From Bacteroidia bacterium (GTDB lineage Bacteria; Bacteroidota; Bacteroidia; UKL13-3), in contig JAIOYZ010000003.1 in NCBI GenBank assembly GCA_021740845.1, positions 1 through 64,000 of the forward strand: DNA of 64,000 bases. Reading direction: 5' to 3'. The translations under genes were made by a program, and so were the position numbers. The notes beneath the pieces are model-generated. The model was not told the DNA's origin and made no database searches. It saw nothing but the letters and a program-made list of their open reading frames with translations. Below are positions 1 through 64,000 of the stretch, piece after piece (position 1 is the stretch's first letter; each line of letters begins with the position of its first letter).

Positions 1-1
1 T

Positions 2-553
2 TTCTATAATGAAAGTACAATTGGTGATAATTCTCCATTGAGTTATATCTGGACCTTCCCTCCATTGAAGCCAGGTAACCCAGATAGAAAGGATTATACA
101 ACCGATCCTAAACAAGTAACTTTCTTGGCTGATACTGGATTAATAACCGTTAAATTAACAGCTATTAGTGAGCATGGATGTTACGATTCAACTTTCAATT
201 ATGTAAGGATTGAACCAGATATTACCGTGTTTATTCCAAATGTATTTTATCCGGTTAATGCAGATGGATCAGGTGGTAGTAATGTTGATTTCCCTTATGG
301 AGGAAATAAAACTTTTAAGGTATCAGCTACAGGGTTTGAAACCATTGAAATCTTTGTTTTCAACCGTTGGGGACAGATGGTTTACAAAACGGCTATGACT
401 AGCAAAACTTGGGATCAGAACGAAGGATGGAATGGAAAAGATTTCAATACTGGCAAAGATTGTCAACAAGATTCTTATATCTACCAAGTAAACGCAACCA
501 GCTTTAATGGTAAGAAATATACCTATAGCGGTTCGATTACATTGTTAAGATAG
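2..553 (+). CDS. Secreted protein, C-terminal fragment with gliding-motility-type (T9SS type B) tail
   Basis: The frame is open from the left edge, so only the last 183 codons are visible and the N-terminus lies outside. The first ~70 residues look like the end of a PKD-type beta-sandwich repeat (VTFLADTGLITVKLTAISE, then a Cys-containing strand). The last ~95 residues match the gliding motility-associated C-terminal domain: an FIPNVFYP entry, a central FNRWGQMVY, a WNGKDF turn, and YSGSITLLR at the very end. In known members this tail directs export by the type IX system to the cell surface, often for very large adhesins. The actual function lies in the missing part. A terminator follows, and the next gene is convergent. 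Confidence 0.88.
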   Translation, partial: FYNESTIGDNSPLSYIWTFPPLKPGNPDRKDYTTDPKQVTFLADTGLITVKLTAISEHGCYDSTFNYVRIEPDITVFIPNVFYPVNADGSGGSNVDFPYGGNKTFKVSATGFETIEIFVFNRWGQMVYKTAMTSKTWDQNEGWNGKDFNTGKDCQQDSYIYQVNATSFNGKKYTYSGSITLLR

Positions 554-593
554 AATTATTGGCGAAGGGTTTCAGAAAATGAAACCTTAGCAC

Positions 594-628
594 ATAAAAA
601 AACCCGGCCAAATGGTCGGGTTTTTTTA
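594..628. terminator. Bidirectional rho-independent terminator
   Basis: A seven-pair GC-rich stem (cccggcc / ggtcggg, one G-T pair) with an AAAT loop is flanked by A-runs on the left and T-runs on the right. It can therefore stop transcription from both the leftward and the rightward convergent genes. Confidence 0.85.
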
Positions 629-642
629 TGAATTTTATTTGC

Positions 643-2025
643 TTATTTAGGTTCAACTAAATCAATGATTTCTTCTTTGATTTTGCCATAACCACCCCAA
701 ACATTTTTTACATTAGTAAAACCATTTTTCTTAAAAATACTTGCTGCCACCATGCTTCTATAACCGCCAGCACAATGGACGAGTATTTCTGCATTTTTTT
801 CTAGTTCTGAATGTCGATCTGAAATATCTGATAGGGGCATAGATGCAGCTTTAGCTACGTGACCCGAAGCAAACTCAGAAGGTTTACGAACATCAATAAT
901 TACAGCTTTTGGATTATGTTTTGAATCTAGGGCAAATTCTTCAGGTGAAATAGAAATAACCATATCTATTTTTTCATTTGCGTTTTGCCAAGTGTCGAAT
1001 CCACCTTTTAAATACCCTTTTATATTATCGAATCCAACTCTAGTTAACCTTTGGATAGATTCTTCTTCTGTACCTGGTTTGCAAACTAAAACTATGGGTT
1101 GGTGTAAGTCTACAATTGTGGCGGCCCAAATTGCATATTGACCATTTAATCCAAAGTTTAAAGATCCAGGAATAAATCCTAATTCAAAAAAATCTGCAAA
1201 TCTGGTATCAATAATTTGAACCGTATTTTCGGAGGTGATTGATTTGAAGTCTTCTAAAGTTAGAGGATTTGAACCATTTTGAATTACCTCGTCGTAAGTG
1301 GAGTATCCTTCTTTGTTTAATTTTGCATCTTTAAAGAAGTAAGCAGGCGCTGGTGCAATTCCGTCGGTAACAGCTTTTATAAAATCAGATTCTGACATGG
1401 GTTGTAAGGCATAATTGTTTGCTTTTTGCTCACCTATGGTGCTAAATGTTTCCTTACCAATATTTTTCCCGCAAGCTGAACCAGGACCATGTGCAGGATA
1501 TAAAATAACATCATCCGGAAGTGTTGTTAATTTTTTTAATGAGTGGTACATATGGCTGGCCAATTCTTCCTTTGTAATAATACCACCTAATAAATCGGGG
1601 CGACCCACATCACCAACAAAAAGTGTATCGCCTGAGAAAAGGCAATGTGGCTTATTTTCTTTGTTGAAAAGAAGAAAACAACTACTTTCTAAAGTATGAC
1701 CGGGAGTATGAATTACTTGTATTTTTAGTTCACCTAAATTAAAAAATTCTCCATCTGTTGCCACATGAACGGGGAAGTTTGTGGTTGTTTGTGGGCCATA
1801 AATTATTGTGGCACCTGTTTTTGTTGCCAAATCTATGTGTCCGCTAACGAAATCGGCATGGAAATGAGTTTCAAAAATGTACTTTATTTTGGCTCCATTG
1901 GCATAAGCTTTATCAATATAGACTTGATAATCGCGTAAAGGATCAATAATGGCAACCTCTCCTTTACTTTCAATATAATAGGCTGCTTGAGCCAAACAAT
2001 TTGTATATAGTTGTTCTACAATCAT
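643..2025 (-). CDS. MBL-fold hydrolase with two rhodanese domains (persulfide dioxygenase-like)
   Basis: 460 residues. The N-terminal ~240 residues are a metallo-beta-lactamase fold with the metal motif THFHADFVSGH near residue 53, a second His in HTPGHTLES, and a conserved SGDTLFVGDVGRPDL strand. Two rhodanese-like domains follow. The first has a degenerate loop (VCKPGTEEES); the second has a canonical sulfur-transfer loop with Cys (HCAGGYRS). Family members of this build oxidise glutathione persulfide or handle sulfane sulfur in the cytoplasm. The start at 2025 (MIVEQLYTN) is preferred over an upstream TTG. A TATATTTG box lies 16-23 nt upstream of it, at 2041-2048 on the minus strand, but no good -33 TTG was found. 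Confidence 0.85.
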   Translation of the reverse strand: MIVEQLYTNCLAQAAYYIESKGEVAIIDPLRDYQVYIDKAYANGAKIKYIFETHFHADFVSGHIDLATKTGATIIYGPQTTTNFPVHVATDGEFFNLGELKIQVIHTPGHTLESSCFLLFNKENKPHCLFSGDTLFVGDVGRPDLLGGIITKEELASHMYHSLKKLTTLPDDVILYPAHGPGSACGKNIGKETFSTIGEQKANNYALQPMSESDFIKAVTDGIAPAPAYFFKDAKLNKEGYSTYDEVIQNGSNPLTLEDFKSITSENTVQIIDTRFADFFELGFIPGSLNFGLNGQYAIWAATIVDLHQPIVLVCKPGTEEESIQRLTRVGFDNIKGYLKGGFDTWQNANEKIDMVISISPEEFALDSKHNPKAVIIDVRKPSEFASGHVAKAASMPLSDISDRHSELEKNAEILVHCAGGYRSMVAASIFKKNGFTNVKNVWGGYGKIKEEIIDLVEPK

Positions 2026-2142
2026 GAAATGGAATTTCCCCAAATATAAATAATCCCAATTTGATTAATATAATTTAAGTGTTTTTTGACCCAACCTTAT
2101 AAAGGATATTAGTAGTCATTTTAAAGGTTATAGTCAAATACT

Positions 2143-2158
2143 TTTGGTTCAAACCGAA
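2143..2158 (-). repeat. GGTTYRAACC element, intergenic copy
   Basis: Perfect 16-nt copy (TTTGGTTCAAACCGAA on the plus strand). It directly abuts the tsaB stop codon at 2159-2161. Confidence 0.9.
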
Positions 2159-2836
2159 CTATTTTTTAGGTTTTGTTCCCACAAAATCTTTTAAATAATA
2201 GGGCTCAAAATAGGCTAAGTTTTCAAATGATTTATTTTGAAAAGCTGTTTCAGCTAATGATATTAATCCAGAAGCACTACAAAAAAAATCGTCGATAAAA
2301 ATTGCGTTTGGGTGTTGGATGGTGTCTTTACATTTGCTAGCCCCGTTGCCAAAGAAGACTGTTTTTTGCTTTTCTAAAAATTCAATAAAGGAGTTTTCAT
2401 CAATTATTTTTGCTTGAACAGGGTCGAATTCTTCAATATGTTGATTGTAAATAGCGCAATAAACTTCCATCCTTCTGGCGTCTATCATGGGTACAAATTG
2501 GGTTTCAATAATTTCGGTTTGAACCAATAATTTGCTTACCATTGCTGGTAATGTGCCTATTGCGACAATTGGAATTTTTAAGGCATAAGCGAAACCTTTT
2601 GCAGCTGAAACACCCACTCTTAAACCGGTATAACTTCCAGGACCTTTGCTTACCGCTATGGCATCTAGTTGGTTTAAAGAAAATCCAGTTTCTTGTAAAA
2701 TCTTTTCAATCATGGGATGTAATTGTGAGGCATGTGAGTTACCCTCAAGATTGTTAAGTTCTGCTATACTTGTACCATCCTTGCCAATAGCAACGGAACA
2801 TACTTCTGTAGCTGTTTCTATTCCTAAAATTAATCC
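2159..2836 (-). CDS. tsaB: tRNA threonylcarbamoyladenosine biosynthesis protein TsaB
   Basis: 225 residues from the preferred start MGLILGIETATEV at 2836. An in-frame ATG at 2878 would add 14 residues that look unlike the family. The ASKHA-fold signature is clear: GIETATEVCSVAIG at the N-terminus and KGPGSYTGLRVGVSAAKG around residue 75. TsaB is the dimerising, non-catalytic partner of TsaD and TsaE in making t6A37 on ANN-decoding tRNAs in the cytoplasm. It is divergent from recJ. Length is normal for the family. Confidence 0.93.
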   Translation of the reverse strand, partial: GLILGIETATEVCSVAIGKDGTSIAELNNLEGNSHASQLHPMIEKILQETGFSLNQLDAIAVSKGPGSYTGLRVGVSAAKGFAYALKIPIVAIGTLPAMVSKLLVQTEIIETQFVPMIDARRMEVYCAIYNQHIEEFDPVQAKIIDENSFIEFLEKQKTVFFGNGASKCKDTIQHPNAIFIDDFFCSASGLISLAETAFQNKSFENLAYFEPYYLKDFVGTKPKK

Positions 2837-2974
2837 CATTCTGTTACAAAAATAAGATTTACCCATGTATTTTTTCATTTAATAGAAACCCTTGATACTA
2901 AGCGTGGATGTTGGTTGTGTTAAACTTCTTTGCTGTTTGGGAGCAAATTTTTTGTAATTTGGCCAACATTAATA

Positions 2975-4681
2975 ATGACAAAACGCTGGAGACCAAAATT
3001 AGAACCCGATAAGGTTGTTGTGGAAGAACTTTCCAAGGCAATAAATCTGAATAAGGTGCTAACTGGCATTTTGGTTCAAAGAGGAATAACCAATTTTGAA
3101 GAAGCCAAAAAGTTCTTCAGACCTCAATTGAGTGATTTACATTCTCCATTTATAATGAAAGGAATGGATAAGGCAATTGACAGAATTGATTCTGCCTTGG
3201 CTGCCAATCAAAAAATTCTTATTTATGGTGATTATGATGTGGATGGTACCACAGCAGTAGCAACAGTTTATAGTTTTTTTAAGACTCATTTTCCGGAACA
3301 TATAGATTTTTATATTCCAGACAGATACACCGAAGGGTATGGAATTAGCTTTATGAGCATTGATTGGGCTTCAAATAATGGCTTTTCACTAATAATTGCA
3401 TTGGATTGTGGTATAAAATCAGTAGATAAGGTTGCCTATGCAATTACTAAGAATGTTGATTTTATTATTTGCGATCACCATTTACCAGGCGATGAAATAC
3501 CAGCAGCTATTGCGGTTTTAAATCCTAAACAAAAAGACTGTCCTTATCCATTTAAAGAATTATCTGGTGCTGGCATTGGTTATAAACTTATCCAAGGTTA
3601 TGCAGAACGACATTCAATTGCCTCAGAAGAAGTAGAGCGATTCTTGGATTTAGGTGCTGTAAGTGTGGCTAGTGATTTGGTTCCAATATTGGATGAAAAT
3701 AGAGTTTTGGCCCATTTTGGTCTAAAGAAATTAAAACAAAATCCTAATAATGGATTGAAAGCATTATTAGAAGCTTATCCAGATAAGCCCGAATTTGGAG
3801 TTAACGATATAGTGTTTTTTATTGGCCCAAGAATCAATGCTGCTGGAAGAATTGCAGATGCAAAAGATTCAGTAAGATTGATGACCGCAGATTCTATGGA
3901 TGACGCCAAAACAATTGCTTATCAAGTTAATCAGCATAATAATGAGCGCAGAGGTTTTGATCAATCAATTACTGAGCATGCTTTTGAGTTAATTGAAAAA
4001 GACCCTGGTTTTGCAGATAGAAAAAGCACCATTTTGTTTCATAACGAATGGCATAAAGGTGTAATAGGAATTGTTGCAAGTAGGTTAATTGAGAAGTTTT
4101 ATCGTCCTACCATTATTTTAACAGAATCTAATGGAATGGCAACGGGAAGTGCCAGATCTGTTGAAGGATTTGACTTGTATTCTGCAATTGAAGAATGCAG
4201 TGAGTTGTTAGATCAATATGGTGGGCATACTCATGCGGCAGGTTTAACATTGAAATTGGAAAATCTTCCTAAGTTTATTGAGAAATTTGAAAGGGTGGTG
4301 GCAAATAATATTGTGGAGCGCAGCCTTACTCCAGAAATAGAATTCGATATGGAAATTCCGTTGAGAACAATTACCCCAAAATTTTATTCTGTTTTGAAAC
4401 AATTTTCACCATTTGGACCTGGAAATTTGAATCCGGTTTTTATGAGTAAAAATGTTTGGGATGTAGGTGATGCAACCATTGTTGGTAATAATCATTTAAA
4501 ATTAAGTTTAACTCAAGAGGAAGGCGGCAGAATTTTTAAGGCAATTGGCTTTGGATTAGGTGAACATTACGAACGAGTTTCTCAAGGAATTAGCTTTGAT
4601 ATTTGCTTTACCATTGAAGAAAATCATTTTAATGGGCATGTAAATCTGCAGTTGAATATTAAGGACATTCTTTTTAGATAA
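2975..4681 (+). CDS. recJ: Single-stranded-DNA-specific exonuclease RecJ
   Basis: 568 residues from MTKRWRPK at 2975. The longer frame to 2930 adds 15 residues without family support. DHH phosphoesterase motifs are in order: YGDYDVDGTTAVA, LIIALDCGI, ICDHHLPGDE, and SGAGIGYKL. The DHHA1 region follows with QYGGHTHAAGLTLK, and an OB-like C-terminal domain contains FSPFGPGNLNPVF. RecJ degrades single-stranded DNA 5' to 3' in recombination and mismatch repair. All metal-binding residues of the family are visible. It is convergent with the glycyl-tRNA synthetase gene across a hairpin terminator. Confidence 0.95.
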   Translation: MTKRWRPKLEPDKVVVEELSKAINLNKVLTGILVQRGITNFEEAKKFFRPQLSDLHSPFIMKGMDKAIDRIDSALAANQKILIYGDYDVDGTTAVATVYSFFKTHFPEHIDFYIPDRYTEGYGISFMSIDWASNNGFSLIIALDCGIKSVDKVAYAITKNVDFIICDHHLPGDEIPAAIAVLNPKQKDCPYPFKELSGAGIGYKLIQGYAERHSIASEEVERFLDLGAVSVASDLVPILDENRVLAHFGLKKLKQNPNNGLKALLEAYPDKPEFGVNDIVFFIGPRINAAGRIADAKDSVRLMTADSMDDAKTIAYQVNQHNNERRGFDQSITEHAFELIEKDPGFADRKSTILFHNEWHKGVIGIVASRLIEKFYRPTIILTESNGMATGSARSVEGFDLYSAIEECSELLDQYGGHTHAAGLTLKLENLPKFIEKFERVVANNIVERSLTPEIEFDMEIPLRTITPKFYSVLKQFSPFGPGNLNPVFMSKNVWDVGDATIVGNNHLKLSLTQEEGGRIFKAIGFGLGEHYERVSQGISFDICFTIEENHFNGHVNLQLNIKDILFR

Positions 4682-4683
4682 AT

Positions 4684-4720
4684 GAAAAAAGGCCTTTAAC
4701 CATAAGTTAAAGACCTTTCC
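4684..4720. terminator. Terminator between recJ and glycyl-tRNA synthetase gene
   Basis: Inverted repeat ggcctttaac / gttaaagacc, with one mismatch and a cataa loop. It is preceded by six A and followed by T-rich sequence, and it sits between convergent stop codons. Confidence 0.75.
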
Positions 4721-4747
4721 TTTTCAACTATTTATTTCCCTTATTTC

Positions 4748-6217
4748 TTAAGAGAGCAATTTGCCCCAACTAATTTCCTTAGCTAAAATTTCACGAATTT
4801 GAGAGATGCCAATTCGCTCTTGTACCATGGTGTCTCGGTAGCGGATGGTTACTGTTTTGTTTTCTAAAGACTCATGGTCGATGGTAATACAAAATGGAGT
4901 ACCTAATGCATCTTGCCTGCGGTAACGTTTTCCAATAGCATCTTTTTCTTCATAAAAACAGTTGTAGTCTGTTTTCAAATCCTTCATAATTTCTCTAGCT
5001 ACTTCTGGTAAGCCATCTTTCTTAAGCAATGGTAAAATTGCAACTTTGTATGGAGCCAAAATAGGAGGAAGATTTAATACTACTCTGGTATCTTTCTTTT
5101 CTCCTTCACCCACTTCTTCTTCTTTAAATGAAGCACAAAGTGTTGCTAAGAATAATCTATCTAAACCAATTGAAGTTTCTATTACGTATGGAATATAATT
5201 GCCATAAGCTTTACCATTTTCATCTAATTCGGCATCAAAATACTGGAGTTTTTTACCAGATAATTCTTGGTGATTTTTTAAATCGAAATCGGTGCGGGAG
5301 TGAATTCCTTCCATTTCTTTGAAACCAAAAGGATAATCAAATTCAATATCTACAGCCGCATCAGCATAATGTGCTAATTTCACATGGTCGTGAAAGCGGT
5401 ATTTGGCTGAACCAAAACCAAGTTTTTCGTGCCAAGCCATTCGGGCTGCTTTCCAATGCTCGTACCATTCTTTTTGTGTGCTAGGACGGATAAAGAATTG
5501 CATTTCCATTTGTTCGAATTCACGCATGCGCATGATAAATTGGCGAGCAATAATTTCGTTTCTAAAAGCTTTTCCTGTTTGGGCAATACCAAATGGGATT
5601 TTCATTCTACCTGTTTTTTGAACGTTCAAGAAATTAACAAAAATTCCTTGAGCCGTTTCTGGTCTCAGATAAACCTTATCGGCGTCTTCGGCCATTGCGC
5701 CCATTTCTGTAGCAAACATCAAATTAAACTGGCGAACATCCGTCCAGTTTCTGGTGCCACTAATTGGACAAACAATTTCGTGTTGTTCTATTAAGGCTTT
5801 AAGCTGAACCAAGTTATTGTCTAACAAAGCTTGGTCTAAAGCAGCTTGCAATTCATCGGCCTTAATTGTTTTACCGTCTTTTTGGTAACGAGTAATTTTA
5901 TCTTCTAATAAGTTATCAGCGCGGTAGCGTTTTTTGGAATCCTTATTGTCTATCATTGGGTCGGAAAACCCATCTATATGTCCGCTGGCTTTCCACGTTT
6001 TGGGGTGCATGAAAATTGCGGCATCTAGACCTACAATGTTTTCGTGCATTTGCACCATCGCTTTCCACCAATATTGGCGCAAATTGTTTTTTAATTCTAC
6101 TCCATTTTGGCCGTAATCGTATACTGCGCCTAAACCATCGTAAATTTCACTACTTGGAAAAACAAATCCATACTCTTTTGCATGGGAAACTACTTTCTTA
6201 AAAACTTCTTCGCTCAT
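4748..6217 (-). CDS. glyQS: Glycyl-tRNA synthetase, homodimeric type
   Basis: 489 residues, the single-chain class II enzyme rather than the alpha2-beta2 form. Visible features are an N-terminal EYGFVFPSSEIYDGLGAVYDYG, the motif 2 region FRNEI, REFEQMEMQFF, the class II motif 3 region ETSIGLDRLFLA, and a C-terminal anticodon-binding domain from about residue 390 (LAPYKVAILPLLKK). It charges tRNA-Gly with glycine in the cytoplasm. It lies downstream of gcvH on the same strand, across a 98-nt spacer that contains a large inverted repeat. The length fits the family. Confidence 0.96.
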   Translation of the reverse strand: MSEEVFKKVVSHAKEYGFVFPSSEIYDGLGAVYDYGQNGVELKNNLRQYWWKAMVQMHENIVGLDAAIFMHPKTWKASGHIDGFSDPMIDNKDSKKRYRADNLLEDKITRYQKDGKTIKADELQAALDQALLDNNLVQLKALIEQHEIVCPISGTRNWTDVRQFNLMFATEMGAMAEDADKVYLRPETAQGIFVNFLNVQKTGRMKIPFGIAQTGKAFRNEIIARQFIMRMREFEQMEMQFFIRPSTQKEWYEHWKAARMAWHEKLGFGSAKYRFHDHVKLAHYADAAVDIEFDYPFGFKEMEGIHSRTDFDLKNHQELSGKKLQYFDAELDENGKAYGNYIPYVIETSIGLDRLFLATLCASFKEEEVGEGEKKDTRVVLNLPPILAPYKVAILPLLKKDGLPEVAREIMKDLKTDYNCFYEEKDAIGKRYRRQDALGTPFCITIDHESLENKTVTIRYRDTMVQERIGISQIREILAKEISWGKLLS

Positions 6218-6242
6218 TTCTTTTTTGAACAGGTAAATAAAT

Positions 6243-6300
6243 GCACAAAGGCACCAAGACAGAAGGAATAAACCACTTTGTGTCTTAGTGCCTTTGTGGC
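6243..6300. repeat. CACAAAGGCAC-type inverted repeat
   Basis: The left arm, cacaaaggcaccaagaca (6244-6261), is repeated in inverse at 6274-6299 with one change (c to t) over the aligned 17-18 nt. The loop is about 20 nt. Similar CACAAAGGCACAAAGACAC strings are dispersed in many environmental bacterial genomes, as far as I know. Here the repeat fills the gap between the gcvH stop and the glyQS start, so a transcript would form one long stem. There is no clear U-run for a normal terminator. Confidence 0.75.
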
Positions 6301-6315
6301 AAAAATACTATTTGA

Positions 6316-6693
6316 TTAGTGTACTAATTCTTTGTAAGCATCTGCACTTAATAAACCAGCAACCTCTGCTGCGTTTGCAATTGTGCATTTTATCATCCAA
6401 CCTTCACCGTAAGCATCAGAATTTACTAATTCTGGAGCTCCGTCTAAAGCTGGGTTGATTTCCAAAACTTCACCAGAAACTGGCATAAACAAATCACTAA
6501 CAGTTTTTACAGCTTCTACAGTACCAAACACTTCGTGTTGAGCAACTGTTTTTCCTTTGCTTGGGATATCTACGTATACAATATCTCCTAATTCGTGTTG
6601 AGCAAAATCTGTGATACCAATGTAGGCAACATCACCTTCAACACGCACCCATTCGTGGTCTTTGGTGTAAAGTAAATTTTCTGGAAAGTTCAT
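6316..6693 (-). CDS. gcvH: Glycine cleavage system H protein
   Basis: 125 residues, full length. This is the lipoyl carrier protein of the glycine decarboxylase complex. It shuttles the aminomethyl group between P, T and L proteins. The N-terminus [20 protein letters not shown] and the lipoylation region [15 protein letters not shown], with the acceptor Lys in AVKT near residue 63, are typical. The C-terminal GEGWMIKC strand is intact. No other gcv genes are in the window. The downstream neighbour is glycyl-tRNA synthetase, so both genes concern glycine. Confidence 0.97.
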
Positions 6694-6785
6694 TTTATTT
6701 GGTTTTTATTTCGGCGCTAAAATAAGGCTTGGAAGGGAATAAAAAAATGATTCTTAAAACCACCTCAAAAAGGGGCAATTGTTAA

Positions 6786-6801
6786 TTTGGTTCAAACCGA
6801 A
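6786..6801 (-). repeat. GGTTYRAACC element, intergenic copy
   Basis: Perfect 16-nt copy, nine bases beyond the stop codon of the lycopene cyclase-like gene. Confidence 0.9.
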
Positions 6802-6810
6802 AAATGACCA

Positions 6811-7494
6811 TTAAACCCCTGGTTTTTTAAAGTACTCCAAAACGGTAATTGGCAACAAGAGACAGGTTAATGCATAAATTGTATCTTCTAAAGGAATTGT
6901 ATATAAGCGAATTCCTATAATTTCATTGGGGTTATACTTTACCACTGGTTCTGGAGTAATAGCGCCAGTTAGGATTCCGTTAACAATAAAAAATGGTATT
7001 AGGTGAATAAAGTAGGCTGCCCAGAAATAACCCATGTATTGGCCTTTTATTACAAATTGTTGAACCAATAGTAGAATTAAAGCTAAGGAAAAGTTTACTA
7101 AAGTATAAGTTTTATCCCAGAAAAATAGAATGTTTAATAAGCACCAAGCGATAAAAAAATAGTTTAGATAGATAACCTTTGGGTTCCACCATCTATCCGA
7201 AAAATATGCTTTAAAACATGCGTAAATGAAGATACTTGCATAGGGAACCACCACAAAAAAACTCCATTCTTCTAAGGGTAATTCTAGCCAACGGATTTCC
7301 CAAACATAGCTCGGGTTAAAGCTCCAAACGACTGTTTTGGCAAACCACCAATCCCAGAGGATGAATAAAATTAGGTTCAAACCGATACCTAAAAATAAGG
7401 AAGGCCACCATTTGTAGAATGCCACTTTTTTATCGAAGCTTAAAGCAAGCGGCCCGATAAAAGAAATAGCCATTAACCAAGCGTATAAACTCAT
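6811..7494 (-). CDS. crtYcd: Lycopene cyclase, CrtYcd type
   Basis: 227 residues with about six or seven hydrophobic segments. It has the two half-repeats of the heterodimeric-type lycopene beta-cyclase fused in one chain. Each half ends with an acidic membrane-edge motif: LPLEEWSFFVVVPYASIF at about residue 73 and IPLEDTIYALTCLLLP near residue 200. It would cyclise lycopene ends to beta-rings in the inner membrane. The start overlaps the crtZ stop by 4 nt, so translation is probably coupled. An internal copy of the GGTTYRAACC element is at 7374-7383. Confidence 0.85.
   Translation of the reverse strand: MSLYAWLMAISFIGPLALSFDKKVAFYKWWPSLFLGIGLNLILFILWDWWFAKTVVWSFNPSYVWEIRWLELPLEEWSFFVVVPYASIFIYACFKAYFSDRWWNPKVIYLNYFFIAWCLLNILFFWDKTYTLVNFSLALILLLVQQFVIKGQYMGYFWAAYFIHLIPFFIVNGILTGAITPEPVVKYNPNEIIGIRLYTIPLEDTIYALTCLLLPITVLEYFKKPGV
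7374..7383 (-). repeat. GGTTYRAACC element inside crtYcd
   Basis: Exact core. On the coding strand it reads as Gly-Leu-Asn. Confidence 0.85.
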
Positions 7495-7937
7495 TTGCTC
7501 GTGTTTGGGTCAAGCCAATATTTTATAGGAACAATGAGCATTCCGAAGTTTTCGCCTTGGTATTTTCCAATATGTTTGTGGTGCATTTTATGGGCCCTAC
7601 GAATAGCACGTACATATCTATTATCCCAATGCGTAAACACCTTAAATCTTTGGTGTATAATAATATCATGAATTAGGAAATAGGCCAGTCCATAAATTGA
7701 AATCCCTATCCCAATATACAACCTAAAATCGTGATTCATTAGGCCTGTCATGTAGCAATAAGCGCTTGGGATGGCGAAAATAAGGAAGAAGGCATCGTTT
7801 TTTTCAAAGAAACCTGGCTCAACTTGATGGTGGTCTTTGTGGAGGTACCACAAAACTCCATGCATTACAAATTTATGTGTGAACCAAGCAACAAACTCCA
7901 TAAAGAGAAAGGTGATTAAAACAATAATTACTGCCAT
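7491..7937 (-). CDS. crtZ: Beta-carotene hydroxylase CrtZ
   Basis: 148 residues, a small membrane protein of the fatty acid hydroxylase superfamily. The di-iron histidine clusters are visible: HKFVMH near residue 21, HKDHH near 33, HDIIIH in the second half, and HKMHHKH near 116. It adds 3-hydroxyl groups to beta-ionone rings, giving zeaxanthin-type products. It sits between the cruF-like gene (6-nt gap) and crtYcd (4-nt overlap), so the three probably form one transcript. Confidence 0.9.
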   Translation of the reverse strand: MAVIIVLITFLFMEFVAWFTHKFVMHGVLWYLHKDHHQVEPGFFEKNDAFFLIFAIPSAYCYMTGLMNHDFRLYIGIGISIYGLAYFLIHDIIIHQRFKVFTHWDNRYVRAIRRAHKMHHKHIGKYQGENFGMLIVPIKYWLDPNTSK

Positions 7938-7943
7938 AATAAA

Positions 7944-8612
7944 TTATAAAGAAACGTGGGTTAAGGTAATATTTAACAAAATGAAAAATGCAATTTGAAC
8001 TAAATAAACACGCCAAGCTAAAGGATTGTTTTTTAGCATTCCACCTTTTAATAACCAATAACAAAAAGCAAAGCCAAAGAAAAACCAAGCAGTATAATTT
8101 TGGATAGGTATTAAATTATTCTCCCATGACCAAAAGTCTAATTTTGGGGCGATGGGTTCAATAAAAAAATCTAGAATTACCATGAAAATGGAGGCAAGGA
8201 GAGCACCAAGCAATTCGGTGAGTTTAAGGTTAAATTTTAAAGCAATGGTTTGAACCAATTGAATACTGCTATATGCCACAATTATCCAATTTAGGCCTAT
8301 GAGTATTGGTGTTTGATTTAGTTTAAAGCCTAATGCGTTTCCGTATGTATATTTTCCAAAAATACTACCTGAATTTACTCCAATCATTTCTAAGAAAAAC
8401 GCCCCAGTGAAAACGAAAAGCAGGTTGGTAAAAAAAAGGATGTCTTTTTGAGGATGTAACCAAAAAAGAAGCACAGAAGTTAGCAAAAGATTGAAGGGGC
8501 TAAGTTTTGCAAAGTCTGTTGGATTTAATGAAATACCTACTAATCCTACTGAATAGAAAATAAGTAAGATTAAGGTTAGAAAATTTTCTGGCTTTTTGAT
8601 CCAATGTTTCAT
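7944..8612 (-). CDS. Carotenoid biosynthesis protein, CruF-like (DUF422)
   Basis: 222 residues with about seven hydrophobic spans. Motifs of the DUF422/CruF carotenoid 1',2'-hydratase-like family are present: FLEMIGVNSGSIFGKYTYG near residue 75, IGLNWIIVAY, DFFIEPIAPKLDFWSW near 145, and NYTAWFFFGF. It is first gene of a likely operon with crtZ and crtYcd. The family call is firm; the exact reaction is not. An internal GGTTYRAACC element is at 8247-8256. No crtB or crtI is in the window. Confidence 0.75.
   Translation of the reverse strand: MKHWIKKPENFLTLILLIFYSVGLVGISLNPTDFAKLSPFNLLLTSVLLFWLHPQKDILFFTNLLFVFTGAFFLEMIGVNSGSIFGKYTYGNALGFKLNQTPILIGLNWIIVAYSSIQLVQTIALKFNLKLTELLGALLASIFMVILDFFIEPIAPKLDFWSWENNLIPIQNYTAWFFFGFAFCYWLLKGGMLKNNPLAWRVYLVQIAFFILLNITLTHVSL
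8247..8256 (+). repeat. GGTTYRAACC element inside the cruF-like gene
   Basis: Exact core. The coding strand reads it as Val-Gln-Thr. Confidence 0.85.
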
Positions 8613-8709
8613 GATGCAAATTAAACAGAAAATAGCCTTTATTGTTTGCCTATTTTGTGTGGTTATTTTGGGATGTTATATGGAATGGAATTTCTAAAAA
8701 AATGCAAAG

Positions 8710-8745
8710 AAAAAGCCAACTGTTTTTTGAACAAATTGGCTTTTT
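8710..8745 (-). terminator. Terminator of the DUF3108 gene
   Basis: Ten-pair stem aaaaagccaa / ttggcttttt around a 16-nt loop, 20 nt beyond the minus-strand stop codon. It separates this gene from the carotenoid genes. Confidence 0.75.
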
Positions 8746-8764
8746 ATAAAAATTAAAATGCGGT

Positions 8765-9592
8765 TTAGTTAACTTTGGCAAGCATTGGATTTTTTAAATT
8801 ATCGTATCCAATTAATTCAGCTTTTATTGAACCAACAAAGATGTCGCTTTCTACCAAAAGAGGAATTTTATTAGCATCATCGGTTACCCAAAGAGTAAGT
8901 GCCTCGTCTTCTTTAAAAACTCTGCCTTTTATCAATTGAGGCTTAATTACTAAAGTTCTAAAAGTTCCAACATCGGTTTTAATGGTTTCTCTGCCAGCAA
9001 ATTTAAATTGAAGTTGGTAGTTTTCTCCATCCATATAAAAGTTAACGGGGAAAACATCTCCAATTTTAGCCTTGGTCATATCGGTAGAACGGGCAAAATA
9101 AATAGCAGAAACTACATCTTGAGTTTGCTGAAAGATATCTACTTTTCCTCTTCTGCTGGTTGCAAAACCATTTACTTGATCAAACATAATAAAGTCGCTA
9201 TCGGTATAGCCACCTTCTTTAACTTTTTTTATGCATTTCCATGGAATAATGGCATCTTCATCTACAAAGCTTTCGTATTCATCACGCACTTTGTACATAA
9301 CCTCTACCATTCCAGCAGATTTTCCTTTTACTTTAATATGGTATGCTTTGCGCTTATTTACTTCTACTGATTTTGGTTCAACCTCAAACTCACAATGGCC
9401 GCCTGTTAATGGACCATAATGTATGCGGTATCTTAGTTTTTCTCCGTAGGTAAAAGCTGTATTGTTTATTTTTTTGATTTCGTATGGAACAGCTTCTCTG
9501 GCCTTGTTAACTTTAGGTCCATCCAATGCATTTGCTGAAAGAAGAACTCCAGCGAATGCAATTAAAAACGAAAAAATAATCTTGTTTTTCAT
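8765..9592 (-). CDS. DUF3108 domain protein, exported
   Basis: 275 residues from MKNKIIFSFLIAFAG at 9592. The longer frame to 9622 adds ten residues ahead of the signal peptide and is rejected. After a Sec signal peptide ending near residue 20, the family core starts with FTYGEKLRYRIHYGPLTGGHCEFEV and continues through YKVRDEYESFVDE and WVTDDANKIPLLVES, as in DUF3108 proteins. These are periplasmic or outer-membrane proteins of unknown biochemical role in Bacteroidota. It follows the aldehyde dehydrogenase gene at 45 nt on the same strand. Confidence 0.8.
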   Translation of the reverse strand: MKNKIIFSFLIAFAGVLLSANALDGPKVNKAREAVPYEIKKINNTAFTYGEKLRYRIHYGPLTGGHCEFEVEPKSVEVNKRKAYHIKVKGKSAGMVEVMYKVRDEYESFVDEDAIIPWKCIKKVKEGGYTDSDFIMFDQVNGFATSRRGKVDIFQQTQDVVSAIYFARSTDMTKAKIGDVFPVNFYMDGENYQLQFKFAGRETIKTDVGTFRTLVIKPQLIKGRVFKEDEALTLWVTDDANKIPLLVESDIFVGSIKAELIGYDNLKNPMLAKVN

Positions 9593-9637
9593 AATACCTC
9601 TACATGGCAAACGGCATACCAAAAGTGTTTATTACGC

Positions 9638-11185
9638 TTAAAGGTCAAATTTTATTCCTTGAGCCAATGGCAATTCTTTGCCATAATTTAAGGTATTGGT
9701 TTGTCTGCGCATATAAACTTTCCATGCATCGCTTCCACTTTCTCTGCCGCCACCGGTTTCTTTCTCACCTCCAAAAGCCCCACCTATTTCTGCACCACTG
9801 GTACCAATATTTACATTTGCAATGCCACAGTCGCTGCCCCAAGCACTCAAGAATTCTTCTGCTTCCAACATGTTATTTGTGAAAATGCTAGAACTTAAAC
9901 CTTGTTTCACTCCATTTTGAAGCGCAATAGCTTCTTCTAAATTTGAATATTTTAGTAAATATAAAATTGGAGCAAATGTTTCTGATTGGACAATTTTGTA
10001 TTCATTTTTTGCTTCACAAATAGTAGGTTTCACATAGCAACCACTTTCAAAACCTTCGCCTTGCATAACTTCTGCACCACAAAGAACAGAACCGCCTTCA
10101 GCTTTTAATTGTTCAATTGCGTTGAGGTAATTGTTTACAGCAGCTTTATCGATAAGAGGTCCAACTAAATTTCCTGTTAATGGATTTCCAATGGTTAGCT
10201 GACCATACGCTTTAACCAATTTCTCTTTAACTTCTTCGTATAAACTTTCGTGAATAATTAATCTTCTTGTTGTGGTACAACGTTGGCCTGCAGTGCCAAC
10301 TGCCCCAAATAGGACGCCTACCATGGCAATATTAAGATTGGCATTTTCGGTTAAGATAATGGCATTGTTTCCACCCAATTCTAATAATGCTTTTCCAAAA
10401 CGTTGTGCAAGAGCCGCACCAACAGCTTTACCCATGCGAGTTGAACCTGTTGCTGAAAGCAAAGGAACTCTTTCGTCATTGGTCATCCATTCGCCAACCT
10501 TAAAATCTCCATTGATTAGGGAGAAAATTCCTTCTGGTAAATTATTGTCTTTAAGTGTTTTTGCCATTAAGTTTTGACAAGCAACTGCAGAAAGTGGTGT
10601 TTTTTCTGAAGGCTTCCAGATACAAACATCACCGCAAACGGCAGCTAACATGGCATTCCAGCTCCATACTGCAACAGGGAAATTAAAGGCAGAAATTACA
10701 CCAACTATTCCTAGCGGATGGTATTGCTCATACATGCGGTGGTTGGGTCTTTCGCTATGCATGGTTAAACCGTGTAATTGTCTGCTTAGGCCAACTGCAA
10801 AGTCGCAGATATCAATCATTTCTTGCACTTCGCCCAAACCTTCTTGAAGACTTTTGCCCATTTCGTAACTCACCAAATGGCCAAGAGCATCCTTGTATTC
10901 TCTTAATAAATTTCCGTATTGTCTAATAATTTCACCTCTTTTAGGAGCAGGTGTTTTACGCCAAACTTTAAAGGCTTCTTCTGCTTTTTCAACAACTGTA
11001 TTGTATTCTGCTTCTGTTGTGTAAGATATTTTACCTACTAATTTTCCATCTACAGGAGAATAGATTTCTCTTTGGATTGCATTTGGAGATGAAAAGTGAT
11101 TTTGACCAGTAGAAGTTCCGTGGTTATTTTCTGTGATTCCTAATACCTTTAAGAAATCGGTTGAGAATGCTTGTGTATTATTCAT
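9638..11185 (-). CDS. Aldehyde dehydrogenase, ALDH7 (aminoadipate semialdehyde dehydrogenase) type
   Basis: 515 residues. It has the NAD-binding fold with [16 protein letters not shown] near residue 155, the general base Glu in [11 protein letters not shown] near 270, and the catalytic Cys in [13 protein letters not shown] near 305. The Phe-Asn-Phe-Pro-Val segment, the GQRCTTTRR loop and the C-terminal [19 protein letters not shown] are characteristic of ALDH7 enzymes. These oxidise alpha-aminoadipic semialdehyde / piperideine-6-carboxylate in lysine breakdown. Substrate assignment rests on family resemblance only. No other lysine catabolism gene is nearby. Confidence 0.85.
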
Positions 11186-11314
11186 AATTGTATGCCTTTT
11201 TGGGCTTTAAATTTGAGGTGCAAAGTAACGAAGAATTAGGCTGCAATCAATCATTATTAAGCAATAAAATCTCCTTTTCCTTGCCTCATTATTAATTAAG
11301 TTGTAAAAAAAATT

Positions 11315-11324
11315 GGTTCAGACC
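11315..11324 (-). repeat. Degenerate GGTTYRAACC element, intergenic
   Basis: One mismatch from the core (GGTTCAGACC), 12 nt from the stop codon of the M1 peptidase gene. Confidence 0.55.
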
Positions 11325-11336
11325 GAACCTAAACTT

Positions 11337-14300
11337 TTATAATTTGATATCTCTTATAAATTGAATTGGGTTAATTTTATTTAGGTTCAAAACAAAACTT
11401 ACTCTGCTAAAAATGGATTCGTAACCATTGGTTTCCCAGTATCCTTTAACATCGCTGCTGGCCATTAACGGTACATAAATTGTAAAAACATCTTTGGCCA
11501 CGGTGAAATAAACACCACCGTTATAGGTAAAGTTCATTTTGGAAGGATAATAACTTGTGGTAACGCCTGCAACGCCATTAACAATTACATATCCAGAAGG
11601 TGATTGCCAATAACTCATATCTCCATATACACCGATTGGAATTGGTATTGGAAATGGTACCGTAAAGTTTAGGGCGCTTAAGAAAGTATTGGTTGAACCA
11701 ACATTTGCATAGTTTCTAAAACCTGCTTCTGTATAAATAATTTGGCGACCGTAAATCTTTTGGGAACCGCTATTGGGAGCATTTAATGTATTGGCAATAT
11801 TGCCAAGGCTTTCTGCTCTTCCAATAAGTGTTTCATCATAGAGGTAATCAAAAGCACCAGATTTTGCACCACCTTGCAAGAATGCTTTGGAAGAAAAATA
11901 TTCATCTTTGCTACCGGAAACGGCAGTTTTTTCAAAAGCAAATCCTCCTAAAAACACTCTTATTTCAGCAGCTTTTCTTTTGCCTTTTTTGTATTTAAAA
12001 CCTTGGTTGAATTCGAAACCCAATTTATTAAAGGTAGTATTTTGTATGCCAGATTGTAAAAAGGCCTTTGCTCTGGAAGGATAGAGAACATTAGGGTTTT
12101 GGTAAGTATAGGCTAATTCTGCAATTCCAAAATGGTCTGAACCAAATTGATAAAAGATACCTGATGAGTTCTTTTGTTCGTTTACCATTACATAGCGCAA
12201 TTGGATGGCTTGTTCTATAAGACTATTGCGATGTTTTGGTTGCAATTTTAGTTGCACAAAAGGAGCAAATTTTTCATAACTAATTCCATCATAAACACTA
12301 GTTGGAATATCGGAACCCGGTGTGGTTTGGAAGTAGATTCCATTGGTAGCAAAACGTGAAGATTTAAAGCCAAGTTGAATAGCTCTTACTTTTCCAGGTT
12401 TGTACCAATTATGGGAATAATCCAAGTATCCATTTAAATCGTTTGAACCAAAACTATAAACTGGCATAAAAAGAAATTCATTCTTTTTTTCAGGGAAAAG
12501 ATTGTTGTAAAATGCTATTCCCAGCATGCTTTTGTTGTACATATTAAAGGCATAAACTGGCGACCAAAATACCTGTTTGCTATTATCGTTTTCTAAGTTT
12601 CCGATAGGTTGTAAAACAATTGGTTTGTATTTGTTTGATCCTTGAGAAATTACGTAAGTATTGTTTTGGCGGTATAGATCAAGAGTTTTTTTATTAGCAT
12701 CTAATCTGTAAAGGGATTTGCTTTCTGGTTTGGAATTGGGGAAGTTAAATTCGGAAATGTTAAAGGTTTTTTCTCCTTCAAATCCATCAGTCCAAAAGGT
12801 GCCAACCAATGAATCGTTTTCTAGTTTAGAGATAGAAATTGGTGCAATTAAATCTCCCTGATTCTTAATGGTTACTAAACCATTTTTCACCCCAACCAGT
12901 TTGTAATCTAATTTTTTTGTTGACCCTAAAGCACCATCAAAAAACCAATCTAAATTTTGGTTGGTAAACGATTCGGCATGGTTTCTAAAGTCGTTGGGAA
13001 GAGGATGTTTGAATTTCCATTTTTGGTAATAAGCCTGCATCATGGCATCAAACTTTTCGGTGCCCAAATAGTATTGTAAATAGGCAAATGCCAGAGGGTT
13101 TTTGGCATAAATGATTGCACCATAATTATTGTCGGTATAAGCTTCGGAAGGTAAATTCCCTGCTTGGTCTATGTTTTTTCTGCTGGCATATTTAAATAGC
13201 ATGGTGGTTTGATCCATAAGGTTACCAATATTAATCCCAACAATTTTCTCACCTGGCTCTAATTCTGGTTCACCAATTTTCCCATTTCTTTCTTCGTAAT
13301 AGGTATTGATACTCTCATCCATCCAAGGAAATTCTCTTTCGTTTGAACCTAAAATTCCATAGAACCAATTGTGGCCAATTTCGTGAACGATGGTAGTTTT
13401 ATCAACTCCATCGCAATTGGTTATGGTTGGGTATTCCATGCCAGCACCTGCCTTTAGAGGAGTAATTACTACTTGTGCAATTGAATATGGATAGTTTCCT
13501 ACTTTATCAGAATAGAATTTTATTCCTTCGTTTACAAATTCGATACCTTTTGGTTTTATAGTATCACCTGTGGTTTTGGCAAAAATCCATGTTTCTACTT
13601 TTTGGCCATTGCTCAAAATGACTTCACTTTTATCGCTCATAAAATCTTTGGAGCAGAACCAAGCAAAATCGTGAACTGAATCTTGTAAGAAACGTAAGGT
13701 TTTTAGTTCTCCATTTGAAGGGTGTATGGCATTTAGGTTTTTGGATCTAGCCAACCACCATTCTTTTTCCTGAAGGTCTTGAACCTCACCAGTGGCAGCT
13801 AATAAATAATTTTTGGGTAGGGTTATGCTAACATCAAAACTGCCAAATTCGCTGTAAAATTCACCTTGGTTCAAATAGGGCATGGGATTCCAACCGTTTG
13901 CATCGTAAACAGCAGGTTTTGGGTACCATTGGGTAATGCAGTAAATTCCATCTTCTTGCCCCATTCTAGAGAACACAGAAGGAATTTGAACATGAAAGGG
14001 AGTTGTAATTTCTATGCTATTTCCAGGTAATAAAGTTTCATTTAAAGTTAAAATAGCAATATCAATTTTGTCTGTTAACTGCCATTTTACCTCTTTCCCA
14101 TTTACCTTAAAATTTAAGGAATCTATCCAACCTCTTTGGTTTGGTTCAGCAAAATGAAATTTGGTATTACCATTTAGCAATTCTTGTTTGGCGTAATTAG
14201 TATTTCTATTTTGATAAGCATTTGGCCAAAGATGTATGTATATTTGAGTTAAGGAGTTTGGGCTTTGGTTGTAATAAACCATTTTTTCAAATGCACTGAT

Positions 14301-14447
14301 GGAATGGTTTTGATCGTTAAGGGATAGATCAATTTTGTAATCAACCTTTTGCTGCCAGTTTGCCTGATTTAACTTTTTTGGCAAAGTTTGTGAGAACAAA
14401 GGGAAAGTTACAAATGTTATTAAGAGTGATACTAAAATTTTTTGCAT
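11337..14447 (-). CDS. M1-family metallopeptidase with a barrel-like C-terminal half
   Basis: 1036 residues. A signal peptide ends near residue 19. The N-terminal M1 region carries GAGMEYPT (substrate N-terminus recognition) and the zinc site VHEIGHNWFYG near residue 357, with the third ligand Glu in WMDESINTYYEE about 19 residues on. From about residue 620 to the end the sequence changes to short alternating, aromatic-rich strands and closes with SRVSFVLNLNKI. That is unlike the helical C-terminus of soluble M1 enzymes and suggests an outer-membrane beta-barrel. It probably cleaves peptides in the periplasm or at the surface. It is divergent from the TPR gene. Confidence 0.8.
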   Translation of the reverse strand: MQKILVSLLITFVTFPLFSQTLPKKLNQANWQQKVDYKIDLSLNDQNHSISAFEKMVYYNQSPNSLTQIYIHLWPNAYQNRNTNYAKQELLNGNTKFHFAEPNQRGWIDSLNFKVNGKEVKWQLTDKIDIAILTLNETLLPGNSIEITTPFHVQIPSVFSRMGQEDGIYCITQWYPKPAVYDANGWNPMPYLNQGEFYSEFGSFDVSITLPKNYLLAATGEVQDLQEKEWWLARSKNLNAIHPSNGELKTLRFLQDSVHDFAWFCSKDFMSDKSEVILSNGQKVETWIFAKTTGDTIKPKGIEFVNEGIKFYSDKVGNYPYSIAQVVITPLKAGAGMEYPTITNCDGVDKTTIVHEIGHNWFYGILGSNEREFPWMDESINTYYEERNGKIGEPELEPGEKIVGINIGNLMDQTTMLFKYASRKNIDQAGNLPSEAYTDNNYGAIIYAKNPLAFAYLQYYLGTEKFDAMMQAYYQKWKFKHPLPNDFRNHAESFTNQNLDWFFDGALGSTKKLDYKLVGVKNGLVTIKNQGDLIAPISISKLENDSLVGTFWTDGFEGEKTFNISEFNFPNSKPESKSLYRLDANKKTLDLYRQNNTYVISQGSNKYKPIVLQPIGNLENDNSKQVFWSPVYAFNMYNKSMLGIAFYNNLFPEKKNEFLFMPVYSFGSNDLNGYLDYSHNWYKPGKVRAIQLGFKSSRFATNGIYFQTTPGSDIPTSVYDGISYEKFAPFVQLKLQPKHRNSLIEQAIQLRYVMVNEQKNSSGIFYQFGSDHFGIAELAYTYQNPNVLYPSRAKAFLQSGIQNTTFNKLGFEFNQGFKYKKGKRKAAEIRVFLGGFAFEKTAVSGSKDEYFSSKAFLQGGAKSGAFDYLYDETLIGRAESLGNIANTLNAPNSGSQKIYGRQIIYTEAGFRNYANVGSTNTFLSALNFTVPFPIPIPIGVYGDMSYWQSPSGYVIVNGVAGVTTSYYPSKMNFTYNGGVYFTVAKDVFTIYVPLMASSDVKGYWETNGYESIFSRVSFVLNLNKINPIQFIRDIKL
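12134..12143 (+). repeat. Degenerate GGTTYRAACC element inside the M1 peptidase gene
   Basis: GGTCTGAACC, one mismatch from the core. Confidence 0.45.
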
Positions 14448-14531
14448 TTTGCTAGTTTTACTTTTTAACGTTTGTTCAAAGATTTAGAAAAATATTGAGC
14501 TTTTGCTATTTTATTGGAGCAATCCATAAAT

Positions 14532-14539
14532 TAAATTTG
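14532..14539 (+). promoter_or_regulatory. Candidate -7 box for the TPR gene
   Basis: TAAATTTG matches the Bacteroidota -7 consensus TAnnTTTG, 20 nt before the ATG. TTG triplets upstream lie at spacings of 15 and 26 nt, neither ideal, so the -33 element is uncertain. Confidence 0.4.
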
Positions 14540-14558
14540 GTCAATAAATTATTTGCGT

Positions 14559-15965
14559 ATGGATGGAAATGATTTTTTAGGTGAAGAGGTAAGCAGCAAT
14601 GTGCAGCGTTATGAGAAAATGTTACGCAATAAAACTCGTGATTATTTTGATGCGGATGCTATAGAGGGCATTATAGATTACTATATCCAGAATGAGAAAT
14701 TGAAGAAGGCGATTGATGCAGTGGATTTTGGGAAGGAATTGTACCCTTTAAATATTGCCTTTTGGATAAAGCTTGCCGAGATATATGTGATTATGGAAAA
14801 ATATAATGAAGCTCAAGCAGAATTGGATAGAGCCGAATTATATGAGCCATTTAACCCAGAATTGTTCTTATTAAAAGGTGAGGTTTGTGTTCATTTAGAG
14901 AATCAGGAAGAAGCAGAAGAATATTTTGAAAAAGCGTTGATGCATACAGATGAACGTTTGGACATGCTTTTTGAAATTGCATATGTGTATGATGATACAG
15001 ATGAATTTGAATTGGCTGCTAGGTATTTTAAAATGATTATTGAGGAAGAGCCTGAATTAGAGCAAGCCTATTACGAGTTGGCCCATTGCTATGATTTATT
15101 GGGAAATTTCCCAGAATCATTAAAATATTTAAATACCTTAATTGATATTGATCCTTATAATATTGGTGCTTGGTACAATTTGGGTATTACTTATGGTAAA
15201 ATGCTTGATCACGATAAAGCTATTGAGGCTTTAGATTATTGTTTGGCTATCGATGAAGAATATACCATAGCTCGATTTAACAAGGCAAATGCTTTGGTGG
15301 AATTAGATAGATTTGAGGATGCCATTAAAGAATATTTAGAAGTAATTAGGCAAGAAGGAGGTGATAGTATTTCGCATTGCAATTTGGGAGGATGTTATGA
15401 AAGATTAGGACAATTGCAGGAGGCACGAAATCATTATATAAAGGCAGCTCAATTAAATCCTAATTTAGCCGAGGCATGGTTTGGAATAGGTATTACTCAT
15501 GAAAAGGAAGGCGCTTTTAATGAAGCCTTGCAACATTTTAAGCGAGCAGTTTTATTAGAACAAGATAATCCAGAATTTTTATTGGTTTTGGCCGAATGTG
15601 AATACAAATTAGGATTTGTTAAGGAAGCTGAGGAAATTTATGCCAAATTAGTGGAAATGGACCCCGGGATGATGGAGGCTTGGTTGGATTGGAGTTTTAT
15701 AAAATATTCAGCGGGTTTGTATCATGAGGCAGTAGAGATGGTAATGGAAGGAATGGCATATGATAAAGAATGCCACCAATATCATTATCGTTTAGTTGTG
15801 TATTTATTTGAATTAGGGAAAACCAAAGAGGCCCTTTTATATTTGGAGAAGGGATTGAAAATAAACTTTTCTGACCACCTTTTGATATTTGAAATAGCTC
15901 CTAAACTCAGGAAAATTCAAGATATTGCTAATTCAATTGAAAGTCACCGCGACGAACAAAATTAA
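14559..15965 (+). CDS. Tetratricopeptide repeat protein
   Basis: 468 residues, start at the first ATG (MDGNDFLGEEV). The frame also opens two codons earlier with TTG. There is no signal peptide, so it is probably cytoplasmic. Nearly the whole length is TPR, about ten to twelve 34-residue units, with typical A-x-F/Y-x-x-A and L-x-P ends. Examples are AWYNLGITYGKMLDHDKAIE near residue 206 and AWFGIGITHEKEGAFNEALQ near 310. TPR arrays act as protein-binding scaffolds; no enzymatic domain is visible and the partner is unknown. The acidic composition is typical. Confidence 0.85.
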   Translation: MDGNDFLGEEVSSNVQRYEKMLRNKTRDYFDADAIEGIIDYYIQNEKLKKAIDAVDFGKELYPLNIAFWIKLAEIYVIMEKYNEAQAELDRAELYEPFNPELFLLKGEVCVHLENQEEAEEYFEKALMHTDERLDMLFEIAYVYDDTDEFELAARYFKMIIEEEPELEQAYYELAHCYDLLGNFPESLKYLNTLIDIDPYNIGAWYNLGITYGKMLDHDKAIEALDYCLAIDEEYTIARFNKANALVELDRFEDAIKEYLEVIRQEGGDSISHCNLGGCYERLGQLQEARNHYIKAAQLNPNLAEAWFGIGITHEKEGAFNEALQHFKRAVLLEQDNPEFLLVLAECEYKLGFVKEAEEIYAKLVEMDPGMMEAWLDWSFIKYSAGLYHEAVEMVMEGMAYDKECHQYHYRLVVYLFELGKTKEALLYLEKGLKINFSDHLLIFEIAPKLRKIQDIANSIESHRDEQN

Positions 15966-16002
15966 GCTGTGTAATTATTTCTGTTTTTTTTTGCCGAAAG
16001 AA

Positions 16003-16010
16003 TACCTTTG
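16003..16010 (+). promoter_or_regulatory. Candidate -7 box for the phosphosulfolactate synthase-like gene
   Basis: TACCTTTG is an exact TAnnTTTG match, 43 nt before the ATG. A small stem ctcta / tagag follows at 16016-16034 in the presumed leader. No good TTG is present at the -33 spacing. Confidence 0.5.
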
Positions 16011-16053
16011 CCACGCTCTAGTGAAGCATTAGAGAGAAAATTAGTGTTAAAAA

Positions 16054-16845
16054 ATGAAGAACTTTAAATTAAAACAAATTCCTGATCGCGAGGCGAAGCC
16101 ACGCAACAAAGGATTAACCATGGTAATGGACAAAGGTTTAAGTATTCGCGAAGTAGAAGACATGATTTCTGTTAGCGGCGAATACACCGATATTGTAAAA
16201 CTAGGTTTTGGTACTTCTTATGTCACGCCTAACCTGGAGCAGAAAATAAAGTTATACCAGGAGAATGGAATTATAGTATATTTTGGCGGAACATTGTTTG
16301 AGGCCTATATCGTTAGAAATCAGTTTGAAGATTATATACGTTTGTTAGAAAAGTTTGGGATGCAACATGCCGAAATTTCAGATGGATCTATTGAATTGCC
16401 GCATGACAAAAAATTAGATTATATCAGTAAACTGAGCAAACATGTTACAGTATTAAGTGAAGTTGGTAGTAAGGATGTGGAGAAAATAATTCCTCCATAT
16501 CAGTGGATAGAGTTAATGCAAACTGAATTAAAAGCGGGTGCATGGAAAGTAATTGCAGAAGCGCGTGAGGCAGGAAATGTTGGTGTTTACAGGAGTAGTG
16601 GTGAAGTGCGTGAGGGTTTGGTTCAAGAAATATTAACCAAAGTGCCAGAAGATAAAATTATTTGGGAAGCACCTCAAAAAGCACAACAGACCTATTTTAT
16701 TAAATTAGTTGGTGAAAATGTGAGTTTAGGAAATATTGCGCCTAACGATATTATCCCTTTAGAAACATTAAGGTTAGGGTTAAGAAGCGATACCTTTACT
16801 TTCTTTTTAGGTAAGGGAAGTAAGTACTTAACAAAAAAGAAATAA
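16054..16845 (+). CDS. Phosphosulfolactate synthase-like protein (ComA family)
   Basis: 263 residues, matching the (2R)-phospho-3-sulfolactate synthase family along its length. Visible are KGLTMVMDKGLSIREVED, DIVKLGFGTSYV near residue 48, GIIVYFGGTLFEAY near 73, EISDGSIELP near 108, VLSEVGSKD near 133, and WEAPQKAQQ near 207. The TIM-barrel enzyme adds sulfite to phosphoenolpyruvate in archaeal coenzyme M synthesis. Bacteroidota do not make coenzyme M as far as known, and comB/comC partners are absent here. The sulfonate could instead feed sulfolactate or cysteate and sulfonolipids; that is inference. Confidence 0.85.
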   Translation: MKNFKLKQIPDREAKPRNKGLTMVMDKGLSIREVEDMISVSGEYTDIVKLGFGTSYVTPNLEQKIKLYQENGIIVYFGGTLFEAYIVRNQFEDYIRLLEKFGMQHAEISDGSIELPHDKKLDYISKLSKHVTVLSEVGSKDVEKIIPPYQWIELMQTELKAGAWKVIAEAREAGNVGVYRSSGEVREGLVQEILTKVPEDKIIWEAPQKAQQTYFIKLVGENVSLGNIAPNDIIPLETLRLGLRSDTFTFFLGKGSKYLTKKK

Positions 16846-16915
16846 ACTAATTGGTTAACCCTAATGGATAATAAATTGAAATTAGTGTTTTAGAAATTGG
16901 AATAATTGAATAGGT

Positions 16916-17365
16916 ATGACATTACAAGAACAAATTAACGCCGATGTAATATCGGCAATGAAAGCAAAAGAGGAAGTAGCTCTTAGGGCATTACGTGGTT
17001 TAAAATCTGCCTTATTATTAGCAGGTAGCGAGCCGGGTGCAAATGGTGTAGTTTCTGACGAATCTGCCTTGAAGATATTCCAAAAGTTAGCCAAGCAACG
17101 TAAGGAATCTTTGGAGATTTTTGTTCAAAATAACCGTGAGGATTTGGCAAAAGTTGAACAGGAAGAATTAACAGTTATTGAGCGTTATTTGCCAAAACAA
17201 ATGGATGAAGCAGAAGTAAAATCTATTTTGCAAGGTGTAATTTCTGAGGCTGGAGCAAGCAGTGCAGCAGATTTTGGAAAGGTAATGCCATTGGCAATGA
17301 AAGCACTTGCTGGCAAGGCTGATGGAAAAATAATATCTGCCGTCCTAAAGCAATTATTATCGTAA
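16916..17365 (+). CDS. GatB/YqeY domain protein
   Basis: 149 residues, a stand-alone YqeY protein resembling the tRNA-binding tail of GatB. The helical pattern LQEQINADVISAMKAKEEVA at the N-terminus, the central LAKQRKESLEIF, the VIERYLPKQM motif near residue 98, and the C-terminal GKADGKIISAVLKQLLS are characteristic. Its role is unproven; a link to amidotransferase or tRNA metabolism is assumed from homology. A hairpin terminator follows directly. Confidence 0.92.
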   Translation: MTLQEQINADVISAMKAKEEVALRALRGLKSALLLAGSEPGANGVVSDESALKIFQKLAKQRKESLEIFVQNNREDLAKVEQEELTVIERYLPKQMDEAEVKSILQGVISEAGASSAADFGKVMPLAMKALAGKADGKIISAVLKQLLS

Positions 17366-17382
17366 ATACAATTAAATTATAG

Positions 17383-17417
17383 ACAACCAAGTTACCTAAG
17401 GTAGCTTGGTTGTTTTT
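17383..17417 (+). terminator. Terminator after the YqeY gene
   Basis: Long stem acaaccaagttacct / aggtagcttggttgt with one G-T pair and a very small loop, followed by a TTTTT run. Confidence 0.85.
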
Positions 17418-17436
17418 GTGAAAACTAATTAGAAAT

Positions 17437-18153
17437 ATGACAGATCCAATAGAAGAAGAAAGAATAAAGAAAGCCTTTCAAAGAAAAGATTGGCCAGAGA
17501 TAAAAGTAAGTGATAGCTGGGCAACTTTTAAAATCATGGCGGAGTTTGTAGAAGGCTTCGAGAAAATGAGTAAAATTGGGCCTTGCGTATCTATTTTTGG
17601 TTCAGCCCGAACCCAAAATGATAACCCCTACTATTTGTTGGCCGAAGAAATTGCACGCAAACTTGTAAATGCAGGATTTGGTGTAATTACTGGCGGTGGA
17701 CCAGGGATTATGGAAGCGGGAAACAAAGGAGCTTTTGAAGCAGGTGGAAAATCGGTTGGATTAGGTATTGAATTGCCTTTTGAGCAATTTTTTAATCGGT
17801 ATGTAGACAGAGATAAGAACATTAATTTTGATTACTTTTTTGTACGCAAAGTTATGTTTGTTAAATACGCTCAAGGCTTTATTGCTATGCCAGGTGGCTT
17901 TGGAACTTTAGACGAATTATTTGAATCCTTAACCTTAATTCAAACCCATAAGGTTGCTCAGTTTCCAGTAGTTTTAGTTGGAACCGAGTTTTGGGGAGGC
18001 TTGATAGATTGGATAAAAACAGTGATGTTGGAGAAAGAAAAAAATGTTAGTCCGGATGATATGTTTTTGTTTAAATTGGTAGATACTGCAGAAGACGCAG
18101 TAAATTATATTTTAGACTATTATGCAGATATGAGCATTAGGCCTAATTTTTAG
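17437..18153 (+). CDS. LOG-family protein (TIGR00730)
   Basis: 238 residues, Rossmann-fold protein of the lysine decarboxylase-like/LOG family. It has VSIFGSARTQNDN near residue 53, ITGGGPGIMEAGNKGA near 85, and the signature PGGFGTLDELFESLTLIQ near 150. LOG enzymes release the base from nucleoside 5'-monophosphates; several bacterial members have phosphoribohydrolase activity. The PGGxGTxxE motif is intact, so it is likely active. It sits 20 nt after a terminator and is convergent with the TPR cyclase gene. Confidence 0.88.
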   Translation: MTDPIEEERIKKAFQRKDWPEIKVSDSWATFKIMAEFVEGFEKMSKIGPCVSIFGSARTQNDNPYYLLAEEIARKLVNAGFGVITGGGPGIMEAGNKGAFEAGGKSVGLGIELPFEQFFNRYVDRDKNINFDYFFVRKVMFVKYAQGFIAMPGGFGTLDELFESLTLIQTHKVAQFPVVLVGTEFWGGLIDWIKTVMLEKEKNVSPDDMFLFKLVDTAEDAVNYILDYYADMSIRPNF

Positions 18154-18208
18154 TTCTTATACCTTCGCAAAAACAAAGAAGGTGGCGCTAATGTTATGAA
18201 TAACAAAT

Positions 18209-19984
18209 TTACTCTTCGTTATTCTGAATATGGCTATGAATAACAAAGAACATATCTACTTCCCCTTTATTTTTGGCGTTTATTTTACCGCGGTATTCAC
18301 AATAAAAGTGATCTTTAATTAATTGGTAGGTTGCGCCGCTAATATTTACTTTTCCTGCCATTGAGTTTTGCTCCATACGAGCTGCGGTATTAACGGTATC
18401 GCCCCAAATATCGTAGGCATATTTCTTTACTCCAACAATTCCTGCAACAACAGGACCAGAGTGAATTCCAATTCTAACCTGAAATTTTCCATGGTTGGTT
18501 GCCATAAATTTTTGTATATCTAATGCAGCAGCTGCAACTCTTATTGCATGATCTTCACTTGCATGAGGGAGACCGCAAACAGCAAGGTATGCATCGCCAA
18601 TGGTTTTGATTTTTTCGAGTCCATGCTTTTCTATGATGGCATCAAATTGAGTAAAGTTTTTATGTATTTCTTGAACCAATTCGGTAGGGCTCATGAGTTC
18701 GCTTAAGCCGGTAAAATTTACAAAATCTGTAAAAAGAACTGTGACTTGGTTATATAATTTTGCTTCTGATTTCCCACTAGATTTAAGTTCTTCAGCAACC
18801 TCTTCAGGTAAGATATTAAGCAATAAATTGTCGGATTTTTGCTTTTCAATTACCAATTCATCGTTTAGTATTTTTCTTTTTTTGCTCAAATGGTAAAAGG
18901 CCAATGCTACAGAAAGAATACCTAATAGAGCTCCAGCTAAACTAAAGTTTATACCTAAATTACGTGCTGCTTTTAGTTTGGCAATCTCATTTTCGCCTTC
19001 TAATAAATTGATTCTAATATTCTTTTTTTCTGATTCAAACCGCTGTTCCATTTCTGCAAAAGCCTTCAATTTTTGTTCACCAAACAAGCTGTCTTTTAGC
19101 ATGAATGATTGCCATAATAAATCATAGCCATTTTTGAATTCTCCTTTTTCATAATGCCACAATGCTTTGTTTTGATATGCAATTAAAAGATCTTCATTAC
19201 TGCCAGATAAGGATGCATAATAAACAGAGGAATCTACATAATTTAGTGTTTTATTGGGGTTTTGGGAAAGCCCAGCCAAATTATTATAAATGGAAGATAA
19301 TGCACCATATGCCTGTCTATTTAAGGCAAGTTGAAAGGCTTTTCTTAAATAAAATTCAGATGAATCAAACTGGCCATTAACTGCAAAGGCATATCCTATA
19401 TTACTTAAGGTGTATTCTTGGAGCTTCACATCCTTAGATTCCAGAGCCAAGTTATAGGCTAAATTGTAATAATACAATTGCATTGAAAATTTGTCAAATA
19501 AGGAGCCTTTGAGGTTATAAAGCCGAATTAAAGGTTGTTTGTTTTGCCATTTGGGATTCCAAACCTCAATGCCCTTTTTCACATAATAATTGGCTTTGGT
19601 ATTTTCAGAAATATTTAAGTACAGACTAGCGTATGCTAAGTATATTTGTGATATTAATGTAATGTTGGAGCAAGGGTGTAATTGGTATTTTTGATTGGCA
19701 AGGAATGCACATCTTAAAGATTTTTTATACTCTCCAAATTGTGAAAAATAATAGGACTGATAAACTAGGCAGTTTATTTCTTCACAATAATTTTTGTTGC
19801 CTTGGTAAATATAAATTAAGGTATCTAGGTATTTTTTACTTAAATCATAATCTTTCGACTGGTCATTAGGTATTTCCTTTAAAATGCTATCAGCCCAATT
19901 TTTTTGATTTTGTGCATGCGTAAAATTGTTATAACCAAAAAGGAGAATAATAATAAGAGCAAAAGCTTTTATAAAATGATTCAT
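18209..19984 (-). CDS. TPR sensor adenylate cyclase (class III)
   Basis: 591 residues from MNHFIKAFALIIILLFG at 19984; the longer frame begins with GTG. In order: signal peptide (~1-25), periplasmic TPR-like helices (~60-310), a coiled-coil stretch, a membrane segment near residue 350, then a linker NLLLNILPEEVAEELK and a class III cyclase domain (~400-580). Metal Asp residues lie in VLFTDFVNFT and KTIGDAY. The Lys of IKTIGDAY and the Asp of YAYDIWGDTVN are the adenine-specifying pair, and the Asn/Arg of NTAARM are present. It should make cAMP in response to a periplasmic input. The cyclase domain closely resembles the one encoded at 31011-33914. Confidence 0.9.
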   Translation of the reverse strand: MNHFIKAFALIIILLFGYNNFTHAQNQKNWADSILKEIPNDQSKDYDLSKKYLDTLIYIYQGNKNYCEEINCLVYQSYYFSQFGEYKKSLRCAFLANQKYQLHPCSNITLISQIYLAYASLYLNISENTKANYYVKKGIEVWNPKWQNKQPLIRLYNLKGSLFDKFSMQLYYYNLAYNLALESKDVKLQEYTLSNIGYAFAVNGQFDSSEFYLRKAFQLALNRQAYGALSSIYNNLAGLSQNPNKTLNYVDSSVYYASLSGSNEDLLIAYQNKALWHYEKGEFKNGYDLLWQSFMLKDSLFGEQKLKAFAEMEQRFESEKKNIRINLLEGENEIAKLKAARNLGINFSLAGALLGILSVALAFYHLSKKRKILNDELVIEKQKSDNLLLNILPEEVAEELKSSGKSEAKLYNQVTVLFTDFVNFTGLSELMSPTELVQEIHKNFTQFDAIIEKHGLEKIKTIGDAYLAVCGLPHASEDHAIRVAAAALDIQKFMATNHGKFQVRIGIHSGPVVAGIVGVKKYAYDIWGDTVNTAARMEQNSMAGKVNISGATYQLIKDHFYCEYRGKINAKNKGEVDMFFVIHSHIQNNEE

Positions 19985-20032
19985 AATTAAATGCCTCAAT
20001 ACCAAATACACATTGCTATTGATATTTGAATC

Positions 20033-20458
20033 CTAGAATTCTGGATTTCTACGAAGGTTATTGGTGAATTTCCATTTTTGACCGTTACCTGATTTTGCTT
20101 TGGGTTTGCCAGCTTCATTGGATAAATCGCCAATGGCAGTTCCATCAGAATTGTAAATTGTACTTACAGCATCTTCATTGCCATCTGTTGATTCAACAAC
20201 CGACCAATATTTAGTTGGTTGTTCGCTTTTGCCAATTAGCACATCACTAACAGATGGATCTATTGATGCATGAAACGAGTTTCCTGAAATTAATTCGCAA
20301 TTTGTAAGATCTGTCCCTGTTAACGTCCATAAGAAATTGTTAGGTTTAGTGGAATCATAAGCACTTATGGTTAGCTCCTGGTCGTTTGAATCAGGTGCAC
20401 ATAAATAGGAAGTAGCATCACACGAAATGTAATAAGGTTTGTTTAATTCAATACTCAT
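20033..20458 (-). CDS. Uncharacterised 141-residue protein
   Basis: I do not recognise this protein. It has no signal peptide. The start MSIELNKPYYIS is clear, and the composition is rich in Ser, Asn, Asp and Thr with short strands (FLWTLTGTD, KYWSVVEST, QKWKFTNN). The regular Trp placement and length suggest a small beta-trefoil or lectin-like fold, but this is a guess. It lies 48 nt upstream of the TPR cyclase gene on the same strand. It could be cotranscribed with it. Confidence 0.6.
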   Translation of the reverse strand: MSIELNKPYYISCDATSYLCAPDSNDQELTISAYDSTKPNNFLWTLTGTDLTNCELISGNSFHASIDPSVSDVLIGKSEQPTKYWSVVESTDGNEDAVSTIYNSDGTAIGDLSNEAGKPKAKSGNGQKWKFTNNLRRNPEF

Positions 20459-20586
20459 AAAATTTTATTAAGGGTTTAACAAATAGTAAAGCCAAAAATA
20501 GGCCCTCAAATTATTTATTAAGTTTCCAAATTCTTAATCAAACCTACCAAATTCTAATTTATGGGATCTTTTTAATTAAATAATTT

Positions 20587-20602
20587 TTTGGTTCAAACCA
20601 AA
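20587..20602 (-). repeat. GGTTYRAACC element, intergenic copy
   Basis: Exact core with the variant flank TTTGGTTCAAACCAAA. It lies three bases from the stop codon of the stress protein gene. Confidence 0.85.
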
Positions 20603-20605
20603 CTT

Positions 20606-21400
20606 TTAATCATGACAGCAAAGCACAGGAATGCCATAAGGGTTTACCAGAAATACTTCTTTATCTCCAACACCAAAAAGCACATCGAGTTTAGATACGT
20701 TTGCCATTAAACTAATTAGAGAGATATTTTCGGTGTTGGCATATTCTAAAGTTTGTCTTGAGAAGCCAGCAGAAATAACTTTTAATTCGTCTAAAACCAT
20801 TCTAAAATTGGTTTTATTTTCCTCAAAATAGGCTTTTGAAATTGCTCTATTTTTGTCAAGGTTTTCTTTAGAATCAGCGCCTTCTCTGTCTATTTCATAA
20901 AGGATAATTTCTGCATCTAAAACTTTAGACAATTTATCAGTTTGCACCACTTTGCTTTTAAAGTTAGGGTTTGGACCAATAGGCATTAAAATTTTTGTGA
21001 TTTCAGCTAAATTAACTTTGTTGTTTTCTTGAACCACTATGGTTGGGAAAGGAATGGATTGAACCAATTTTAAAATATGAGCGCCAAATAAGTGCTGAAA
21101 CATTCCTTTAACACCATGGGTACAAACAATTACCAAATCTGGATCTAATCTTATTAAAACTGGAGGTAATGCAGTAAATAATGCACCTACACCAAATGCT
21201 GTTTTCACCTCACTGGGGTTGGTAGCGTTTTGCTCAATAAAAGCCTTCATGTCTTTTTCGGTTTGAACCAATTTATCATTTGAGTCGGCAATGTTAACCG
21301 CGTATAACGATGCATTTTGCTTTTTAGCAAGTAACAAAGCTTGTTGAAAGGCAATTTTTGCACCTTCTGTAAAGTCAATCAATACTACAATTGTTTTCAT
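20606..21400 (-). CDS. Universal stress protein, tandem UspA domains
   Basis: 264 residues from MKTIVVLIDFTEGAK at 21400; the longer frame starts with a non-ATG codon. The first Usp domain spans ~1-140, with the nucleotide-binding-like region VCTHGVKGMFQHLFGAHILK near 95 and PFPTIVVQ at its end. The second, more divergent domain (~150-264) ends GIPVLCC and lacks a clear G-x2-G-x9-G motif. Such proteins respond to starvation or energy stress in the cytoplasm. A GGTTYRAACC element lies in its coding sequence at 21260-21269. It is divergent from the malic enzyme gene. Confidence 0.88.
   Translation of the reverse strand: MKTIVVLIDFTEGAKIAFQQALLLAKKQNASLYAVNIADSNDKLVQTEKDMKAFIEQNATNPSEVKTAFGVGALFTALPPVLIRLDPDLVIVCTHGVKGMFQHLFGAHILKLVQSIPFPTIVVQENNKVNLAEITKILMPIGPNPNFKSKVVQTDKLSKVLDAEIILYEIDREGADSKENLDKNRAISKAYFEENKTNFRMVLDELKVISAGFSRQTLEYANTENISLISLMANVSKLDVLFGVGDKEVFLVNPYGIPVLCCHD
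21260..21269 (+). repeat. GGTTYRAACC element inside the stress protein gene
   Basis: Exact core with the TTCGG flank. The coding strand reads it as Val-Gln-Thr-Glu. Confidence 0.85.
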
Positions 21401-21648
21401 ACCAAAGTGTTTGCACAAATATTTAATAAAAATATGAACTTCACTACCATTTATTGGTTTATTTTTCTTTGATTTTAATTTGGCAGACTTATTTGTTGTT
21501 CCAAAGAGCCTTTTTATTGTATTTTACTTTATTCTTTCAAAAAAAATTGAAACCTACCTTTTGGCTCTTTTATAACTAATTTTAATCATACAAAAAGGAA
21601 ATTTGGGTATTTGTAAAACAAGTTGAGTTTTAGTAACTATGCACACTG

Positions 21649-21667
21649 CCACCAATTGATTTGGTGG
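21649..21667 (+). promoter_or_regulatory. Short stem-loop in the malic enzyme leader
   Basis: Seven-pair stem ccaccaa / ttggtgg with a 5-nt loop, 18 nt before the ATG. It could affect translation start or be an operator. The rest of the 285-nt divergent spacer (21401-21685) shows no other clear feature. Confidence 0.35.
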
Positions 21668-21685
21668 TAAATAAATTGTTTCATT

Positions 21686-23944
21686 ATGAGCTCCTTAAAA
21701 GAAGACGCATTAAAATACCATAGCAAGGGACGACCAGGAAAAATTTCTGTGGTTCCTACAAAACCAACTAATACTACTCGTGATTTAAGTTTGGCTTATT
21801 CGCCTGGAGTAGCAGAGCCTTGTATTGCTATTGCTGAGAATGTTGACGATGTTTATAAATACACTGCAAAAGGAAATTTAGTTGCAGTAATAAGTAATGG
21901 TACCGCAGTTTTAGGTTTGGGTGATATTGGCCCTGAAGCCTCCAAGCCTGTTATGGAAGGTAAGGGTGTCCTTTTTAAAATCTTTGCAGATATTGATGTT
22001 TTTGATATTGAAATTTCAACTAAGGATACCGAAGAGTTCATTCGCACGGTTAAAAATATAGCAGTCACTTTTGGTGGAATAAACTTAGAAGATATAAAGG
22101 CTCCTGAGTGTTTTGAAATTGAGCAACGTTTAAAGGAAGAATTAGATATTCCAATTATGCACGACGACCAGCATGGAACAGCCATCATTACAGGTGCAGC
22201 TTTGTTGAATGCTTTAGAATTGGTTGGCAAAAAAATTGAGAACATTCAAGTAGTATATAATGGAGCTGGTGCTGCAGCGGTTTCTTGTGCCCGTATCATG
22301 ATGGCATTAGGGGTAAAGAAAGAGAACCTAATCATGTGCGATAGCAAAGGTGTTATAAGGTCAGACAATCCAACTTTAGATCATATAAAAAGGCCTTTTG
22401 CAACAGAAAGAGATATTCATAAGCTTGAAGAAGCAATGAAAGGTGCAGATGTTTTTGTGGGATTGTCTAAAGCCGATGTGGTTAGCCAAGATATGCTTAG
22501 AAGCATGAACAAGGATTGTGTTGTTTTTGCCTTAGCCAATCCAAACCCAGAAATTACTTATGAGTTGGCTATGGCTTCTAGGCCAGATATTATAATGGCT
22601 ACAGGAAGGAGCGATTATCCAAATCAGGTAAATAATGTATTGGGTTTCCCTTATATATTTAGAGGTGCTTTGGATGTACGAGCTACCAAGATTACGGAGG
22701 AAATGAAATTGGCTGCTGTTTATGCATTAGCAAAATTAACCAAGGAGCCCGTTCCAGAAATTGTAAATTTGGCTTACAATGAAAGCAATGTAACTTTTGG
22801 AAGAAATTATATTATTCCTAAACCTATCGACCCACGTTTAATTACTACTGTTTCTCCAGCAGTGGCAAAGGCTGCCATGGAATGTGGTGTTGCTAAATTG
22901 CCAATTACTGATTGGGAGAAATACCACAATCAATTATTAAACCGCTTAGGTAAAGAAAGCAATTTTACTCGTGCCATTACTGATAAGGCCAAAATGGATC
23001 CTAAGCGTGTGGTATTCTCAGACGCTGATAATTACAAGATTTTGCGAGCTGCACAGATTGTAAAAGAGGAAAAAATTGCTACACCAATTTTGTTGGGCAA
23101 TCGAATTAAGATTGAAAAAATTATTGCCGAGAATAATATCAAACTTGCTGGTGTTACAATAATTGACCCAATGGAAGAAGAGCACAAACGCAATGCTTTT
23201 GCAGATGTGCTTTTTAGAAATCGCCAGCGCAATGGGTTAACTATTCATGAAGCCAGAAAGCTAATGCGCGATAGACATTATTATGCACCAATGATGGTTG
23301 AAATGGGTGAAGCAGATGCTATGATTAGTGGATTAACTAAAAATTATCCAACAACCATTCGCCCGGCTTTGCAAATTTTGGGAAAAGAAGATGGAGCAAA
23401 AGTTGTTGCAGGTATGTATATCATGCTTTCTAAAAAAGGTCCCTTGTTTTTTGCAGATTGCAGCGTAAACCAAAATCCAACCGAAGAAGAATTAATGGAT
23501 ATTGCTGTGTTAACAAATAAGGCAGTAAAGAAATTCAATATCAATCCAAGAATGGCGCTTTTGAGTTATAGTAATTTTGGTTCGGCTAAAGGTGAAGTGC
23601 CAGAGAAAATGGCTCGTGTTTATAGGAAACTAAAAGCCGAATATCCAAACATGGTTGTTGATGGAGATATTCAAGCCAATGTAGCATTAAGCCAAAAAAT
23701 TCTGAAAGAGAATTTTCCTTTTAGCGAGTTAATAGGAGAACAGGTAAACACCTTTGTATTCCCATCCTTAGCTGCTGGAAATATTACCTATAAAATGTTG
23801 CAAGAATTAGGTGCTGCCGAAGCAATTGGCCCTATTTTATTAGGGTTAAAAAAATCTGCTCACATCCTTCAATTAGGCAGTAGTGTAAGAGAAATTGTAA
23901 ACATGGTAACTATTGCCGTGGTAGATGCTCAAAGCAAAGAGTAA
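21686..23944 (+). CDS. maeB: NADP-dependent malic enzyme with phosphotransacetylase-like domain
   Basis: 752 residues, the usual MaeB fusion. The malic enzyme part (~1-425) shows SLAYSPGVAEPC near residue 35, VLGLGDIGPEASKPVMEGK near 74, HDDQHGTAI near 160, and VYNGAGAAAVSC near 188. The C-terminal ~320 residues match phosphate acetyltransferase (EEHKRNAFADVLFRNR, YYAPMMVEMGEADAMISGL) and probably act in allosteric control rather than catalysis. It decarboxylates malate to pyruvate and yields NADPH in the cytoplasm. It is convergent with the inositol monophosphatase gene across an inverted pair of the repeat element. Confidence 0.96.
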   Translation: MSSLKEDALKYHSKGRPGKISVVPTKPTNTTRDLSLAYSPGVAEPCIAIAENVDDVYKYTAKGNLVAVISNGTAVLGLGDIGPEASKPVMEGKGVLFKIFADIDVFDIEISTKDTEEFIRTVKNIAVTFGGINLEDIKAPECFEIEQRLKEELDIPIMHDDQHGTAIITGAALLNALELVGKKIENIQVVYNGAGAAAVSCARIMMALGVKKENLIMCDSKGVIRSDNPTLDHIKRPFATERDIHKLEEAMKGADVFVGLSKADVVSQDMLRSMNKDCVVFALANPNPEITYELAMASRPDIIMATGRSDYPNQVNNVLGFPYIFRGALDVRATKITEEMKLAAVYALAKLTKEPVPEIVNLAYNESNVTFGRNYIIPKPIDPRLITTVSPAVAKAAMECGVAKLPITDWEKYHNQLLNRLGKESNFTRAITDKAKMDPKRVVFSDADNYKILRAAQIVKEEKIATPILLGNRIKIEKIIAENNIKLAGVTIIDPMEEEHKRNAFADVLFRNRQRNGLTIHEARKLMRDRHYYAPMMVEMGEADAMISGLTKNYPTTIRPALQILGKEDGAKVVAGMYIMLSKKGPLFFADCSVNQNPTEEELMDIAVLTNKAVKKFNINPRMALLSYSNFGSAKGEVPEKMARVYRKLKAEYPNMVVDGDIQANVALSQKILKENFPFSELIGEQVNTFVFPSLAAGNITYKMLQELGAAEAIGPILLGLKKSAHILQLGSSVREIVNMVTIAVVDAQSKE

Positions 23945-23949
23945 AGTAT

Positions 23950-23987
23950 TTCGGTTTGAACCAAAGCTCTTTTTGGTTCAAACCGAA
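23950..23987. repeat. Inverted pair of GGTTYRAACC elements, perfect 16-bp stem
   Basis: Left arm 23950-23965 (TTCGGTTTGAACCAAA) and right arm 23972-23987 are exact inverse complements with a 6-nt loop. They lie between the convergent maeB and inositol monophosphatase genes, touching the stop codon of the latter. No T-run follows, but the stem is strong enough to mark transcript ends. Confidence 0.9.
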
Positions 23988-24782
23988 TTAATTCTTGAAA
24001 TTACTTTGTATAACACCCGAAAACTCTGGGTAAATTGCAGAAGAGGCGCCAATAATTGCTTTTCCAAATACGCAATTTCCATTGCCTTCAAAATCTGTAA
24101 CAATACCACCTGCTTCTTCAATGAGGCAAATACCGCCTGCAATATCCCAAGGGCTTAGTCCGTATTCAAAAAATCCATCAAATCTACCACAAGCAGTATA
24201 GGCTAAGTCAACAGCCGCACTGCCCATTCGTCGCATTCCTTGGGTGTTTTTCATAAGGTGTTTTAAGGTGTTTAGATATTGCTCCATAGCTTTAAAATCG
24301 TAGTAAGGAAAGCCAGTTGCTAAAAGCGATTTTCCTAGTTCTGGATTTGTTTTTACTCTTATTTGATTTCCGTTTAACCATGCTCCACCATCTTGCCAAG
24401 CATAAAACAATTCATCTAAATTAATTTCATAAACAACACCTACAATCACTTTTTGGTGGTGCATTAAACCTATGCTAACACTATAAACAGGAAGATTATG
24501 AATAAAATTAGTGGTTCCATCCAATGGGTCTATCACCCACATGTATTCTTTTTGTTCGGTGGCAATAGTTTTTTCCTCTGTTATAAATCCAGCTTCAGGA
24601 AAAATTTGCGCCAAGCCTTTTACCAAAATCTCCTCTGCAGATTTATCTACATAACTAACCAATTGGTTAAAGCTTTTCACTTCTACCACATTGGCATCAA
24701 AATTTTTGCGTTCTTCTTTTATAAATTGTCCGGCTTCTTTGGCAACTGAACATGCTTGAGTGCATATGGATTGTAAATTCAT
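23988..24782 (-). CDS. Inositol monophosphatase family protein
   Basis: 264 residues from MNLQSICTQACSVAKEAG at 24782; the 36-nt longer frame has a non-ATG start. Metal-binding motifs are intact: FITEEKTI near residue 72, WVIDPLDGTTNFIHNLP near 86 and SPWDIAGGICLIEEAGG near 210. The family hydrolyses inositol phosphates and related sugar phosphates, and SuhB-type members also bind ribosomal antitermination complexes. The substrate here is not determined. It is divergent from recR. Confidence 0.93.
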   Translation of the reverse strand: MNLQSICTQACSVAKEAGQFIKEERKNFDANVVEVKSFNQLVSYVDKSAEEILVKGLAQIFPEAGFITEEKTIATEQKEYMWVIDPLDGTTNFIHNLPVYSVSIGLMHHQKVIVGVVYEINLDELFYAWQDGGAWLNGNQIRVKTNPELGKSLLATGFPYYDFKAMEQYLNTLKHLMKNTQGMRRMGSAAVDLAYTACGRFDGFFEYGLSPWDIAGGICLIEEAGGIVTDFEGNGNCVFGKAIIGASSAIYPEFSGVIQSNFKN

Positions 24783-24856
24783 ACTTAAAAAATTATGGGT
24801 AAAAATACGTGATTGCAATTAAATAATTCGGTCAATCTTACTTAATATTGCGCCAC

Positions 24857-25462
24857 ATGAATTTTCCCTCCACATTAATAGAAGACGCCGTAAATGAATT
24901 GTCGAAATTCCCTGGAATAGGTAAAAAATCTGCGTTAAGGATGGTTTTGTATTTGCTAAAACAAGAAGAAAATTCAGTTACAAAAATGGGTGAATCTATT
25001 ATAAAGTTGCGCAAGGAAATTCAATTTTGTAAGCGATGCCATAATGTGAGCGATTTAGAATTATGTAATATTTGTGGCAACTCAAAAAGGGATCAGCAGC
25101 TTATATGTGTTGTAGAAGATCTTAGGGATGTAATGGCCATAGAAAACACAGGCCAGTTTAATGGTACGTATCATATTCTCGGTGGTTTAATTAATCCCAT
25201 TCAAGGAATTGGTCCTGAACAATTAAAGATAGATAGTTTAATTAGCAGGGTGCAAGAGGTAGAGGCAAGAGAAATAATTATGGCCTTAAGTGCCACCATG
25301 GAAGGTGACACCACAGTTTTTTATTTATCTAGAAAACTTCAAAATTCTCCTGTTAAAATTAGCACCATTTCTAGAGGAATTGCCATTGGTGGTGAGTTAG
25401 AATATGCAGATGAAATTACATTGGGAAGATCTATTGTTGGAAGAATTCCTTATTCTAATTAA
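24857..25462 (+). CDS. recR: Recombination protein RecR
   Basis: 201 residues from the ATG at 24857; a TTG three codons earlier is ignored. It has the N-terminal helix-hairpin-helix ELSKFPGIGKKSALRM, a four-Cys zinc finger (CKRCHNVSDLELCNIC, near residue 55), a Toprim domain starting CVVEDLRDVMAIE near 78, and the C-terminal TTVFYLSRKL and GGELEYADEITLG. RecR loads RecA at gaps with RecO and RecF. It is full length. Confidence 0.96.
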   Translation: MNFPSTLIEDAVNELSKFPGIGKKSALRMVLYLLKQEENSVTKMGESIIKLRKEIQFCKRCHNVSDLELCNICGNSKRDQQLICVVEDLRDVMAIENTGQFNGTYHILGGLINPIQGIGPEQLKIDSLISRVQEVEAREIIMALSATMEGDTTVFYLSRKLQNSPVKISTISRGIAIGGELEYADEITLGRSIVGRIPYSN

Positions 25463-25570
25463 GTGGTAGCCTCTAATAAGGTGTTCAATTACCTGCTCCA
25501 AATTACCTAATACTCAAATTTTACCGCCAAATAGTAATCTTACAATAATTGTTGTGGGTTTGTAGTAAAT

Positions 25571-25586
25571 TACGGTTTGAACCAAA
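25571..25586 (+). repeat. GGTTYRAACC element upstream of the kinase gene
   Basis: TACGGTTTGAACCAAA, exact core, one flank difference. A TTG inside it extends the kinase frame by six codons and may mislead gene callers. Confidence 0.85.
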
Positions 25587-25594
25587 AGAAGTTT

Positions 25595-26341
25595 ATGCAA
25601 TTGAATTGGCTTTTTCTTATAGTTATTATTTTTATGGTGGCTGGTTTAAATTACCTTTTGTTTAAGTATATGCTCAAACAAAAAATGGCCAGTTATGCAA
25701 AGCAAGTTATGCTATCAGATTTACGCGCCATTCGAGCTCAAATGAATCCTCATTTTATTTTTAATAGTCTTAATAGTATCAACAGATATATACTTACCAA
25801 TAAACCATTTATTGCTTCTGATTATTTGGGAAGATTTGCTAAATTAATGCGATTGGTTTTGGATAACTCTAACCACGAAAGGATTTCTTTAAACCAAGAA
25901 TTAGAATCAATGCAACTTTATATTGAATTGGAACAATTGCGATTTGAGCATAGTTTTGATTATAGAACTGAATTAGATCCAGATATTGATTTAGAAAAAA
26001 CCTTGGTTCAGCCATTAATATTCCAGCCTTTTATAGAAAATGCTATTTGGCATGGATTAATGCATACCGAAAGAAAAGACAAAATACTTCAATTGAATAT
26101 TTTAGAAAAGAATGGTAGACTGATTTGTGAAATTCTAGACAATGGCGCGGGTAGAAAACCTTTGAAGAATGAAACCAAACCACGCAAAAAATCATATGGA
26201 ATTAATTTAGGTAGAGACAGATTAAAATTTTTGGATCCATTGGCAACGGTGGAGATTGTTGATTTAAAAGATGACCAAGAAAAATCAATTGGAACCAAGG
26301 CAATTTTGAATTTCAAAAAAGTAGAAGAATATACTTTATAA
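25595..26341 (+). CDS. LytS-type sensor histidine kinase with minimal N-terminus
   Basis: 248 residues from the ATG at 25595. One transmembrane helix (~3-25, LNWLFLIVIIFMVAGLNYLL) leads directly into the HisKA-like block with the phosphoacceptor His in AQMNPHFIFNSLNSI near residue 47. The ATPase region has PLIFQPFIENAIWHG near 138 and ILDNGAGRKP near 178. No sensor domain precedes the helix, whereas many Bacteroidota relatives carry TPR or propeller sensors. It probably phosphorylates the LytTR regulator whose gene starts 2 nt downstream. It may sense through a partner membrane protein. Confidence 0.9.
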   Translation: MQLNWLFLIVIIFMVAGLNYLLFKYMLKQKMASYAKQVMLSDLRAIRAQMNPHFIFNSLNSINRYILTNKPFIASDYLGRFAKLMRLVLDNSNHERISLNQELESMQLYIELEQLRFEHSFDYRTELDPDIDLEKTLVQPLIFQPFIENAIWHGLMHTERKDKILQLNILEKNGRLICEILDNGAGRKPLKNETKPRKKSYGINLGRDRLKFLDPLATVEIVDLKDDQEKSIGTKAILNFKKVEEYTL

Positions 26342-26343
26342 TC

Positions 26344-27087
26344 ATGAGAGCATACCTATTAGATGATGAATTAAGTGCTTTAGAAGTGCTTGAAATTTAT
26401 TTGGAAAAACATTTTCCTCAAATAGAAATAGTAGGAAAAAATACTAAACCAGTGGAGGCTATTGATGAAATTGGCAATTTGGAAATAGACTTGTTGTTTA
26501 TTGATGTACAAATGCCCAAGTTAAATGGTTTTGAGGTAATTGAACAACTTGCAAAGCCATGGCCAATGGTAATATTTACCACTGCGTACGATAAATTTGC
26601 CATTGAAGCCATTAAGTTTAGTGCTTTATATTATTTGCTGAAGCCAATTAATATTCAAGAATTAAAAGTGGCAATTGAAAAGGCAGAAGAAAATCTAAGA
26701 GCAAACTCTCATGGAAAAAATTTAGAAGAGCTATTATCTAATCTTAAGTTTGGTTCGAACCAAAAAAGTAAAATAGCGATTAGAAATAATGATGCGATTG
26801 AATATTTAGAGGTAAATGAAATAATTAGATGTGAGGCAGACAATAATTACACAAAAATTTACTTGACCAATTCTAAACGATTATTGGTTTCTAAAACCCT
26901 AAAAGAGTTTGAATCTATTTTAGAAATGCACGATTTTGTGAGAATCCATCAATCGCATTTAATTAATAAGGAACATTTAAAAAGGTATATTAAATCTGAG
27001 GGTGGAACGGTAATTCTTTCCGATGGAACTGAACTTCCGGTGGCGCGTGCAAGAAAAGACAGTTTAAATAAGAGTTTGAACTTGTAA
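26344..27087 (+). CDS. LytTR-family response regulator
   Basis: 247 residues. The receiver domain (~1-118) has the acidic pair LLDDE at the N-terminus, the phosphoacceptor Asp in LLFIDVQMPKLNGFEV near residue 55, Thr in IFTTAYDKFA near 80, and Lys in YYLLKPIN near 100. The LytTR DNA-binding domain (~140-240) shows EIIRCEADNNYTKIYL, LVSKTLKEFE and FVRIHQSHLINKEHLK. It is the partner of the upstream kinase. The T9SS/TonB/cyclase genes 47 nt downstream are natural candidate targets. Confidence 0.94.
   Translation: MRAYLLDDELSALEVLEIYLEKHFPQIEIVGKNTKPVEAIDEIGNLEIDLLFIDVQMPKLNGFEVIEQLAKPWPMVIFTTAYDKFAIEAIKFSALYYLLKPINIQELKVAIEKAEENLRANSHGKNLEELLSNLKFGSNQKSKIAIRNNDAIEYLEVNEIIRCEADNNYTKIYLTNSKRLLVSKTLKEFESILEMHDFVRIHQSHLINKEHLKRYIKSEGGTVILSDGTELPVARARKDSLNKSLNL
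26752..26761. repeat. GGTTYRAACC element inside the LytTR gene
   Basis: GGTTCGAACC, the fully palindromic form, read as Gly-Ser-Asn-Gln between the receiver and LytTR domains. Confidence 0.8.
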
Positions 27088-27134
27088 ATTGAATTTTGCG
27101 CTATTTGCAATAAAATAGGAAATGAATAATATAA

Positions 27135-28043
27135 ATGATTAATTCGTCATATATGAGAAAGTTTACTGGAATTGTGTTTAGTTTTTTATTAGGAGTAGGT
27201 TTCTTAAAGGCTCAAATTCCAAACAGTGGATTTGAATTATGGAATACTGCTGGAGAAAAAATTACAAATTGGGAAACTACTAATGGATTAATGCAATTAG
27301 GAAATCCTCAAACGGTTTTTAGAAGCACGGATGCGCATAGTGGGGATTATGCCTGCGAAATGCAAACAAAAAAAATAAATAATAAACCAGCGGGAGCTTT
27401 TGTGCCTGATTTTACTGGTTCTATTTTTTTAGGAAAACAGATAGGAACCAAATCCTATCCTGGTTTTCCCTATACCGAAAAACCAACTAAATTGAGGTTT
27501 TGGTATAAGTACAATGATAGAAATGATGATACCGCAGGTGTTTTGGTAATTCTTACGAGGTGGAATTCTGTTGCCAATAAACGAGATACTTTAATGTATG
27601 CTTACCAAGGAATAACAGATTCTGTGGGAGTTTATACCCAACAAGATATAGTTCTTGGGCAACTGGATACAACCCAAACTCCTGATTCGGCTATTATTTT
27701 TATTAGTGCGGCAACAATTTATGCCACCAAAGAAGGTTCTCAATTTATTATTGACGATTTGGAGTTTGTGGGTGGAACGGTTGGAATAAACTCTCAGCTT
27801 AAGAAAGATTATTTTAACTTTTATCCGAACCCGAATAATCAACCTTGGATTAAAATTGATGTCTTGCCAGAAACTACAATAAAAGTCATCCTCATTTATG
27901 ATGTTACTGGGAAAATTGTTCAAGAAATTTTGAATACAGGTGGTCCTCAAATTGAGATTCAGCATCAATTAAAGCCAGGACTTTATTTTGTGGAATTAGT
28001 TCATGAAGATGGGGTTCAAACCAAAAGACTAATTGTTGAATAA
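27135..28043 (+). CDS. T9SS type A sorted protein, PCMD/jelly-roll-like domain
   Basis: 302 residues. The signal peptide (MRKFTGIVFSFLLGVGFLKA) begins at the seventh codon, so the start may be 27153. The mature N-terminus QIPNSGFELWNTAGEKITNW and the later DAHSGDYACEMQ resemble carbohydrate-binding or putative carbohydrate metabolism (PCMD) beta-sandwich domains (~25-215). The last ~80 residues are a type IX C-terminal domain (FNFYPNPNNQPW, IYDVTGKIVQE, LKPGLYFVELV, KRLIVE). It is likely surface-anchored or secreted. It is first gene of a tight group with the TonB receptor (6-nt gap) and the cyclase. Confidence 0.8.
   Translation: MINSSYMRKFTGIVFSFLLGVGFLKAQIPNSGFELWNTAGEKITNWETTNGLMQLGNPQTVFRSTDAHSGDYACEMQTKKINNKPAGAFVPDFTGSIFLGKQIGTKSYPGFPYTEKPTKLRFWYKYNDRNDDTAGVLVILTRWNSVANKRDTLMYAYQGITDSVGVYTQQDIVLGQLDTTQTPDSAIIFISAATIYATKEGSQFIIDDLEFVGGTVGINSQLKKDYFNFYPNPNNQPWIKIDVLPETTIKVILIYDVTGKIVQEILNTGGPQIEIQHQLKPGLYFVELVHEDGVQTKRLIVE
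28013..28022 (-). repeat. GGTTYRAACC element inside the T9SS-sorted protein gene
   Basis: Exact core, read as Val-Gln-Thr-Lys seven codons before the protein end, inside the sorting domain. Confidence 0.85.
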
Positions 28044-28049
28044 AATTAT

Positions 28050-31004
28050 ATGAAGCAAAAACTACTGCGAATAATTTTATTGCTTTTAGGAACAACAATT
28101 TGGTTGTCTTCTAATCTGTTTGCTCAAGATTACAGAACAAAATCTAAAAGAAATTCCAGAAAAAAAGATAGTATTTTGGTTTCAAATGTGACTATAACCT
28201 CAAGAACCATTTATGGAATTGTAAAAGCTAAAAAGGAAAATGAACTTTTGCCATTGGCCAATATTTATCAGATGGGAACAAGCAATGCAACTCAATCTGA
28301 TGAGCATGGTAGGTATAGCATTAAAATTGATTTGAATTCGCCTAACTATTTGGTGTGTTCCTATTTTGGTTTTGAAAGTGATACAGTTAAAATAGAAAGT
28401 AATTCGGGCGAAATACTGTTCTTTTTAAAAGAGAAATTTTTTACCATAAACGATATTGTAATTTCTGTTTCTCGAAAAAACGAAAGGAAATTTGAAAGTC
28501 CGGTTACAGTTGAAACACTTTCTGCTAAGCAAATTCAATTAAACACTTCGCTAAACTTGTACGACCGGATGGCCATGCTTACAAGTGTTAATGTAATAAC
28601 CACAAGTTTTAATTTTAAAACCATCAATACACGTGGTTTTAACTCTAGTTATAATACTCGCTTTATCCAACGTTACGATAATATGGATTTATCCATGCCT
28701 GGATTTAACCTTGCCGTTGGTTTGCTTAATGGGCCAATAGATTTGGATGTAGAAAGGGTAGAACTAATTCCAGGAGCAAATTCAGCATTGTATGGTCCAA
28801 ATGCTATAAACGGGTTGATGAATATTTCCTCCAAAAGTCCATTTCTTTATCCAGGATTAAGTATGAACCTAAAAACAGGAGTGAACCATGTGGATGGAAT
28901 TGATCATGCACCAGGGCCTGTTACAGATTTTAGTATTCGATATGCAAAAATATTTCATCCAAAATTTGCAGGAAAAATTACCATGGGTTATCAAAAAGCA
29001 AACGATTGGCAAGGCACAGATTATAGAGATGTTGGCGATTATTACCTAACAGATAACAATACTAAATATGGTTACCAACCTGGCCCTGGAAACCCAGGTT
29101 ATGATGGCGTAAGTATTGGCGGTGACGAGGTATCTACCACTTTTGATACTTCCTTTAAAGCTCCAATTGTAAATTTGCCATTTCTGCCAAAAGGCTCATT
29201 AAAAATTGCTAGAACTGGGTACAGAGAAAATGATATGTTTGAGTACAAACCTTACAGTTTTAAAACGGATATTGGTCTTTATTATAAACCTACAAGGAAC
29301 ACTGAGCTTTCCTGGACTTCTCGTTTTAGTTCGGGAAGTAGTACCTTTCAAATTGCTAACAGAGCACAAATTAAAGGGTTCTTTTTACAGCAGCATAAAA
29401 TAGAATTGAAGGCAAAGAATTATTCTGTTCGAGCCTATACCAATTTTGAAGATATAGGAGAATCTTTTGATTTTAGTTTAGCGGCAATTAATATGAATAG
29501 GGCCGCTAAGTCTGATAACAATTGGTTTTTACAATATTTATTGGCCTATTCTGGATTTTACAACAGCATGGCAGAGCAATTGGGAATAGATACAATACAA
29601 AGAGGAAGTGATGCTGCTGCAAGAAAATTTGCAGATTCTGACAATAGCAATTTATACCAAACTATTTATGATAATTTTGATACAACTCTTGCACAATATA
29701 TTTTAGGAAGGGAAAGGTTTCAACCAGGTACAGCTGCATACGACTCAATTTATAAAATTGTAAGATCTACCTCATTTGGCAATGGAGGTGCTGGTTTATC
29801 TAGTAAATCAAAAACGTGGTATGCAGATTTCTTGTATGATTTCACCCCTTATATTAAACGAATAAGTTTAATTGGTGGGGCTAATTATAGAGTATATACT
29901 CCACAAACTTTTGGGACTGTTTTTGCAGATGCAAATAGGCAAATTTATTCCAATGAATTAGGAGCATTTTTACAAGCTAGCAAGCACTACTTAGATGATA
30001 GACTGCAATTGCAAGCTTCAGCTAGGGTTGATTTTTTACAACGATTTAATACTAGGTTCAGCCCAAGAGTTTCTGCTGTTTACATTGCAGGTAAAAAAAG
30101 GCAACATAGCTTCCGCTTGTCGAGCCAAATTGGATTTAGGTCGCCAACTTTAATGGATCAATTTTTTGAAATGAATATTCCTGGTGTAATTACATTTGGT
30201 GGGTTTAAACAAGATGCAATTCGCTATAATTTATTGTTTTTACCAACTGATGGTCCTGCTGTTTCAAATGCATATACTATGAGTTCGGTAAACGAATTTT
30301 TTGCAACAGGAGATTCAAGTAAATTGGTAAAACCTTTATTGAACGATATTCGTCCAGAAGAATTACGCACAATTGAGTTTGGTTGGAGAACATTCCTATT
30401 CAATAAATTGGAAACTGATTTTAATGTTTATTATGTATCCTTTAGAAATTTAATTAATACAGAGCAATACATTGGGGCAAGCAATTTAAAAGACACTATT
30501 AATGCTGCTTATTTAAAGGAAAACAGACAATATACTCAGGTTTTTAGAAGGGCAGTAAATTCTGAATTGCCATTAAATTCTTTTGGCTTTTCTATTTCTA
30601 CAAATTATTACCTAACCAGAAATTGGACTTTATTTGGGAACTATAATTACAATACCCTACTCAACGCAAATGATTATAGTAGAAGTTTTGTTACTGGTTT
30701 TAATACGCCTAAAAACAAAGTAAATATTGGTTTCAGAAGTTTAAATATTTATAAAGGAATTGGAATAGGAAGTAATCTTCAATGGGTGGATGCTTATTAT
30801 TTTAAGGAGTATAGTAGGTCTGGAATTGTTAGCGCTTATTATTTTATAGATTTAAGTTTAAATTATGCACTACCTAAACAAAAATTGCTTTTGAAATTGG
30901 GAGGTACCAATATTACAAACAATAGGTATGTTCAAGCATTAGGCTCTCCAACTGTAGGCGCCATTTTTTATTTTTCAGTTTTATACGACAATCTTTTAAA
31001 TTAA
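28050..31004 (+). CDS. TonB-dependent receptor with carboxypeptidase-regulatory-like N-domain
   Basis: 984 residues. After a signal peptide (~1-26) and a basic linker comes a CarboxypepD_reg-like domain (~55-130, RTIYGIVKAKKENELLPLAN). The plug domain follows (~145-270: VETLSAKQIQLN, INTRGFNSSYNTRF, DVERVELIPGANSALYGPNAINGLMNI), then a 22-strand-type barrel to the C-terminal VGAIFYFSVLYDNLLN. It would import a bulky substrate across the outer membrane with TonB energy. No SusD partner gene lies next to it, which argues against a classical polysaccharide system. The substrate is unknown. Only 6 nt separate it from each neighbour. Confidence 0.93.
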   Translation: MKQKLLRIILLLLGTTIWLSSNLFAQDYRTKSKRNSRKKDSILVSNVTITSRTIYGIVKAKKENELLPLANIYQMGTSNATQSDEHGRYSIKIDLNSPNYLVCSYFGFESDTVKIESNSGEILFFLKEKFFTINDIVISVSRKNERKFESPVTVETLSAKQIQLNTSLNLYDRMAMLTSVNVITTSFNFKTINTRGFNSSYNTRFIQRYDNMDLSMPGFNLAVGLLNGPIDLDVERVELIPGANSALYGPNAINGLMNISSKSPFLYPGLSMNLKTGVNHVDGIDHAPGPVTDFSIRYAKIFHPKFAGKITMGYQKANDWQGTDYRDVGDYYLTDNNTKYGYQPGPGNPGYDGVSIGGDEVSTTFDTSFKAPIVNLPFLPKGSLKIARTGYRENDMFEYKPYSFKTDIGLYYKPTRNTELSWTSRFSSGSSTFQIANRAQIKGFFLQQHKIELKAKNYSVRAYTNFEDIGESFDFSLAAINMNRAAKSDNNWFLQYLLAYSGFYNSMAEQLGIDTIQRGSDAAARKFADSDNSNLYQTIYDNFDTTLAQYILGRERFQPGTAAYDSIYKIVRSTSFGNGGAGLSSKSKTWYADFLYDFTPYIKRISLIGGANYRVYTPQTFGTVFADANRQIYSNELGAFLQASKHYLDDRLQLQASARVDFLQRFNTRFSPRVSAVYIAGKKRQHSFRLSSQIGFRSPTLMDQFFEMNIPGVITFGGFKQDAIRYNLLFLPTDGPAVSNAYTMSSVNEFFATGDSSKLVKPLLNDIRPEELRTIEFGWRTFLFNKLETDFNVYYVSFRNLINTEQYIGASNLKDTINAAYLKENRQYTQVFRRAVNSELPLNSFGFSISTNYYLTRNWTLFGNYNYNTLLNANDYSRSFVTGFNTPKNKVNIGFRSLNIYKGIGIGSNLQWVDAYYFKEYSRSGIVSAYYFIDLSLNYALPKQKLLLKLGGTNITNNRYVQALGSPTVGAIFYFSVLYDNLLN

Positions 31005-31010
31005 TAATTA

Positions 31011-33914
31011 ATGATTTTTTCTACTAAAAAGCATTGGTTTTTTGTCCCTCTTTTATTGTTGTTTTTTGTTAATGTTCATGCACAAGATTTTTTAACAAAG
31101 AATTTTTCACCTAAAGAATTTAATGCACATCCATACATGTGGGATGCAACTCAAGATGCTAGTGGCCGCTTATACTTTGCCAATAATAATGGTGTCTTAA
31201 GATTTGATGGTCAAAATTGGTTTACATTTCAAACCCCTTCACCTGTAAGGCATCTAGTATTTGGTCCTAATGGCGATTTATTTGTAGCTTGTTTGGGAGA
31301 TTTTGGGGTGATTCAGTTTAATGAAGATGGAAATTATACCTACCTAAGTTTAAAGAAACAATTACCATTTGATAAACAAAAAACTGGTGGAAATGAGTCT
31401 GTATTATTGTTAGGAAAGAGCATTTACTTTCATATGAATAACCGATTGGTTTTGGTTAAAACAGAAGAAAGAAAATACGAGACCACTATTTACGATTTAG
31501 AGCCAATGTATGGAGTATTTGCCTTTAAAGGTAAATTATATTTGAATACCGAATCCCTTGGATTAGGAGTTTTTGAAAGAGGCAAAATTAAGATAATTGC
31601 AGGTGGTGAATTGCTTGCAGGAAAAACCATTTCAGATCAAACTGCAATTGATGATAAAATGGTTTTGGTTGAACCAAATGGAAATGCCTATCAGTTAAAA
31701 AATAGCGTACTTAGGAGTATTGGAAATTTAGGTTCAAATGGAATTATTTCTTTGAATCATTTACACAATGGAAATTTGGTAGCTGGTACAATGAATAAAG
31801 GCGTAAAGATGCTTGACCCAAATACCTTTAAAACTCAAAGCCTTCAACTTCCTTCTGATGAAATTTATTTGGTTTTTACAGATAAAGAAGGAAATGTTTG
31901 GACTTCACATTCTCGTGGATTAACGCAAACTTTAACTGCTGTTCCCATTAGAGAATTGAGTAAATTTAACTTAACGGGGAATGTAACAGATTTATGTTTT
32001 TGGGATGGTCAACTTTATATTAGTACAACAGCAGGAGTTTACAAAACTGATTTACAATTGGGTAGTGCCCAAAAAATTTCCGACATTAATTCTGAATGTT
32101 GGGATTTGTATTTGAATAATAATAAGGAGTTGTTGGTAGCTAGTACCGATGGATTGTATTCCTATTCCAATTCCAGAAGCACCTTGTCCTTATCAGGAGA
32201 AACCATCTTACATTTTCAAAAGGGAAATGTTTCTGGAGCACTTTATGTGATGGGTGAAACAGCTACTTGGAAATACAATGCATCAAATGAATTGGAACTA
32301 GTAAAAGATATCCCTGGTTTAGCAAACTCTGTTTATGAGAATGCTAAAGGAATTCAATTTGTTGGAACCTATCATGAAGGTTTAAAACTTATTTCCGAAA
32401 AGTTAGACTCTTCAATTAATCCAATATTGGAAGGGGAAATAGTTTTACGAATGTTTAAGGGAAATGTTTATGCTCAAGCTCGAGACAAGGTATACTTATG
32501 GGAAGAAACCGAGAAAAAATTTAAATTGGATGAGCTTGGTTCAAAACTATTTTCTAATGCAAAAAATAAGGAATTAGTTTTTGAAAATGATTTTGTAATT
32601 TATACTCCAAACGGCTTTCGTATTTATGAGAAAAATGAATTTGTGCCTTCTTCTTCTTTGTATAGTTTAAGTGGAAAAACAAATGCAATTGTGGCCGAGA
32701 ATACCAAGTATTTGATGGCTTCAGAGGATAGGGTTTATTTAATCAATACAAAAGAAGAAATTCGGTTTGAACCAAAGATAAATTTTAACTTGATGGAGTT
32801 TGGTTCAAACCAACTTGGCTTTGCAGGTTATTATATAGACAAACTTGGATTGCCGGGAGAGGAACAAACATATATACCAGAAATTTCAAACGAAGATTTG
32901 CCAGTTCAAATTTGGTTTAGTTTGAATTCTTTGTTTGGTTCAGACCAACATTATTTTTCTTATAAAATTGATGGCTTAAACAAAAATTGGAGTAGTTGGC
33001 AAAATCATTCTAAATTGGATTTAGAAGGTCTAAGTGGAGGCAACTATACATTACATGTTAAAGGAAAAGATGCTTATGGAAATGAAAGCAAAGAGGCCGT
33101 TTTTAAGTTTTATATAAGAGCACCTTGGTACCTTAGTGGGTGGGCTTACTTAATATATCTTTTAATAGGTTTTGTTTTTATTTATTTGTTCGTTTTTATT
33201 AATCAAAAGCGATTACTTACTAAGAATAGAATACTAGAAGAAAAGGTTTCTGAAAGAACAAAAGAGTTGTATGATGAAAAAGAAAAGTCTGATGAACTTT
33301 TGTTGAATATTTTGCCATTAGAAGTGGCAGAAGAATTAAAGAATACGGGTAGTTTAGAGGCTAAACAATTTGATGATGTAACAGTGTTGTTTACAGATTT
33401 TGTTGGCTTTACTTCTATAAGTGAAAAGCTAACTCCAAAAGAATTGGTAGAAGAAATACACCATTGTTTCAAAGCGTTTGATGAGATAATTGGCAAAAAC
33501 AAATTAGAGAAAATTAAAACCATTGGGGATGCCTACATGGCCGTTTGCGGTATGCCTATTCTGGATAGCGATCATGCAGAAAGGGTGGTAAATGCTGCAA
33601 AAGAAATTCATCAATTTATTGCAGAATATCAAAAGGAAAGAAGGCTTTCTGAAAAACCATACTTTGAAATTAGAATGGGAATTAATTCTGGACCAGTGAT
33701 AGCCGGTATTGTAGGAGTTAAGAAATATGCCTATGATATTTGGGGCGACACTGTTAATACAGCTGCAAGGATGGAGCAAAATTGTGAGCCAGGTAAAATT
33801 AATATCAGTGGTTCTACTCACGAGTTAGTTAAAAACAAGGTTACTTGCTCTTATAGAGGAAAAATTGAAGCGAAGAACAAAGGAAGAATTGATATGTATT
33901 ATATTACTATCTAG
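31011..33914 (+). CDS. Propeller/Y_Y_Y sensor adenylate cyclase
   Basis: 967 residues. A signal peptide (~1-25) is followed by a two-component-regulator-type beta-propeller (~30-600), whose repeated strands resemble hybrid two-component sensors. A Y_Y_Y domain follows (~640-705, HYFSYKIDGLNKNWSSW), then a membrane helix near residue 715, a coiled coil (EEKVSERTKELYDEKEKSDE) and a class III cyclase domain (~760-967). Metal Asp are in VLFTDFVGFT and KTIGDAYM; the Lys of IKTIGDAY and Asp of YAYDIWGDTVN indicate ATP rather than GTP. It would make cAMP when the periplasmic part binds a ligand, perhaps cargo of the neighbouring receptor. It is unusual in that a cyclase replaces the kinase found in hybrid sensors. 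Confidence 0.88.
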   Translation: MIFSTKKHWFFVPLLLLFFVNVHAQDFLTKNFSPKEFNAHPYMWDATQDASGRLYFANNNGVLRFDGQNWFTFQTPSPVRHLVFGPNGDLFVACLGDFGVIQFNEDGNYTYLSLKKQLPFDKQKTGGNESVLLLGKSIYFHMNNRLVLVKTEERKYETTIYDLEPMYGVFAFKGKLYLNTESLGLGVFERGKIKIIAGGELLAGKTISDQTAIDDKMVLVEPNGNAYQLKNSVLRSIGNLGSNGIISLNHLHNGNLVAGTMNKGVKMLDPNTFKTQSLQLPSDEIYLVFTDKEGNVWTSHSRGLTQTLTAVPIRELSKFNLTGNVTDLCFWDGQLYISTTAGVYKTDLQLGSAQKISDINSECWDLYLNNNKELLVASTDGLYSYSNSRSTLSLSGETILHFQKGNVSGALYVMGETATWKYNASNELELVKDIPGLANSVYENAKGIQFVGTYHEGLKLISEKLDSSINPILEGEIVLRMFKGNVYAQARDKVYLWEETEKKFKLDELGSKLFSNAKNKELVFENDFVIYTPNGFRIYEKNEFVPSSSLYSLSGKTNAIVAENTKYLMASEDRVYLINTKEEIRFEPKINFNLMEFGSNQLGFAGYYIDKLGLPGEEQTYIPEISNEDLPVQIWFSLNSLFGSDQHYFSYKIDGLNKNWSSWQNHSKLDLEGLSGGNYTLHVKGKDAYGNESKEAVFKFYIRAPWYLSGWAYLIYLLIGFVFIYLFVFINQKRLLTKNRILEEKVSERTKELYDEKEKSDELLLNILPLEVAEELKNTGSLEAKQFDDVTVLFTDFVGFTSISEKLTPKELVEEIHHCFKAFDEIIGKNKLEKIKTIGDAYMAVCGMPILDSDHAERVVNAAKEIHQFIAEYQKERRLSEKPYFEIRMGINSGPVIAGIVGVKKYAYDIWGDTVNTAARMEQNCEPGKINISGSTHELVKNKVTCSYRGKIEAKNKGRIDMYYITI
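32764..32773 (+). repeat. GGTTYRAACC element inside the cyclase gene (copy 1)
   Basis: Perfect 16-nt form at 32761-32776, read as Arg-Phe-Glu-Pro-Lys. Confidence 0.88.
32802..32811 (-). repeat. GGTTYRAACC element inside the cyclase gene (copy 2)
   Basis: Exact core in inverse orientation 38 nt from copy 1, read as Gly-Ser-Asn-Gln. A one-mismatch copy follows at 32937-32946. Confidence 0.85.
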
Positions 33915-34033
33915 TTTATTGTTCAACTTTTGATTAAGTGGTAATAAATAGTGAGTATTAAGCATTTTTAAAGATTAATTAACATTTACATTCGTAATAG
34001 AAAAATTGTGCAAACGCTTTAAAATAATATCGT

Positions 34034-34618
34034 ATGAATTTTACCCAAGCAGAAACATTTATCCTTGCTAAACTTAAAAAGGAGCTTCCTAATAGCCTAT
34101 ATTACCATAGTATTCATCATGTGATGGATGTTCTTCAGGCTGCAGTAGAGTATGCTAAATTAGAAAATTTGAGTGAAGATGAAATTACCATTTTAAAGAC
34201 AGCAGTATTATTTCATGATGCAGGGTTTACCGTTGATACAAAAAATCATGAAGAAATTGGTTGTGGTATAGTACGAGAAACCCTACCCCAATTTGGATAT
34301 ACCTCTGAAGCTATAGAAATTATTTGTGGAATGATTATGGCGACTAAAATTCCGCAGAACCCCAGAAATTTGTTGGAAGAAATTATTTGTGATGCAGATT
34401 TAGATTATTTGGGTAGGGATGATTTTTGGGAGATAGGCAATAATCTTTATAAAGAACTCGAGATATATGGAATTCTCTCGGATGAAAAGGACTGGAACCG
34501 TTTACAATTGAAATTTTTGAGTTCGCACAATTACTTTACCAATAGTGCTAAAATGCTCAGAATGGAGAAGAAGGATTCCCATACACAGAGGATTAAGGAA
34601 ATTGTGGATTCATATTAA
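34034..34618 (+). CDS. HD-domain phosphohydrolase
   Basis: 194 residues, cytoplasmic. It shows the HD metal-binding pattern: YYHSIHHVMDVLQAA near residue 22, LFHDAGFTVDTKNHEEIG near 72, and CDADLDYLGRDDFWEIG near 118. This is the HD family that acts on nucleotides or cyclic nucleotides. Because it lies 119 nt after an adenylate cyclase gene on the same strand, a role in cAMP breakdown is possible but unproven. A TTACATTCGTAA sequence lies in the upstream spacer. Confidence 0.75.
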   Translation: MNFTQAETFILAKLKKELPNSLYYHSIHHVMDVLQAAVEYAKLENLSEDEITILKTAVLFHDAGFTVDTKNHEEIGCGIVRETLPQFGYTSEAIEIICGMIMATKIPQNPRNLLEEIICDADLDYLGRDDFWEIGNNLYKELEIYGILSDEKDWNRLQLKFLSSHNYFTNSAKMLRMEKKDSHTQRIKEIVDSY

Positions 34619-34630
34619 GGTTTTCAGTTT

Positions 34631-34646
34631 TTCGGTTTGAACCAAA
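34631..34646 (+). repeat. GGTTYRAACC element, intergenic copy
   Basis: Perfect 16-nt copy, 12 nt after the HD gene stop. Confidence 0.9.
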
Positions 34647-34824
34647 ATTTTTTTCTGTTTGTAAAATCCCTTGAGTAGGCTTTTTACCTTTACACTTTTT
34701 AATTACATTCGGCCATACATTAATTACTCTTCTAGTAGTTTGAAATGACAATTATCATATGAAAACAAGAGTTTTTTAATGCATCTTTGGGAAGAAAGTA
34801 ATAAAATTTGTAAAAAGAACTCAT

Positions 34825-35175
34825 ATGGGATCAGGTTCATTAATTACGCTCATGCTCGCTGCAATTGCCTTCTCTGCAGGCGGTATTGCAGTGGCAAAAT
34901 TTCTAACAAAAGGCAGCACTAATCCTCAAAAAGGACAAGCATACGAATGTGGCATTCCTTCCGAAGGAACTCCTTGGAAACAATTTCATGTAGGCTACTA
35001 TTTGTTTGCCTTAATTTTTCTAATTTTCGATGTGGAATTGGTATTTATGTATCCTTGGGCTGTTGTGGCTAAAAAGGTTGGCATGATGGCCCTTTTTGAA
35101 ATTATCGTATTCATTTTTATATTGTTCATGGGATTTTTATATGCCCATAAAAAAGGAGCTTTAAAATGGATGTAA
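34825..35175 (+). CDS. nuoA: NADH-quinone oxidoreductase subunit A
   Basis: 116 residues with three membrane helices. It has the conserved loop [20 protein letters not shown] between helices 1 and 2 and the [15 protein letters not shown] start of helix 2. It is part of the membrane arm of complex I near the quinone channel. It is first gene of the operon; the start is the ATG at 34825. The stop overlaps nuoB by 10 nt. The 206-nt region upstream shows the repeat copy and no clear complete promoter. Confidence 0.95.
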
Positions 35176-35717
35176 TAATAACTGAACCCTCAACACCTTT
35201 TCCAGGAAGTGTGCATGAAGTGCCCGGTGGTGGAATTGTTTTAAGCACTTTGGATGATGTAATAAATTGGGCTCGATCCAATTCTCTTTGGCCATTAGTT
35301 TTTGGTACTTCTTGTTGTGCCATCGAAATGATGAGCGCCGCATCGGCCAAATATGATTTTAGTAGGTTTGGATTTGAAGTAGCAAGAGCCACACCTCGCC
35401 AAGCAGATGTTATTATTATTGCAGGAACCATTGTAAACAAAATGGCTCCTGTTTTAAAAAGATTATTTGATCAAATGCCTGACCCAAAATACGTAATTGC
35501 AATGGGTGCATGCGCTACCAGCGGTGGTCCGTTTTTCTACAATACCTATTCTGTAGTTAAAGGTGCAGATCATGTAATTCCCGTGGATGTATATGTTGCA
35601 GGTTGCCCTCCAAGGCCAGAAGCTCTATTGCATGCATTGATTACACTTCAAGAAAAAATTAAAAGTGGTTTAACCCGCGATCAAATTCGCGCACAATTTC
35701 AAGAAGATGGGAAATGA
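35166..35717 (+). CDS. nuoB: NADH-quinone oxidoreductase subunit B
   Basis: 183 residues. It carries the N2 iron-sulfur cluster next to the quinone site. The tandem Cys in [14 protein letters not shown] near residue 45, Cys in MGACATSGG near 115, and Cys in [13 protein letters not shown] near 145 are all present. It has overlapping junctions with nuoA and nuoC (11 nt), so the genes are translationally coupled. Confidence 0.97.
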
Positions 35718-36165
35718 AGAATTGATAGTTAAGCTTCAGGAATTATTCCCCGCAGCTAGCATTATACAAGGAAATGATTGGCCTGAAATTAGTTTCGAAT
35801 CAGGCGCAGATTTTCTTTCGACAATAGATGTTTTAAAATCGGATCAAACCTTAGCTTTTGATTATTTGTTTTGTGAAACTTGCGTTGATTGGAAAACTCA
35901 TTTTACAATGGTTTACCACTTAGATTCTACTCGGTTCAGACATAATATTGTTTTGAAATACAAATTGGATAGGGAAACTCCAGAAATAGATTCTCTTTCT
36001 TTTGTATATAGAACTTCTGAACAACACGAACGCGAAATTTTTGATTTGTTTGGTATAATTTTTAAAGGCCATCCAAATCTAAAAAGAATTTTATTAACCG
36101 AAGATTGGGTTGGATATCCTTTGCGTAAAGATTATGATGATCCCATTAATATGATCAAGCTCTGA
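35707..36165 (+). CDS. nuoC: NADH-quinone oxidoreductase subunit C
   Basis: 152 residues, separate from nuoD rather than fused as in some relatives. The family signature is visible: [20 protein letters not shown] near residue 100 and [21 protein letters not shown] at the end. It is a peripheral-arm subunit that bridges to the membrane arm. It is followed by nuoD with a 1-nt gap. Confidence 0.95.
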
Positions 36166-36166
36166 T

Positions 36167-37282
36167 ATGTTTGAAGAAATAAAAACAAGCAATGATGGTG
36201 AACTGGTGATCAATGTGGGTCCTCAGCATCCAGCTACACACGGGGTTTTACACCTGCTAATAACCTTAAATGGTGAAACCATAACCAAGCTCGAACCTAA
36301 CCTAGGGTATATCCACAGGTCGATTGAAAAGATGTGCGAAAGCTTGAGCTATCGCCAATTTATATATTCCACTTCGCGTATGGATTACCTTTCTTCTCAT
36401 ATGAATAACCATGCTTGTGCCATGATTGTTGAGAAAGGTTTGCAAGTTGAAATTCCAGAACGTGCAGAAGTAATTCGTGTTTTAATTAGTGAACTTACCC
36501 GTTTGGCCTCACACCAATTGTGGTGGGGTGCAATGGCAATGGATTTAGGTGCACTTTCACCATTCTTTTATTCATTCCGCGAAAGAGAAGTAATTACAGA
36601 TATCATGGAAGAAACTTGCGGCGCAAGACTAACCATGAATTATATTGTACCAGGTGGCTTGATGGCAGATATTCATCCAAATTTTGTTAAACGTGTTAAA
36701 GATTTTATCATTCAATTTAACAGCAAAATTGATGAGTACGATCAATTAGTAACTGGCAACATAATTTTTCAAAATAGGATGAAAAATGTTGGATACCTAA
36801 GTCCTGAAGATGCCATAAGCTATGGAACAACTGGTCCTGTTGCTCGTGGTAGTGGAGTTAGTTGTGACATTCGTAAACTCTATCCATACTCTGCTTACAA
36901 CAAGGTTAAATTTGAAGAAATACTAGAAACGGGTGGAGATTCCTTTGCAAGGTATTTGGTTCGAATCAAAGAAATGAAACAATCAATCAGCATAATTGAG
37001 CAGTTAATTGATAATATTCCGGAGGGTGATTTTCAAGCAAAAACCAAAGCGGTTCTTAAACTACCAAAAGGAGAATTCTACCAACGTGTAGAAACTGCTC
37101 GTGGCGAATTAGGTGTTTATTTGGTTAGTGAAGGCGGAACAACACCGTATCGTATTAAGTTTCGTTCTCCTGGCTTTTCTAATTTAAGTGCTTTGAACCA
37201 TATGGTAAAAGGACATAAAATTGGCGATTTGGTTGCCATCATGGGAACCTTGGATCTTGTAATTCCTGATATTGACAGATAA
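36167..37282 (+). CDS. nuoD: NADH-quinone oxidoreductase subunit D
   Basis: 371 residues, the 49-kDa-type subunit that lines the quinone-binding cavity. It has GPQHPATHGVLHLLITLNGE near residue 17, with the His and the downstream Tyr region (LGYIHRSIEKM) used in quinone reduction. SHMNNHA near 77 and DIRKLYPYSAY near 229 also match, with C-terminal DLVIPDIDR. In a standard 14-subunit operon nuoE, F and G would follow; here nuoH follows directly. Confidence 0.97.
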   Translation: MFEEIKTSNDGELVINVGPQHPATHGVLHLLITLNGETITKLEPNLGYIHRSIEKMCESLSYRQFIYSTSRMDYLSSHMNNHACAMIVEKGLQVEIPERAEVIRVLISELTRLASHQLWWGAMAMDLGALSPFFYSFREREVITDIMEETCGARLTMNYIVPGGLMADIHPNFVKRVKDFIIQFNSKIDEYDQLVTGNIIFQNRMKNVGYLSPEDAISYGTTGPVARGSGVSCDIRKLYPYSAYNKVKFEEILETGGDSFARYLVRIKEMKQSISIIEQLIDNIPEGDFQAKTKAVLKLPKGEFYQRVETARGELGVYLVSEGGTTPYRIKFRSPGFSNLSALNHMVKGHKIGDLVAIMGTLDLVIPDIDR

Positions 37283-37292
37283 TCTGAAACAC

Positions 37293-38369
37293 ATGTTTAG
37301 TTTTCAAAATATGACCCAGGAGATTCATAGTTGGCTTAGCTCATTAATGAGTGAAACCTTTGTGATGCTGGTAGAAATGACCATAGTTGGCATATTAGCT
37401 ATTGCCTTATTTGCTTTTTTAGGCTTGGTATTAGTTTATATGGAACGAAAAGTTGCCGCAGTAATTCAATTGCGCAAAGGCCCAAATAGAGTAGGACCCT
37501 TTGGTATTTTCCAAACCTCGGCAGATACCTTAAAGCTTGTTTTAAAAGAGGGTTTCATGCCCGATAACGTAGATAAGTTTTTATATAAGTTGGCACCTTT
37601 TGTGGTGATGATTACTGCCATGTTAATTTTGGCGCCAATTCCTTTTGCTAAAGGAGTTCAAATTTGGGATATCAATATTGGTGTGTTTTATTTAACCGCA
37701 ATTTCCTCCATTTCTGTGATTGGAATTTTAATGGCGGGTTGGGCAAGTAATAATAAATACTCTCTTTTAGGTGCTATGAGAAGTGGCGCTCAAATTGTGA
37801 GTTATGAATTGTCTGCTGGCATGGCTGTTTTGTCTATTGTGGTATTAACAGGCAGTCTAAACCTTGGTGATATCATAGCATCTCAAGAAGACGGTTGGTG
37901 GATTTTTAAAGGTCATATTCCAGCATGGATTGCATTTATTATTTATATCATTGCCGTAACAGCAGAAACCAATCGTGCGCCATTTGATATGGCTGAGGCC
38001 GAATCTGAATTAACAGGAGGTTTTCATACTGAATATGCAGGAATGCGTTTTGCTTTGTTTTTCTTAGCAGAGTACATCAATATTTTTATTGTTTGTGCCA
38101 TTGGCGCTATTTTGTTTTTTGGTGGTTGGATGCCTTTTCATATTGGTTCTTGGACAGCCTTTAACCATGTAATGGATTTCATTCCTTCCTTCATGTGGTT
38201 TTTTGGCAAAACATTTTTTCTTATTTTCCTAATCATGTGGTTTAGGTGGACGTTCCCTCGTTTGCGTGTAGATCAATTGTTGAACCTAGAATGGAAATAC
38301 CTATTACCAATTAGCATATTCAATTTATTATTGATGACCCTAGTAGCCATTAAAGGGTGGCATTTTTAA
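37293..38369 (+). CDS. nuoH: NADH-quinone oxidoreductase subunit H
   Basis: 358 residues from the ATG at 37293. A frame from a TTG at 37272 would overlap nuoD by 11 nt and is less likely. It is a multi-helix membrane subunit with the hallmark VYMERKVAAVIQLRKGPNRV near residue 52, the quinone-tunnel loop AETNRAPFDMAEAESELTGG near 227, and a helical C-terminus. It joins the peripheral and membrane arms of complex I. Confidence 0.95.
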   Translation: MFSFQNMTQEIHSWLSSLMSETFVMLVEMTIVGILAIALFAFLGLVLVYMERKVAAVIQLRKGPNRVGPFGIFQTSADTLKLVLKEGFMPDNVDKFLYKLAPFVVMITAMLILAPIPFAKGVQIWDINIGVFYLTAISSISVIGILMAGWASNNKYSLLGAMRSGAQIVSYELSAGMAVLSIVVLTGSLNLGDIIASQEDGWWIFKGHIPAWIAFIIYIIAVTAETNRAPFDMAEAESELTGGFHTEYAGMRFALFFLAEYINIFIVCAIGAILFFGGWMPFHIGSWTAFNHVMDFIPSFMWFFGKTFFLIFLIMWFRWTFPRLRVDQLLNLEWKYLLPISIFNLLLMTLVAIKGWHF

Positions 38370-38373
38370 CACA

Positions 38374-38856
38374 ATGATCAGTTTTCTAAAAACATATTTT
38401 ACAGAAGTCTTCCAAGCAATTAAATCATTGCTGTCGGGGATGAAACTGACGGGTTATTATTTTACCCACCCCAAAAATATTATTACAGAAGAATACCCAG
38501 ATAATAGAGCCACTTTAAAAATGGCAGATCGTTTTAGGGGTGAGGTAATAATGACTCATGATGAGAAGAATGAACATGCCTGCACAGGTTGTTCTGCCTG
38601 CGAATTGGCTTGTCCAAATGGCACCATAAAAATTATCAATAAATTTGAAATTAATGCAGAAGGTAAAAAGAAGAAAGCGATTGATGCTTTTGTTTACCAT
38701 TTGGAATTATGTACCATGTGTAATTTGTGCATTGTGGCTTGCCCTACAGATGCCATCAAAATGTCGCCAAATTTTGAGCACAGCGTGTACGATAGAAGAT
38801 TACTTACCAAACAATTGAATCATGAAGGTTCAAAAATTAGAGAAGGAGTAGAATAA
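38374..38856 (+). CDS. nuoI: NADH-quinone oxidoreductase subunit I
   Basis: 160 residues. Two 4Fe-4S ferredoxin motifs are seen: CTGCSACELACP near residue 70 and CTMCNLCIVACP near 112, binding clusters N6a and N6b. In an assembly without NuoEFG this subunit is the expected entry point for electrons from ferredoxin or another donor. Its stop overlaps the nuoJ start. Confidence 0.96.
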   Translation: MISFLKTYFTEVFQAIKSLLSGMKLTGYYFTHPKNIITEEYPDNRATLKMADRFRGEVIMTHDEKNEHACTGCSACELACPNGTIKIINKFEINAEGKKKKAIDAFVYHLELCTMCNLCIVACPTDAIKMSPNFEHSVYDRRLLTKQLNHEGSKIREGVE

Positions 38857-39377
38857 TGGATGCATCAACAATACTCTTTTATACTATAGCTGCCTATATT
38901 CTTGTTACTGGAGTTTTGGCAGTTACAACGCGCAAAATTTTTCGTTCGGCAATTTGGCTTTTGTTCTCATTAATTGGAATTGCCGCCCTTTATTTCTGGA
39001 TGGATTTACCGTTTATAGCTGCAGTTCAAATTGTAGTTTATGTTGGTGGAATTGTGGTCCTTATTATTTTCTCAATTTTCCTTACTCAAAAATCGGGCGA
39101 TCAAATGCCTAAACCTATTTTGGGAAGGACCTTACCTTCTGCATTGGCCTCATTTTTCGGTTTTGTTTTCACTATAAATTTAATTTGGCATCATGGTTTT
39201 ATAGAAAATAAAGGTATTCTGTTTGATCCAACTGTTGATAGTATTGGTATGCAATTACTCAATACTGGCGAAGGAGGATACATTTTACCATTTGAGGTTG
39301 TGAGTATGTTGTTATTAGCCGCTATGGTGGGCTGCATTGTAATTGCTATGAAAGTTAAAAAGGAGGAAACAATATGA
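38856..39377 (+). CDS. nuoJ: NADH-quinone oxidoreductase subunit J
   Basis: 173 residues, five membrane helices. It has the conserved helix-3 signature AAVQIVVYVGGIVVLIIFSIFL near residue 50 and a C-terminal helix rich in Leu/Ala before MKVKKEETI. It is a membrane-arm subunit involved in coupling. It overlaps nuoI by 1 nt and nuoK by 4 nt. Confidence 0.94.
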   Translation: MDASTILFYTIAAYILVTGVLAVTTRKIFRSAIWLLFSLIGIAALYFWMDLPFIAAVQIVVYVGGIVVLIIFSIFLTQKSGDQMPKPILGRTLPSALASFFGFVFTINLIWHHGFIENKGILFDPTVDSIGMQLLNTGEGGYILPFEVVSMLLLAAMVGCIVIAMKVKKEETI

Positions 39378-39688
39378 TTTCCGTAGGATTAACCCATATT
39401 TTAATTTTAAGTACTTGCCTTTTCTTTATTGGCATGTATGGATTTTTTACACGTCGTAATTTAATTACTTTATTAATGTCGGTTGAATTGATGTTAAACA
39501 GTGTAAATATAAATTTCGCAGCATTTAATAAATACCTTTTTCCAGAAAAACTGGATGGAATATTTTTCAATGTTTTTATTATTACCATAGCTGCTGCAGA
39601 AGCTGCTGTGGCTATTGCCATTATTATTAACCTTTACCGCAGCCACAACTCAATTGATGTGGAAGATGCTGGAGAAATGAAATATTAA
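39374..39688 (+). CDS. nuoK: NADH-quinone oxidoreductase subunit K
   Basis: 104 residues, three membrane helices. The acidic residue in helix 2 (LLMSVELMLNSVNINFAAF near residue 34) and the helix-3 Glu in AAAEAAVAIAIIINLYR near 75 are the proton-path glutamates. Its start overlaps nuoJ as ATGA. Confidence 0.95.
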   Translation: MISVGLTHILILSTCLFFIGMYGFFTRRNLITLLMSVELMLNSVNINFAAFNKYLFPEKLDGIFFNVFIITIAAAEAAVAIAIIINLYRSHNSIDVEDAGEMKY

Positions 39689-39690
39689 TT

Positions 39691-41631
39691 ATGTCTGATA
39701 TAACTCAAATACTGCTCATAATTGGATTGCCATTTATTGCTTTTTTGCTTTTAGGCATTTTTGGAAATAGCTCCACTTTACTTAAAAATAGTGCTGGAAT
39801 TATTGGCACAAGCTTAATGGCTATTTCCTGCTTTTTTGCTATTCAAATTGCCTCAGGATATTTTCTTTCTCCATCACATGCATCTGGCGAAGCCTTTTCA
39901 CCAAGTATTGTTTTTAAATATGTTTGGTTAAATTTTGGTTCAGGAAAATCTATTGATATAGGTGCTTTTGTTGATCCTATTTCGGCCATGATGTTAGTAG
40001 TTGTAACCTTTATTTCTCTAATGGTACACATCTTTAGTTTAGGTTATATGAAAGGTGAAGAAAGGTTTGCAACTTATTATGCCTTCCTTGGTTTGTTTAC
40101 CTTCTCTATGCTGGGCTTGGTTATTAGTGCAAACATTTTTCAAATCTATATTTTCTGGGAATTGGTTGGTGTTTCCTCCTTCTTACTAATTGGATATTAT
40201 TTTCAAAAACCAAGTGCAGTTGCCGCATCCAAAAAGGCATTTATTGTTACTCGCTTTGCAGATTTAGGATTCTTAATTGGTATTTTAACCTTAGGTTTCT
40301 ATAGTGAAACATTTGATTTTCAGGAGTTAATAGCTCGCTTAAGTAACCACCAAACACCTCAATTTTTGGCTATTGCTAGTGCAAGTTTTTTAGGATTAAG
40401 TGCTCTTACATGGGGCTTGGTTTTGGTGTTTATTGGTGGTGCAGGTAAATCTGCCATGTTCCCTCTTCACATCTGGCTACCTGATGCAATGGAAGGTCCT
40501 ACACCTGTTTCAGCATTAATTCATGCGGCAACCATGGTAGTTGCTGGTGTATTTTTAGTAGCTAGGTTGTTCCCAATTTTTGCATTATCAGATCAAGCGG
40601 CTTTAAATATAGTTGCCTATATAGGAATTATTTCTGCCTTGTTTGCTGCAATTATCGCTTGCACACAAACCGATATCAAGCGAGTTTTGGCATTTAGTAC
40701 CATGTCGCAAATAGGGTATATGATGTTTGCCTTAGGTGTTTCTGGTTACGGTGGCGAAGAAGGCGCAGGATTTAGTGCTTCTATGTTCCATTTGTTTACC
40801 CATGCATTTTTTAAATCTTTGTTATTCCTTGGTGCTGGCTCTATTATTCATATGGTGCATAGCAACGAGATGGGCGATATGGGAGGACTTAGAAAATACA
40901 TGCCTATAACTCATATTGCTTTCTTAATTGCTTGTTTGGCGATTTCTGGAATTCCTCCATTTGCTGGTTTCTTTAGCAAAGAAGCAATCTTGCATGCCGC
41001 ACATCAAAGCCATCCTGGTATTTATTATTTAGGATTGTTTACTTCTATGTTAACCGCTTTCTATATGTTCCGTTTGTATTTTTCAATATTCTGGAGCAAG
41101 GAAAGTAAAGATCATTCTCATCATTCTGAAGGCACTTGGAGCATGAAGATTCCATTGATAATTTTATCCATCGCTTCAATTTTGGTGGGTTTTGTTCCGT
41201 TCTCATCTTATGTAAGTTCAGATGGCTTGGGTTTAGAATCTCATTTAGATTGGATGTTTTCAATTGCACCTGTTAGCCTTGCCTTTTTAGGAATTGGCTT
41301 CGCAGCATACCTATACCTGAAAGAAAATGATAAACCAGAAAGTATTGCCAATTCTTTGGGCTCCATCTTTACTTGGGTCAAACATAAATTTTATATAGAT
41401 GAACTTTATTTGTTCATTACCAAGAAAGTTATTTTCAATTTATTTGGAAAGCCTGCTGCTTGGATCGACAAAAATATTATTGATGGATTTTATGCCTTAA
41501 GTGCAGATATAACTACTGCAGTTTCTTTTTCTATTAGAGGAATTCAATCTGGTAAGGTGCAAGGCTATGCGCTCTATTTCTTTGGTGGTATTTTGGGATT
41601 GGCCATCCTGTTTATTTATATAATGAATTAG
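39691..41631 (+). CDS. nuoL: NADH-quinone oxidoreductase subunit L
   Basis: 646 residues, a large antiporter-like subunit with about 16 membrane helices. Signatures include FWELVGVSSFLLIGYYF near residue 155, the HIWLPDAMEGPTPVSALIHAATM stretch near 262 (HxWLPDAMxGPTPVSALIHAATMV pattern), and broken-helix lysines in the middle. The long amphipathic lateral helix and final membrane anchor lie in the C-terminal part. It pumps protons at the far end of the membrane arm. Confidence 0.96.
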   Translation: MSDITQILLIIGLPFIAFLLLGIFGNSSTLLKNSAGIIGTSLMAISCFFAIQIASGYFLSPSHASGEAFSPSIVFKYVWLNFGSGKSIDIGAFVDPISAMMLVVVTFISLMVHIFSLGYMKGEERFATYYAFLGLFTFSMLGLVISANIFQIYIFWELVGVSSFLLIGYYFQKPSAVAASKKAFIVTRFADLGFLIGILTLGFYSETFDFQELIARLSNHQTPQFLAIASASFLGLSALTWGLVLVFIGGAGKSAMFPLHIWLPDAMEGPTPVSALIHAATMVVAGVFLVARLFPIFALSDQAALNIVAYIGIISALFAAIIACTQTDIKRVLAFSTMSQIGYMMFALGVSGYGGEEGAGFSASMFHLFTHAFFKSLLFLGAGSIIHMVHSNEMGDMGGLRKYMPITHIAFLIACLAISGIPPFAGFFSKEAILHAAHQSHPGIYYLGLFTSMLTAFYMFRLYFSIFWSKESKDHSHHSEGTWSMKIPLIILSIASILVGFVPFSSYVSSDGLGLESHLDWMFSIAPVSLAFLGIGFAAYLYLKENDKPESIANSLGSIFTWVKHKFYIDELYLFITKKVIFNLFGKPAAWIDKNIIDGFYALSADITTAVSFSIRGIQSGKVQGYALYFFGGILGLAILFIYIMN

Positions 41632-41635
41632 GAAA

Positions 41636-43123
41636 ATGAATTTGTTATTTTTATTAATTGTTCCCTTCTTAACTGCCCTAGGTGTTCTGGCAGCAAAGGG
41701 TTTGAAACAGGTTAGAACTGTTTCTTTTATTGGTGCTGCATTGCAGCTATTATTGGCTTTTTACCTATTGGTTCAATACCAACAAATTCATGTTGAGGGA
41801 GATGGAATGTTAATGTATTTTGAGCAAAGTTTTGCTTGGTTTCCATCTTTAGGTATTTCCTTTCATATTGGAGTAGATGGCATTTCAATTGCCATGATTT
41901 TACTTACTTCTTTAGTTGTTGTTGCAGGAATCTTAGTTTCTTATGGCATGGAGCATTTGCACAAAGAATTCTTTTTCTTGTTGATCCTATTAAGTTTGGG
42001 TGCGTATGGATTTTTTATTGCATTGGATATTTTCACCTTGTTCTTCTTTCTGGAAGTAGCCGTAATTCCTAAGTTCTTGTTAATTGGAATTTGGGGAAGT
42101 GGCAACAAAGAAAAAAGCGCTATGAAACTTGCCTTGATGTTAATGGGTGGTTCCGCCTTAATTTTTGTTGGATTAATTGGCACTTATTATTACTCAAATC
42201 CAGGAGGGGCGCGTACATTTAGTTTAATGGAATTAGCAAACGGTGGAATTCCTTTACAAGCACAGTTGATATTTTTCCCATTCTTATTTGCAGGATTTGG
42301 AGTTTTTACCGCCTTGTTTCCTTTTCATACTTGGGTGCCAGACGGGCACTCTTCTGCTCCTACTGCAGCCTCTATGTTTTTAGCTGGTATTTCTATGAAA
42401 CTTGGTGGTTATGGTTGTTTACGTGTTGCCACTTTCTTAATGCCTGTCGCGGCAGAACAATATGCTTGGATAATTATTTTGCTAGCCACCATTGCCATTA
42501 TTTATGGCGCCTTTGCTACATTAATGCAAACTGATTTAAAATATATTAATGCCTATTCTTCTATTAGCCATTGTGGTTTTGTATTGCTGGGAATTGGTAT
42601 GCTAAATAAAGTTGCCATAACTGGTGCTGTCATGCAAATGGTTTCTCATGGTTTAATGACAGCCTTATTCTTTGCTGCAATTGGTATGATGTATAGCAGA
42701 ACTCATACTCGCTTATTGGCTCAACTTGGAGGATTATTGAAAGTAATGCCTTTTATTTCTTCCATATTTATTATTGCAGGTTTATGTTCTTTAGGTTTAC
42801 CTGGTTTTAGTGGCTTTGTAAGCGAAATGACTGTTTTTGTTGGAGCGTGGCAAAACCCCGACTTCTGGTATAGATTGGCCACCATTCTTTCTTGTGCTTC
42901 CATCGTGGTAACGGCGGTTTATATTTTAAGAGCTGCTGGAAAAAGTGTTATGGGTCCAATTGTAAACCAAGACCATTTAAAGTTAAGCGATGCTTTATGG
43001 AATGAAAAAGTAGCAGCAGTAGTTTTGTTATCTGCCATTGTTATTATTGGTGTTGCTCCCTTTGTCCTTACAGATTTATTGTCGCCAGGAACCGATGTTT
43101 TAATGGCTAAATTACTCAAATGA
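41636..43123 (+). CDS. nuoM: NADH-quinone oxidoreductase subunit M
   Basis: 495 residues, antiporter-like. FHIGVDGISIAMILLTSLV near residue 76, FFFLEVAVIPKFLLIGIWG near 138, and FPFHTWVPDGHSSAPTAASM near 223 are the family motifs. The key Glu (FLEVAVIP) and central Lys residues are intact. The stop overlaps the nuoN start by 4 nt. Confidence 0.96.
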   Translation: MNLLFLLIVPFLTALGVLAAKGLKQVRTVSFIGAALQLLLAFYLLVQYQQIHVEGDGMLMYFEQSFAWFPSLGISFHIGVDGISIAMILLTSLVVVAGILVSYGMEHLHKEFFFLLILLSLGAYGFFIALDIFTLFFFLEVAVIPKFLLIGIWGSGNKEKSAMKLALMLMGGSALIFVGLIGTYYYSNPGGARTFSLMELANGGIPLQAQLIFFPFLFAGFGVFTALFPFHTWVPDGHSSAPTAASMFLAGISMKLGGYGCLRVATFLMPVAAEQYAWIIILLATIAIIYGAFATLMQTDLKYINAYSSISHCGFVLLGIGMLNKVAITGAVMQMVSHGLMTALFFAAIGMMYSRTHTRLLAQLGGLLKVMPFISSIFIIAGLCSLGLPGFSGFVSEMTVFVGAWQNPDFWYRLATILSCASIVVTAVYILRAAGKSVMGPIVNQDHLKLSDALWNEKVAAVVLLSAIVIIGVAPFVLTDLLSPGTDVLMAKLLK

Positions 43124-44553
43124 TAACCATGATGATGTTAACTGATATACTCCTTGCTTTAAAACATGAGCTAATCATATCCTTGATTATCTTTTTGCTC
43201 TTGTTTTGGAAAATCCGCTTTGATAATGCCCATTCTGAAATTTTGATGGGTTTGGTGAATGCCTTGCTTTTGGTAGCAGTTCTTTTTGTTTGGTTCGAAC
43301 CAATAGAAACACTTTTATTTAATCAGATGTTTGGTAGCAATGCTCTCACCCAATTTCAGAAGTCAATCTTATCATTAGCCATGTTATTGATTTCTGGTTT
43401 GTCTTACCATTGGTTAAAAAATAATGCCAACCGTATAGAATTTTACCTCCTTTTGCTTTCCTCATTATTAGGAATGTTCTTTATGATTTCATCTGCAAAT
43501 TTGTTGATGTTTTACCTAGGTTTAGAACTTTCTACAATTCCTTTAGCTGCCGCCGCAAACTTTGATTTAGAGAAAAGGAAATCCTCTGAAGCTGCAATGA
43601 AACTAATCTTGTCATCTTCATTTTCAAGTGCCCTTTTACTTTTAGGTGTTTCTTTTTTATACGGATGTTCTGGCACCTTGCAATTCTCAGAAATGAGCTA
43701 TGCTTTGGTGGTTTCGCCACTTAGCCAGTTTGGTTTCATTTTGCTCTTTGCTGGCTTTGCTTTTAAAATTAGCGCTGTACCATTTCACCTGTGGACGGCA
43801 GATGTTTATGAAGGTTCTCCAGTTCCTGTAACTGCATTTTTATCATTTGCATCAAAAGCTGCTGTAATGTTTGTATTTGTTAGCGTTTTGAACCAAGTAT
43901 TTCAAAGTATGGTTCAAACTTGGTTTTTAGCAATAAGCATTTTGGTTTTCTTAAGCATAGGTATAGGAAATTTATTTGCCCTTCGCCAAGAAAATCTAAA
44001 ACGATTTTTAGCATTTTCTTCTATCTCCCAAATCGGCTATATATTAATTGGCATTCTTGGTGATGGAAGTCAGGCAGCAGCATCTATTTACTATTTCTTG
44101 TTTATTTATTTATTCTCAAACCTAGCTGCATTTGGTGTTATTGGGATTGTTAGTGAGCAAACAGGTAAAGAATCCATAAGCGATTTCAAAGGCTTTTATC
44201 AAAACAATAAGTTTTTAAGTTGGGTATTGGCCATTGCTTTATTTTCTTTAGCTGGCGTTCCACCAACAGCAGGTTTCTTTGGAAAATTCTTTTTGTTAAT
44301 TGCAGGTGGTGCCAATGCCTATTTAGGTTTAATGATTTTTGCAGCACTTAATTTGGTAGTTTCTTTCTACTATTATTTAAGAGTGGTAAAAGCCATTTTT
44401 ATGGATGCCAACGAATCGCCTTTGCCTAAAATTGAATTTGATTTTACCCCAAAGATTGCCTTGTATTTTTGTCTAGCAGCTATTTTATTATTGGGCTTTT
44501 ACGGACCAATCTACGAGCATATTGTTCATATTAGTAAAGCTTATTCTTTTTAA
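43120..44553 (+). CDS. nuoN: NADH-quinone oxidoreductase subunit N
   Basis: 477 residues, the third antiporter-like subunit. LGLELSTIPLAAAANF near residue 135, FKISAVPFHLWTADVYEGSP near 218, FSSISQIGYILIG near 302 and LSLAGVPPTAGFFGKF near 372 are characteristic. Several Met codons at the start (MITMMMLT) make the exact start uncertain by a few residues. It contains a GGTTYRAACC element. Confidence 0.94.
   Translation: MITMMMLTDILLALKHELIISLIIFLLLFWKIRFDNAHSEILMGLVNALLLVAVLFVWFEPIETLLFNQMFGSNALTQFQKSILSLAMLLISGLSYHWLKNNANRIEFYLLLLSSLLGMFFMISSANLLMFYLGLELSTIPLAAAANFDLEKRKSSEAAMKLILSSSFSSALLLLGVSFLYGCSGTLQFSEMSYALVVSPLSQFGFILLFAGFAFKISAVPFHLWTADVYEGSPVPVTAFLSFASKAAVMFVFVSVLNQVFQSMVQTWFLAISILVFLSIGIGNLFALRQENLKRFLAFSSISQIGYILIGILGDGSQAAASIYYFLFIYLFSNLAAFGVIGIVSEQTGKESISDFKGFYQNNKFLSWVLAIALFSLAGVPPTAGFFGKFFLLIAGGANAYLGLMIFAALNLVVSFYYYLRVVKAIFMDANESPLPKIEFDFTPKIALYFCLAAILLLGFYGPIYEHIVHISKAYSF
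43292..43301. repeat. GGTTYRAACC element inside nuoN
   Basis: Palindromic form GGTTCGAACC, read as Trp-Phe-Glu-Pro in a membrane-edge loop. Confidence 0.8.
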
Positions 44554-44558
44554 TCATT

Positions 44559-44945
44559 ATGGGACTAAATCAAAATCATACGGTAGAAGAATTAGGAGGC
44601 ATGCGTTGTGCCATTGTTGAAAAAGATATTACAAAAGAGCGTGCCGATTTTTTAACCAAAATATTGGCTGGAAATGGGTTTACTGTAGTTTGCATTCCAA
44701 CTCCTCCACCAAAGGCTAAAGCTGCACCAGCGCCAAAAGCAGGAGAAGAGGCAATTGAAATACCTATTGTAGAAATTGCCCCTCCAACTGGTTTTGTTTT
44801 AGGCGTGACAGATGTAAAGTTTAACCCAATAAATGCCATTTACGGAAGAATCTTAACTACAGAAACGGGTCATTTTGTTACTCCAGATTATTGGCACCAA
44901 AAATCAAAAACTAGCAACGATTCTATTCCTTATTTTCAGAAATAA
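44559..44945 (+). CDS. Uncharacterised small protein at the end of the nuo operon
   Basis: 128 residues; not recognised. It starts 5 nt after nuoN, so it is surely cotranscribed. It has no signal peptide or membrane helix. Residues ~1-48 look like a small alpha/beta fold (LGGMRCAIVEKDITKERADF), then a Pro/Ala/Lys-rich linker (TPPPKAKAAPAPKAGEEA), then a C-terminal segment ~70-128 (FVLGVTDVKFNPINAIYGR, HFVTPDYWHQ). A role as an accessory or assembly factor of the 11-subunit complex is possible by position only. Confidence 0.8.
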   Translation: MGLNQNHTVEELGGMRCAIVEKDITKERADFLTKILAGNGFTVVCIPTPPPKAKAAPAPKAGEEAIEIPIVEIAPPTGFVLGVTDVKFNPINAIYGRILTTETGHFVTPDYWHQKSKTSNDSIPYFQK

Positions 44946-44987
44946 TAAATGGCTTTATTTAAGTCTATTGTTTTAAATCAAATTCAT

Positions 44988-45023
44988 AAAAAAACCACGG
45001 CCTTTTGGGGTCGTGGTTTTTTT
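44988..45023. terminator. Bidirectional terminator between nuo and infB operons
   Basis: Eight-pair stem ccacggcc / ggtcgtgg (one G-T) with a ttttgg loop, preceded by seven A and followed by seven T, between convergent operons. Confidence 0.9.
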
Positions 45024-45031
45024 ATTAAAAG

Positions 45032-45047
45032 TTCGGTTTGAACCAAA
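45032..45047 (+). repeat. GGTTYRAACC element, intergenic copy
   Basis: Perfect 16-nt copy between the nuo terminator and the infB stop codon (13 nt from the stop). Confidence 0.9.
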
Positions 45048-45060
45048 CGTATTATAAAAT

Positions 45061-48000
45061 TTATTTAAGAGTTCTCTTCACTTCAACTTCTTCGTATGCT
45101 TCCACGTAATCACTTTCTCTTAAGTCGTTGTAGTTATGAATAGTTAAACCGCAATCAAATCCGTAGGCAACTTCTTTCACGTCGTCTTTGAAACGTTTCA
45201 ATGATGATAGTGATCCTGAGAATACAACTACACCATCACGTATCAAGCGGATTTTGGCATTTCTAACCAATTTACCATCGGTAACCATACAACCTGCAAC
45301 GGTACCAACTTTTGTAATTTTAAACACCTCACGTATTTGAGCATTACCCAAGATTTTCTCTTCAATGGTTGGAGCCAACATACCTTCAATAGCAGATTTG
45401 ATTTCTTCAATTGCATTGTAGATAACCGAGTACATGCGGATATCGATAGATTCTGTTTCAGCTAATCTTCTAGCTTGCGGACTAGGTCTTACTTGGAAAC
45501 CAACGATAATTGCATCTGAAGCAGATGCCAACATTACGTCACTTTCAGATATTTGTCCTACTGCTTTATATATAACACTCAATTGAACTTCTGGAGTAGA
45601 AAGCTTAATTAATGAATCTGCCAATGCTTCTACCGAACCATCCACGTCGCCTTTAACAATAACTTTTAATTCTTTAAAGTTTCCAATTGCCAAACGTCTT
45701 CCAATTTCATCCAAGGTAATATGTTTGTTAGTTCTAATACCTTGTTCGCGCTGTAATTGTTGGCGTTTATTTGCAATTTCTTTTGCTTCTTGCTCATTCT
45801 TGGTTACCAAGAAACGATCACCCGCTTGTGGTGCACCATCAAATCCTAGAATTACAACCGGAGTACTTGGTCCTGCTTTTAGCATTTTCTTTCCTCTTTC
45901 GTCGAACATCGCTCTAACTTTACCATTATTGGTTCCTGCTAATAATGGATCGCCCACTTGAAGAGTTCCACTTTGAACCATAACTGTGGTAACAATACCA
46001 CGACCTTTATCCAAGGTCGCCTCAATAATATTACCAACAGCACGTTTATTAGGATTTGCTTTTAAGTCTAGCATTTCTGCTTCTAATAATACCTTGTCTA
46101 ATAAAGATTCAATGCCAAGTCCTTTTTTAGCAGATATTTCCTGACATTGGTATTTACCACCCCATTCTTCAACTAAAATATCCATAGCAGCCAATTGTTC
46201 CCTAATTCTATCAGGGTTAGCAGCATCTCTATCAATTTTATTTAATGCAAAAACAATAGGTACACCAGCAGCTTGTGCGTGGCTAATTGCCTCTTTAGTT
46301 TGAGGCATTACGCTATCATCAGCAGCAATTACAATAATTACTATATCCGTTAATTTGGCACCACGAGCACGCATGGCAGTAAACGCTTCGTGACCAGGTG
46401 TATCCAAGAAGGTAATTTTCTTGCCGTTTTCTAATTTTACCTCGTAAGCTCCAATATGCTGGGTAATACCACCCGCTTCACCTTTTACTACATTTGCACT
46501 ACGTACATAATCGAGTAAGGATGTTTTACCATGATCTACGTGACCCATTACCGTTACAATTGGTGCACGAGGCTCTAATGTATCTGGATCATCCAATTCT
46601 TCTTCTACGGCTTCCACCATTTCAGCGGAAACAAATTCAACTTCAAAACCAAATTCTTCTGCAACAATGGCAATTGTTTCAGCATCTAATCTTTGGTTAA
46701 TGGAAACCATCATACCCAAGCTCATACAAGCCGAAATAATTTGGGTAATTTGAAGATCCATCATTTGTGCAAGTTCATTGGCGGTTACAAACTCAGTTAC
46801 CTTCAGTTTGTTTTTCTCCATTTCCTCCTGCAACATCGCCTCTTCACGCTCATTCGCTTTTACATCGCGCTTTTGCTTACGAATTTTGGATCGAACCGAA
46901 CCAATATTTGGATTTTTACTACCAGGATTTAAGCGAGCTAAAGTTGCCTTTAACTTATCTTGTATTTCCTTATCGCTAATTTCAGTTTTTTCTTCTGGCT
47001 TACCAAAACGGTTACCACCTGGGCCACCTGGACCTTTGTTTCCAAAACGATTTCCGCCACCTTGTTGGTTATTTCCTGGACCACGATTATTGTTGTTATT
47101 TCCTTGATAAGGAGGTCTAGGACGGTTAGGGTCGTTTGGTCTATTTTGATTTTGACCTTGTGGGTTGTTATTATTATTATTGTTTCCAGACTGATTGGCA
47201 CCTCCAATTTGTTTGCGCTTGCGTTTGCGTTTGCCATTTGGATCATCGCTACTTGCAACTGGACTTTGTTTTTTAGCAGGTGGATCTTGTTTAAGGACAA
47301 TTTTGCCCATCACTTTTAGTCCTTCTAGCTTCTCATATTTAACATCAGAAACTTTGGTTTCTTCTGGTTCAATTTTGGCGGCTGGAACTTCTACTGCCGG
47401 AGTAATTGTTGGCTCAATTGTTTTTTCCTCAACAACTGGTTTTGCTTCTGGTTGAGGTTTTTCAACAATAACAGGTTCTTGCTTTTCTACAACTATTGGT
47501 TCAGGTTTTGGAGTTTCAACAACAATTGTTTTCTCCTCAACTTTTGGTTCAACCTTAATTGGCTCTTCTGCTTTTTTAACTTTAGATTTTGGTTTCTTAA
47601 GAGAATCCAAGTCTATTTTCCCCATTACCTTAAGGCCAGAAGTTTCTTCTTTTTCAATTTTCTCTTCTACCTTAGGAGCAGGAGGTTCTGGTATTACTAA
47701 AGGTTCTACAACCTTCTCTTCAATTTTTTCAACCGGCTTTTCAACTGTTTTTTCAACAGGAACTTCAATTGGAGCTGGCGCTTCAACTTCGGGAGTTGGA
47801 ATAATCTCTTGTTTTTTGGATGGGGAATTTACCAATCCTGATTTGATAAGCATTCCATCTTCCTCCACCTCATCTTCTACAACAGGAGCTTTAGGTTTCG
47901 GGATTTCAATTACCGAATCTTTCGGTTTCATGCGGTCACGACCTAATTTGTGCGCTTCGTCTTTAATTTTTTTCTCCGAGTTATACTCTGATAGAAGGAT

Positions 48001-48147
48001 ACTGTATTGGTCTTCAGTAAGTTTTGTTGTAGGTTTGGCCTCAACGGCATGACCTTTTTTTGCCAAAAAGTCAACCAGTGTGGTCATCCCCACATTCAGT
48101 TCCTTTACTACGGCATTTAATCTCTTTGTTCCTGTTGTTTCGCTCAT
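45061..48147 (-). CDS. infB: Translation initiation factor IF-2
   Basis: 1028 residues. An N-terminal IF2_N-like segment (~1-65) is followed by a long low-complexity region (~85-370): first Lys/Glu/Pro/Val repeats, then Asn/Gly/Gln/Pro-rich. This makes the protein longer than E. coli IF-2. The G domain from about residue 525 has [20 protein letters not shown] and NKID; domains II-IV follow to the end. It brings fMet-tRNA to the ribosome with GTP. It is the last gene of rimP-nusA-infB. The long N-terminus is typical of Bacteroidota, by recollection. Confidence 0.97.
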
Positions 48148-48334
48148 TCTGCGCTTTTCTTCCTAAAAATTAGTGCGAATATCGTCTTTATTCATGGATA
48201 TTCAACATGAAGGCCCGAAAACAGAATAATAAAGCATAAGCAAGCTTCGTTACCGAGTTTTTCGGGCCTTAGAAACGACCACCAATATGAGGATTAAGCT
48301 CACATGGCTTGCTTATCTTACTAGGAGCATCATC
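48148..48334 (-). ncRNA. Structured nusA-infB spacer, candidate cis-regulatory RNA
   Basis: The 187-nt spacer holds a perfect 12-bp inverted repeat (48210-48221 with 48259-48270, arm aaggcccgaaaa). It also holds a perfect 10-bp one (48236-48245 with 48307-48316, arm ataagcaagc) that interleaves with the first. A 7-bp hairpin gaatatc / gatattc lies at 48177-48203. Interleaving means a pseudoknot or two alternative folds. It lies inside an operon and lacks a U-run, so it is not an ordinary terminator. No ORF of note lies in it. Confidence 0.55.
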
Positions 48335-49570
48335 TTATTCGAATTCTGCTTCTAAGATTCTGCGCACTTCTTGCACAGTTTCTTCTTCCAATTCGGTTCT
48401 GCGCACCAACTCCTCATTGGAAATTGCTAAAACACTTTTTGCAGTGTCTAAACCAAGTCCCTTTAATTCGTCAATAATCCAGCTATCTATTTCATCTGTA
48501 AATTCATCCAAATCAATATCCTCTTCTTCACTTTCTGCTTCTCTATAAACATCGATTTCGTACCCAGCCAATTTACCAGCTAGTTTAATATTATGTCCAC
48601 CTTTACCAATTGCCAAAGAAACTTGATCAGGTTTCAAGAAAACTGAAACACGTTTTTTATCTTCATCAATTTTAATTGACGAAACCTTTGCAGGACTCAA
48701 AGAACGTTGAACTAATAGGCTTGGATTTCCAGTGTAATTAATAACGTCGATATTTTCATTTCTCAACTCACGAACGATACCATGAATACGAGAGCCTTTC
48801 ATACCCACGCAAGCTCCAACTGGATCAATACGATCATCATAGCTTTCTACAGCTACTTTTGCTCTTTCACCTGGTTCGCGAACAATTTTCTTGATGCTAA
48901 TTAAACCATCAATAATTTCAGGAACTTCTTGTTCAAATAATCTTTCCAAGAAAGCTGGGGCTGTTCTGCTCAAAATAATTCTTGGATTACCATTGTGCAT
49001 TTCAACCTTAAATACAACTGCACGAATGTTGTCACCTTTTTTGTAGAAATCTGCAGGAATCATTTCAGTTTTTGGAAGCAACAATTCATTGCCTTCATCA
49101 TCCAAAATCATGATTTCTTTTTTCCAGATTTGGTAAACCTCACCAGAAACAATTTCACCCACACGGTCTTTGTATTTCTTGTAGAACTCGTCTTTTTCTA
49201 ATTCAAGAACTTTAGATAATAGAGTCTGACGAGCAGAAAGAACTGCTCTTCTTCCGAATATTTGTAATCCTACTTCTTGTGTTACATCTTCACCAATTTC
49301 AAAATCGGGTTCAATTTTAATAGCATCTGAATACGCAATTTGTGTATTTTCATCTTCTACTTCACCATCGTGAACGATGTTACGGTTATGCCAAATTTCC
49401 AAATCCCCGCTCTTATCATTGATAATTACGTCAAAGTTTTCATCGCTGTTGTAGCGCTTGCGTAACATGCCACGAAACACGTCTTCCAACACTCGCTGCA
49501 TGGTTGCGCGATCGATGTTTTTAAACTCCTTAAACTCACTGAAGGAGTCAATTAATCCTGCACTGTGCAT
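48335..49570 (-). CDS. nusA: Transcription termination/antitermination factor NusA
   Basis: 411 residues. N-terminal RNA-polymerase-binding domain (~1-125), an S1 domain (~130-200, GEIVSGEVYQIWKKE), and two KH domains with EPGERAKVAVES and DPVGACVGMKGSRI near residue 240 and LAIGKGGHNIKLA near 320. An acidic tail with one AR2-like helix pair (~345-411) follows. It modulates pausing and termination. It is 20 nt after rimP, in the classical order. Confidence 0.95.
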   Translation of the reverse strand: MHSAGLIDSFSEFKEFKNIDRATMQRVLEDVFRGMLRKRYNSDENFDVIINDKSGDLEIWHNRNIVHDGEVEDENTQIAYSDAIKIEPDFEIGEDVTQEVGLQIFGRRAVLSARQTLLSKVLELEKDEFYKKYKDRVGEIVSGEVYQIWKKEIMILDDEGNELLLPKTEMIPADFYKKGDNIRAVVFKVEMHNGNPRIILSRTAPAFLERLFEQEVPEIIDGLISIKKIVREPGERAKVAVESYDDRIDPVGACVGMKGSRIHGIVRELRNENIDVINYTGNPSLLVQRSLSPAKVSSIKIDEDKKRVSVFLKPDQVSLAIGKGGHNIKLAGKLAGYEIDVYREAESEEEDIDLDEFTDEIDSWIIDELKGLGLDTAKSVLAISNEELVRRTELEEETVQEVRRILEAEFE

Positions 49571-49590
49571 ATTCTTATAATTTATTTTCC

Positions 49591-50055
49591 TTAATTAAAA
49601 GACACTTGAACAAAAGCTTCTTCAATGTCTTCGAATACAATTTCTTTAATAATTGGCTCCTTTGCTAAGTATGCCTTTTTCTTATCTTTTAAATGTAGCT
49701 TCATAGAAGTTTCATTTAATTCAATAAGTTTTCCTAACAATTCGGTTTTTGCCTTTAGTAATACTTTTAACTCTCTACCAATATGTTTGGCATATTGTCT
49801 TGTTAATTTCAAAGGTCTATCTACTCCTGGCGACGATACTTCCAATAAATATGGAGTTTCGCCAAAATCCGATTCATCCAATTTTGAGGATAAATGTCGG
49901 TTCAAACTCCTACATTGTTCAATTGTCAATGGTCCATCACTATCAATTAATATCAATAGCTTAGATCCTCCCGGCTTAAACTCAATATCTACCACAAAAA
50001 CTGAAGGTTCTAAAACCTCAGCACTCCATTCTTTTATCTGTTCTACGATTTGCAT
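49591..50055 (-). CDS. rimP: Ribosome maturation factor RimP
   Basis: 154 residues from MQIVEQIKEWSAEV at 50055; the frame reaches a TTG three codons earlier. The family core VFVVDIEFKPGGSKLLILIDS, the CRSLNRHLSSKLDE stretch and LLEVSSPGVDRPLK near residue 75 are clear, with an Sm-like C-terminal half. It is needed for 30S subunit assembly. It is first gene of the operon, with a promoter and a terminator-like hairpin just upstream. Confidence 0.95.
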   Translation of the reverse strand: MQIVEQIKEWSAEVLEPSVFVVDIEFKPGGSKLLILIDSDGPLTIEQCRSLNRHLSSKLDESDFGETPYLLEVSSPGVDRPLKLTRQYAKHIGRELKVLLKAKTELLGKLIELNETSMKLHLKDKKKAYLAKEPIIKEIVFEDIEEAFVQVSFN

Positions 50056-50062
50056 AGGTAAC

Positions 50063-50090
50063 AAAAAAGGAGACTTTTGGTCTCCTTTTT
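50063..50090 (-). terminator. Terminator or attenuator in the rimP leader
   Basis: Perfect 11-pair stem (50064-50074 with 50080-50090, GGAGAC core) with a 5-nt loop. On the minus strand it ends in six U, just 8 nt before the rimP ATG. It can end the upstream 449-residue gene. It also lies downstream of the predicted rimP promoter, so it could attenuate the operon. Confidence 0.8.
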
Positions 50091-50105
50091 CAAATAATTA
50101 CAGCG

Positions 50106-50135
50106 CAAATATACCCTAATATTTCAAATTTGCAA
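50106..50135 (-). promoter_or_regulatory. Bacteroidota-type promoter for rimP-nusA-infB
   Basis: On the minus strand, TTG (50133-50135), a 19-nt spacer and TATATTTG (50106-50113) match the TTG / TAnnTTTG consensus. Transcription would start near 50099, giving a leader of about 44 nt that includes the hairpin at 50063-50090. Confidence 0.65.
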
Positions 50136-50142
50136 TTTTTTT

Positions 50143-51492
50143 CTACTTGCCGTAAAATGCTTTGTAGCGTTCGTATTGACTTTTGCCAAACTCATTCATA
50201 GTTTCCATTGCCTTTTTATGCTTTTTAGGTGCATCAAAGGTGCTGAATTTGGTATACAACGTTTTTGCTTTTGCAAAATCATCATTCCAAATATAGGCTT
50301 CAATCAAATTCCAATAAATGGCTAAGGTTACTTCTTCGTTAATTCTGGCCTTTTTATTTTCCATATCCGATTCAGTTAGAGCCTTCTCATAAATAGCAAT
50401 GGCTTCAGCAATTTTTACCTTGCTTTCTTTCTTCTCAAAATCATCGGTTAACTGATTATAACCTTCCAATAAAGCAAGGTAGGCATTGTTTAAATCCGAA
50501 TAATCTTGTTTTTTATCCTTTACAATAAGTACAACGGTTTCGCGAGTTTTTTTCTTAAAAGCAAAATTGCTATTCAAGACTTCGTTAATGGTAGCCATAT
50601 TTTTGTCTACAGTTTCCATTTCTAAATTTTCTATGGTTCTTGTTTTTTGGCTATCCCACCAATTTTTTATCGCATATTCACTTGTAAATTCTCCAGAAGA
50701 TTTTATATATTTTTCTTCAGAAATCTCTGCAGGTACTTCATCGTAAATTACTCCTTGAGCAGTTTCAACTCTTAATTTAATTAAGCGTTTGTATGGTACC
50801 CTAGCTGTAAAGGATTTGTACGAAATAGATTTTCCATTTTCAAACTTAGTCATGTCTTTAGAAGTAATTTCTGGTTCTTTAACTTCTAAATCTCCCATTT
50901 CTGCTGTAATATTTACTGCATTTGTAGTGCCTTGGGTGTATCCATCCATTTTTAAATAGGTTCCAGCCAATTGTTGTAAATTAAAAACTTTATTCAATTT
51001 AGGAGCTGCTGGCTCGTGCTTGTAAGGTTTTGATGGTGCTTGTAAATATGGCTCTCTTGGTAGGTTTTTGTATGGCTTTCCTTCATTTGCCAATTGTTTG
51101 TCGGCTAATTTTTGCAAAGTAGATTTTTGCTCATACAATTCCATCTCCTTCATGTAAGCATCATTTGCTGCTTTTAATTTTGCAGGATATTCAGCTTTTT
51201 CTTTCTCTAAATCTTGCTCTGCCTTTTTCACCAAACCATCATAATCTCTTAAATCTTTTTGGTAAGTTTCTTCAGCTTTTATTTTAGCAGCTTCATAATC
51301 GGCCAAAAGTTTAGCATTTTTCTCTTCTGCATTATAAATCACTTTGCTTGTATAATTCTTAAAGCTTTTGTCAAGTGGTTTAGTTGGCAATTGCACAAAA
51401 TCAAATTTTGTTTCTATTTTGTCAACGTCTTGGGCCACTAATTGTGCGCTTGTAGCCAAAACTAAAAAACAGATTAGTTGGAGTGTTTTCAT
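50143..51492 (-). CDS. Exported protein of unknown function with coiled coil
   Basis: 449 residues; family not recognised. A signal peptide MKTLQLICFLVLATSAQLVA is followed by the mature start near QDVDKIETKFDF. Residues ~55-125 are rich in Lys, Glu and Ala and look like a coiled coil (NAKLLADYEAAKIKAEETYQ). A Pro/Lys segment near 140-165 (PYLQAPSKPYKHEPAAPKLN) and a helical, TPR-like C-terminal third (AIAIYEKALTES, WNLIEAYIWNDDFAKAK) follow. It is probably periplasmic or outer-membrane associated. It lies upstream of rimP but is separated from it by a terminator. Confidence 0.7.
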   Translation of the reverse strand: MKTLQLICFLVLATSAQLVAQDVDKIETKFDFVQLPTKPLDKSFKNYTSKVIYNAEEKNAKLLADYEAAKIKAEETYQKDLRDYDGLVKKAEQDLEKEKAEYPAKLKAANDAYMKEMELYEQKSTLQKLADKQLANEGKPYKNLPREPYLQAPSKPYKHEPAAPKLNKVFNLQQLAGTYLKMDGYTQGTTNAVNITAEMGDLEVKEPEITSKDMTKFENGKSISYKSFTARVPYKRLIKLRVETAQGVIYDEVPAEISEEKYIKSSGEFTSEYAIKNWWDSQKTRTIENLEMETVDKNMATINEVLNSNFAFKKKTRETVVLIVKDKKQDYSDLNNAYLALLEGYNQLTDDFEKKESKVKIAEAIAIYEKALTESDMENKKARINEEVTLAIYWNLIEAYIWNDDFAKAKTLYTKFSTFDAPKKHKKAMETMNEFGKSQYERYKAFYGK

Positions 51493-51642
51493 TTGTTAGT
51501 ATTAAATGCGCAACCTATGATTATTTTATTTAGCCATCTATGATTTATAACAATTAAGAAAATTTTATGAAACCGTTGTTAATGTTATTTTAACCTTTAG
51601 TTATTGCTGGCTTTTTATTACTGCATTTTAGAATAAAATCAT

Positions 51643-51658
51643 TTCGGTTTGAACCAAA
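51643..51658 (+). repeat. GGTTYRAACC element, intergenic copy
   Basis: Perfect 16-nt copy, 35 nt before the next ATG. A TTG within it extends that gene's open frame by 15 codons. Confidence 0.9.
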
Positions 51659-51693
51659 AAAAATATAAAAAATTGAATCTATTTTTGACCCGA

Positions 51694-52746
51694 ATGAAAT
51701 TTTACAAGTTAATAACTCTCACTATTCTATTATATGGAATAGGTTTTAGCAAACTTTTGGCTCAAACCGAACCCAACTACGATACCAACTACATACATAG
51801 TTACCATGATAACTTAATTGTAACCATGGTACGTGAAAACAAAAGCAACCTAGTGTACATGAGTTTTAATACGCCATCTACTTTGTATGAATTAGATTAT
51901 CAAACCAACGATCCTCTTGCCTATGGCATTGGAATAGATTATAAATGGTTCACTTTTGAATATACTACCAAAATGCCATGGACAAAGCCAGAAGAGAATA
52001 AAGGCAAAGTTGATAATTTTGGAATTGGATTTGGTTTAACCTACAGAAGATTGGCGTTCAGGAATTTTTTTGAAAGAAATAAAGGCTATTTCTTAAATAA
52101 TACCGACGCTTGGTTACCAAGTATAGCTAATTCTCCCAATCCTTATTATTTAAGACCTGATATTGAAACCCATACTTACTTTTCTTCGCTTAATTATACG
52201 TTCAATTACAAACACTTTTCTAATAATGCCGCTTTGTGGCAATTAGAAAGACAGAAGAAAAGAGCAGGTAGTTTAGTTGCTGGGCTATCTTATATCTTTA
52301 ATAGTTTTTATGCCGATTCTAGTATTGTTCCTACAACTGGAATTGATACTTTTCCTAGTAATAACAATACCTATTTTAGCCTAAATGCAATTGGCGCAAA
52401 TGTTGGTTTTGTTGGCACTTTGCCCTTTTTTAAAAGTAAGAAATGGTTTTTAAGTGGTGCTTTAATTCCTGGGATTTCTTACCAATTTGGACATTTATCC
52501 ATTGAAGATTTAGGTGCCATTAAGGCTAAAAAATTATTGGGAGTGCAATCAGAATTTAGAATTGCATTTGGTTATAATGGCGATAAATATTACGGAGGTA
52601 TCAGTTACCGCGCTTACGGAAATTCAAATGCAATTAATAGGGAAGATCCTATGCAAATTACAAACACCTACGGCAGACTATACTTTGGCTATCGGTTCGA
52701 TCCACCAGAAATAAGAAATGAATTTCTGAAGAAAATTGGGTTGTAA
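51694..52746 (+). CDS. Outer-membrane-type protein, DUF4421-like
   Basis: 350 residues from the ATG at 51694 (MKFYKLITLTILLYGIGFSK, a signal peptide). The mature protein begins QTEPNYDTNYIHSYHDNLIV and continues as short strands rich in Tyr, Asn, Gly and Phe with a barrel-like pattern. Examples are YGIGIDYKWFTFEYT, NFGIGFGLTYRR and YGGISYRAYGN, ending RLYFGYRFDPPE before a helical tail. I recall DUF4421 proteins having this look; the call is tentative. A degenerate repeat copy is at 51759-51768 (GGCTCAAACC). Confidence 0.6.
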   Translation: MKFYKLITLTILLYGIGFSKLLAQTEPNYDTNYIHSYHDNLIVTMVRENKSNLVYMSFNTPSTLYELDYQTNDPLAYGIGIDYKWFTFEYTTKMPWTKPEENKGKVDNFGIGFGLTYRRLAFRNFFERNKGYFLNNTDAWLPSIANSPNPYYLRPDIETHTYFSSLNYTFNYKHFSNNAALWQLERQKKRAGSLVAGLSYIFNSFYADSSIVPTTGIDTFPSNNNTYFSLNAIGANVGFVGTLPFFKSKKWFLSGALIPGISYQFGHLSIEDLGAIKAKKLLGVQSEFRIAFGYNGDKYYGGISYRAYGNSNAINREDPMQITNTYGRLYFGYRFDPPEIRNEFLKKIGL

Positions 52747-52773
52747 AGCCAATTCCCTTCAGAAACTTTTTAT

Positions 52774-54924
52774 TTACTTGGTATGGAATAAAATAAATCC
52801 ATACATATCAGTAGCGTCTTCAATTAATTTAGTAGTTGGTTTTCCGGCGCCATGACCAGCTTTAGAATCAATTCTAATCAAAATGGGTTGGTCTACTGGA
52901 ATTGGATTTTCTTGTAAAGTTGCTGCAAATTTAAACGAATGCGCTGGTACTACTCGGTCGTCGTGATCTGCTGTCATTATTAATGTGGCAGGATATTTAA
53001 CTCCCGCTTTCACATTGTGTAATGGCGAGTATTTTATCAAATAATCAAATTGATCTTTTTGTTCACTTGAGCCATATTCAACAGCCCATCCCCAACCAAT
53101 TGTAAACTTGTGGTAACGCAACATATCCAAAACGCCAACTGCTGGAATTGCAACCTTAAACAATTCGGGTCTTTGGGTCATACATGCACCAACTAACAAT
53201 CCTCCGTTTGAGCCACCATGTATAGCTAAATGTTCACTCGAAGTATATTTTTCTTTAACTAAGTATTCTGCCGCAGCAATAAAATCATCAAAAACATTTT
53301 GTTTTTTCTCTAGCATACCCGCCTTGTGCCAATCTTCGCCATATTCCCCACCACCTCTTAAATTTGCAATTGCATAAACTCCACCTTGCTCCATAAATAG
53401 AATTCTTGAAACACTAAATGATGGCGTAAGACTAATATTAAATCCACCATATCCATACAATAGGGTAGGGTTGGTTCCATCAAGTTTTAACCCTTTTTTA
53501 TGCATTACAAACATGGGTATTTTTGTGCCGTCTTTGCTTGGGTAAAATACTTGTTTAGTTTCAAAATCATCAGGATTAAATGCATAAGTTCTATTACTCA
53601 TCCAATCTTCCTGCTTTTGAGAATTTAAATCATAAAATTTAATCTTACTTGGTTCGGTAAACGAAATATAATTATAAGCAATTGTATGTTCGTCGGTTTT
53701 GCAGCCTCCTGTGCTAGCAGTTCCAATTCCTGGCAATTCAATTTCTTTTACCAATTCCCCTTTATTGGTGAAGTGTTTTAATCGAGTACTCGCATCCACT
53801 AAATAACTTGCAATTAGTTGTCCTTTGCCTGCTGTAACAACTCCTTCCAACAAATCTTTGCCTTCAGGAATTATCGTTTTCCAAAATTGTGGACTGGTAT
53901 TATTGGGGTCGATAGAAACAAGTTTATATTTTGGCGCATCTAAATCTGTTAGAACTAAAATTTGATCTCCATCATTTCCAACAACAGAATAGTTATTATT
54001 AAACCCTTTGCACAAAAGGTGAAACCCATTTGTATTTTCTTTTGCAATAAATTTAATAGCTGGAGAATTGTCTTTAACTAATATTTCACTTCCAGAGGTT
54101 CCTTCCGAAATATTGATAAATAAAAAGCGCTCATCTTCTGTTAAGCCTGCATTAAAGTATCGCAAGGGGTGGCTCTTATCTTCATAAATTAGTATATCCT
54201 CCTTTTGGTTTGAACCTAAAATATGGTAATAAATTTTCATGTATTCGTTTTGATTGCTAAACGCTTTTCCTTCTACAGGTTCATCATATCTACTGTAGAA
54301 AAAGCCATTTCCAAACCAACTTGCCCCACTAAATTTTACCCATTCAATTTTATCGCTAGTTTTATTTTTGGTATTCACATCCATTACAAAAAGTTCGTTC
54401 CAATCAGAACCTGAGCGAGCAATACCAACTGCTGCAAATTGATGGTCCTTGCTAAAAGCTAAACTTGCTAAAGAAACAGTTCCATCGTCCGAAAATTTAT
54501 TTGGGTCAAGAAATAACTCTGCTTCATTTGTGTTTTTTAAATCCTTTGTTCTGTAAAGTACACTCTGATTTTGTAATCCATCATTTTTATAGAAATAATA
54601 AAAATCTCCTTCCTTAAATGGAGCAGAGTATTTTGCGTAATTCCAAATTTCAGTTAATCGTTTGCGTAACTCTTTTCTAATTTCTATTTGATCCAAATAA
54701 TGGTTAGTCGCTTTGTTTTGATCCACAACCCATTGAATAACTTCTGGGGCAGTATCGTTTTCCAACCATCTGTATGGATCTGCAATAGAGGTTCCAAAAT
54801 AGTTGTCTTTGGTTGTGTCCCTATGTGCAACTGGAGTGCTTAGTAAACTTAATTTTTTATCATTCATTTTTTGAGAGCAAGCGCCAATAGCAAGCAAAGA
54901 AATTAATAACCATTTACTTTTCAT
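52774..54924 (-). CDS. Prolyl oligopeptidase family serine peptidase, lipoprotein
   Basis: 716 residues from MKSKWLLISLLAIGACSQ at 54924, a lipoprotein signal with Cys in the IGAC box; a longer frame to 54984 is rejected. An S9A build follows: N-terminal strand, seven-bladed propeller (~80-440) and alpha/beta hydrolase domain. It has the nucleophile in HGGSNGGLLVG near residue 570, an Asp in ADHDDRVVP near 655 and His in AGHGAGKPT near 690. It cleaves short proline-containing peptides, probably in the periplasm. Confidence 0.94.
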   Translation of the reverse strand: MKSKWLLISLLAIGACSQKMNDKKLSLLSTPVAHRDTTKDNYFGTSIADPYRWLENDTAPEVIQWVVDQNKATNHYLDQIEIRKELRKRLTEIWNYAKYSAPFKEGDFYYFYKNDGLQNQSVLYRTKDLKNTNEAELFLDPNKFSDDGTVSLASLAFSKDHQFAAVGIARSGSDWNELFVMDVNTKNKTSDKIEWVKFSGASWFGNGFFYSRYDEPVEGKAFSNQNEYMKIYYHILGSNQKEDILIYEDKSHPLRYFNAGLTEDERFLFINISEGTSGSEILVKDNSPAIKFIAKENTNGFHLLCKGFNNNYSVVGNDGDQILVLTDLDAPKYKLVSIDPNNTSPQFWKTIIPEGKDLLEGVVTAGKGQLIASYLVDASTRLKHFTNKGELVKEIELPGIGTASTGGCKTDEHTIAYNYISFTEPSKIKFYDLNSQKQEDWMSNRTYAFNPDDFETKQVFYPSKDGTKIPMFVMHKKGLKLDGTNPTLLYGYGGFNISLTPSFSVSRILFMEQGGVYAIANLRGGGEYGEDWHKAGMLEKKQNVFDDFIAAAEYLVKEKYTSSEHLAIHGGSNGGLLVGACMTQRPELFKVAIPAVGVLDMLRYHKFTIGWGWAVEYGSSEQKDQFDYLIKYSPLHNVKAGVKYPATLIMTADHDDRVVPAHSFKFAATLQENPIPVDQPILIRIDSKAGHGAGKPTTKLIEDATDMYGFILFHTK
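54207..54216 (+). repeat. GGTTYRAACC element inside the peptidase gene
   Basis: Exact core, read on the coding strand as Gly-Ser-Asn-Gln-Lys. Confidence 0.85.
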
Positions 54925-54962
54925 ACATTCAAATTTTGGTGAAAAGTAGGAATTAAAAAGCA

Positions 54963-55002
54963 TAAAAAAACTAAGGAACAACAAATAATTATTCCTTAGT
55001 TT
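54963..55002 (-). terminator. Terminator after the superoxide dismutase gene
   Basis: Eleven-pair stem aaactaaggaa / ttccttagttt with a 13-nt loop, ending in U on the minus strand, between sod and the peptidase gene start. Confidence 0.8.
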
Positions 55003-55052
55003 CAGGTATTGAGATGACTAATTTTAGAACATCCCAAGTAGTAGAATCAATA

Positions 55053-55661
55053 TTATAATGATGCTTCGTATCTTCTAGAAACCTCGTCCCAATTGATAAC
55101 GCTCCAAAAAGCTGCCATGTAATCTGGTCTGCGATTTTGGTAATGCAAATAATAAGCATGCTCCCAAACATCACAACCCAAAATTGGTGTGCCTTTACAT
55201 TCTGCAATATCCATCAAAGGATTGTCTTGATTTGGTGTAGAACAAACACATAATTTTTTGTTTGCATCAACACATAACCAAGCCCAGCCAGAACCAAAAC
55301 GGGTAGCTCCTGCTTTGTTAAAGTCTTCCTTAAATTTATCCCATCCACCCAATTCAGCGTTAATTGCATCCATTAGTTTACCTGTTGGTTGGCCGCCTTT
55401 ATTGCCTCCCATTATGGTCCAGAATAAACTGTGATTAAAATGACCACCTCCATTGTTACGAACTGCAGCTGGGTATTTACTGATGTTTTTGCAAATGTCT
55501 TCAATGCTGTGATTTTCACCATCTGTACCTGCAAGAGCAGCGTTAAGATTGGTTACATAAGCATTGTGGTGTTTGCTGTGGTGAATTTCCATGGTACGAG
55601 CATCAATATGTGGTTCTAGAGCAGTGTACTCATATGGTAATTTTGGTAATTCAAATGACAT
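55053..55661 (-). CDS. Superoxide dismutase, Mn/Fe type
   Basis: 202 residues. Metal ligands are His in [13 protein letters not shown] near residue 27, His in [11 protein letters not shown] near 82, and Asp and His in [16 protein letters not shown] near 167. The [11 protein letters not shown] sequence and Gln-lacking helix favour a manganese or cambialistic enzyme, but metal use cannot be fixed from sequence. It removes superoxide in the cytoplasm. There is no signal peptide. Confidence 0.95.
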
Positions 55662-55754
55662 AGTTGTTATTATTAAAAAGTGAATTGCGAATATATACTA
55701 AACTTATTTAAGGCGTATTTTGTTTTTATTGTGTTTTGTATTTATTCCTTTCGG

Positions 55755-55764
55755 TTTGATCCAA
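55755..55764 (+). repeat. Degenerate GGTTYRAACC element, intergenic
   Basis: TTCGGTTTGATCCAAA context with one core mismatch (GATCC for GAACC). Confidence 0.6.
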
Positions 55765-55824
55765 ATTTAAACTTTGAATATAATCGGATAGGTTTGCCAA
55801 TTTAAATATTCAAAATTGAATTAC

Positions 55825-56268
55825 TTACCTCAATTTCTTGAAAAATTCCTTCATCATTTCCGCTGCCTCTGTTTCCATAATCCCATAACTACATTCGGTT
55901 TTGTTATGTAGCAAATGCTTTCCCTCTTTCATAAATCCTCGTTTGGGGTCGGATGCTCCGTAAACTAATTTGCCTATCTGACTCCAATAAATAGCACCCG
56001 CACACATAATGCAAGGTTCTAAGGTAACGTATAAGGTACAATCTGTTAAATATTTGGCTCCAATAAAATTAGCAGCAGCAGTTATGGCCTGCATTTCTGC
56101 ATGGGCGGTAACATCGTGCAATTGCTCAGTTAGGTTATGCCCTTTGCCAATAATTTTATTTTCATAAACCACTACTGCGCCAACAGGCACTTCTCCCAAA
56201 TCAAAAGCTTTTTTTGCTTCCTTGAGAGCTTCTCGCATAAACCATTCGTTGTTAAAAATAGTATCCAT
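55825..56268 (-). CDS. tadA: tRNA-specific adenosine deaminase TadA
   Basis: 147 residues. Zinc site: HAEMQAI with catalytic Glu near residue 55, and PCIMCAGAIYWSQI near 86. The pattern GEVPVGAVVVYENKIIGKG and the C-terminal EMMKEFFKKLR fit TadA, which converts A34 to inosine in tRNA-Arg. Close relatives include guanine deaminases, but the DPKRGFM-type loop favours TadA. It is divergent from aspS. Confidence 0.88.
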   Translation of the reverse strand: MDTIFNNEWFMREALKEAKKAFDLGEVPVGAVVVYENKIIGKGHNLTEQLHDVTAHAEMQAITAAANFIGAKYLTDCTLYVTLEPCIMCAGAIYWSQIGKLVYGASDPKRGFMKEGKHLLHNKTECSYGIMETEAAEMMKEFFKKLR

Positions 56269-56395
56269 AATATCAGCAAATAAAGCGCTTTTGCATGCCT
56301 TTTTTAGCCATTGCTTATTTATTCTTCAACTTTCGTAGGTAGGAGTTTATTTAAAAATTTTTAAACCCCACCTTGCTTTCTTAACTTGCGCCGCG

Positions 56396-56411
56396 TTTGG
56401 TTCAAACCGAA
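56396..56411 (-). repeat. GGTTYRAACC element upstream of aspS
   Basis: Perfect 16-nt copy, 18 nt before the aspS ATG. A TTG inside it is the apparent start of the longest frame. Confidence 0.9.
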
Positions 56412-56429
56412 ATATTATTATTTATAAAA

Positions 56430-58190
56430 ATGTACAGATCTAATACTTGTGGAGAATTACGCCTGAGCGATGCGGGCAAAAAAGTTACCTTATCTGGTTG
56501 GTTGCAAAAAGGCAGAGATTTAGGAGGTATGACCTTTATAGATTTACGCGATAGATACGGCGTTACTCAATTGGCTTTTAACATGGAAACCAATGCTGCT
56601 CTATGCGAACAAGCCCGTAAATTAGGCAGAGAATTTGTTTTGCAAGTGAGTGGTACTGTTAAAGAAAGAGAGAATAAAAACACAAATATTGCAACTGGTG
56701 AAATAGAAATTGTAGTAGAGGAATTGAACGTTTTAAACGAAGCCAAAACACCTCCGTTTACTATTGAAGATAATACAGATGGTGGTGATGATTTGCGTAT
56801 GAAATATCGCTATTTGGATTTACGTAGAACACCCGTTAGAAACAACTTAATGTTGCGCCATAAAATGGCTCAGCAAACGCGTTCTTACTTAGATGCGCAA
56901 GAGTTTACTGAGGTTGAAACACCTGTTTTAATTAAATCTACTCCTGAAGGCGCTCGCGATTTTGTAGTACCAAGCAGAATGAATCCTGGGCAGTTTTATG
57001 CCTTGCCGCAAAGTCCGCAAACTTTTAAGCAATTGCTTATGGTTGCTGGTTTAGATAGGTATTACCAAATAGTAAAGTGCTTTAGAGACGAAGATTTACG
57101 TGCCGATAGACAACCAGAATTTACCCAAATAGATTGCGAAATGAGTTTTGTGGAGCAAGAAGATGTGCTCAATATGTTTGAAGGTTTGGTGAAGCATTTG
57201 TTTAAAACTGTAAAGGGTATCGACATGCAAAGTGTTCCTCGCATGACTTATGCCGATGCGATGAAATACTATGGTTCCGACAAACCTGATACTCGTTTTG
57301 AAATGAAATTTGTGGAGCTTAATTCAGCAGAAAACAATGTGGTTTCCGGCAGGAATTTTAAAGTTTTCGACGATGCAGAATTAGTGGTTGGAATTTGTGC
57401 AAAAGGTTGCGCTAGCTATACCCGCAAACAATTGGATGAACTAACAGATTTTGTAAAACGTCCTCAAGTTGGTGCCACCGGGTTGGTTTATGCTCGTGTA
57501 AATGAAGATGGTTCAGTAAAATCTTCGGTTGATAAATTTTATGATGAAAATGCCTTAGCTAATTGGGCTAAAGCATTTGGTGCCGAAGCAAATGATTTGA
57601 TTTTAATTCTAGCTGGTGGTGCAGATAAAACTAGAAAAGCCCTAAATGAATTGCGTTTAGAAATGGGTACTCGCATGGGTTTAAGAAACAAAGATATCTT
57701 CTCTTGTCTTTGGGTATTAGATTTTCCATTGCTAGAATTCAATGAAGAGGAGAATAGGTATTTTGCTATGCACCATCCTTTTACTTCTCCAAAACCAGAA
57801 GATATCGCGCTTTTAGCAAGTAATCAATTGGGTTCGGTTAGAGCCAATGCATACGATTTGGTAATAAATGGGGTAGAAGTAGGTGGCGGTTCTGTGAGAA
57901 TTTTTAATAAGGAATTGCAAGCAAAAATGTTTGAAATTTTAGGCTTTACTCCAGAACAAGCGCAAGCACAATTTGGATTTTTAATGAATGCTTTTGAATT
58001 TGGCGCTCCTCCTCATGCAGGCATTGCATTTGGTTTTGACAGACTTTGTTCTCTATTTGGTGGCGCAGAAAGTATCCGCGATTTTATTGCATTTCCAAAG
58101 AATAATTCTGGCAGAGATGTGATGATTGATGGACCAAGTGAAATAGACCAAAAACAATTGGATGAGTTGCATATTGCTCTCAAAAAGTAA
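56430..58190 (+). CDS. aspS: Aspartyl-tRNA synthetase
   Basis: 586 residues from [13 protein letters not shown] at 56430. An N-terminal OB-fold anticodon domain (~1-110, [19 protein letters not shown]) is followed by class II motif 2 ([18 protein letters not shown] near residue 215). The bacterial insertion (GAD-like) domain lies at ~285-410. Motif 3 is in [17 protein letters not shown] near 530. It is the bacterial type and full length. It may be discriminating or non-discriminating for tRNA-Asn; this cannot be told. Confidence 0.97.
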
Positions 58191-58295
58191 GTTTCTGAAA
58201 AGGTTGAAATAGTGTGGACTATTTTCTGGTTTTTAGGATTTTTGTTTTTCTTGCTCTAAGCGTTTGTTAATCCTCACTTTGTAGTAAATTATTTT

Positions 58296-58311
58296 TTCGG
58301 TTTGAACCAAA
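58296..58311 (+). repeat. GGTTYRAACC element, intergenic copy
   Basis: Perfect 16-nt copy, in the spacer between aspS and the DUF3127 gene. Confidence 0.9.
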
Positions 58312-58389
58312 GCAATGCTATTAACAAAGGACTGCCTTTGATAATTAGGGCGGAAATCGTATTTTTAACCACTAAAATTTACGATTGAT

Positions 58390-58764
58390 ATGGCTTTAGA
58401 CATTACAGGCAAGATTCTTCAAATTATGCCTACCACCACCGGAACCAGTAAAGCAGGTAAAGACTGGGTGAAACAAGAATTTGTTATTGAAACACAAGAA
58501 ACCTACCCAAAAAAGGTTTGCATTAGTGTTATGGGAGAAAAAACCCAAGAATTAAAAAAATATGTACCAGGTAACGAAGTGAAAGTTTCGTTGAATTTAG
58601 AATCTCGCGAGTATAACGGAAAATGGTATACCAACGTAAATGCTTGGCGTATTGAGTCTGCTTCTGGCGCACCTGCTTCTGCAGCTCCACAAGAAGATCC
58701 TTTCCATCCAGATAACGAACCTAGTTTTACTGCAGATAGCAGTTCTGATGATTTACCTTTCTAA
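58390..58764 (+). CDS. DUF3127 protein
   Basis: 124 residues. It matches DUF3127, a small OB-fold-like family common in Bacteroidota: MALDITGKILQIMPTTTG, DWVKQEFVIETQETYPK, and VKVSLNLESREYNGKWYTNV. The acidic tail ending DSSSDDLPF resembles the C-terminal tip of single-stranded DNA-binding proteins (DDDLPF-type), which recruits partners. A role in DNA or RNA binding is therefore plausible. The tail similarity is my observation. Confidence 0.85.
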   Translation: MALDITGKILQIMPTTTGTSKAGKDWVKQEFVIETQETYPKKVCISVMGEKTQELKKYVPGNEVKVSLNLESREYNGKWYTNVNAWRIESASGAPASAAPQEDPFHPDNEPSFTADSSSDDLPF

Positions 58765-58780
58765 GAAATTAAATTAAGGT

Positions 58781-59692
58781 TTGATTCACTATTTAAATCA
58801 TACCGAAATTGACCAACATAAGTGGGATTTATGTTTAGAACAATCTTCTAATTCATTAATCTATGGCTACAGTTGGTATCTCAATGAGGTTACGCCAAAT
58901 TGGGATGCATTAGTATTAGACGATTACCTTGCGGTGATGCCTTTAACGGGTCACCGCAAGTATTTTATTAAGTACTTAAGCCAACCATTTTTTACCCAGC
59001 AATTGGGTGTTTTTTCTAAAAATTCTATTACCCAAGACCTCTTACTAGAATTTATTAATGCTATTCCAAGTAAGTTTCTTTTCATCGAGATTCAACTAAA
59101 TGAGCAGAATCAAGTTTTAGATGAAAAGTTTAATATTAAGAAGCGTAGAAACTACGTTTTGGACTTATCTAAAAACTACGATAAAATTAAGAAGGGATAC
59201 AATTCTCAAGCCAAAAGAAATCTTAAAATTGCTGCAAAAAGCGGCTTGGAATTGAGAACTATTTCGGTTCAAGAAGTAATTCTTTTTTACAAATTGCATA
59301 AGGCAGTAAGTACTAAAGGGGTTAAAGAAAAGGATTACCAAATGCTTCATAGATTAATGGATAAAGCCCTAGAAAATAGGAAGATTTTAACCAAAGGCGT
59401 TTATGCCAAATCGGGTGAATTATTGGCTGCTGGAGCATTTTTATTAAACCAAAATAGAATCATCTTTTTATTAGGAAATGGTTCTGAATTAGGTAGAGAA
59501 TTGGGTGCAATGACTTATCTTATGGATTGCCTTATTTTCCAATTTTCTAACCACAAAATGATTTTTGATTTTGAAGGTTCTGAAATAGAAGGAATTGCTA
59601 GATTCTTTAAAAGTTTTGGTTCAGAACGAAGAAACTATTACCGTTATAAACGAAATAGACTACCTTGGATACTTAGATTATTCAAGAGTTAA
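58781..59692 (+). CDS. GNAT / FemAB-like acetyltransferase protein
   Basis: 303 residues, probably using TTG at 58781 (MIHYLNHTEID). No ATG occurs for the first ~50 residues, and homologous proteins start in this way. The middle (~105-235) has the acetyltransferase_6 pattern (YNSQAKRNLKIAAKSGLELR, GVYAKSGELLAAGAFLLNQ) and the C-terminus MIFDFEGSEIEGIARFFKSFG. The enzyme family transfers acyl or aminoacyl groups; the substrate is unknown. It is 16 nt after the DUF3127 gene and 12 nt before the ppx gene. Confidence 0.75.
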   Translation: MIHYLNHTEIDQHKWDLCLEQSSNSLIYGYSWYLNEVTPNWDALVLDDYLAVMPLTGHRKYFIKYLSQPFFTQQLGVFSKNSITQDLLLEFINAIPSKFLFIEIQLNEQNQVLDEKFNIKKRRNYVLDLSKNYDKIKKGYNSQAKRNLKIAAKSGLELRTISVQEVILFYKLHKAVSTKGVKEKDYQMLHRLMDKALENRKILTKGVYAKSGELLAAGAFLLNQNRIIFLLGNGSELGRELGAMTYLMDCLIFQFSNHKMIFDFEGSEIEGIARFFKSFGSERRNYYRYKRNRLPWILRLFKS

Positions 59693-59704
59693 CAAATTAG
59701 AATT

Positions 59705-60583
59705 ATGAAACTCGCTGCCATTGATATTGGTTCAAATGCTGTTCGCTTGCAAATTGTAAGAACCAACGATAATCCTCAAGAAGGAACCTTCAAAAAAATT
59801 GAATTTGTAAGAATTCCCGTTCGTCTGGGAGACGATGCATTTAAGGAAAAATGGATCAGTAAAGAGAAGCGTAAAATCTTCTATAAAGCAATGGCTGCCT
59901 TTAAATTAATGCTTGATGCTTTTGAGGTAGACTATTACATGGCTTGCGCCACTAGCGCCATGCGTGAGGCAAAGAATGGCGAAAAGATTGTAAAGAAAAT
60001 TGAGAAGGAGTTTGGTTTGAAAATTCAAATCATAGATGGTAAAAGAGAAAGCGAATTAATTTTAGGTTCAATTGGAGATGTGTTTGAACCCAATAAAAAT
60101 TATTTAACTATAGATGTTGGTGGCGGTTCTACCGAAATGACAGTTATCTCAAATAGGAAAGTGCTTAACTCAGTTTCGTTTGATATTGGAACCGTGCGTT
60201 TAATGGACGGTGCAGTAAAAGGCAAAACTTGGGAAACCATTGAAAGTTGGGTAAAGCACAAAACCGATGGCTTGGAAAATATTGAGGCTGTTGCTACAAG
60301 TGGAACTATCAATAAAATTCTAGCCATTCTAAATACCGAAGGAAAACCAATTATTACTCGGGATCAATTGAAAGATTTTCATAGAAAAGTTAGTAAAATG
60401 TCTTTGCAGGAGCGCATGGAATTATACAAACTAAACCCCGATAGGGCTGATATTATTGACGTTTCGGCGGATATTTATTTACGCATTTTAAATTGGGGTC
60501 AGATAGAAACTATTTTTAGTCCAGACAATACTGGTTTAAAAGATGGCATCCTAAACGAACTTTACAACAAATACGCTCTTTAA
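59705..60583 (+). CDS. Ppx/GppA family phosphatase
   Basis: 292 residues, the short form with only the actin-like core. It has the phosphate-1 loop AAIDIGSNAVRLQI at the N-terminus, DVGGGSTEMTVI near residue 138, and C-terminal DIIDVSADIYLRIL. The family hydrolyses polyphosphate or pppGpp. Full-length Ppx enzymes are about 500 residues with an HD-like domain that is missing here, as in many Bacteroidota copies. It is convergent with the FKBP operon. Confidence 0.88.
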   Translation: MKLAAIDIGSNAVRLQIVRTNDNPQEGTFKKIEFVRIPVRLGDDAFKEKWISKEKRKIFYKAMAAFKLMLDAFEVDYYMACATSAMREAKNGEKIVKKIEKEFGLKIQIIDGKRESELILGSIGDVFEPNKNYLTIDVGGGSTEMTVISNRKVLNSVSFDIGTVRLMDGAVKGKTWETIESWVKHKTDGLENIEAVATSGTINKILAILNTEGKPIITRDQLKDFHRKVSKMSLQERMELYKLNPDRADIIDVSADIYLRILNWGQIETIFSPDNTGLKDGILNELYNKYAL

Positions 60584-60590
60584 AAATAAT

Positions 60591-60629
60591 GTTGGTTTGA
60601 ACCCAATCTTATTATTGGTTCAAACCGAA
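60591..60629. repeat. Inverted pair of GGTTYRAACC elements
   Basis: Exact cores at 60594-60603 and 60617-60626 in opposite orientation, 13 nt apart. They form an imperfect stem just after the ppx stop, directly before a conventional terminator. Confidence 0.85.
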
Positions 60630-60635
60630 TAAAAC

Positions 60636-60675
60636 AAAAAGCCCGAAGCATGTGAAATGCTCCGGGCTTTTTTAT
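60636..60675. terminator. Bidirectional terminator between ppx and FKBP genes
   Basis: Stem gcccgaagca / tgctccgggc (one mismatch) with a 7-nt loop, flanked by A- and T-runs, between convergent genes. Confidence 0.9.
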
Positions 60676-60691
60676 AAATATCCGACTAGAT

Positions 60692-61546
60692 TTATTTCAG
60701 ACCTACTAGTTCAACATCAAAAATTAAAGTTGCATTTGGAGGAATTACTCCACCTGCACCATTAGCTCCATAACCCAATTCACTAGGTATAATTAGTCTT
60801 AGTTTGGTACCAACCTTCATTAAGGCAATACCTTCTTCCCAACCTCTTATTACCATGCTTTGACCCAATGGAAAACTAATTGGTTCACCTCTTTCTACAG
60901 ATGAATCAAAAACTTTACCGTCCAATAAATAACCAGTATAATGAACATCAACTGTTTTACCAGCCATCGCTTGTTCGCCAGTACCGTCGTTAATTACTAT
61001 ATAACGTAAGCCACTAGCTGTTGTAATGGTGTCTTTTCCTTTAACATCGTAAGGTGTTGCTTTAACAGGGGTTTGCGCATCCAAAACTTCAATATCAAAA
61101 ACCAAAATACTGTTAGCAGGGATGGTTCCCATATTTCTATCGCCATAACCAATAGAAGGAGGAATTGTAAGAATAGCTTTGTCGCCAACATTTAACAAAG
61201 CTAAACCTTCATCCCATCCTCTAATTACTTGTCCACCACCAACTTTAAAAGAGAATGGTTGGTTGCGGTCTTTAGAGCTATCAAACTTAGTTCCGTTAGT
61301 TAATCTCCCCGTATAATGAACGGTTACCTTATCTCCAACTTCAACTTTTTTACCATTTCCCATCTCAGTTACCTTGTAAACGAGACCAGATGCTGTTGTG
61401 TTTTCTTGATTCAATTTAATGGTTCTTTTAATTTTTGATTTCTGATTGGAGCCCGTTTCCTTTTTGTCGGTTTTGGTTCCCTTGTTTTGGGCGCAAGCTG
61501 CAATGCTTAAACCCATAGCTGTAATAAGAAATAACTTTTTTAACAT
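60692..61546 (-). CDS. FKBP-type peptidyl-prolyl isomerase lipoprotein, two domains
   Basis: 284 residues. The lipoprotein signal MLKKLFLITAMGLSIAACAQ ends at Cys. Two FKBP domains follow: ~55-155 (VTVHYTGRLTNGTKFDSS, GWDEGLALLNVGDKAILTIP) and ~170-284 (VDVHYTGYLLDGKVFDSS, GWEEGIALMKVGTKLRLIIP). They should speed proline isomerisation in the cell envelope. It directly follows the other FKBP gene (1-nt gap). Confidence 0.94.
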   Translation of the reverse strand: MLKKLFLITAMGLSIAACAQNKGTKTDKKETGSNQKSKIKRTIKLNQENTTASGLVYKVTEMGNGKKVEVGDKVTVHYTGRLTNGTKFDSSKDRNQPFSFKVGGGQVIRGWDEGLALLNVGDKAILTIPPSIGYGDRNMGTIPANSILVFDIEVLDAQTPVKATPYDVKGKDTITTASGLRYIVINDGTGEQAMAGKTVDVHYTGYLLDGKVFDSSVERGEPISFPLGQSMVIRGWEEGIALMKVGTKLRLIIPSELGYGANGAGGVIPPNATLIFDVELVGLK

Positions 61547-61547
61547 A

Positions 61548-62375
61548 TTAATTAACTTTTACCAATTCAACGTCGAATAATAAAGTTGAGTATGGAGGAA
61601 TTGGTCCGCTACCACGTGGTCCGTAACCTAAATTCCAAGGAATAATAAATTTAAATTTATCACCTTCACTCATCAATTGCAAACCTTCATCCCAGCCAGC
61701 AATAACTTGACCAGCACCTACCACAAATGTAAATTCTGGTGTACCTGGCTTGGTTTCATCAAACACAAAACCATCCAATAAAGAACCTCTATAACGTACA
61801 GTTACTTTGTCGCCTTTTTTACAAGCTTTGCCTTTTCCTTTGGTTTCAATTTGGTATTTAAACCCTGTTGAAGTTGCCGTTACATCTGTTAATCCACTGA
61901 TATAGCTTGATAAAGCAATAGAGTCTTTTACCAAAAATTCTTGGTTTTGCTCATTGATTTTTTGTTGCATTTCTTGAGGATTGTACAAATCAATTAGGTT
62001 AGCGTAAAATGTAATAACATCTCCTTTTTGGATACCAGCAGGTAATTGCTCGCCAAAGTTTTTATACAAGGTATCTGCCATAATTTTGAAAACGATGCTA
62101 TCGCCTTTTTTCATTATAGCAAAAACTTCTTTTAAGCTAGGTTCTCCAGCAGGGATATAAAAAGGCTTATTGTTTTTGTATGAATCAAAAATGGCTGAGT
62201 CATTTCTTTCAATTACACCTTTTAAATGAATGTGAAGGTTGTCTTCTGTTGCAACCATTCTAGCATCTTCGGAGGTGGTTACAATTTTGTATTCAATTCC
62301 GTTTTCTGTTTTTTCGAAGCGGTTACATGCTGAAAGCAAAGCAATAGCAGCAATTCCGGCTAACATTTTTTTCAT
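61548..62375 (-). CDS. FKBP-type peptidyl-prolyl isomerase lipoprotein
   Basis: 275 residues. The lipoprotein signal MKKMLAGIAAIALLSAC is followed by an FKBP-like N-terminal domain without the usual active-site residues (~30-130) and a canonical C-terminal FKBP (~180-275, VTVRYRGSLLDGFVFDETKP, GWDEGLQLMSEGDKFKFIIP). In Flavobacterium, GldI-type gliding-motility isomerases lie in similar ndk-nrnA neighbourhoods, so this may be the GldI counterpart; that is an inference from position. It is part of an operon with nrnA. Confidence 0.88.
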   Translation of the reverse strand: MKKMLAGIAAIALLSACNRFEKTENGIEYKIVTTSEDARMVATEDNLHIHLKGVIERNDSAIFDSYKNNKPFYIPAGEPSLKEVFAIMKKGDSIVFKIMADTLYKNFGEQLPAGIQKGDVITFYANLIDLYNPQEMQQKINEQNQEFLVKDSIALSSYISGLTDVTATSTGFKYQIETKGKGKACKKGDKVTVRYRGSLLDGFVFDETKPGTPEFTFVVGAGQVIAGWDEGLQLMSEGDKFKFIIPWNLGYGPRGSGPIPPYSTLLFDVELVKVN

Positions 62376-62387
62376 GTGTGTCTATTT

Positions 62388-63407
62388 TTAGTTTAATAAA
62401 TTTTTATATTCTTTAAGAGCTTCTTTAAATTTCCATTCCACCAATTCAATTGGATCAGAACTTTCTCCTCCTGCGGCATTGAAATGACCACCTCCATTAA
62501 AGTTTTTGCGGGCAAATTCATTTGCAGGAAACTTGTCTTTTGATCTGAAGCTCATTTTTCTGGCTACAGTACGGTCTATAATTAATACAGACAATTGCAT
62601 ATCTGTAATAGATAATCCATAATTCACCAAGCCTTCACTATCGCCTGTTATGATTTTAAACTTTTCTAATTCCTCCGCAGTTACTGTAATTAACGCTGTT
62701 TTGTATTCTTTTAGAATTTGCAATTTTTCACTTAAACAGAATCCTATAAAACGAGTTCTATTTTCTGAATAATTATCGTAAATGGATTCAAATATTCGAT
62801 TGGATTTTGCGCCTTTTTCCAATAGAACAGCAGCAACTCGGTGTGTGGTAGGAGAGGTAGAACCATGTTTAAAGGATGCTGTATCCGTCATAATTCCAGC
62901 GTATAGGCAGCTTGCAATTTCTTGGTCGATTAAGTTTACGCCATGCATGGTTTCAATAAACCAAAAAATTAATTCACAGGTAGAACTAGCCTTTGTTGTC
63001 CATAAACGATAATCATCAAAACCTTCTGGTTCTAAGTGATGATCAATCATTACCTTTTGGGCATTTGAGCTTCTTACCAAATCACCTAGTTTATTAATTC
63101 TTTTCAACGAATTAAAATCTAGGCAAAAAACTAAGTCCGCATCTGCTACCAATTCGGCACTTTTCTCTTCAAACTCCTCAAAGTTAATCACCGAATTTTC
63201 TCCAGGCATCCACTTTAAGAAGTCGCCATAATCAGTGGGAGTGACTACTTGGGCATTCACACCCATTTTATTTAAAAATAAGTACAAGCCCAATGACGAA
63301 CCCAAAGCGTCTGCATCGGGTTTATGGTGAGTGGTAATCACTACTTTTGGTTTAACATCTGCTACCAAAAGTGGTTTTATCTGTGAAATATTAGTTAAGT
63401 TTTTCAA
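62388..63407 (-). CDS. nrnA: Bifunctional oligoribonuclease / PAP phosphatase NrnA
   Basis: 339 residues. DHH motifs: VVITTHHKPDADALGSSLGL near residue 22, VFCLDFNSL near 95 and MIDHHLEPEGFDDY near 120. The DHHA1 C-terminus has FNGGGHFNAAGGESS near 308. It degrades nanoRNAs and dephosphorylates pAp. The likely start is TTG at 63407, since no suitable ATG precedes the catalytic motif. Downstream are the two FKBP genes; it is divergent from ndk. Confidence 0.92.
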   Translation of the reverse strand: MKNLTNISQIKPLLVADVKPKVVITTHHKPDADALGSSLGLYLFLNKMGVNAQVVTPTDYGDFLKWMPGENSVINFEEFEEKSAELVADADLVFCLDFNSLKRINKLGDLVRSSNAQKVMIDHHLEPEGFDDYRLWTTKASSTCELIFWFIETMHGVNLIDQEIASCLYAGIMTDTASFKHGSTSPTTHRVAAVLLEKGAKSNRIFESIYDNYSENRTRFIGFCLSEKLQILKEYKTALITVTAEELEKFKIITGDSEGLVNYGLSITDMQLSVLIIDRTVARKMSFRSKDKFPANEFARKNFNGGGHFNAAGGESSDPIELVEWKFKEALKEYKNLLN

Positions 63408-63535
63408 AGCGGGTGCAAATATCTACTAATGAATGGTTTTACTGCTATCCTTTCAAAAAAAAATTCATTTTATTTAAAACACAAGGTTAGGCTTTTTGTT
63501 TTATATAGCCTTCTGTTTATCAAATGTATAGGTTT

Positions 63536-63551
63536 TCGGTTTGAACCAAAA
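63536..63551 (+). repeat. GGTTYRAACC element, intergenic copy
   Basis: Perfect 16-nt copy in the nrnA-ndk divergent spacer (63408-63667), which otherwise has no gene. Confidence 0.9.
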
Positions 63552-63639
63552 TCATTTTTAGAATTTTCTAATTCTTTGGTTTTATGGAAAATATATAAAA
63601 ATGATACCAATTATTTAATGATAAATTGAAAGAAGCGCT

Positions 63640-63647
63640 TAATTTTG
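63640..63647 (+). promoter_or_regulatory. Candidate -7 box for ndk
   Basis: TAATTTTG fits TAnnTTTG, 20 nt before the ATG, and lies within a small inverted repeat gcgc / gcgc. A -33 TTG at the right spacing is not obvious. Confidence 0.5.
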
Positions 63648-63667
63648 CGCCCCGATTAACACAAGAT

Positions 63668-64000
63668 ATGAGCAATATTACTTTCACAATGATTAAACCG
63701 GATGCAGTTGCCAATGGCCACTCCGGAAAAATTATCGATCAAATTTTAGAGGCAGGTTTTAGCATTCAAGCAATGAAATACCTTCACTTAACTCCTGAGA
63801 ATGCAGGTAAATTTTATGCAGTACACAGCGAACGTCCTTTTTTCAACGATTTAGTTTCATTCATGACAAGCGGTCCTATTTTCGCAGCAGTTTTGGTTAA
63901 AGAAAACGCTGTTGCAGATTTTAGAACCTTGATTGGTGCAACAGATCCTAAGAAAGCTGATGAAGGAACCATCCGTCAACGTTTTGCAGATTCAATTGAA
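63668..64000 (+). CDS. ndk: Nucleoside diphosphate kinase (3' end outside window)
   Basis: The first 111 codons, from [17 protein letters not shown] at 63668, run to the right edge. [23 protein letters not shown] and [18 protein letters not shown] are the family motifs. The catalytic His (in the NAVHGSDS-type motif) would lie a few residues beyond the window, so activity cannot be confirmed here. It transfers the gamma phosphate between nucleoside triphosphates and diphosphates. Confidence 0.95.

Follow-up and report, generated by a model that had tools for sequence, protein, structure and literature searches.

The spacer between nusA and infB in this Bacteroidia genome holds an element whose firm part is a conserved nested hairpin (S1), accompanied by a second helix (S2) that draws on some of the same bases. 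Our preferred explanation, to which we assign a probability of roughly 0.4, is that a leaky attenuator or 3'-end element peculiar to this lineage limits how much transcription passes from nusA into infB; that S1 functions alone is nearly as probable. If the preferred explanation is true, an intercistronic attenuator with two competing folds would govern the NusA : IF-2 ratio and, to our knowledge, RNA regulation of core translation genes has been little studied in Bacteroidota. If only S1 is functional, the element would be an ordinary 3'-end hairpin. Either way, a conserved box belonging to infB itself suggests that nusA and infB expression are separately adjustable.

Locus and inverted repeats

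The window, i.e. the whole 64-kb stretch of DNA analysed here, includes the following genes, the first two of which are named nusA and infB from the proteins that they encode:

48335-49570, minus strand: nusA, from its ORF translation (homologues in 63 of 64 family genomes)
45061-48147, minus strand: infB (IF-2), from its ORF translation
49591-50064: ORF that is presumably rimP, judged by position
48148-48334: nusA-infB spacer, 187 nt, between minus-strand genes

A sequence-only reading had described a 12-bp and a 10-bp perfect inverted repeat interleaved in this 187-nt spacer, and a repeat search of the spacer recovered both. S1 joins 48259-48270 with 48210-48221 and S2 joins 48307-48316 with 48236-48245, so placed that the minus strand reads S2-left, S1-left, S2-right and S1-right. 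When the spacer was shuffled 5000 times with its dinucleotides preserved, 9 of the products contained a repeat of 12 bp or longer, 112 one of 10 bp or longer, and none an interleaved pair in which both repeats reached 10 bp. A survey of 1358 overlapping 187-nt segments, taken every 47 nt across the 64 kb, found 20 with a repeat of 12 bp or more and one with an interleaved pair, the nusA-infB spacer itself. Interleaved repeats of this size are not expected by chance. The whole spacer folds at -49.6 kcal/mol (z -2.18), with 3 of 200 shuffles equally stable. At gathering score, Rfam had no matches across the whole window and none at six of the other 12 loci with the S1 hairpin, and a relaxed search of the spacer returned just two eukaryotic snoRNA families, far under their cut-offs.

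For comparison we used 64 genomes of the family, the same 64 being obtained by an order-level search. They include the genus of this genome (g1) and its sister genus (g3). NusA was found in 18 of the 19 g1 genomes; in G003, which is 84% complete, neither nusA nor the infB N-terminus was matched. The 18 g1 spacers (L009-L026) were read, that of L012, which had no infB match, up to an end placed at ATGAGCGAA.

The S1 hairpin and its conservation

48210-48270, minus strand: whole S1 hairpin, consisting of the outer 12-bp stem, an inner helix and an 8-nt apical loop UUGCUUAU (48236-48243)

The 12-bp repeat is the base of a longer nested hairpin of about 62 nt, which folds alone at -27.0 kcal/mol in this genome. 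Folded singly, all 13 elements found (nine in g1 and four in g3) form one hairpin of 61-64 nt with 21-26 pairs, G-U included, on a conserved outer stem GGCCUG/CAGGCC that reads GGCCCG/CGGGCC in this genome. In 12 of the 13, all but L027, the hairpin folds more stably as the sense than as the antisense sequence, and there are more G-U pairs on the sense strand. The inner segment is more stable than its mononucleotide shuffles (p < 0.05) in 11 of 12 sequences; L019 fails at p 0.083, and L018 was omitted from this and the arm-swap test as a near-duplicate. Aligned over 17 pairs and nine rows, 96.1% of cells are paired, a count that is weak on its own since 52 of 500 column shuffles match it, and the outer stem includes one clean exchange, C-G in this genome and U-A in the other eight rows.

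RNAalifold on a 13-row MAFFT alignment found only the outer nine S1 pairs because the inner arms are offset between the clades, and for that reason an arm-swap test was used in its place, with the inner arms taken as S1 minus the outer eight bases of each side. The inner arms prefer the partner of their own clade when the clades are far apart: that of L027 scored -9.9 with its own partner and between -1.7 and -3.8 with right arms from g1, that of L028 -10.7 with its own and between -2.6 and -4.7 with those from g1. Swaps within g1 often equal or beat the own pair, as in L019 (own -7.9; with the right arm of L010 -16.1). By these comparisons the inner arms have changed together between clades, which is compensatory support for S1.

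A covariance model (R1) built from eight rows matches nine of the 19 g1 genomes at E <= 5.1e-13, in every case at the nusA-infB locus. In those nine genomes, on both strands, this place gives the only matches at E <= 0.01; in the genome studied here, matches elsewhere all have E >= 2.9, i.e. S1 is single-copy. A REP- or MITE-like mobile repeat, for which many copies would be expected, was rejected on this count of one. For g3 the matches are weak (two of four genomes at E 0.09-0.11; all four spacers at E 0.006-0.098) and no proof by themselves, as the nusA hairpin of L037, from genus g8, also matches at E 0.042. The g3 hairpins are assigned to S1 by their identical outer stem and their place.

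Distribution among relatives

The element is present in half of the g1 spacers (L009-L013, L018, L019, L021 and L023) and absent from the other nine (L014-L017, L020, L022 and L024-L026), which are 79-102 nt long except for the 149-nt spacer of L022. The S1 hairpin is found in all four g3 members (L027-L030). A 23-row nusA tree is most simply explained if the element was already present in the ancestor shared by g1 and g3 and was lost about three times, in L014-L017 with L020, in L022 and in L024-L026; the tree is of a single gene, has some weakly supported branches and was rooted on L031 by choice. About three losses within one genus imply that the element is dispensable.

Where the element would be, the spacer of L022 (genome G008) carries another palindrome, GTAGAGACGCGATTAATCGCGTCTGTAC, which to us resembles a widespread repeat. 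Among family spacers lacking the element, 19 of 37 fold at z <= -2 (60 shuffles each), and the hairpins of other genera, e.g. g13, are unrelated to it in sequence. In g13 (L045-L048, L050, L051, L053, L068 and L070) a different hairpin is found, e.g. TGCATAAGC.../...GTTTATGCA in L047, with a canonical TAnnTTTG box before infB and 3' of the hairpin in nine of nine. Two further genera, represented by L042 and L031, have long unrelated spacer hairpins with stems, identified by eye, of GAAGAGTACAA/TTGTACTCTTC and CGCGAGAAA/TTTCTCGTG, respectively. L057 (G052) has GC-rich, repeat-like sequence 3' of nusA that matched no tRNA, tmRNA or Rfam family.

Position relative to the probable infB promoter

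48175-48183, minus strand: GATATTCGC box, conserved upstream of infB and probably a promoter -7 region
48203-48205, minus strand: TTG, 19 nt upstream of the box, a possible -33 element

The sequence-only reading had treated the spacer as a leader. This is doubtful, since a conserved box that belongs to infB lies upstream of that gene and 3' of the element. The motif GATATTYGC occurs in 26 of 48 family nusA-infB spacers, including all nine g1 members without the element. In genus g8 (L032-L038, L040, L043 and L061) the rimP-nusA-infB order is split in ten of ten genomes: the ORF after nusA lies on the opposite strand, and infB is found on another contig with its own box, CGATATTCGC, 40-42 nt before its start. 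The canonical TAnnTTTG, the -7 consensus reported for Bacteroidota in the parts of the literature consulted (PMC7366714, PMC9723704), is absent from all 18 g1 spacers. It occurs within 75 nt of infB in 30 of 62 spacers from more distant Bacteroidia, 13 of the 75 loci L076-L150 having been dropped for want of a suitable start, spacer or IF2-like N-terminus, and mononucleotide shuffles give a mean of 2.2 and a maximum of 7. Given that the box stays with infB even when infB is apart from nusA, and that TAnnTTTG occurs near infB in distant Bacteroidia, the box, which is itself not TAnnTTTG, is by its position most likely the infB promoter. The upstream TTG is at most a candidate part of it, and by eye no TTG stands at the matching distance in L024-L026 or g8. 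A second genomic copy of ACGATATTCGCA, which by the locus layout lies within a fumarate-hydratase-like ORF, was taken as chance.

As the box lies 3' of the element, the element would be at the 3' end of the rimP-nusA transcript. S1 does not have the form of an intrinsic terminator (GC-rich stem, short loop, direct U run), and a standard terminator scan found no terminator-like site within the spacer. The T run directly after S1 has a leading run of 2 and 5 T of 8 in the five g1 rows counted besides L023, where the leading run is 3; the three g3 rows counted have a leading run of 4 and 5-6 T of 8. In all ten g8 genomes, nusA ends in a compact hairpin followed by 7-8 T of 8, with a T run of 6-8, and termination at U tracts is therefore probably in use in the family.

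The S2 helix

48307-48323, minus strand: extended left arm of S2, with its perfect core at 48307-48316
48227-48245, minus strand: extended right arm of S2, with its core at 48236-48245, overlapping the S1 apical loop and part of the inner 3' arm
48225-48233, minus strand: U-rich tract UUUAUUAUU at the 3' end of S2-right
48285-48305, minus strand: P1 hairpin AUGUGAG/CUCAUAU, within the S2 loop
48313-48333, minus strand: predicted mini-ORF (ATG, five codons, TAA), 1 nt past the nusA stop

The extended S2 in this genome has about 17 pairs with bulges, at -16.9 kcal/mol, and 1.1% of shuffled left arms equal it. An imperfect helix of 14-18 pairs and -11.6 to -21.5 kcal/mol is found in eight of the nine g1 elements, L010 having a weak one of 10 pairs and -9.9 kcal/mol. 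Tested against shuffled left arms, p is at most 0.011 in seven of nine elements, 0.07 in L021 and 0.18 in L010, values that are not independent since the nine rows are related. The fitted S2 of L019 and L021 is split, with its outer part paired and the inner part of S2-right joined to another partner further 3'. By eye, S2-left is the most recognisable upstream stretch shared with the divergent L023.

Covariation in relatives had been proposed as a check by the sequence-only reading, and the outcome differs between the helices, S1 having clade-matched arms and the U-A/C-G exchange, S2 not clearly passing. Over nine rows, 86.7% of the cells of the 10-bp core are paired with one both-sided change, and column shuffling gives a score at least as high in 201 of 500 trials, i.e. 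the covariation is not significant. A hand alignment of the extended arms, which gaps L009 where the fitted pairing sets its bulges elsewhere, pairs 122 of 141 cells, versus 43-71 of 114-132 when slid. It includes two clean double changes, both in the single lineage L023. When whole right arms are permuted, p is 0.21 for pairing and 0.17 for double changes; covariation of S2 is therefore not shown. The right arms barely vary, perhaps because they are also part of S1. In none of the four g3 spacers does the apical segment pair upstream better than shuffled sequence (p 0.20-0.84).

After S2-right, 6-7 T of 8 follow in all nine g1 elements, the tract being interrupted in this genome and in L023. 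The S2 loop is about 60 nt, which is long for an intrinsic terminator. Within this loop, P1 forms in the prefix fold of this genome and is weak, as its segment beats shuffles (p < 0.05) in only two of eight sequences. A 21-nt ORF starting 1-2 nt past the nusA stop, with its stop codon within S2-left, is found in eight of the nine g1 elements and was not found in L023 or the four g3 spacers; its residues after the start are not conserved. Three g1 spacers without the element (L014, L015 and L020) also have an ATG a few bases from the nusA stop, there opening ORFs of 17-19 codons, stop included, that end just upstream of the infB box.

Predicted competition between the two folds

Because S2-right supplies both the apical loop of S1 and a portion of its inner 3' arm, the extended S2 and the S1 inner helix are mutually exclusive; the outer 12 bp of S1 could in principle coexist with S2. 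Mutually exclusive helices with a common segment, one mark of a transcription attenuator, are found here.

Folding was compared between the complete element and a prefix, i.e. the RNA ending just past the U-rich tract 3' of S2-right, using equilibrium energies and nested pairs only, with no kinetics and on related rows. In the prefix, the loop bases pair upstream with a mean probability of 0.63-0.99 in eight of nine g1 elements, and the best fold joins S2-right to S2-left in seven (in L021 by the outer part only). The best prefix fold of L019 pairs S2-right with a segment adjoining the nusA stop, not with S2-left, and L010 folds locally, without upstream pairing of the loop. In the complete element, the loop is left with an upstream pairing probability of 0.0 in eight of nine and of 0.07-0.11 in L013, the best full-length fold of which retains S2. 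Shuffling the upstream sequence, and counting pairing with any upstream base, reached the observed pairing in 0 of 300 shuffles for L009 and L013, 1 for L012, 3 for L011, 9 for L021, 11 for L018, 16 for L019, 29 for L023 and 212 for L010. When the bases through S2-left were masked, a constraint standing in for a ribosome, the S1 apical hairpin formed in seven of nine; L019 and L023 folded otherwise.

These calculations predict a sequential switch in most g1 members, with S2 forming first and S1 then displacing it. A two-state switch, one of two possibilities that the sequence-only reading had offered, is in this sense plausible from the folding; the covariation of S2 is not significant.

Interpretation and alternatives

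According to the preferred explanation, the spacer would be the 3' end of the rimP-nusA transcript, where an attenuator-like RNA sets the amount of transcription reaching infB, and infB would probably also be served by its own promoter further 3'. When S2 forms, RNA polymerase may pause or sometimes stop at the U-rich tract. A ribosome finishing nusA or the six-codon ORF could cover S2-left, leaving S2-right to pair with S1-left; transcription would then go on and S1 would close. Once made, S1 might also mark or protect the 3' end of the nusA message. The form in which this is coupled to translation through the six-codon ORF over S2-left, ribosomes from nusA choosing between S2 with its U tract (stop) and S1 (read on) and so tying IF-2 synthesis to the translation state, we regard as unlikely.

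Several observations count against a switch: the non-significant covariation of S2, its weakness in L010, the other upstream partner in the prefix fold of L019, the S2 retained in the full-length fold of L013, the presence of S1 without S2 in g3, the S2 loop of about 60 nt, the interruptions of the tract, the approximately three losses, and the mini-ORF, which lacks conserved residues and is missing in L023. Some of them favour the almost equally probable alternative, in which S1 alone is an ordinary intercistronic hairpin at the rimP-nusA 3' end that would weakly terminate transcription, be a site of RNase III-type processing or stop 3' exonucleases, with infB expressed from its own promoter and S2 being a by-product of an A/U-rich, slowly diverging spacer. 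S1 has 21-26 pairs, the g3 elements have it with no S2-like pairing in four of four, 19 of 37 element-free family spacers also fold at z <= -2, with unrelated hairpins in other genera, and the U-rich tract, since it also pairs within S1, could be accounted for by S1 alone. What S1 alone leaves unexplained is that the S2 arms match better than shuffled left arms in seven of nine related rows, and that S2-left is what the divergent L023 most visibly shares upstream.

A neutral remnant, i.e. an old nusA terminator that has been decaying since infB came to follow nusA and is functionless now, is improbable. The short T run after S1 in g1, compared with the run of 4 in the g3 rows counted, and the repeated losses would suit it, but the inner arms, though different in sequence among g1, L027 and the other g3 members, still match their own partners, and decay would not keep them so.

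More improbable still is a pseudoknot, the other possibility in the sequence-only reading, with both stems forming at once and, in the version considered here, binding NusA, IF-2 or another ligand to regulate infB; the results lend no support to a pseudoknot or to sensing of NusA or IF-2. The apical loop UUGCUUAU can indeed pair with the upstream AUAAGCAA in this genome, as an 8-nt duplex of -7.9 kcal/mol, but in four of nine elements (L011, L018, L019 and L021) shuffled sequences match such loop-only pairing (p > 0.05), and the extended S2 requires bases of the S1 inner helix. The position of the infB box 3' of the element, the lack of an Rfam family match and the loss of the element in about three lineages also speak against it.

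A DNA-level or mobile feature, such as a palindromic repeat or cruciform irrelevant to RNA, is very improbable, for although the L022 spacer has a different palindrome, S1 occurs once in its own genome, its strong matches are confined to this locus in nine of 19 genus genomes, and its sense strand folds better and with more G-U pairs.

Comparison with known systems

We found no description of this element in the portions consulted of the open-access literature on the nusA-infB operon, its terminators or stem-loops. The E. coli operon, as far as described in the sections consulted of PMC6511841, has several promoters, terminators and RNase III sites, among them the internal promoters P3, in rimP, and P4, terminators t1/t2 upstream of rimP and t3 upstream of rbfA. 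The present locus is like it in combining probable internal promoters, possible termination and RNA processing, and those sections describe no hairpin switch between nusA and infB (PMC6511841).

In the Bacteroidota transcriptome, 3' regions arising from partial termination form a class, according to the parts of PMC9723704 consulted. The element resembles such regions in being a 3' end ahead of another probable promoter (PMC9723704, PMC7366714; the main text of neither mentions nusA or infB). Measured against the intrinsic terminators of Bacteroidota, S1 is without the U run, and S2, though it has a U-rich tract, closes a loop of about 60 nt.

The rimP-leader is an Rfam family, and membership in it was rejected, as the window has no gathering-score match and the location is not upstream of rimP. 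It is described, in the part of PMC2965389 consulted, as a terminator-type attenuator upstream of rimP in rimP-nusA-infB operons, with a short conserved GGGc...gCCC stem and a U-stretch (PMC2965389). The present element would share with it the operon, attenuation of the terminator type and a short conserved stem, and differs in lying between nusA and infB, in its GGCCUG/CAGGCC stem and in its alternative helices.

Ribosome-mediated attenuators are leader-peptide systems with a short ORF and alternative pairings. The element is like them in its short ORF over the first arm, four segments, alternative pairings and U-rich tract, and unlike them in its lack of conserved regulatory codons, in its long loop and in the U-rich tract following segment 3 rather than segment 4.
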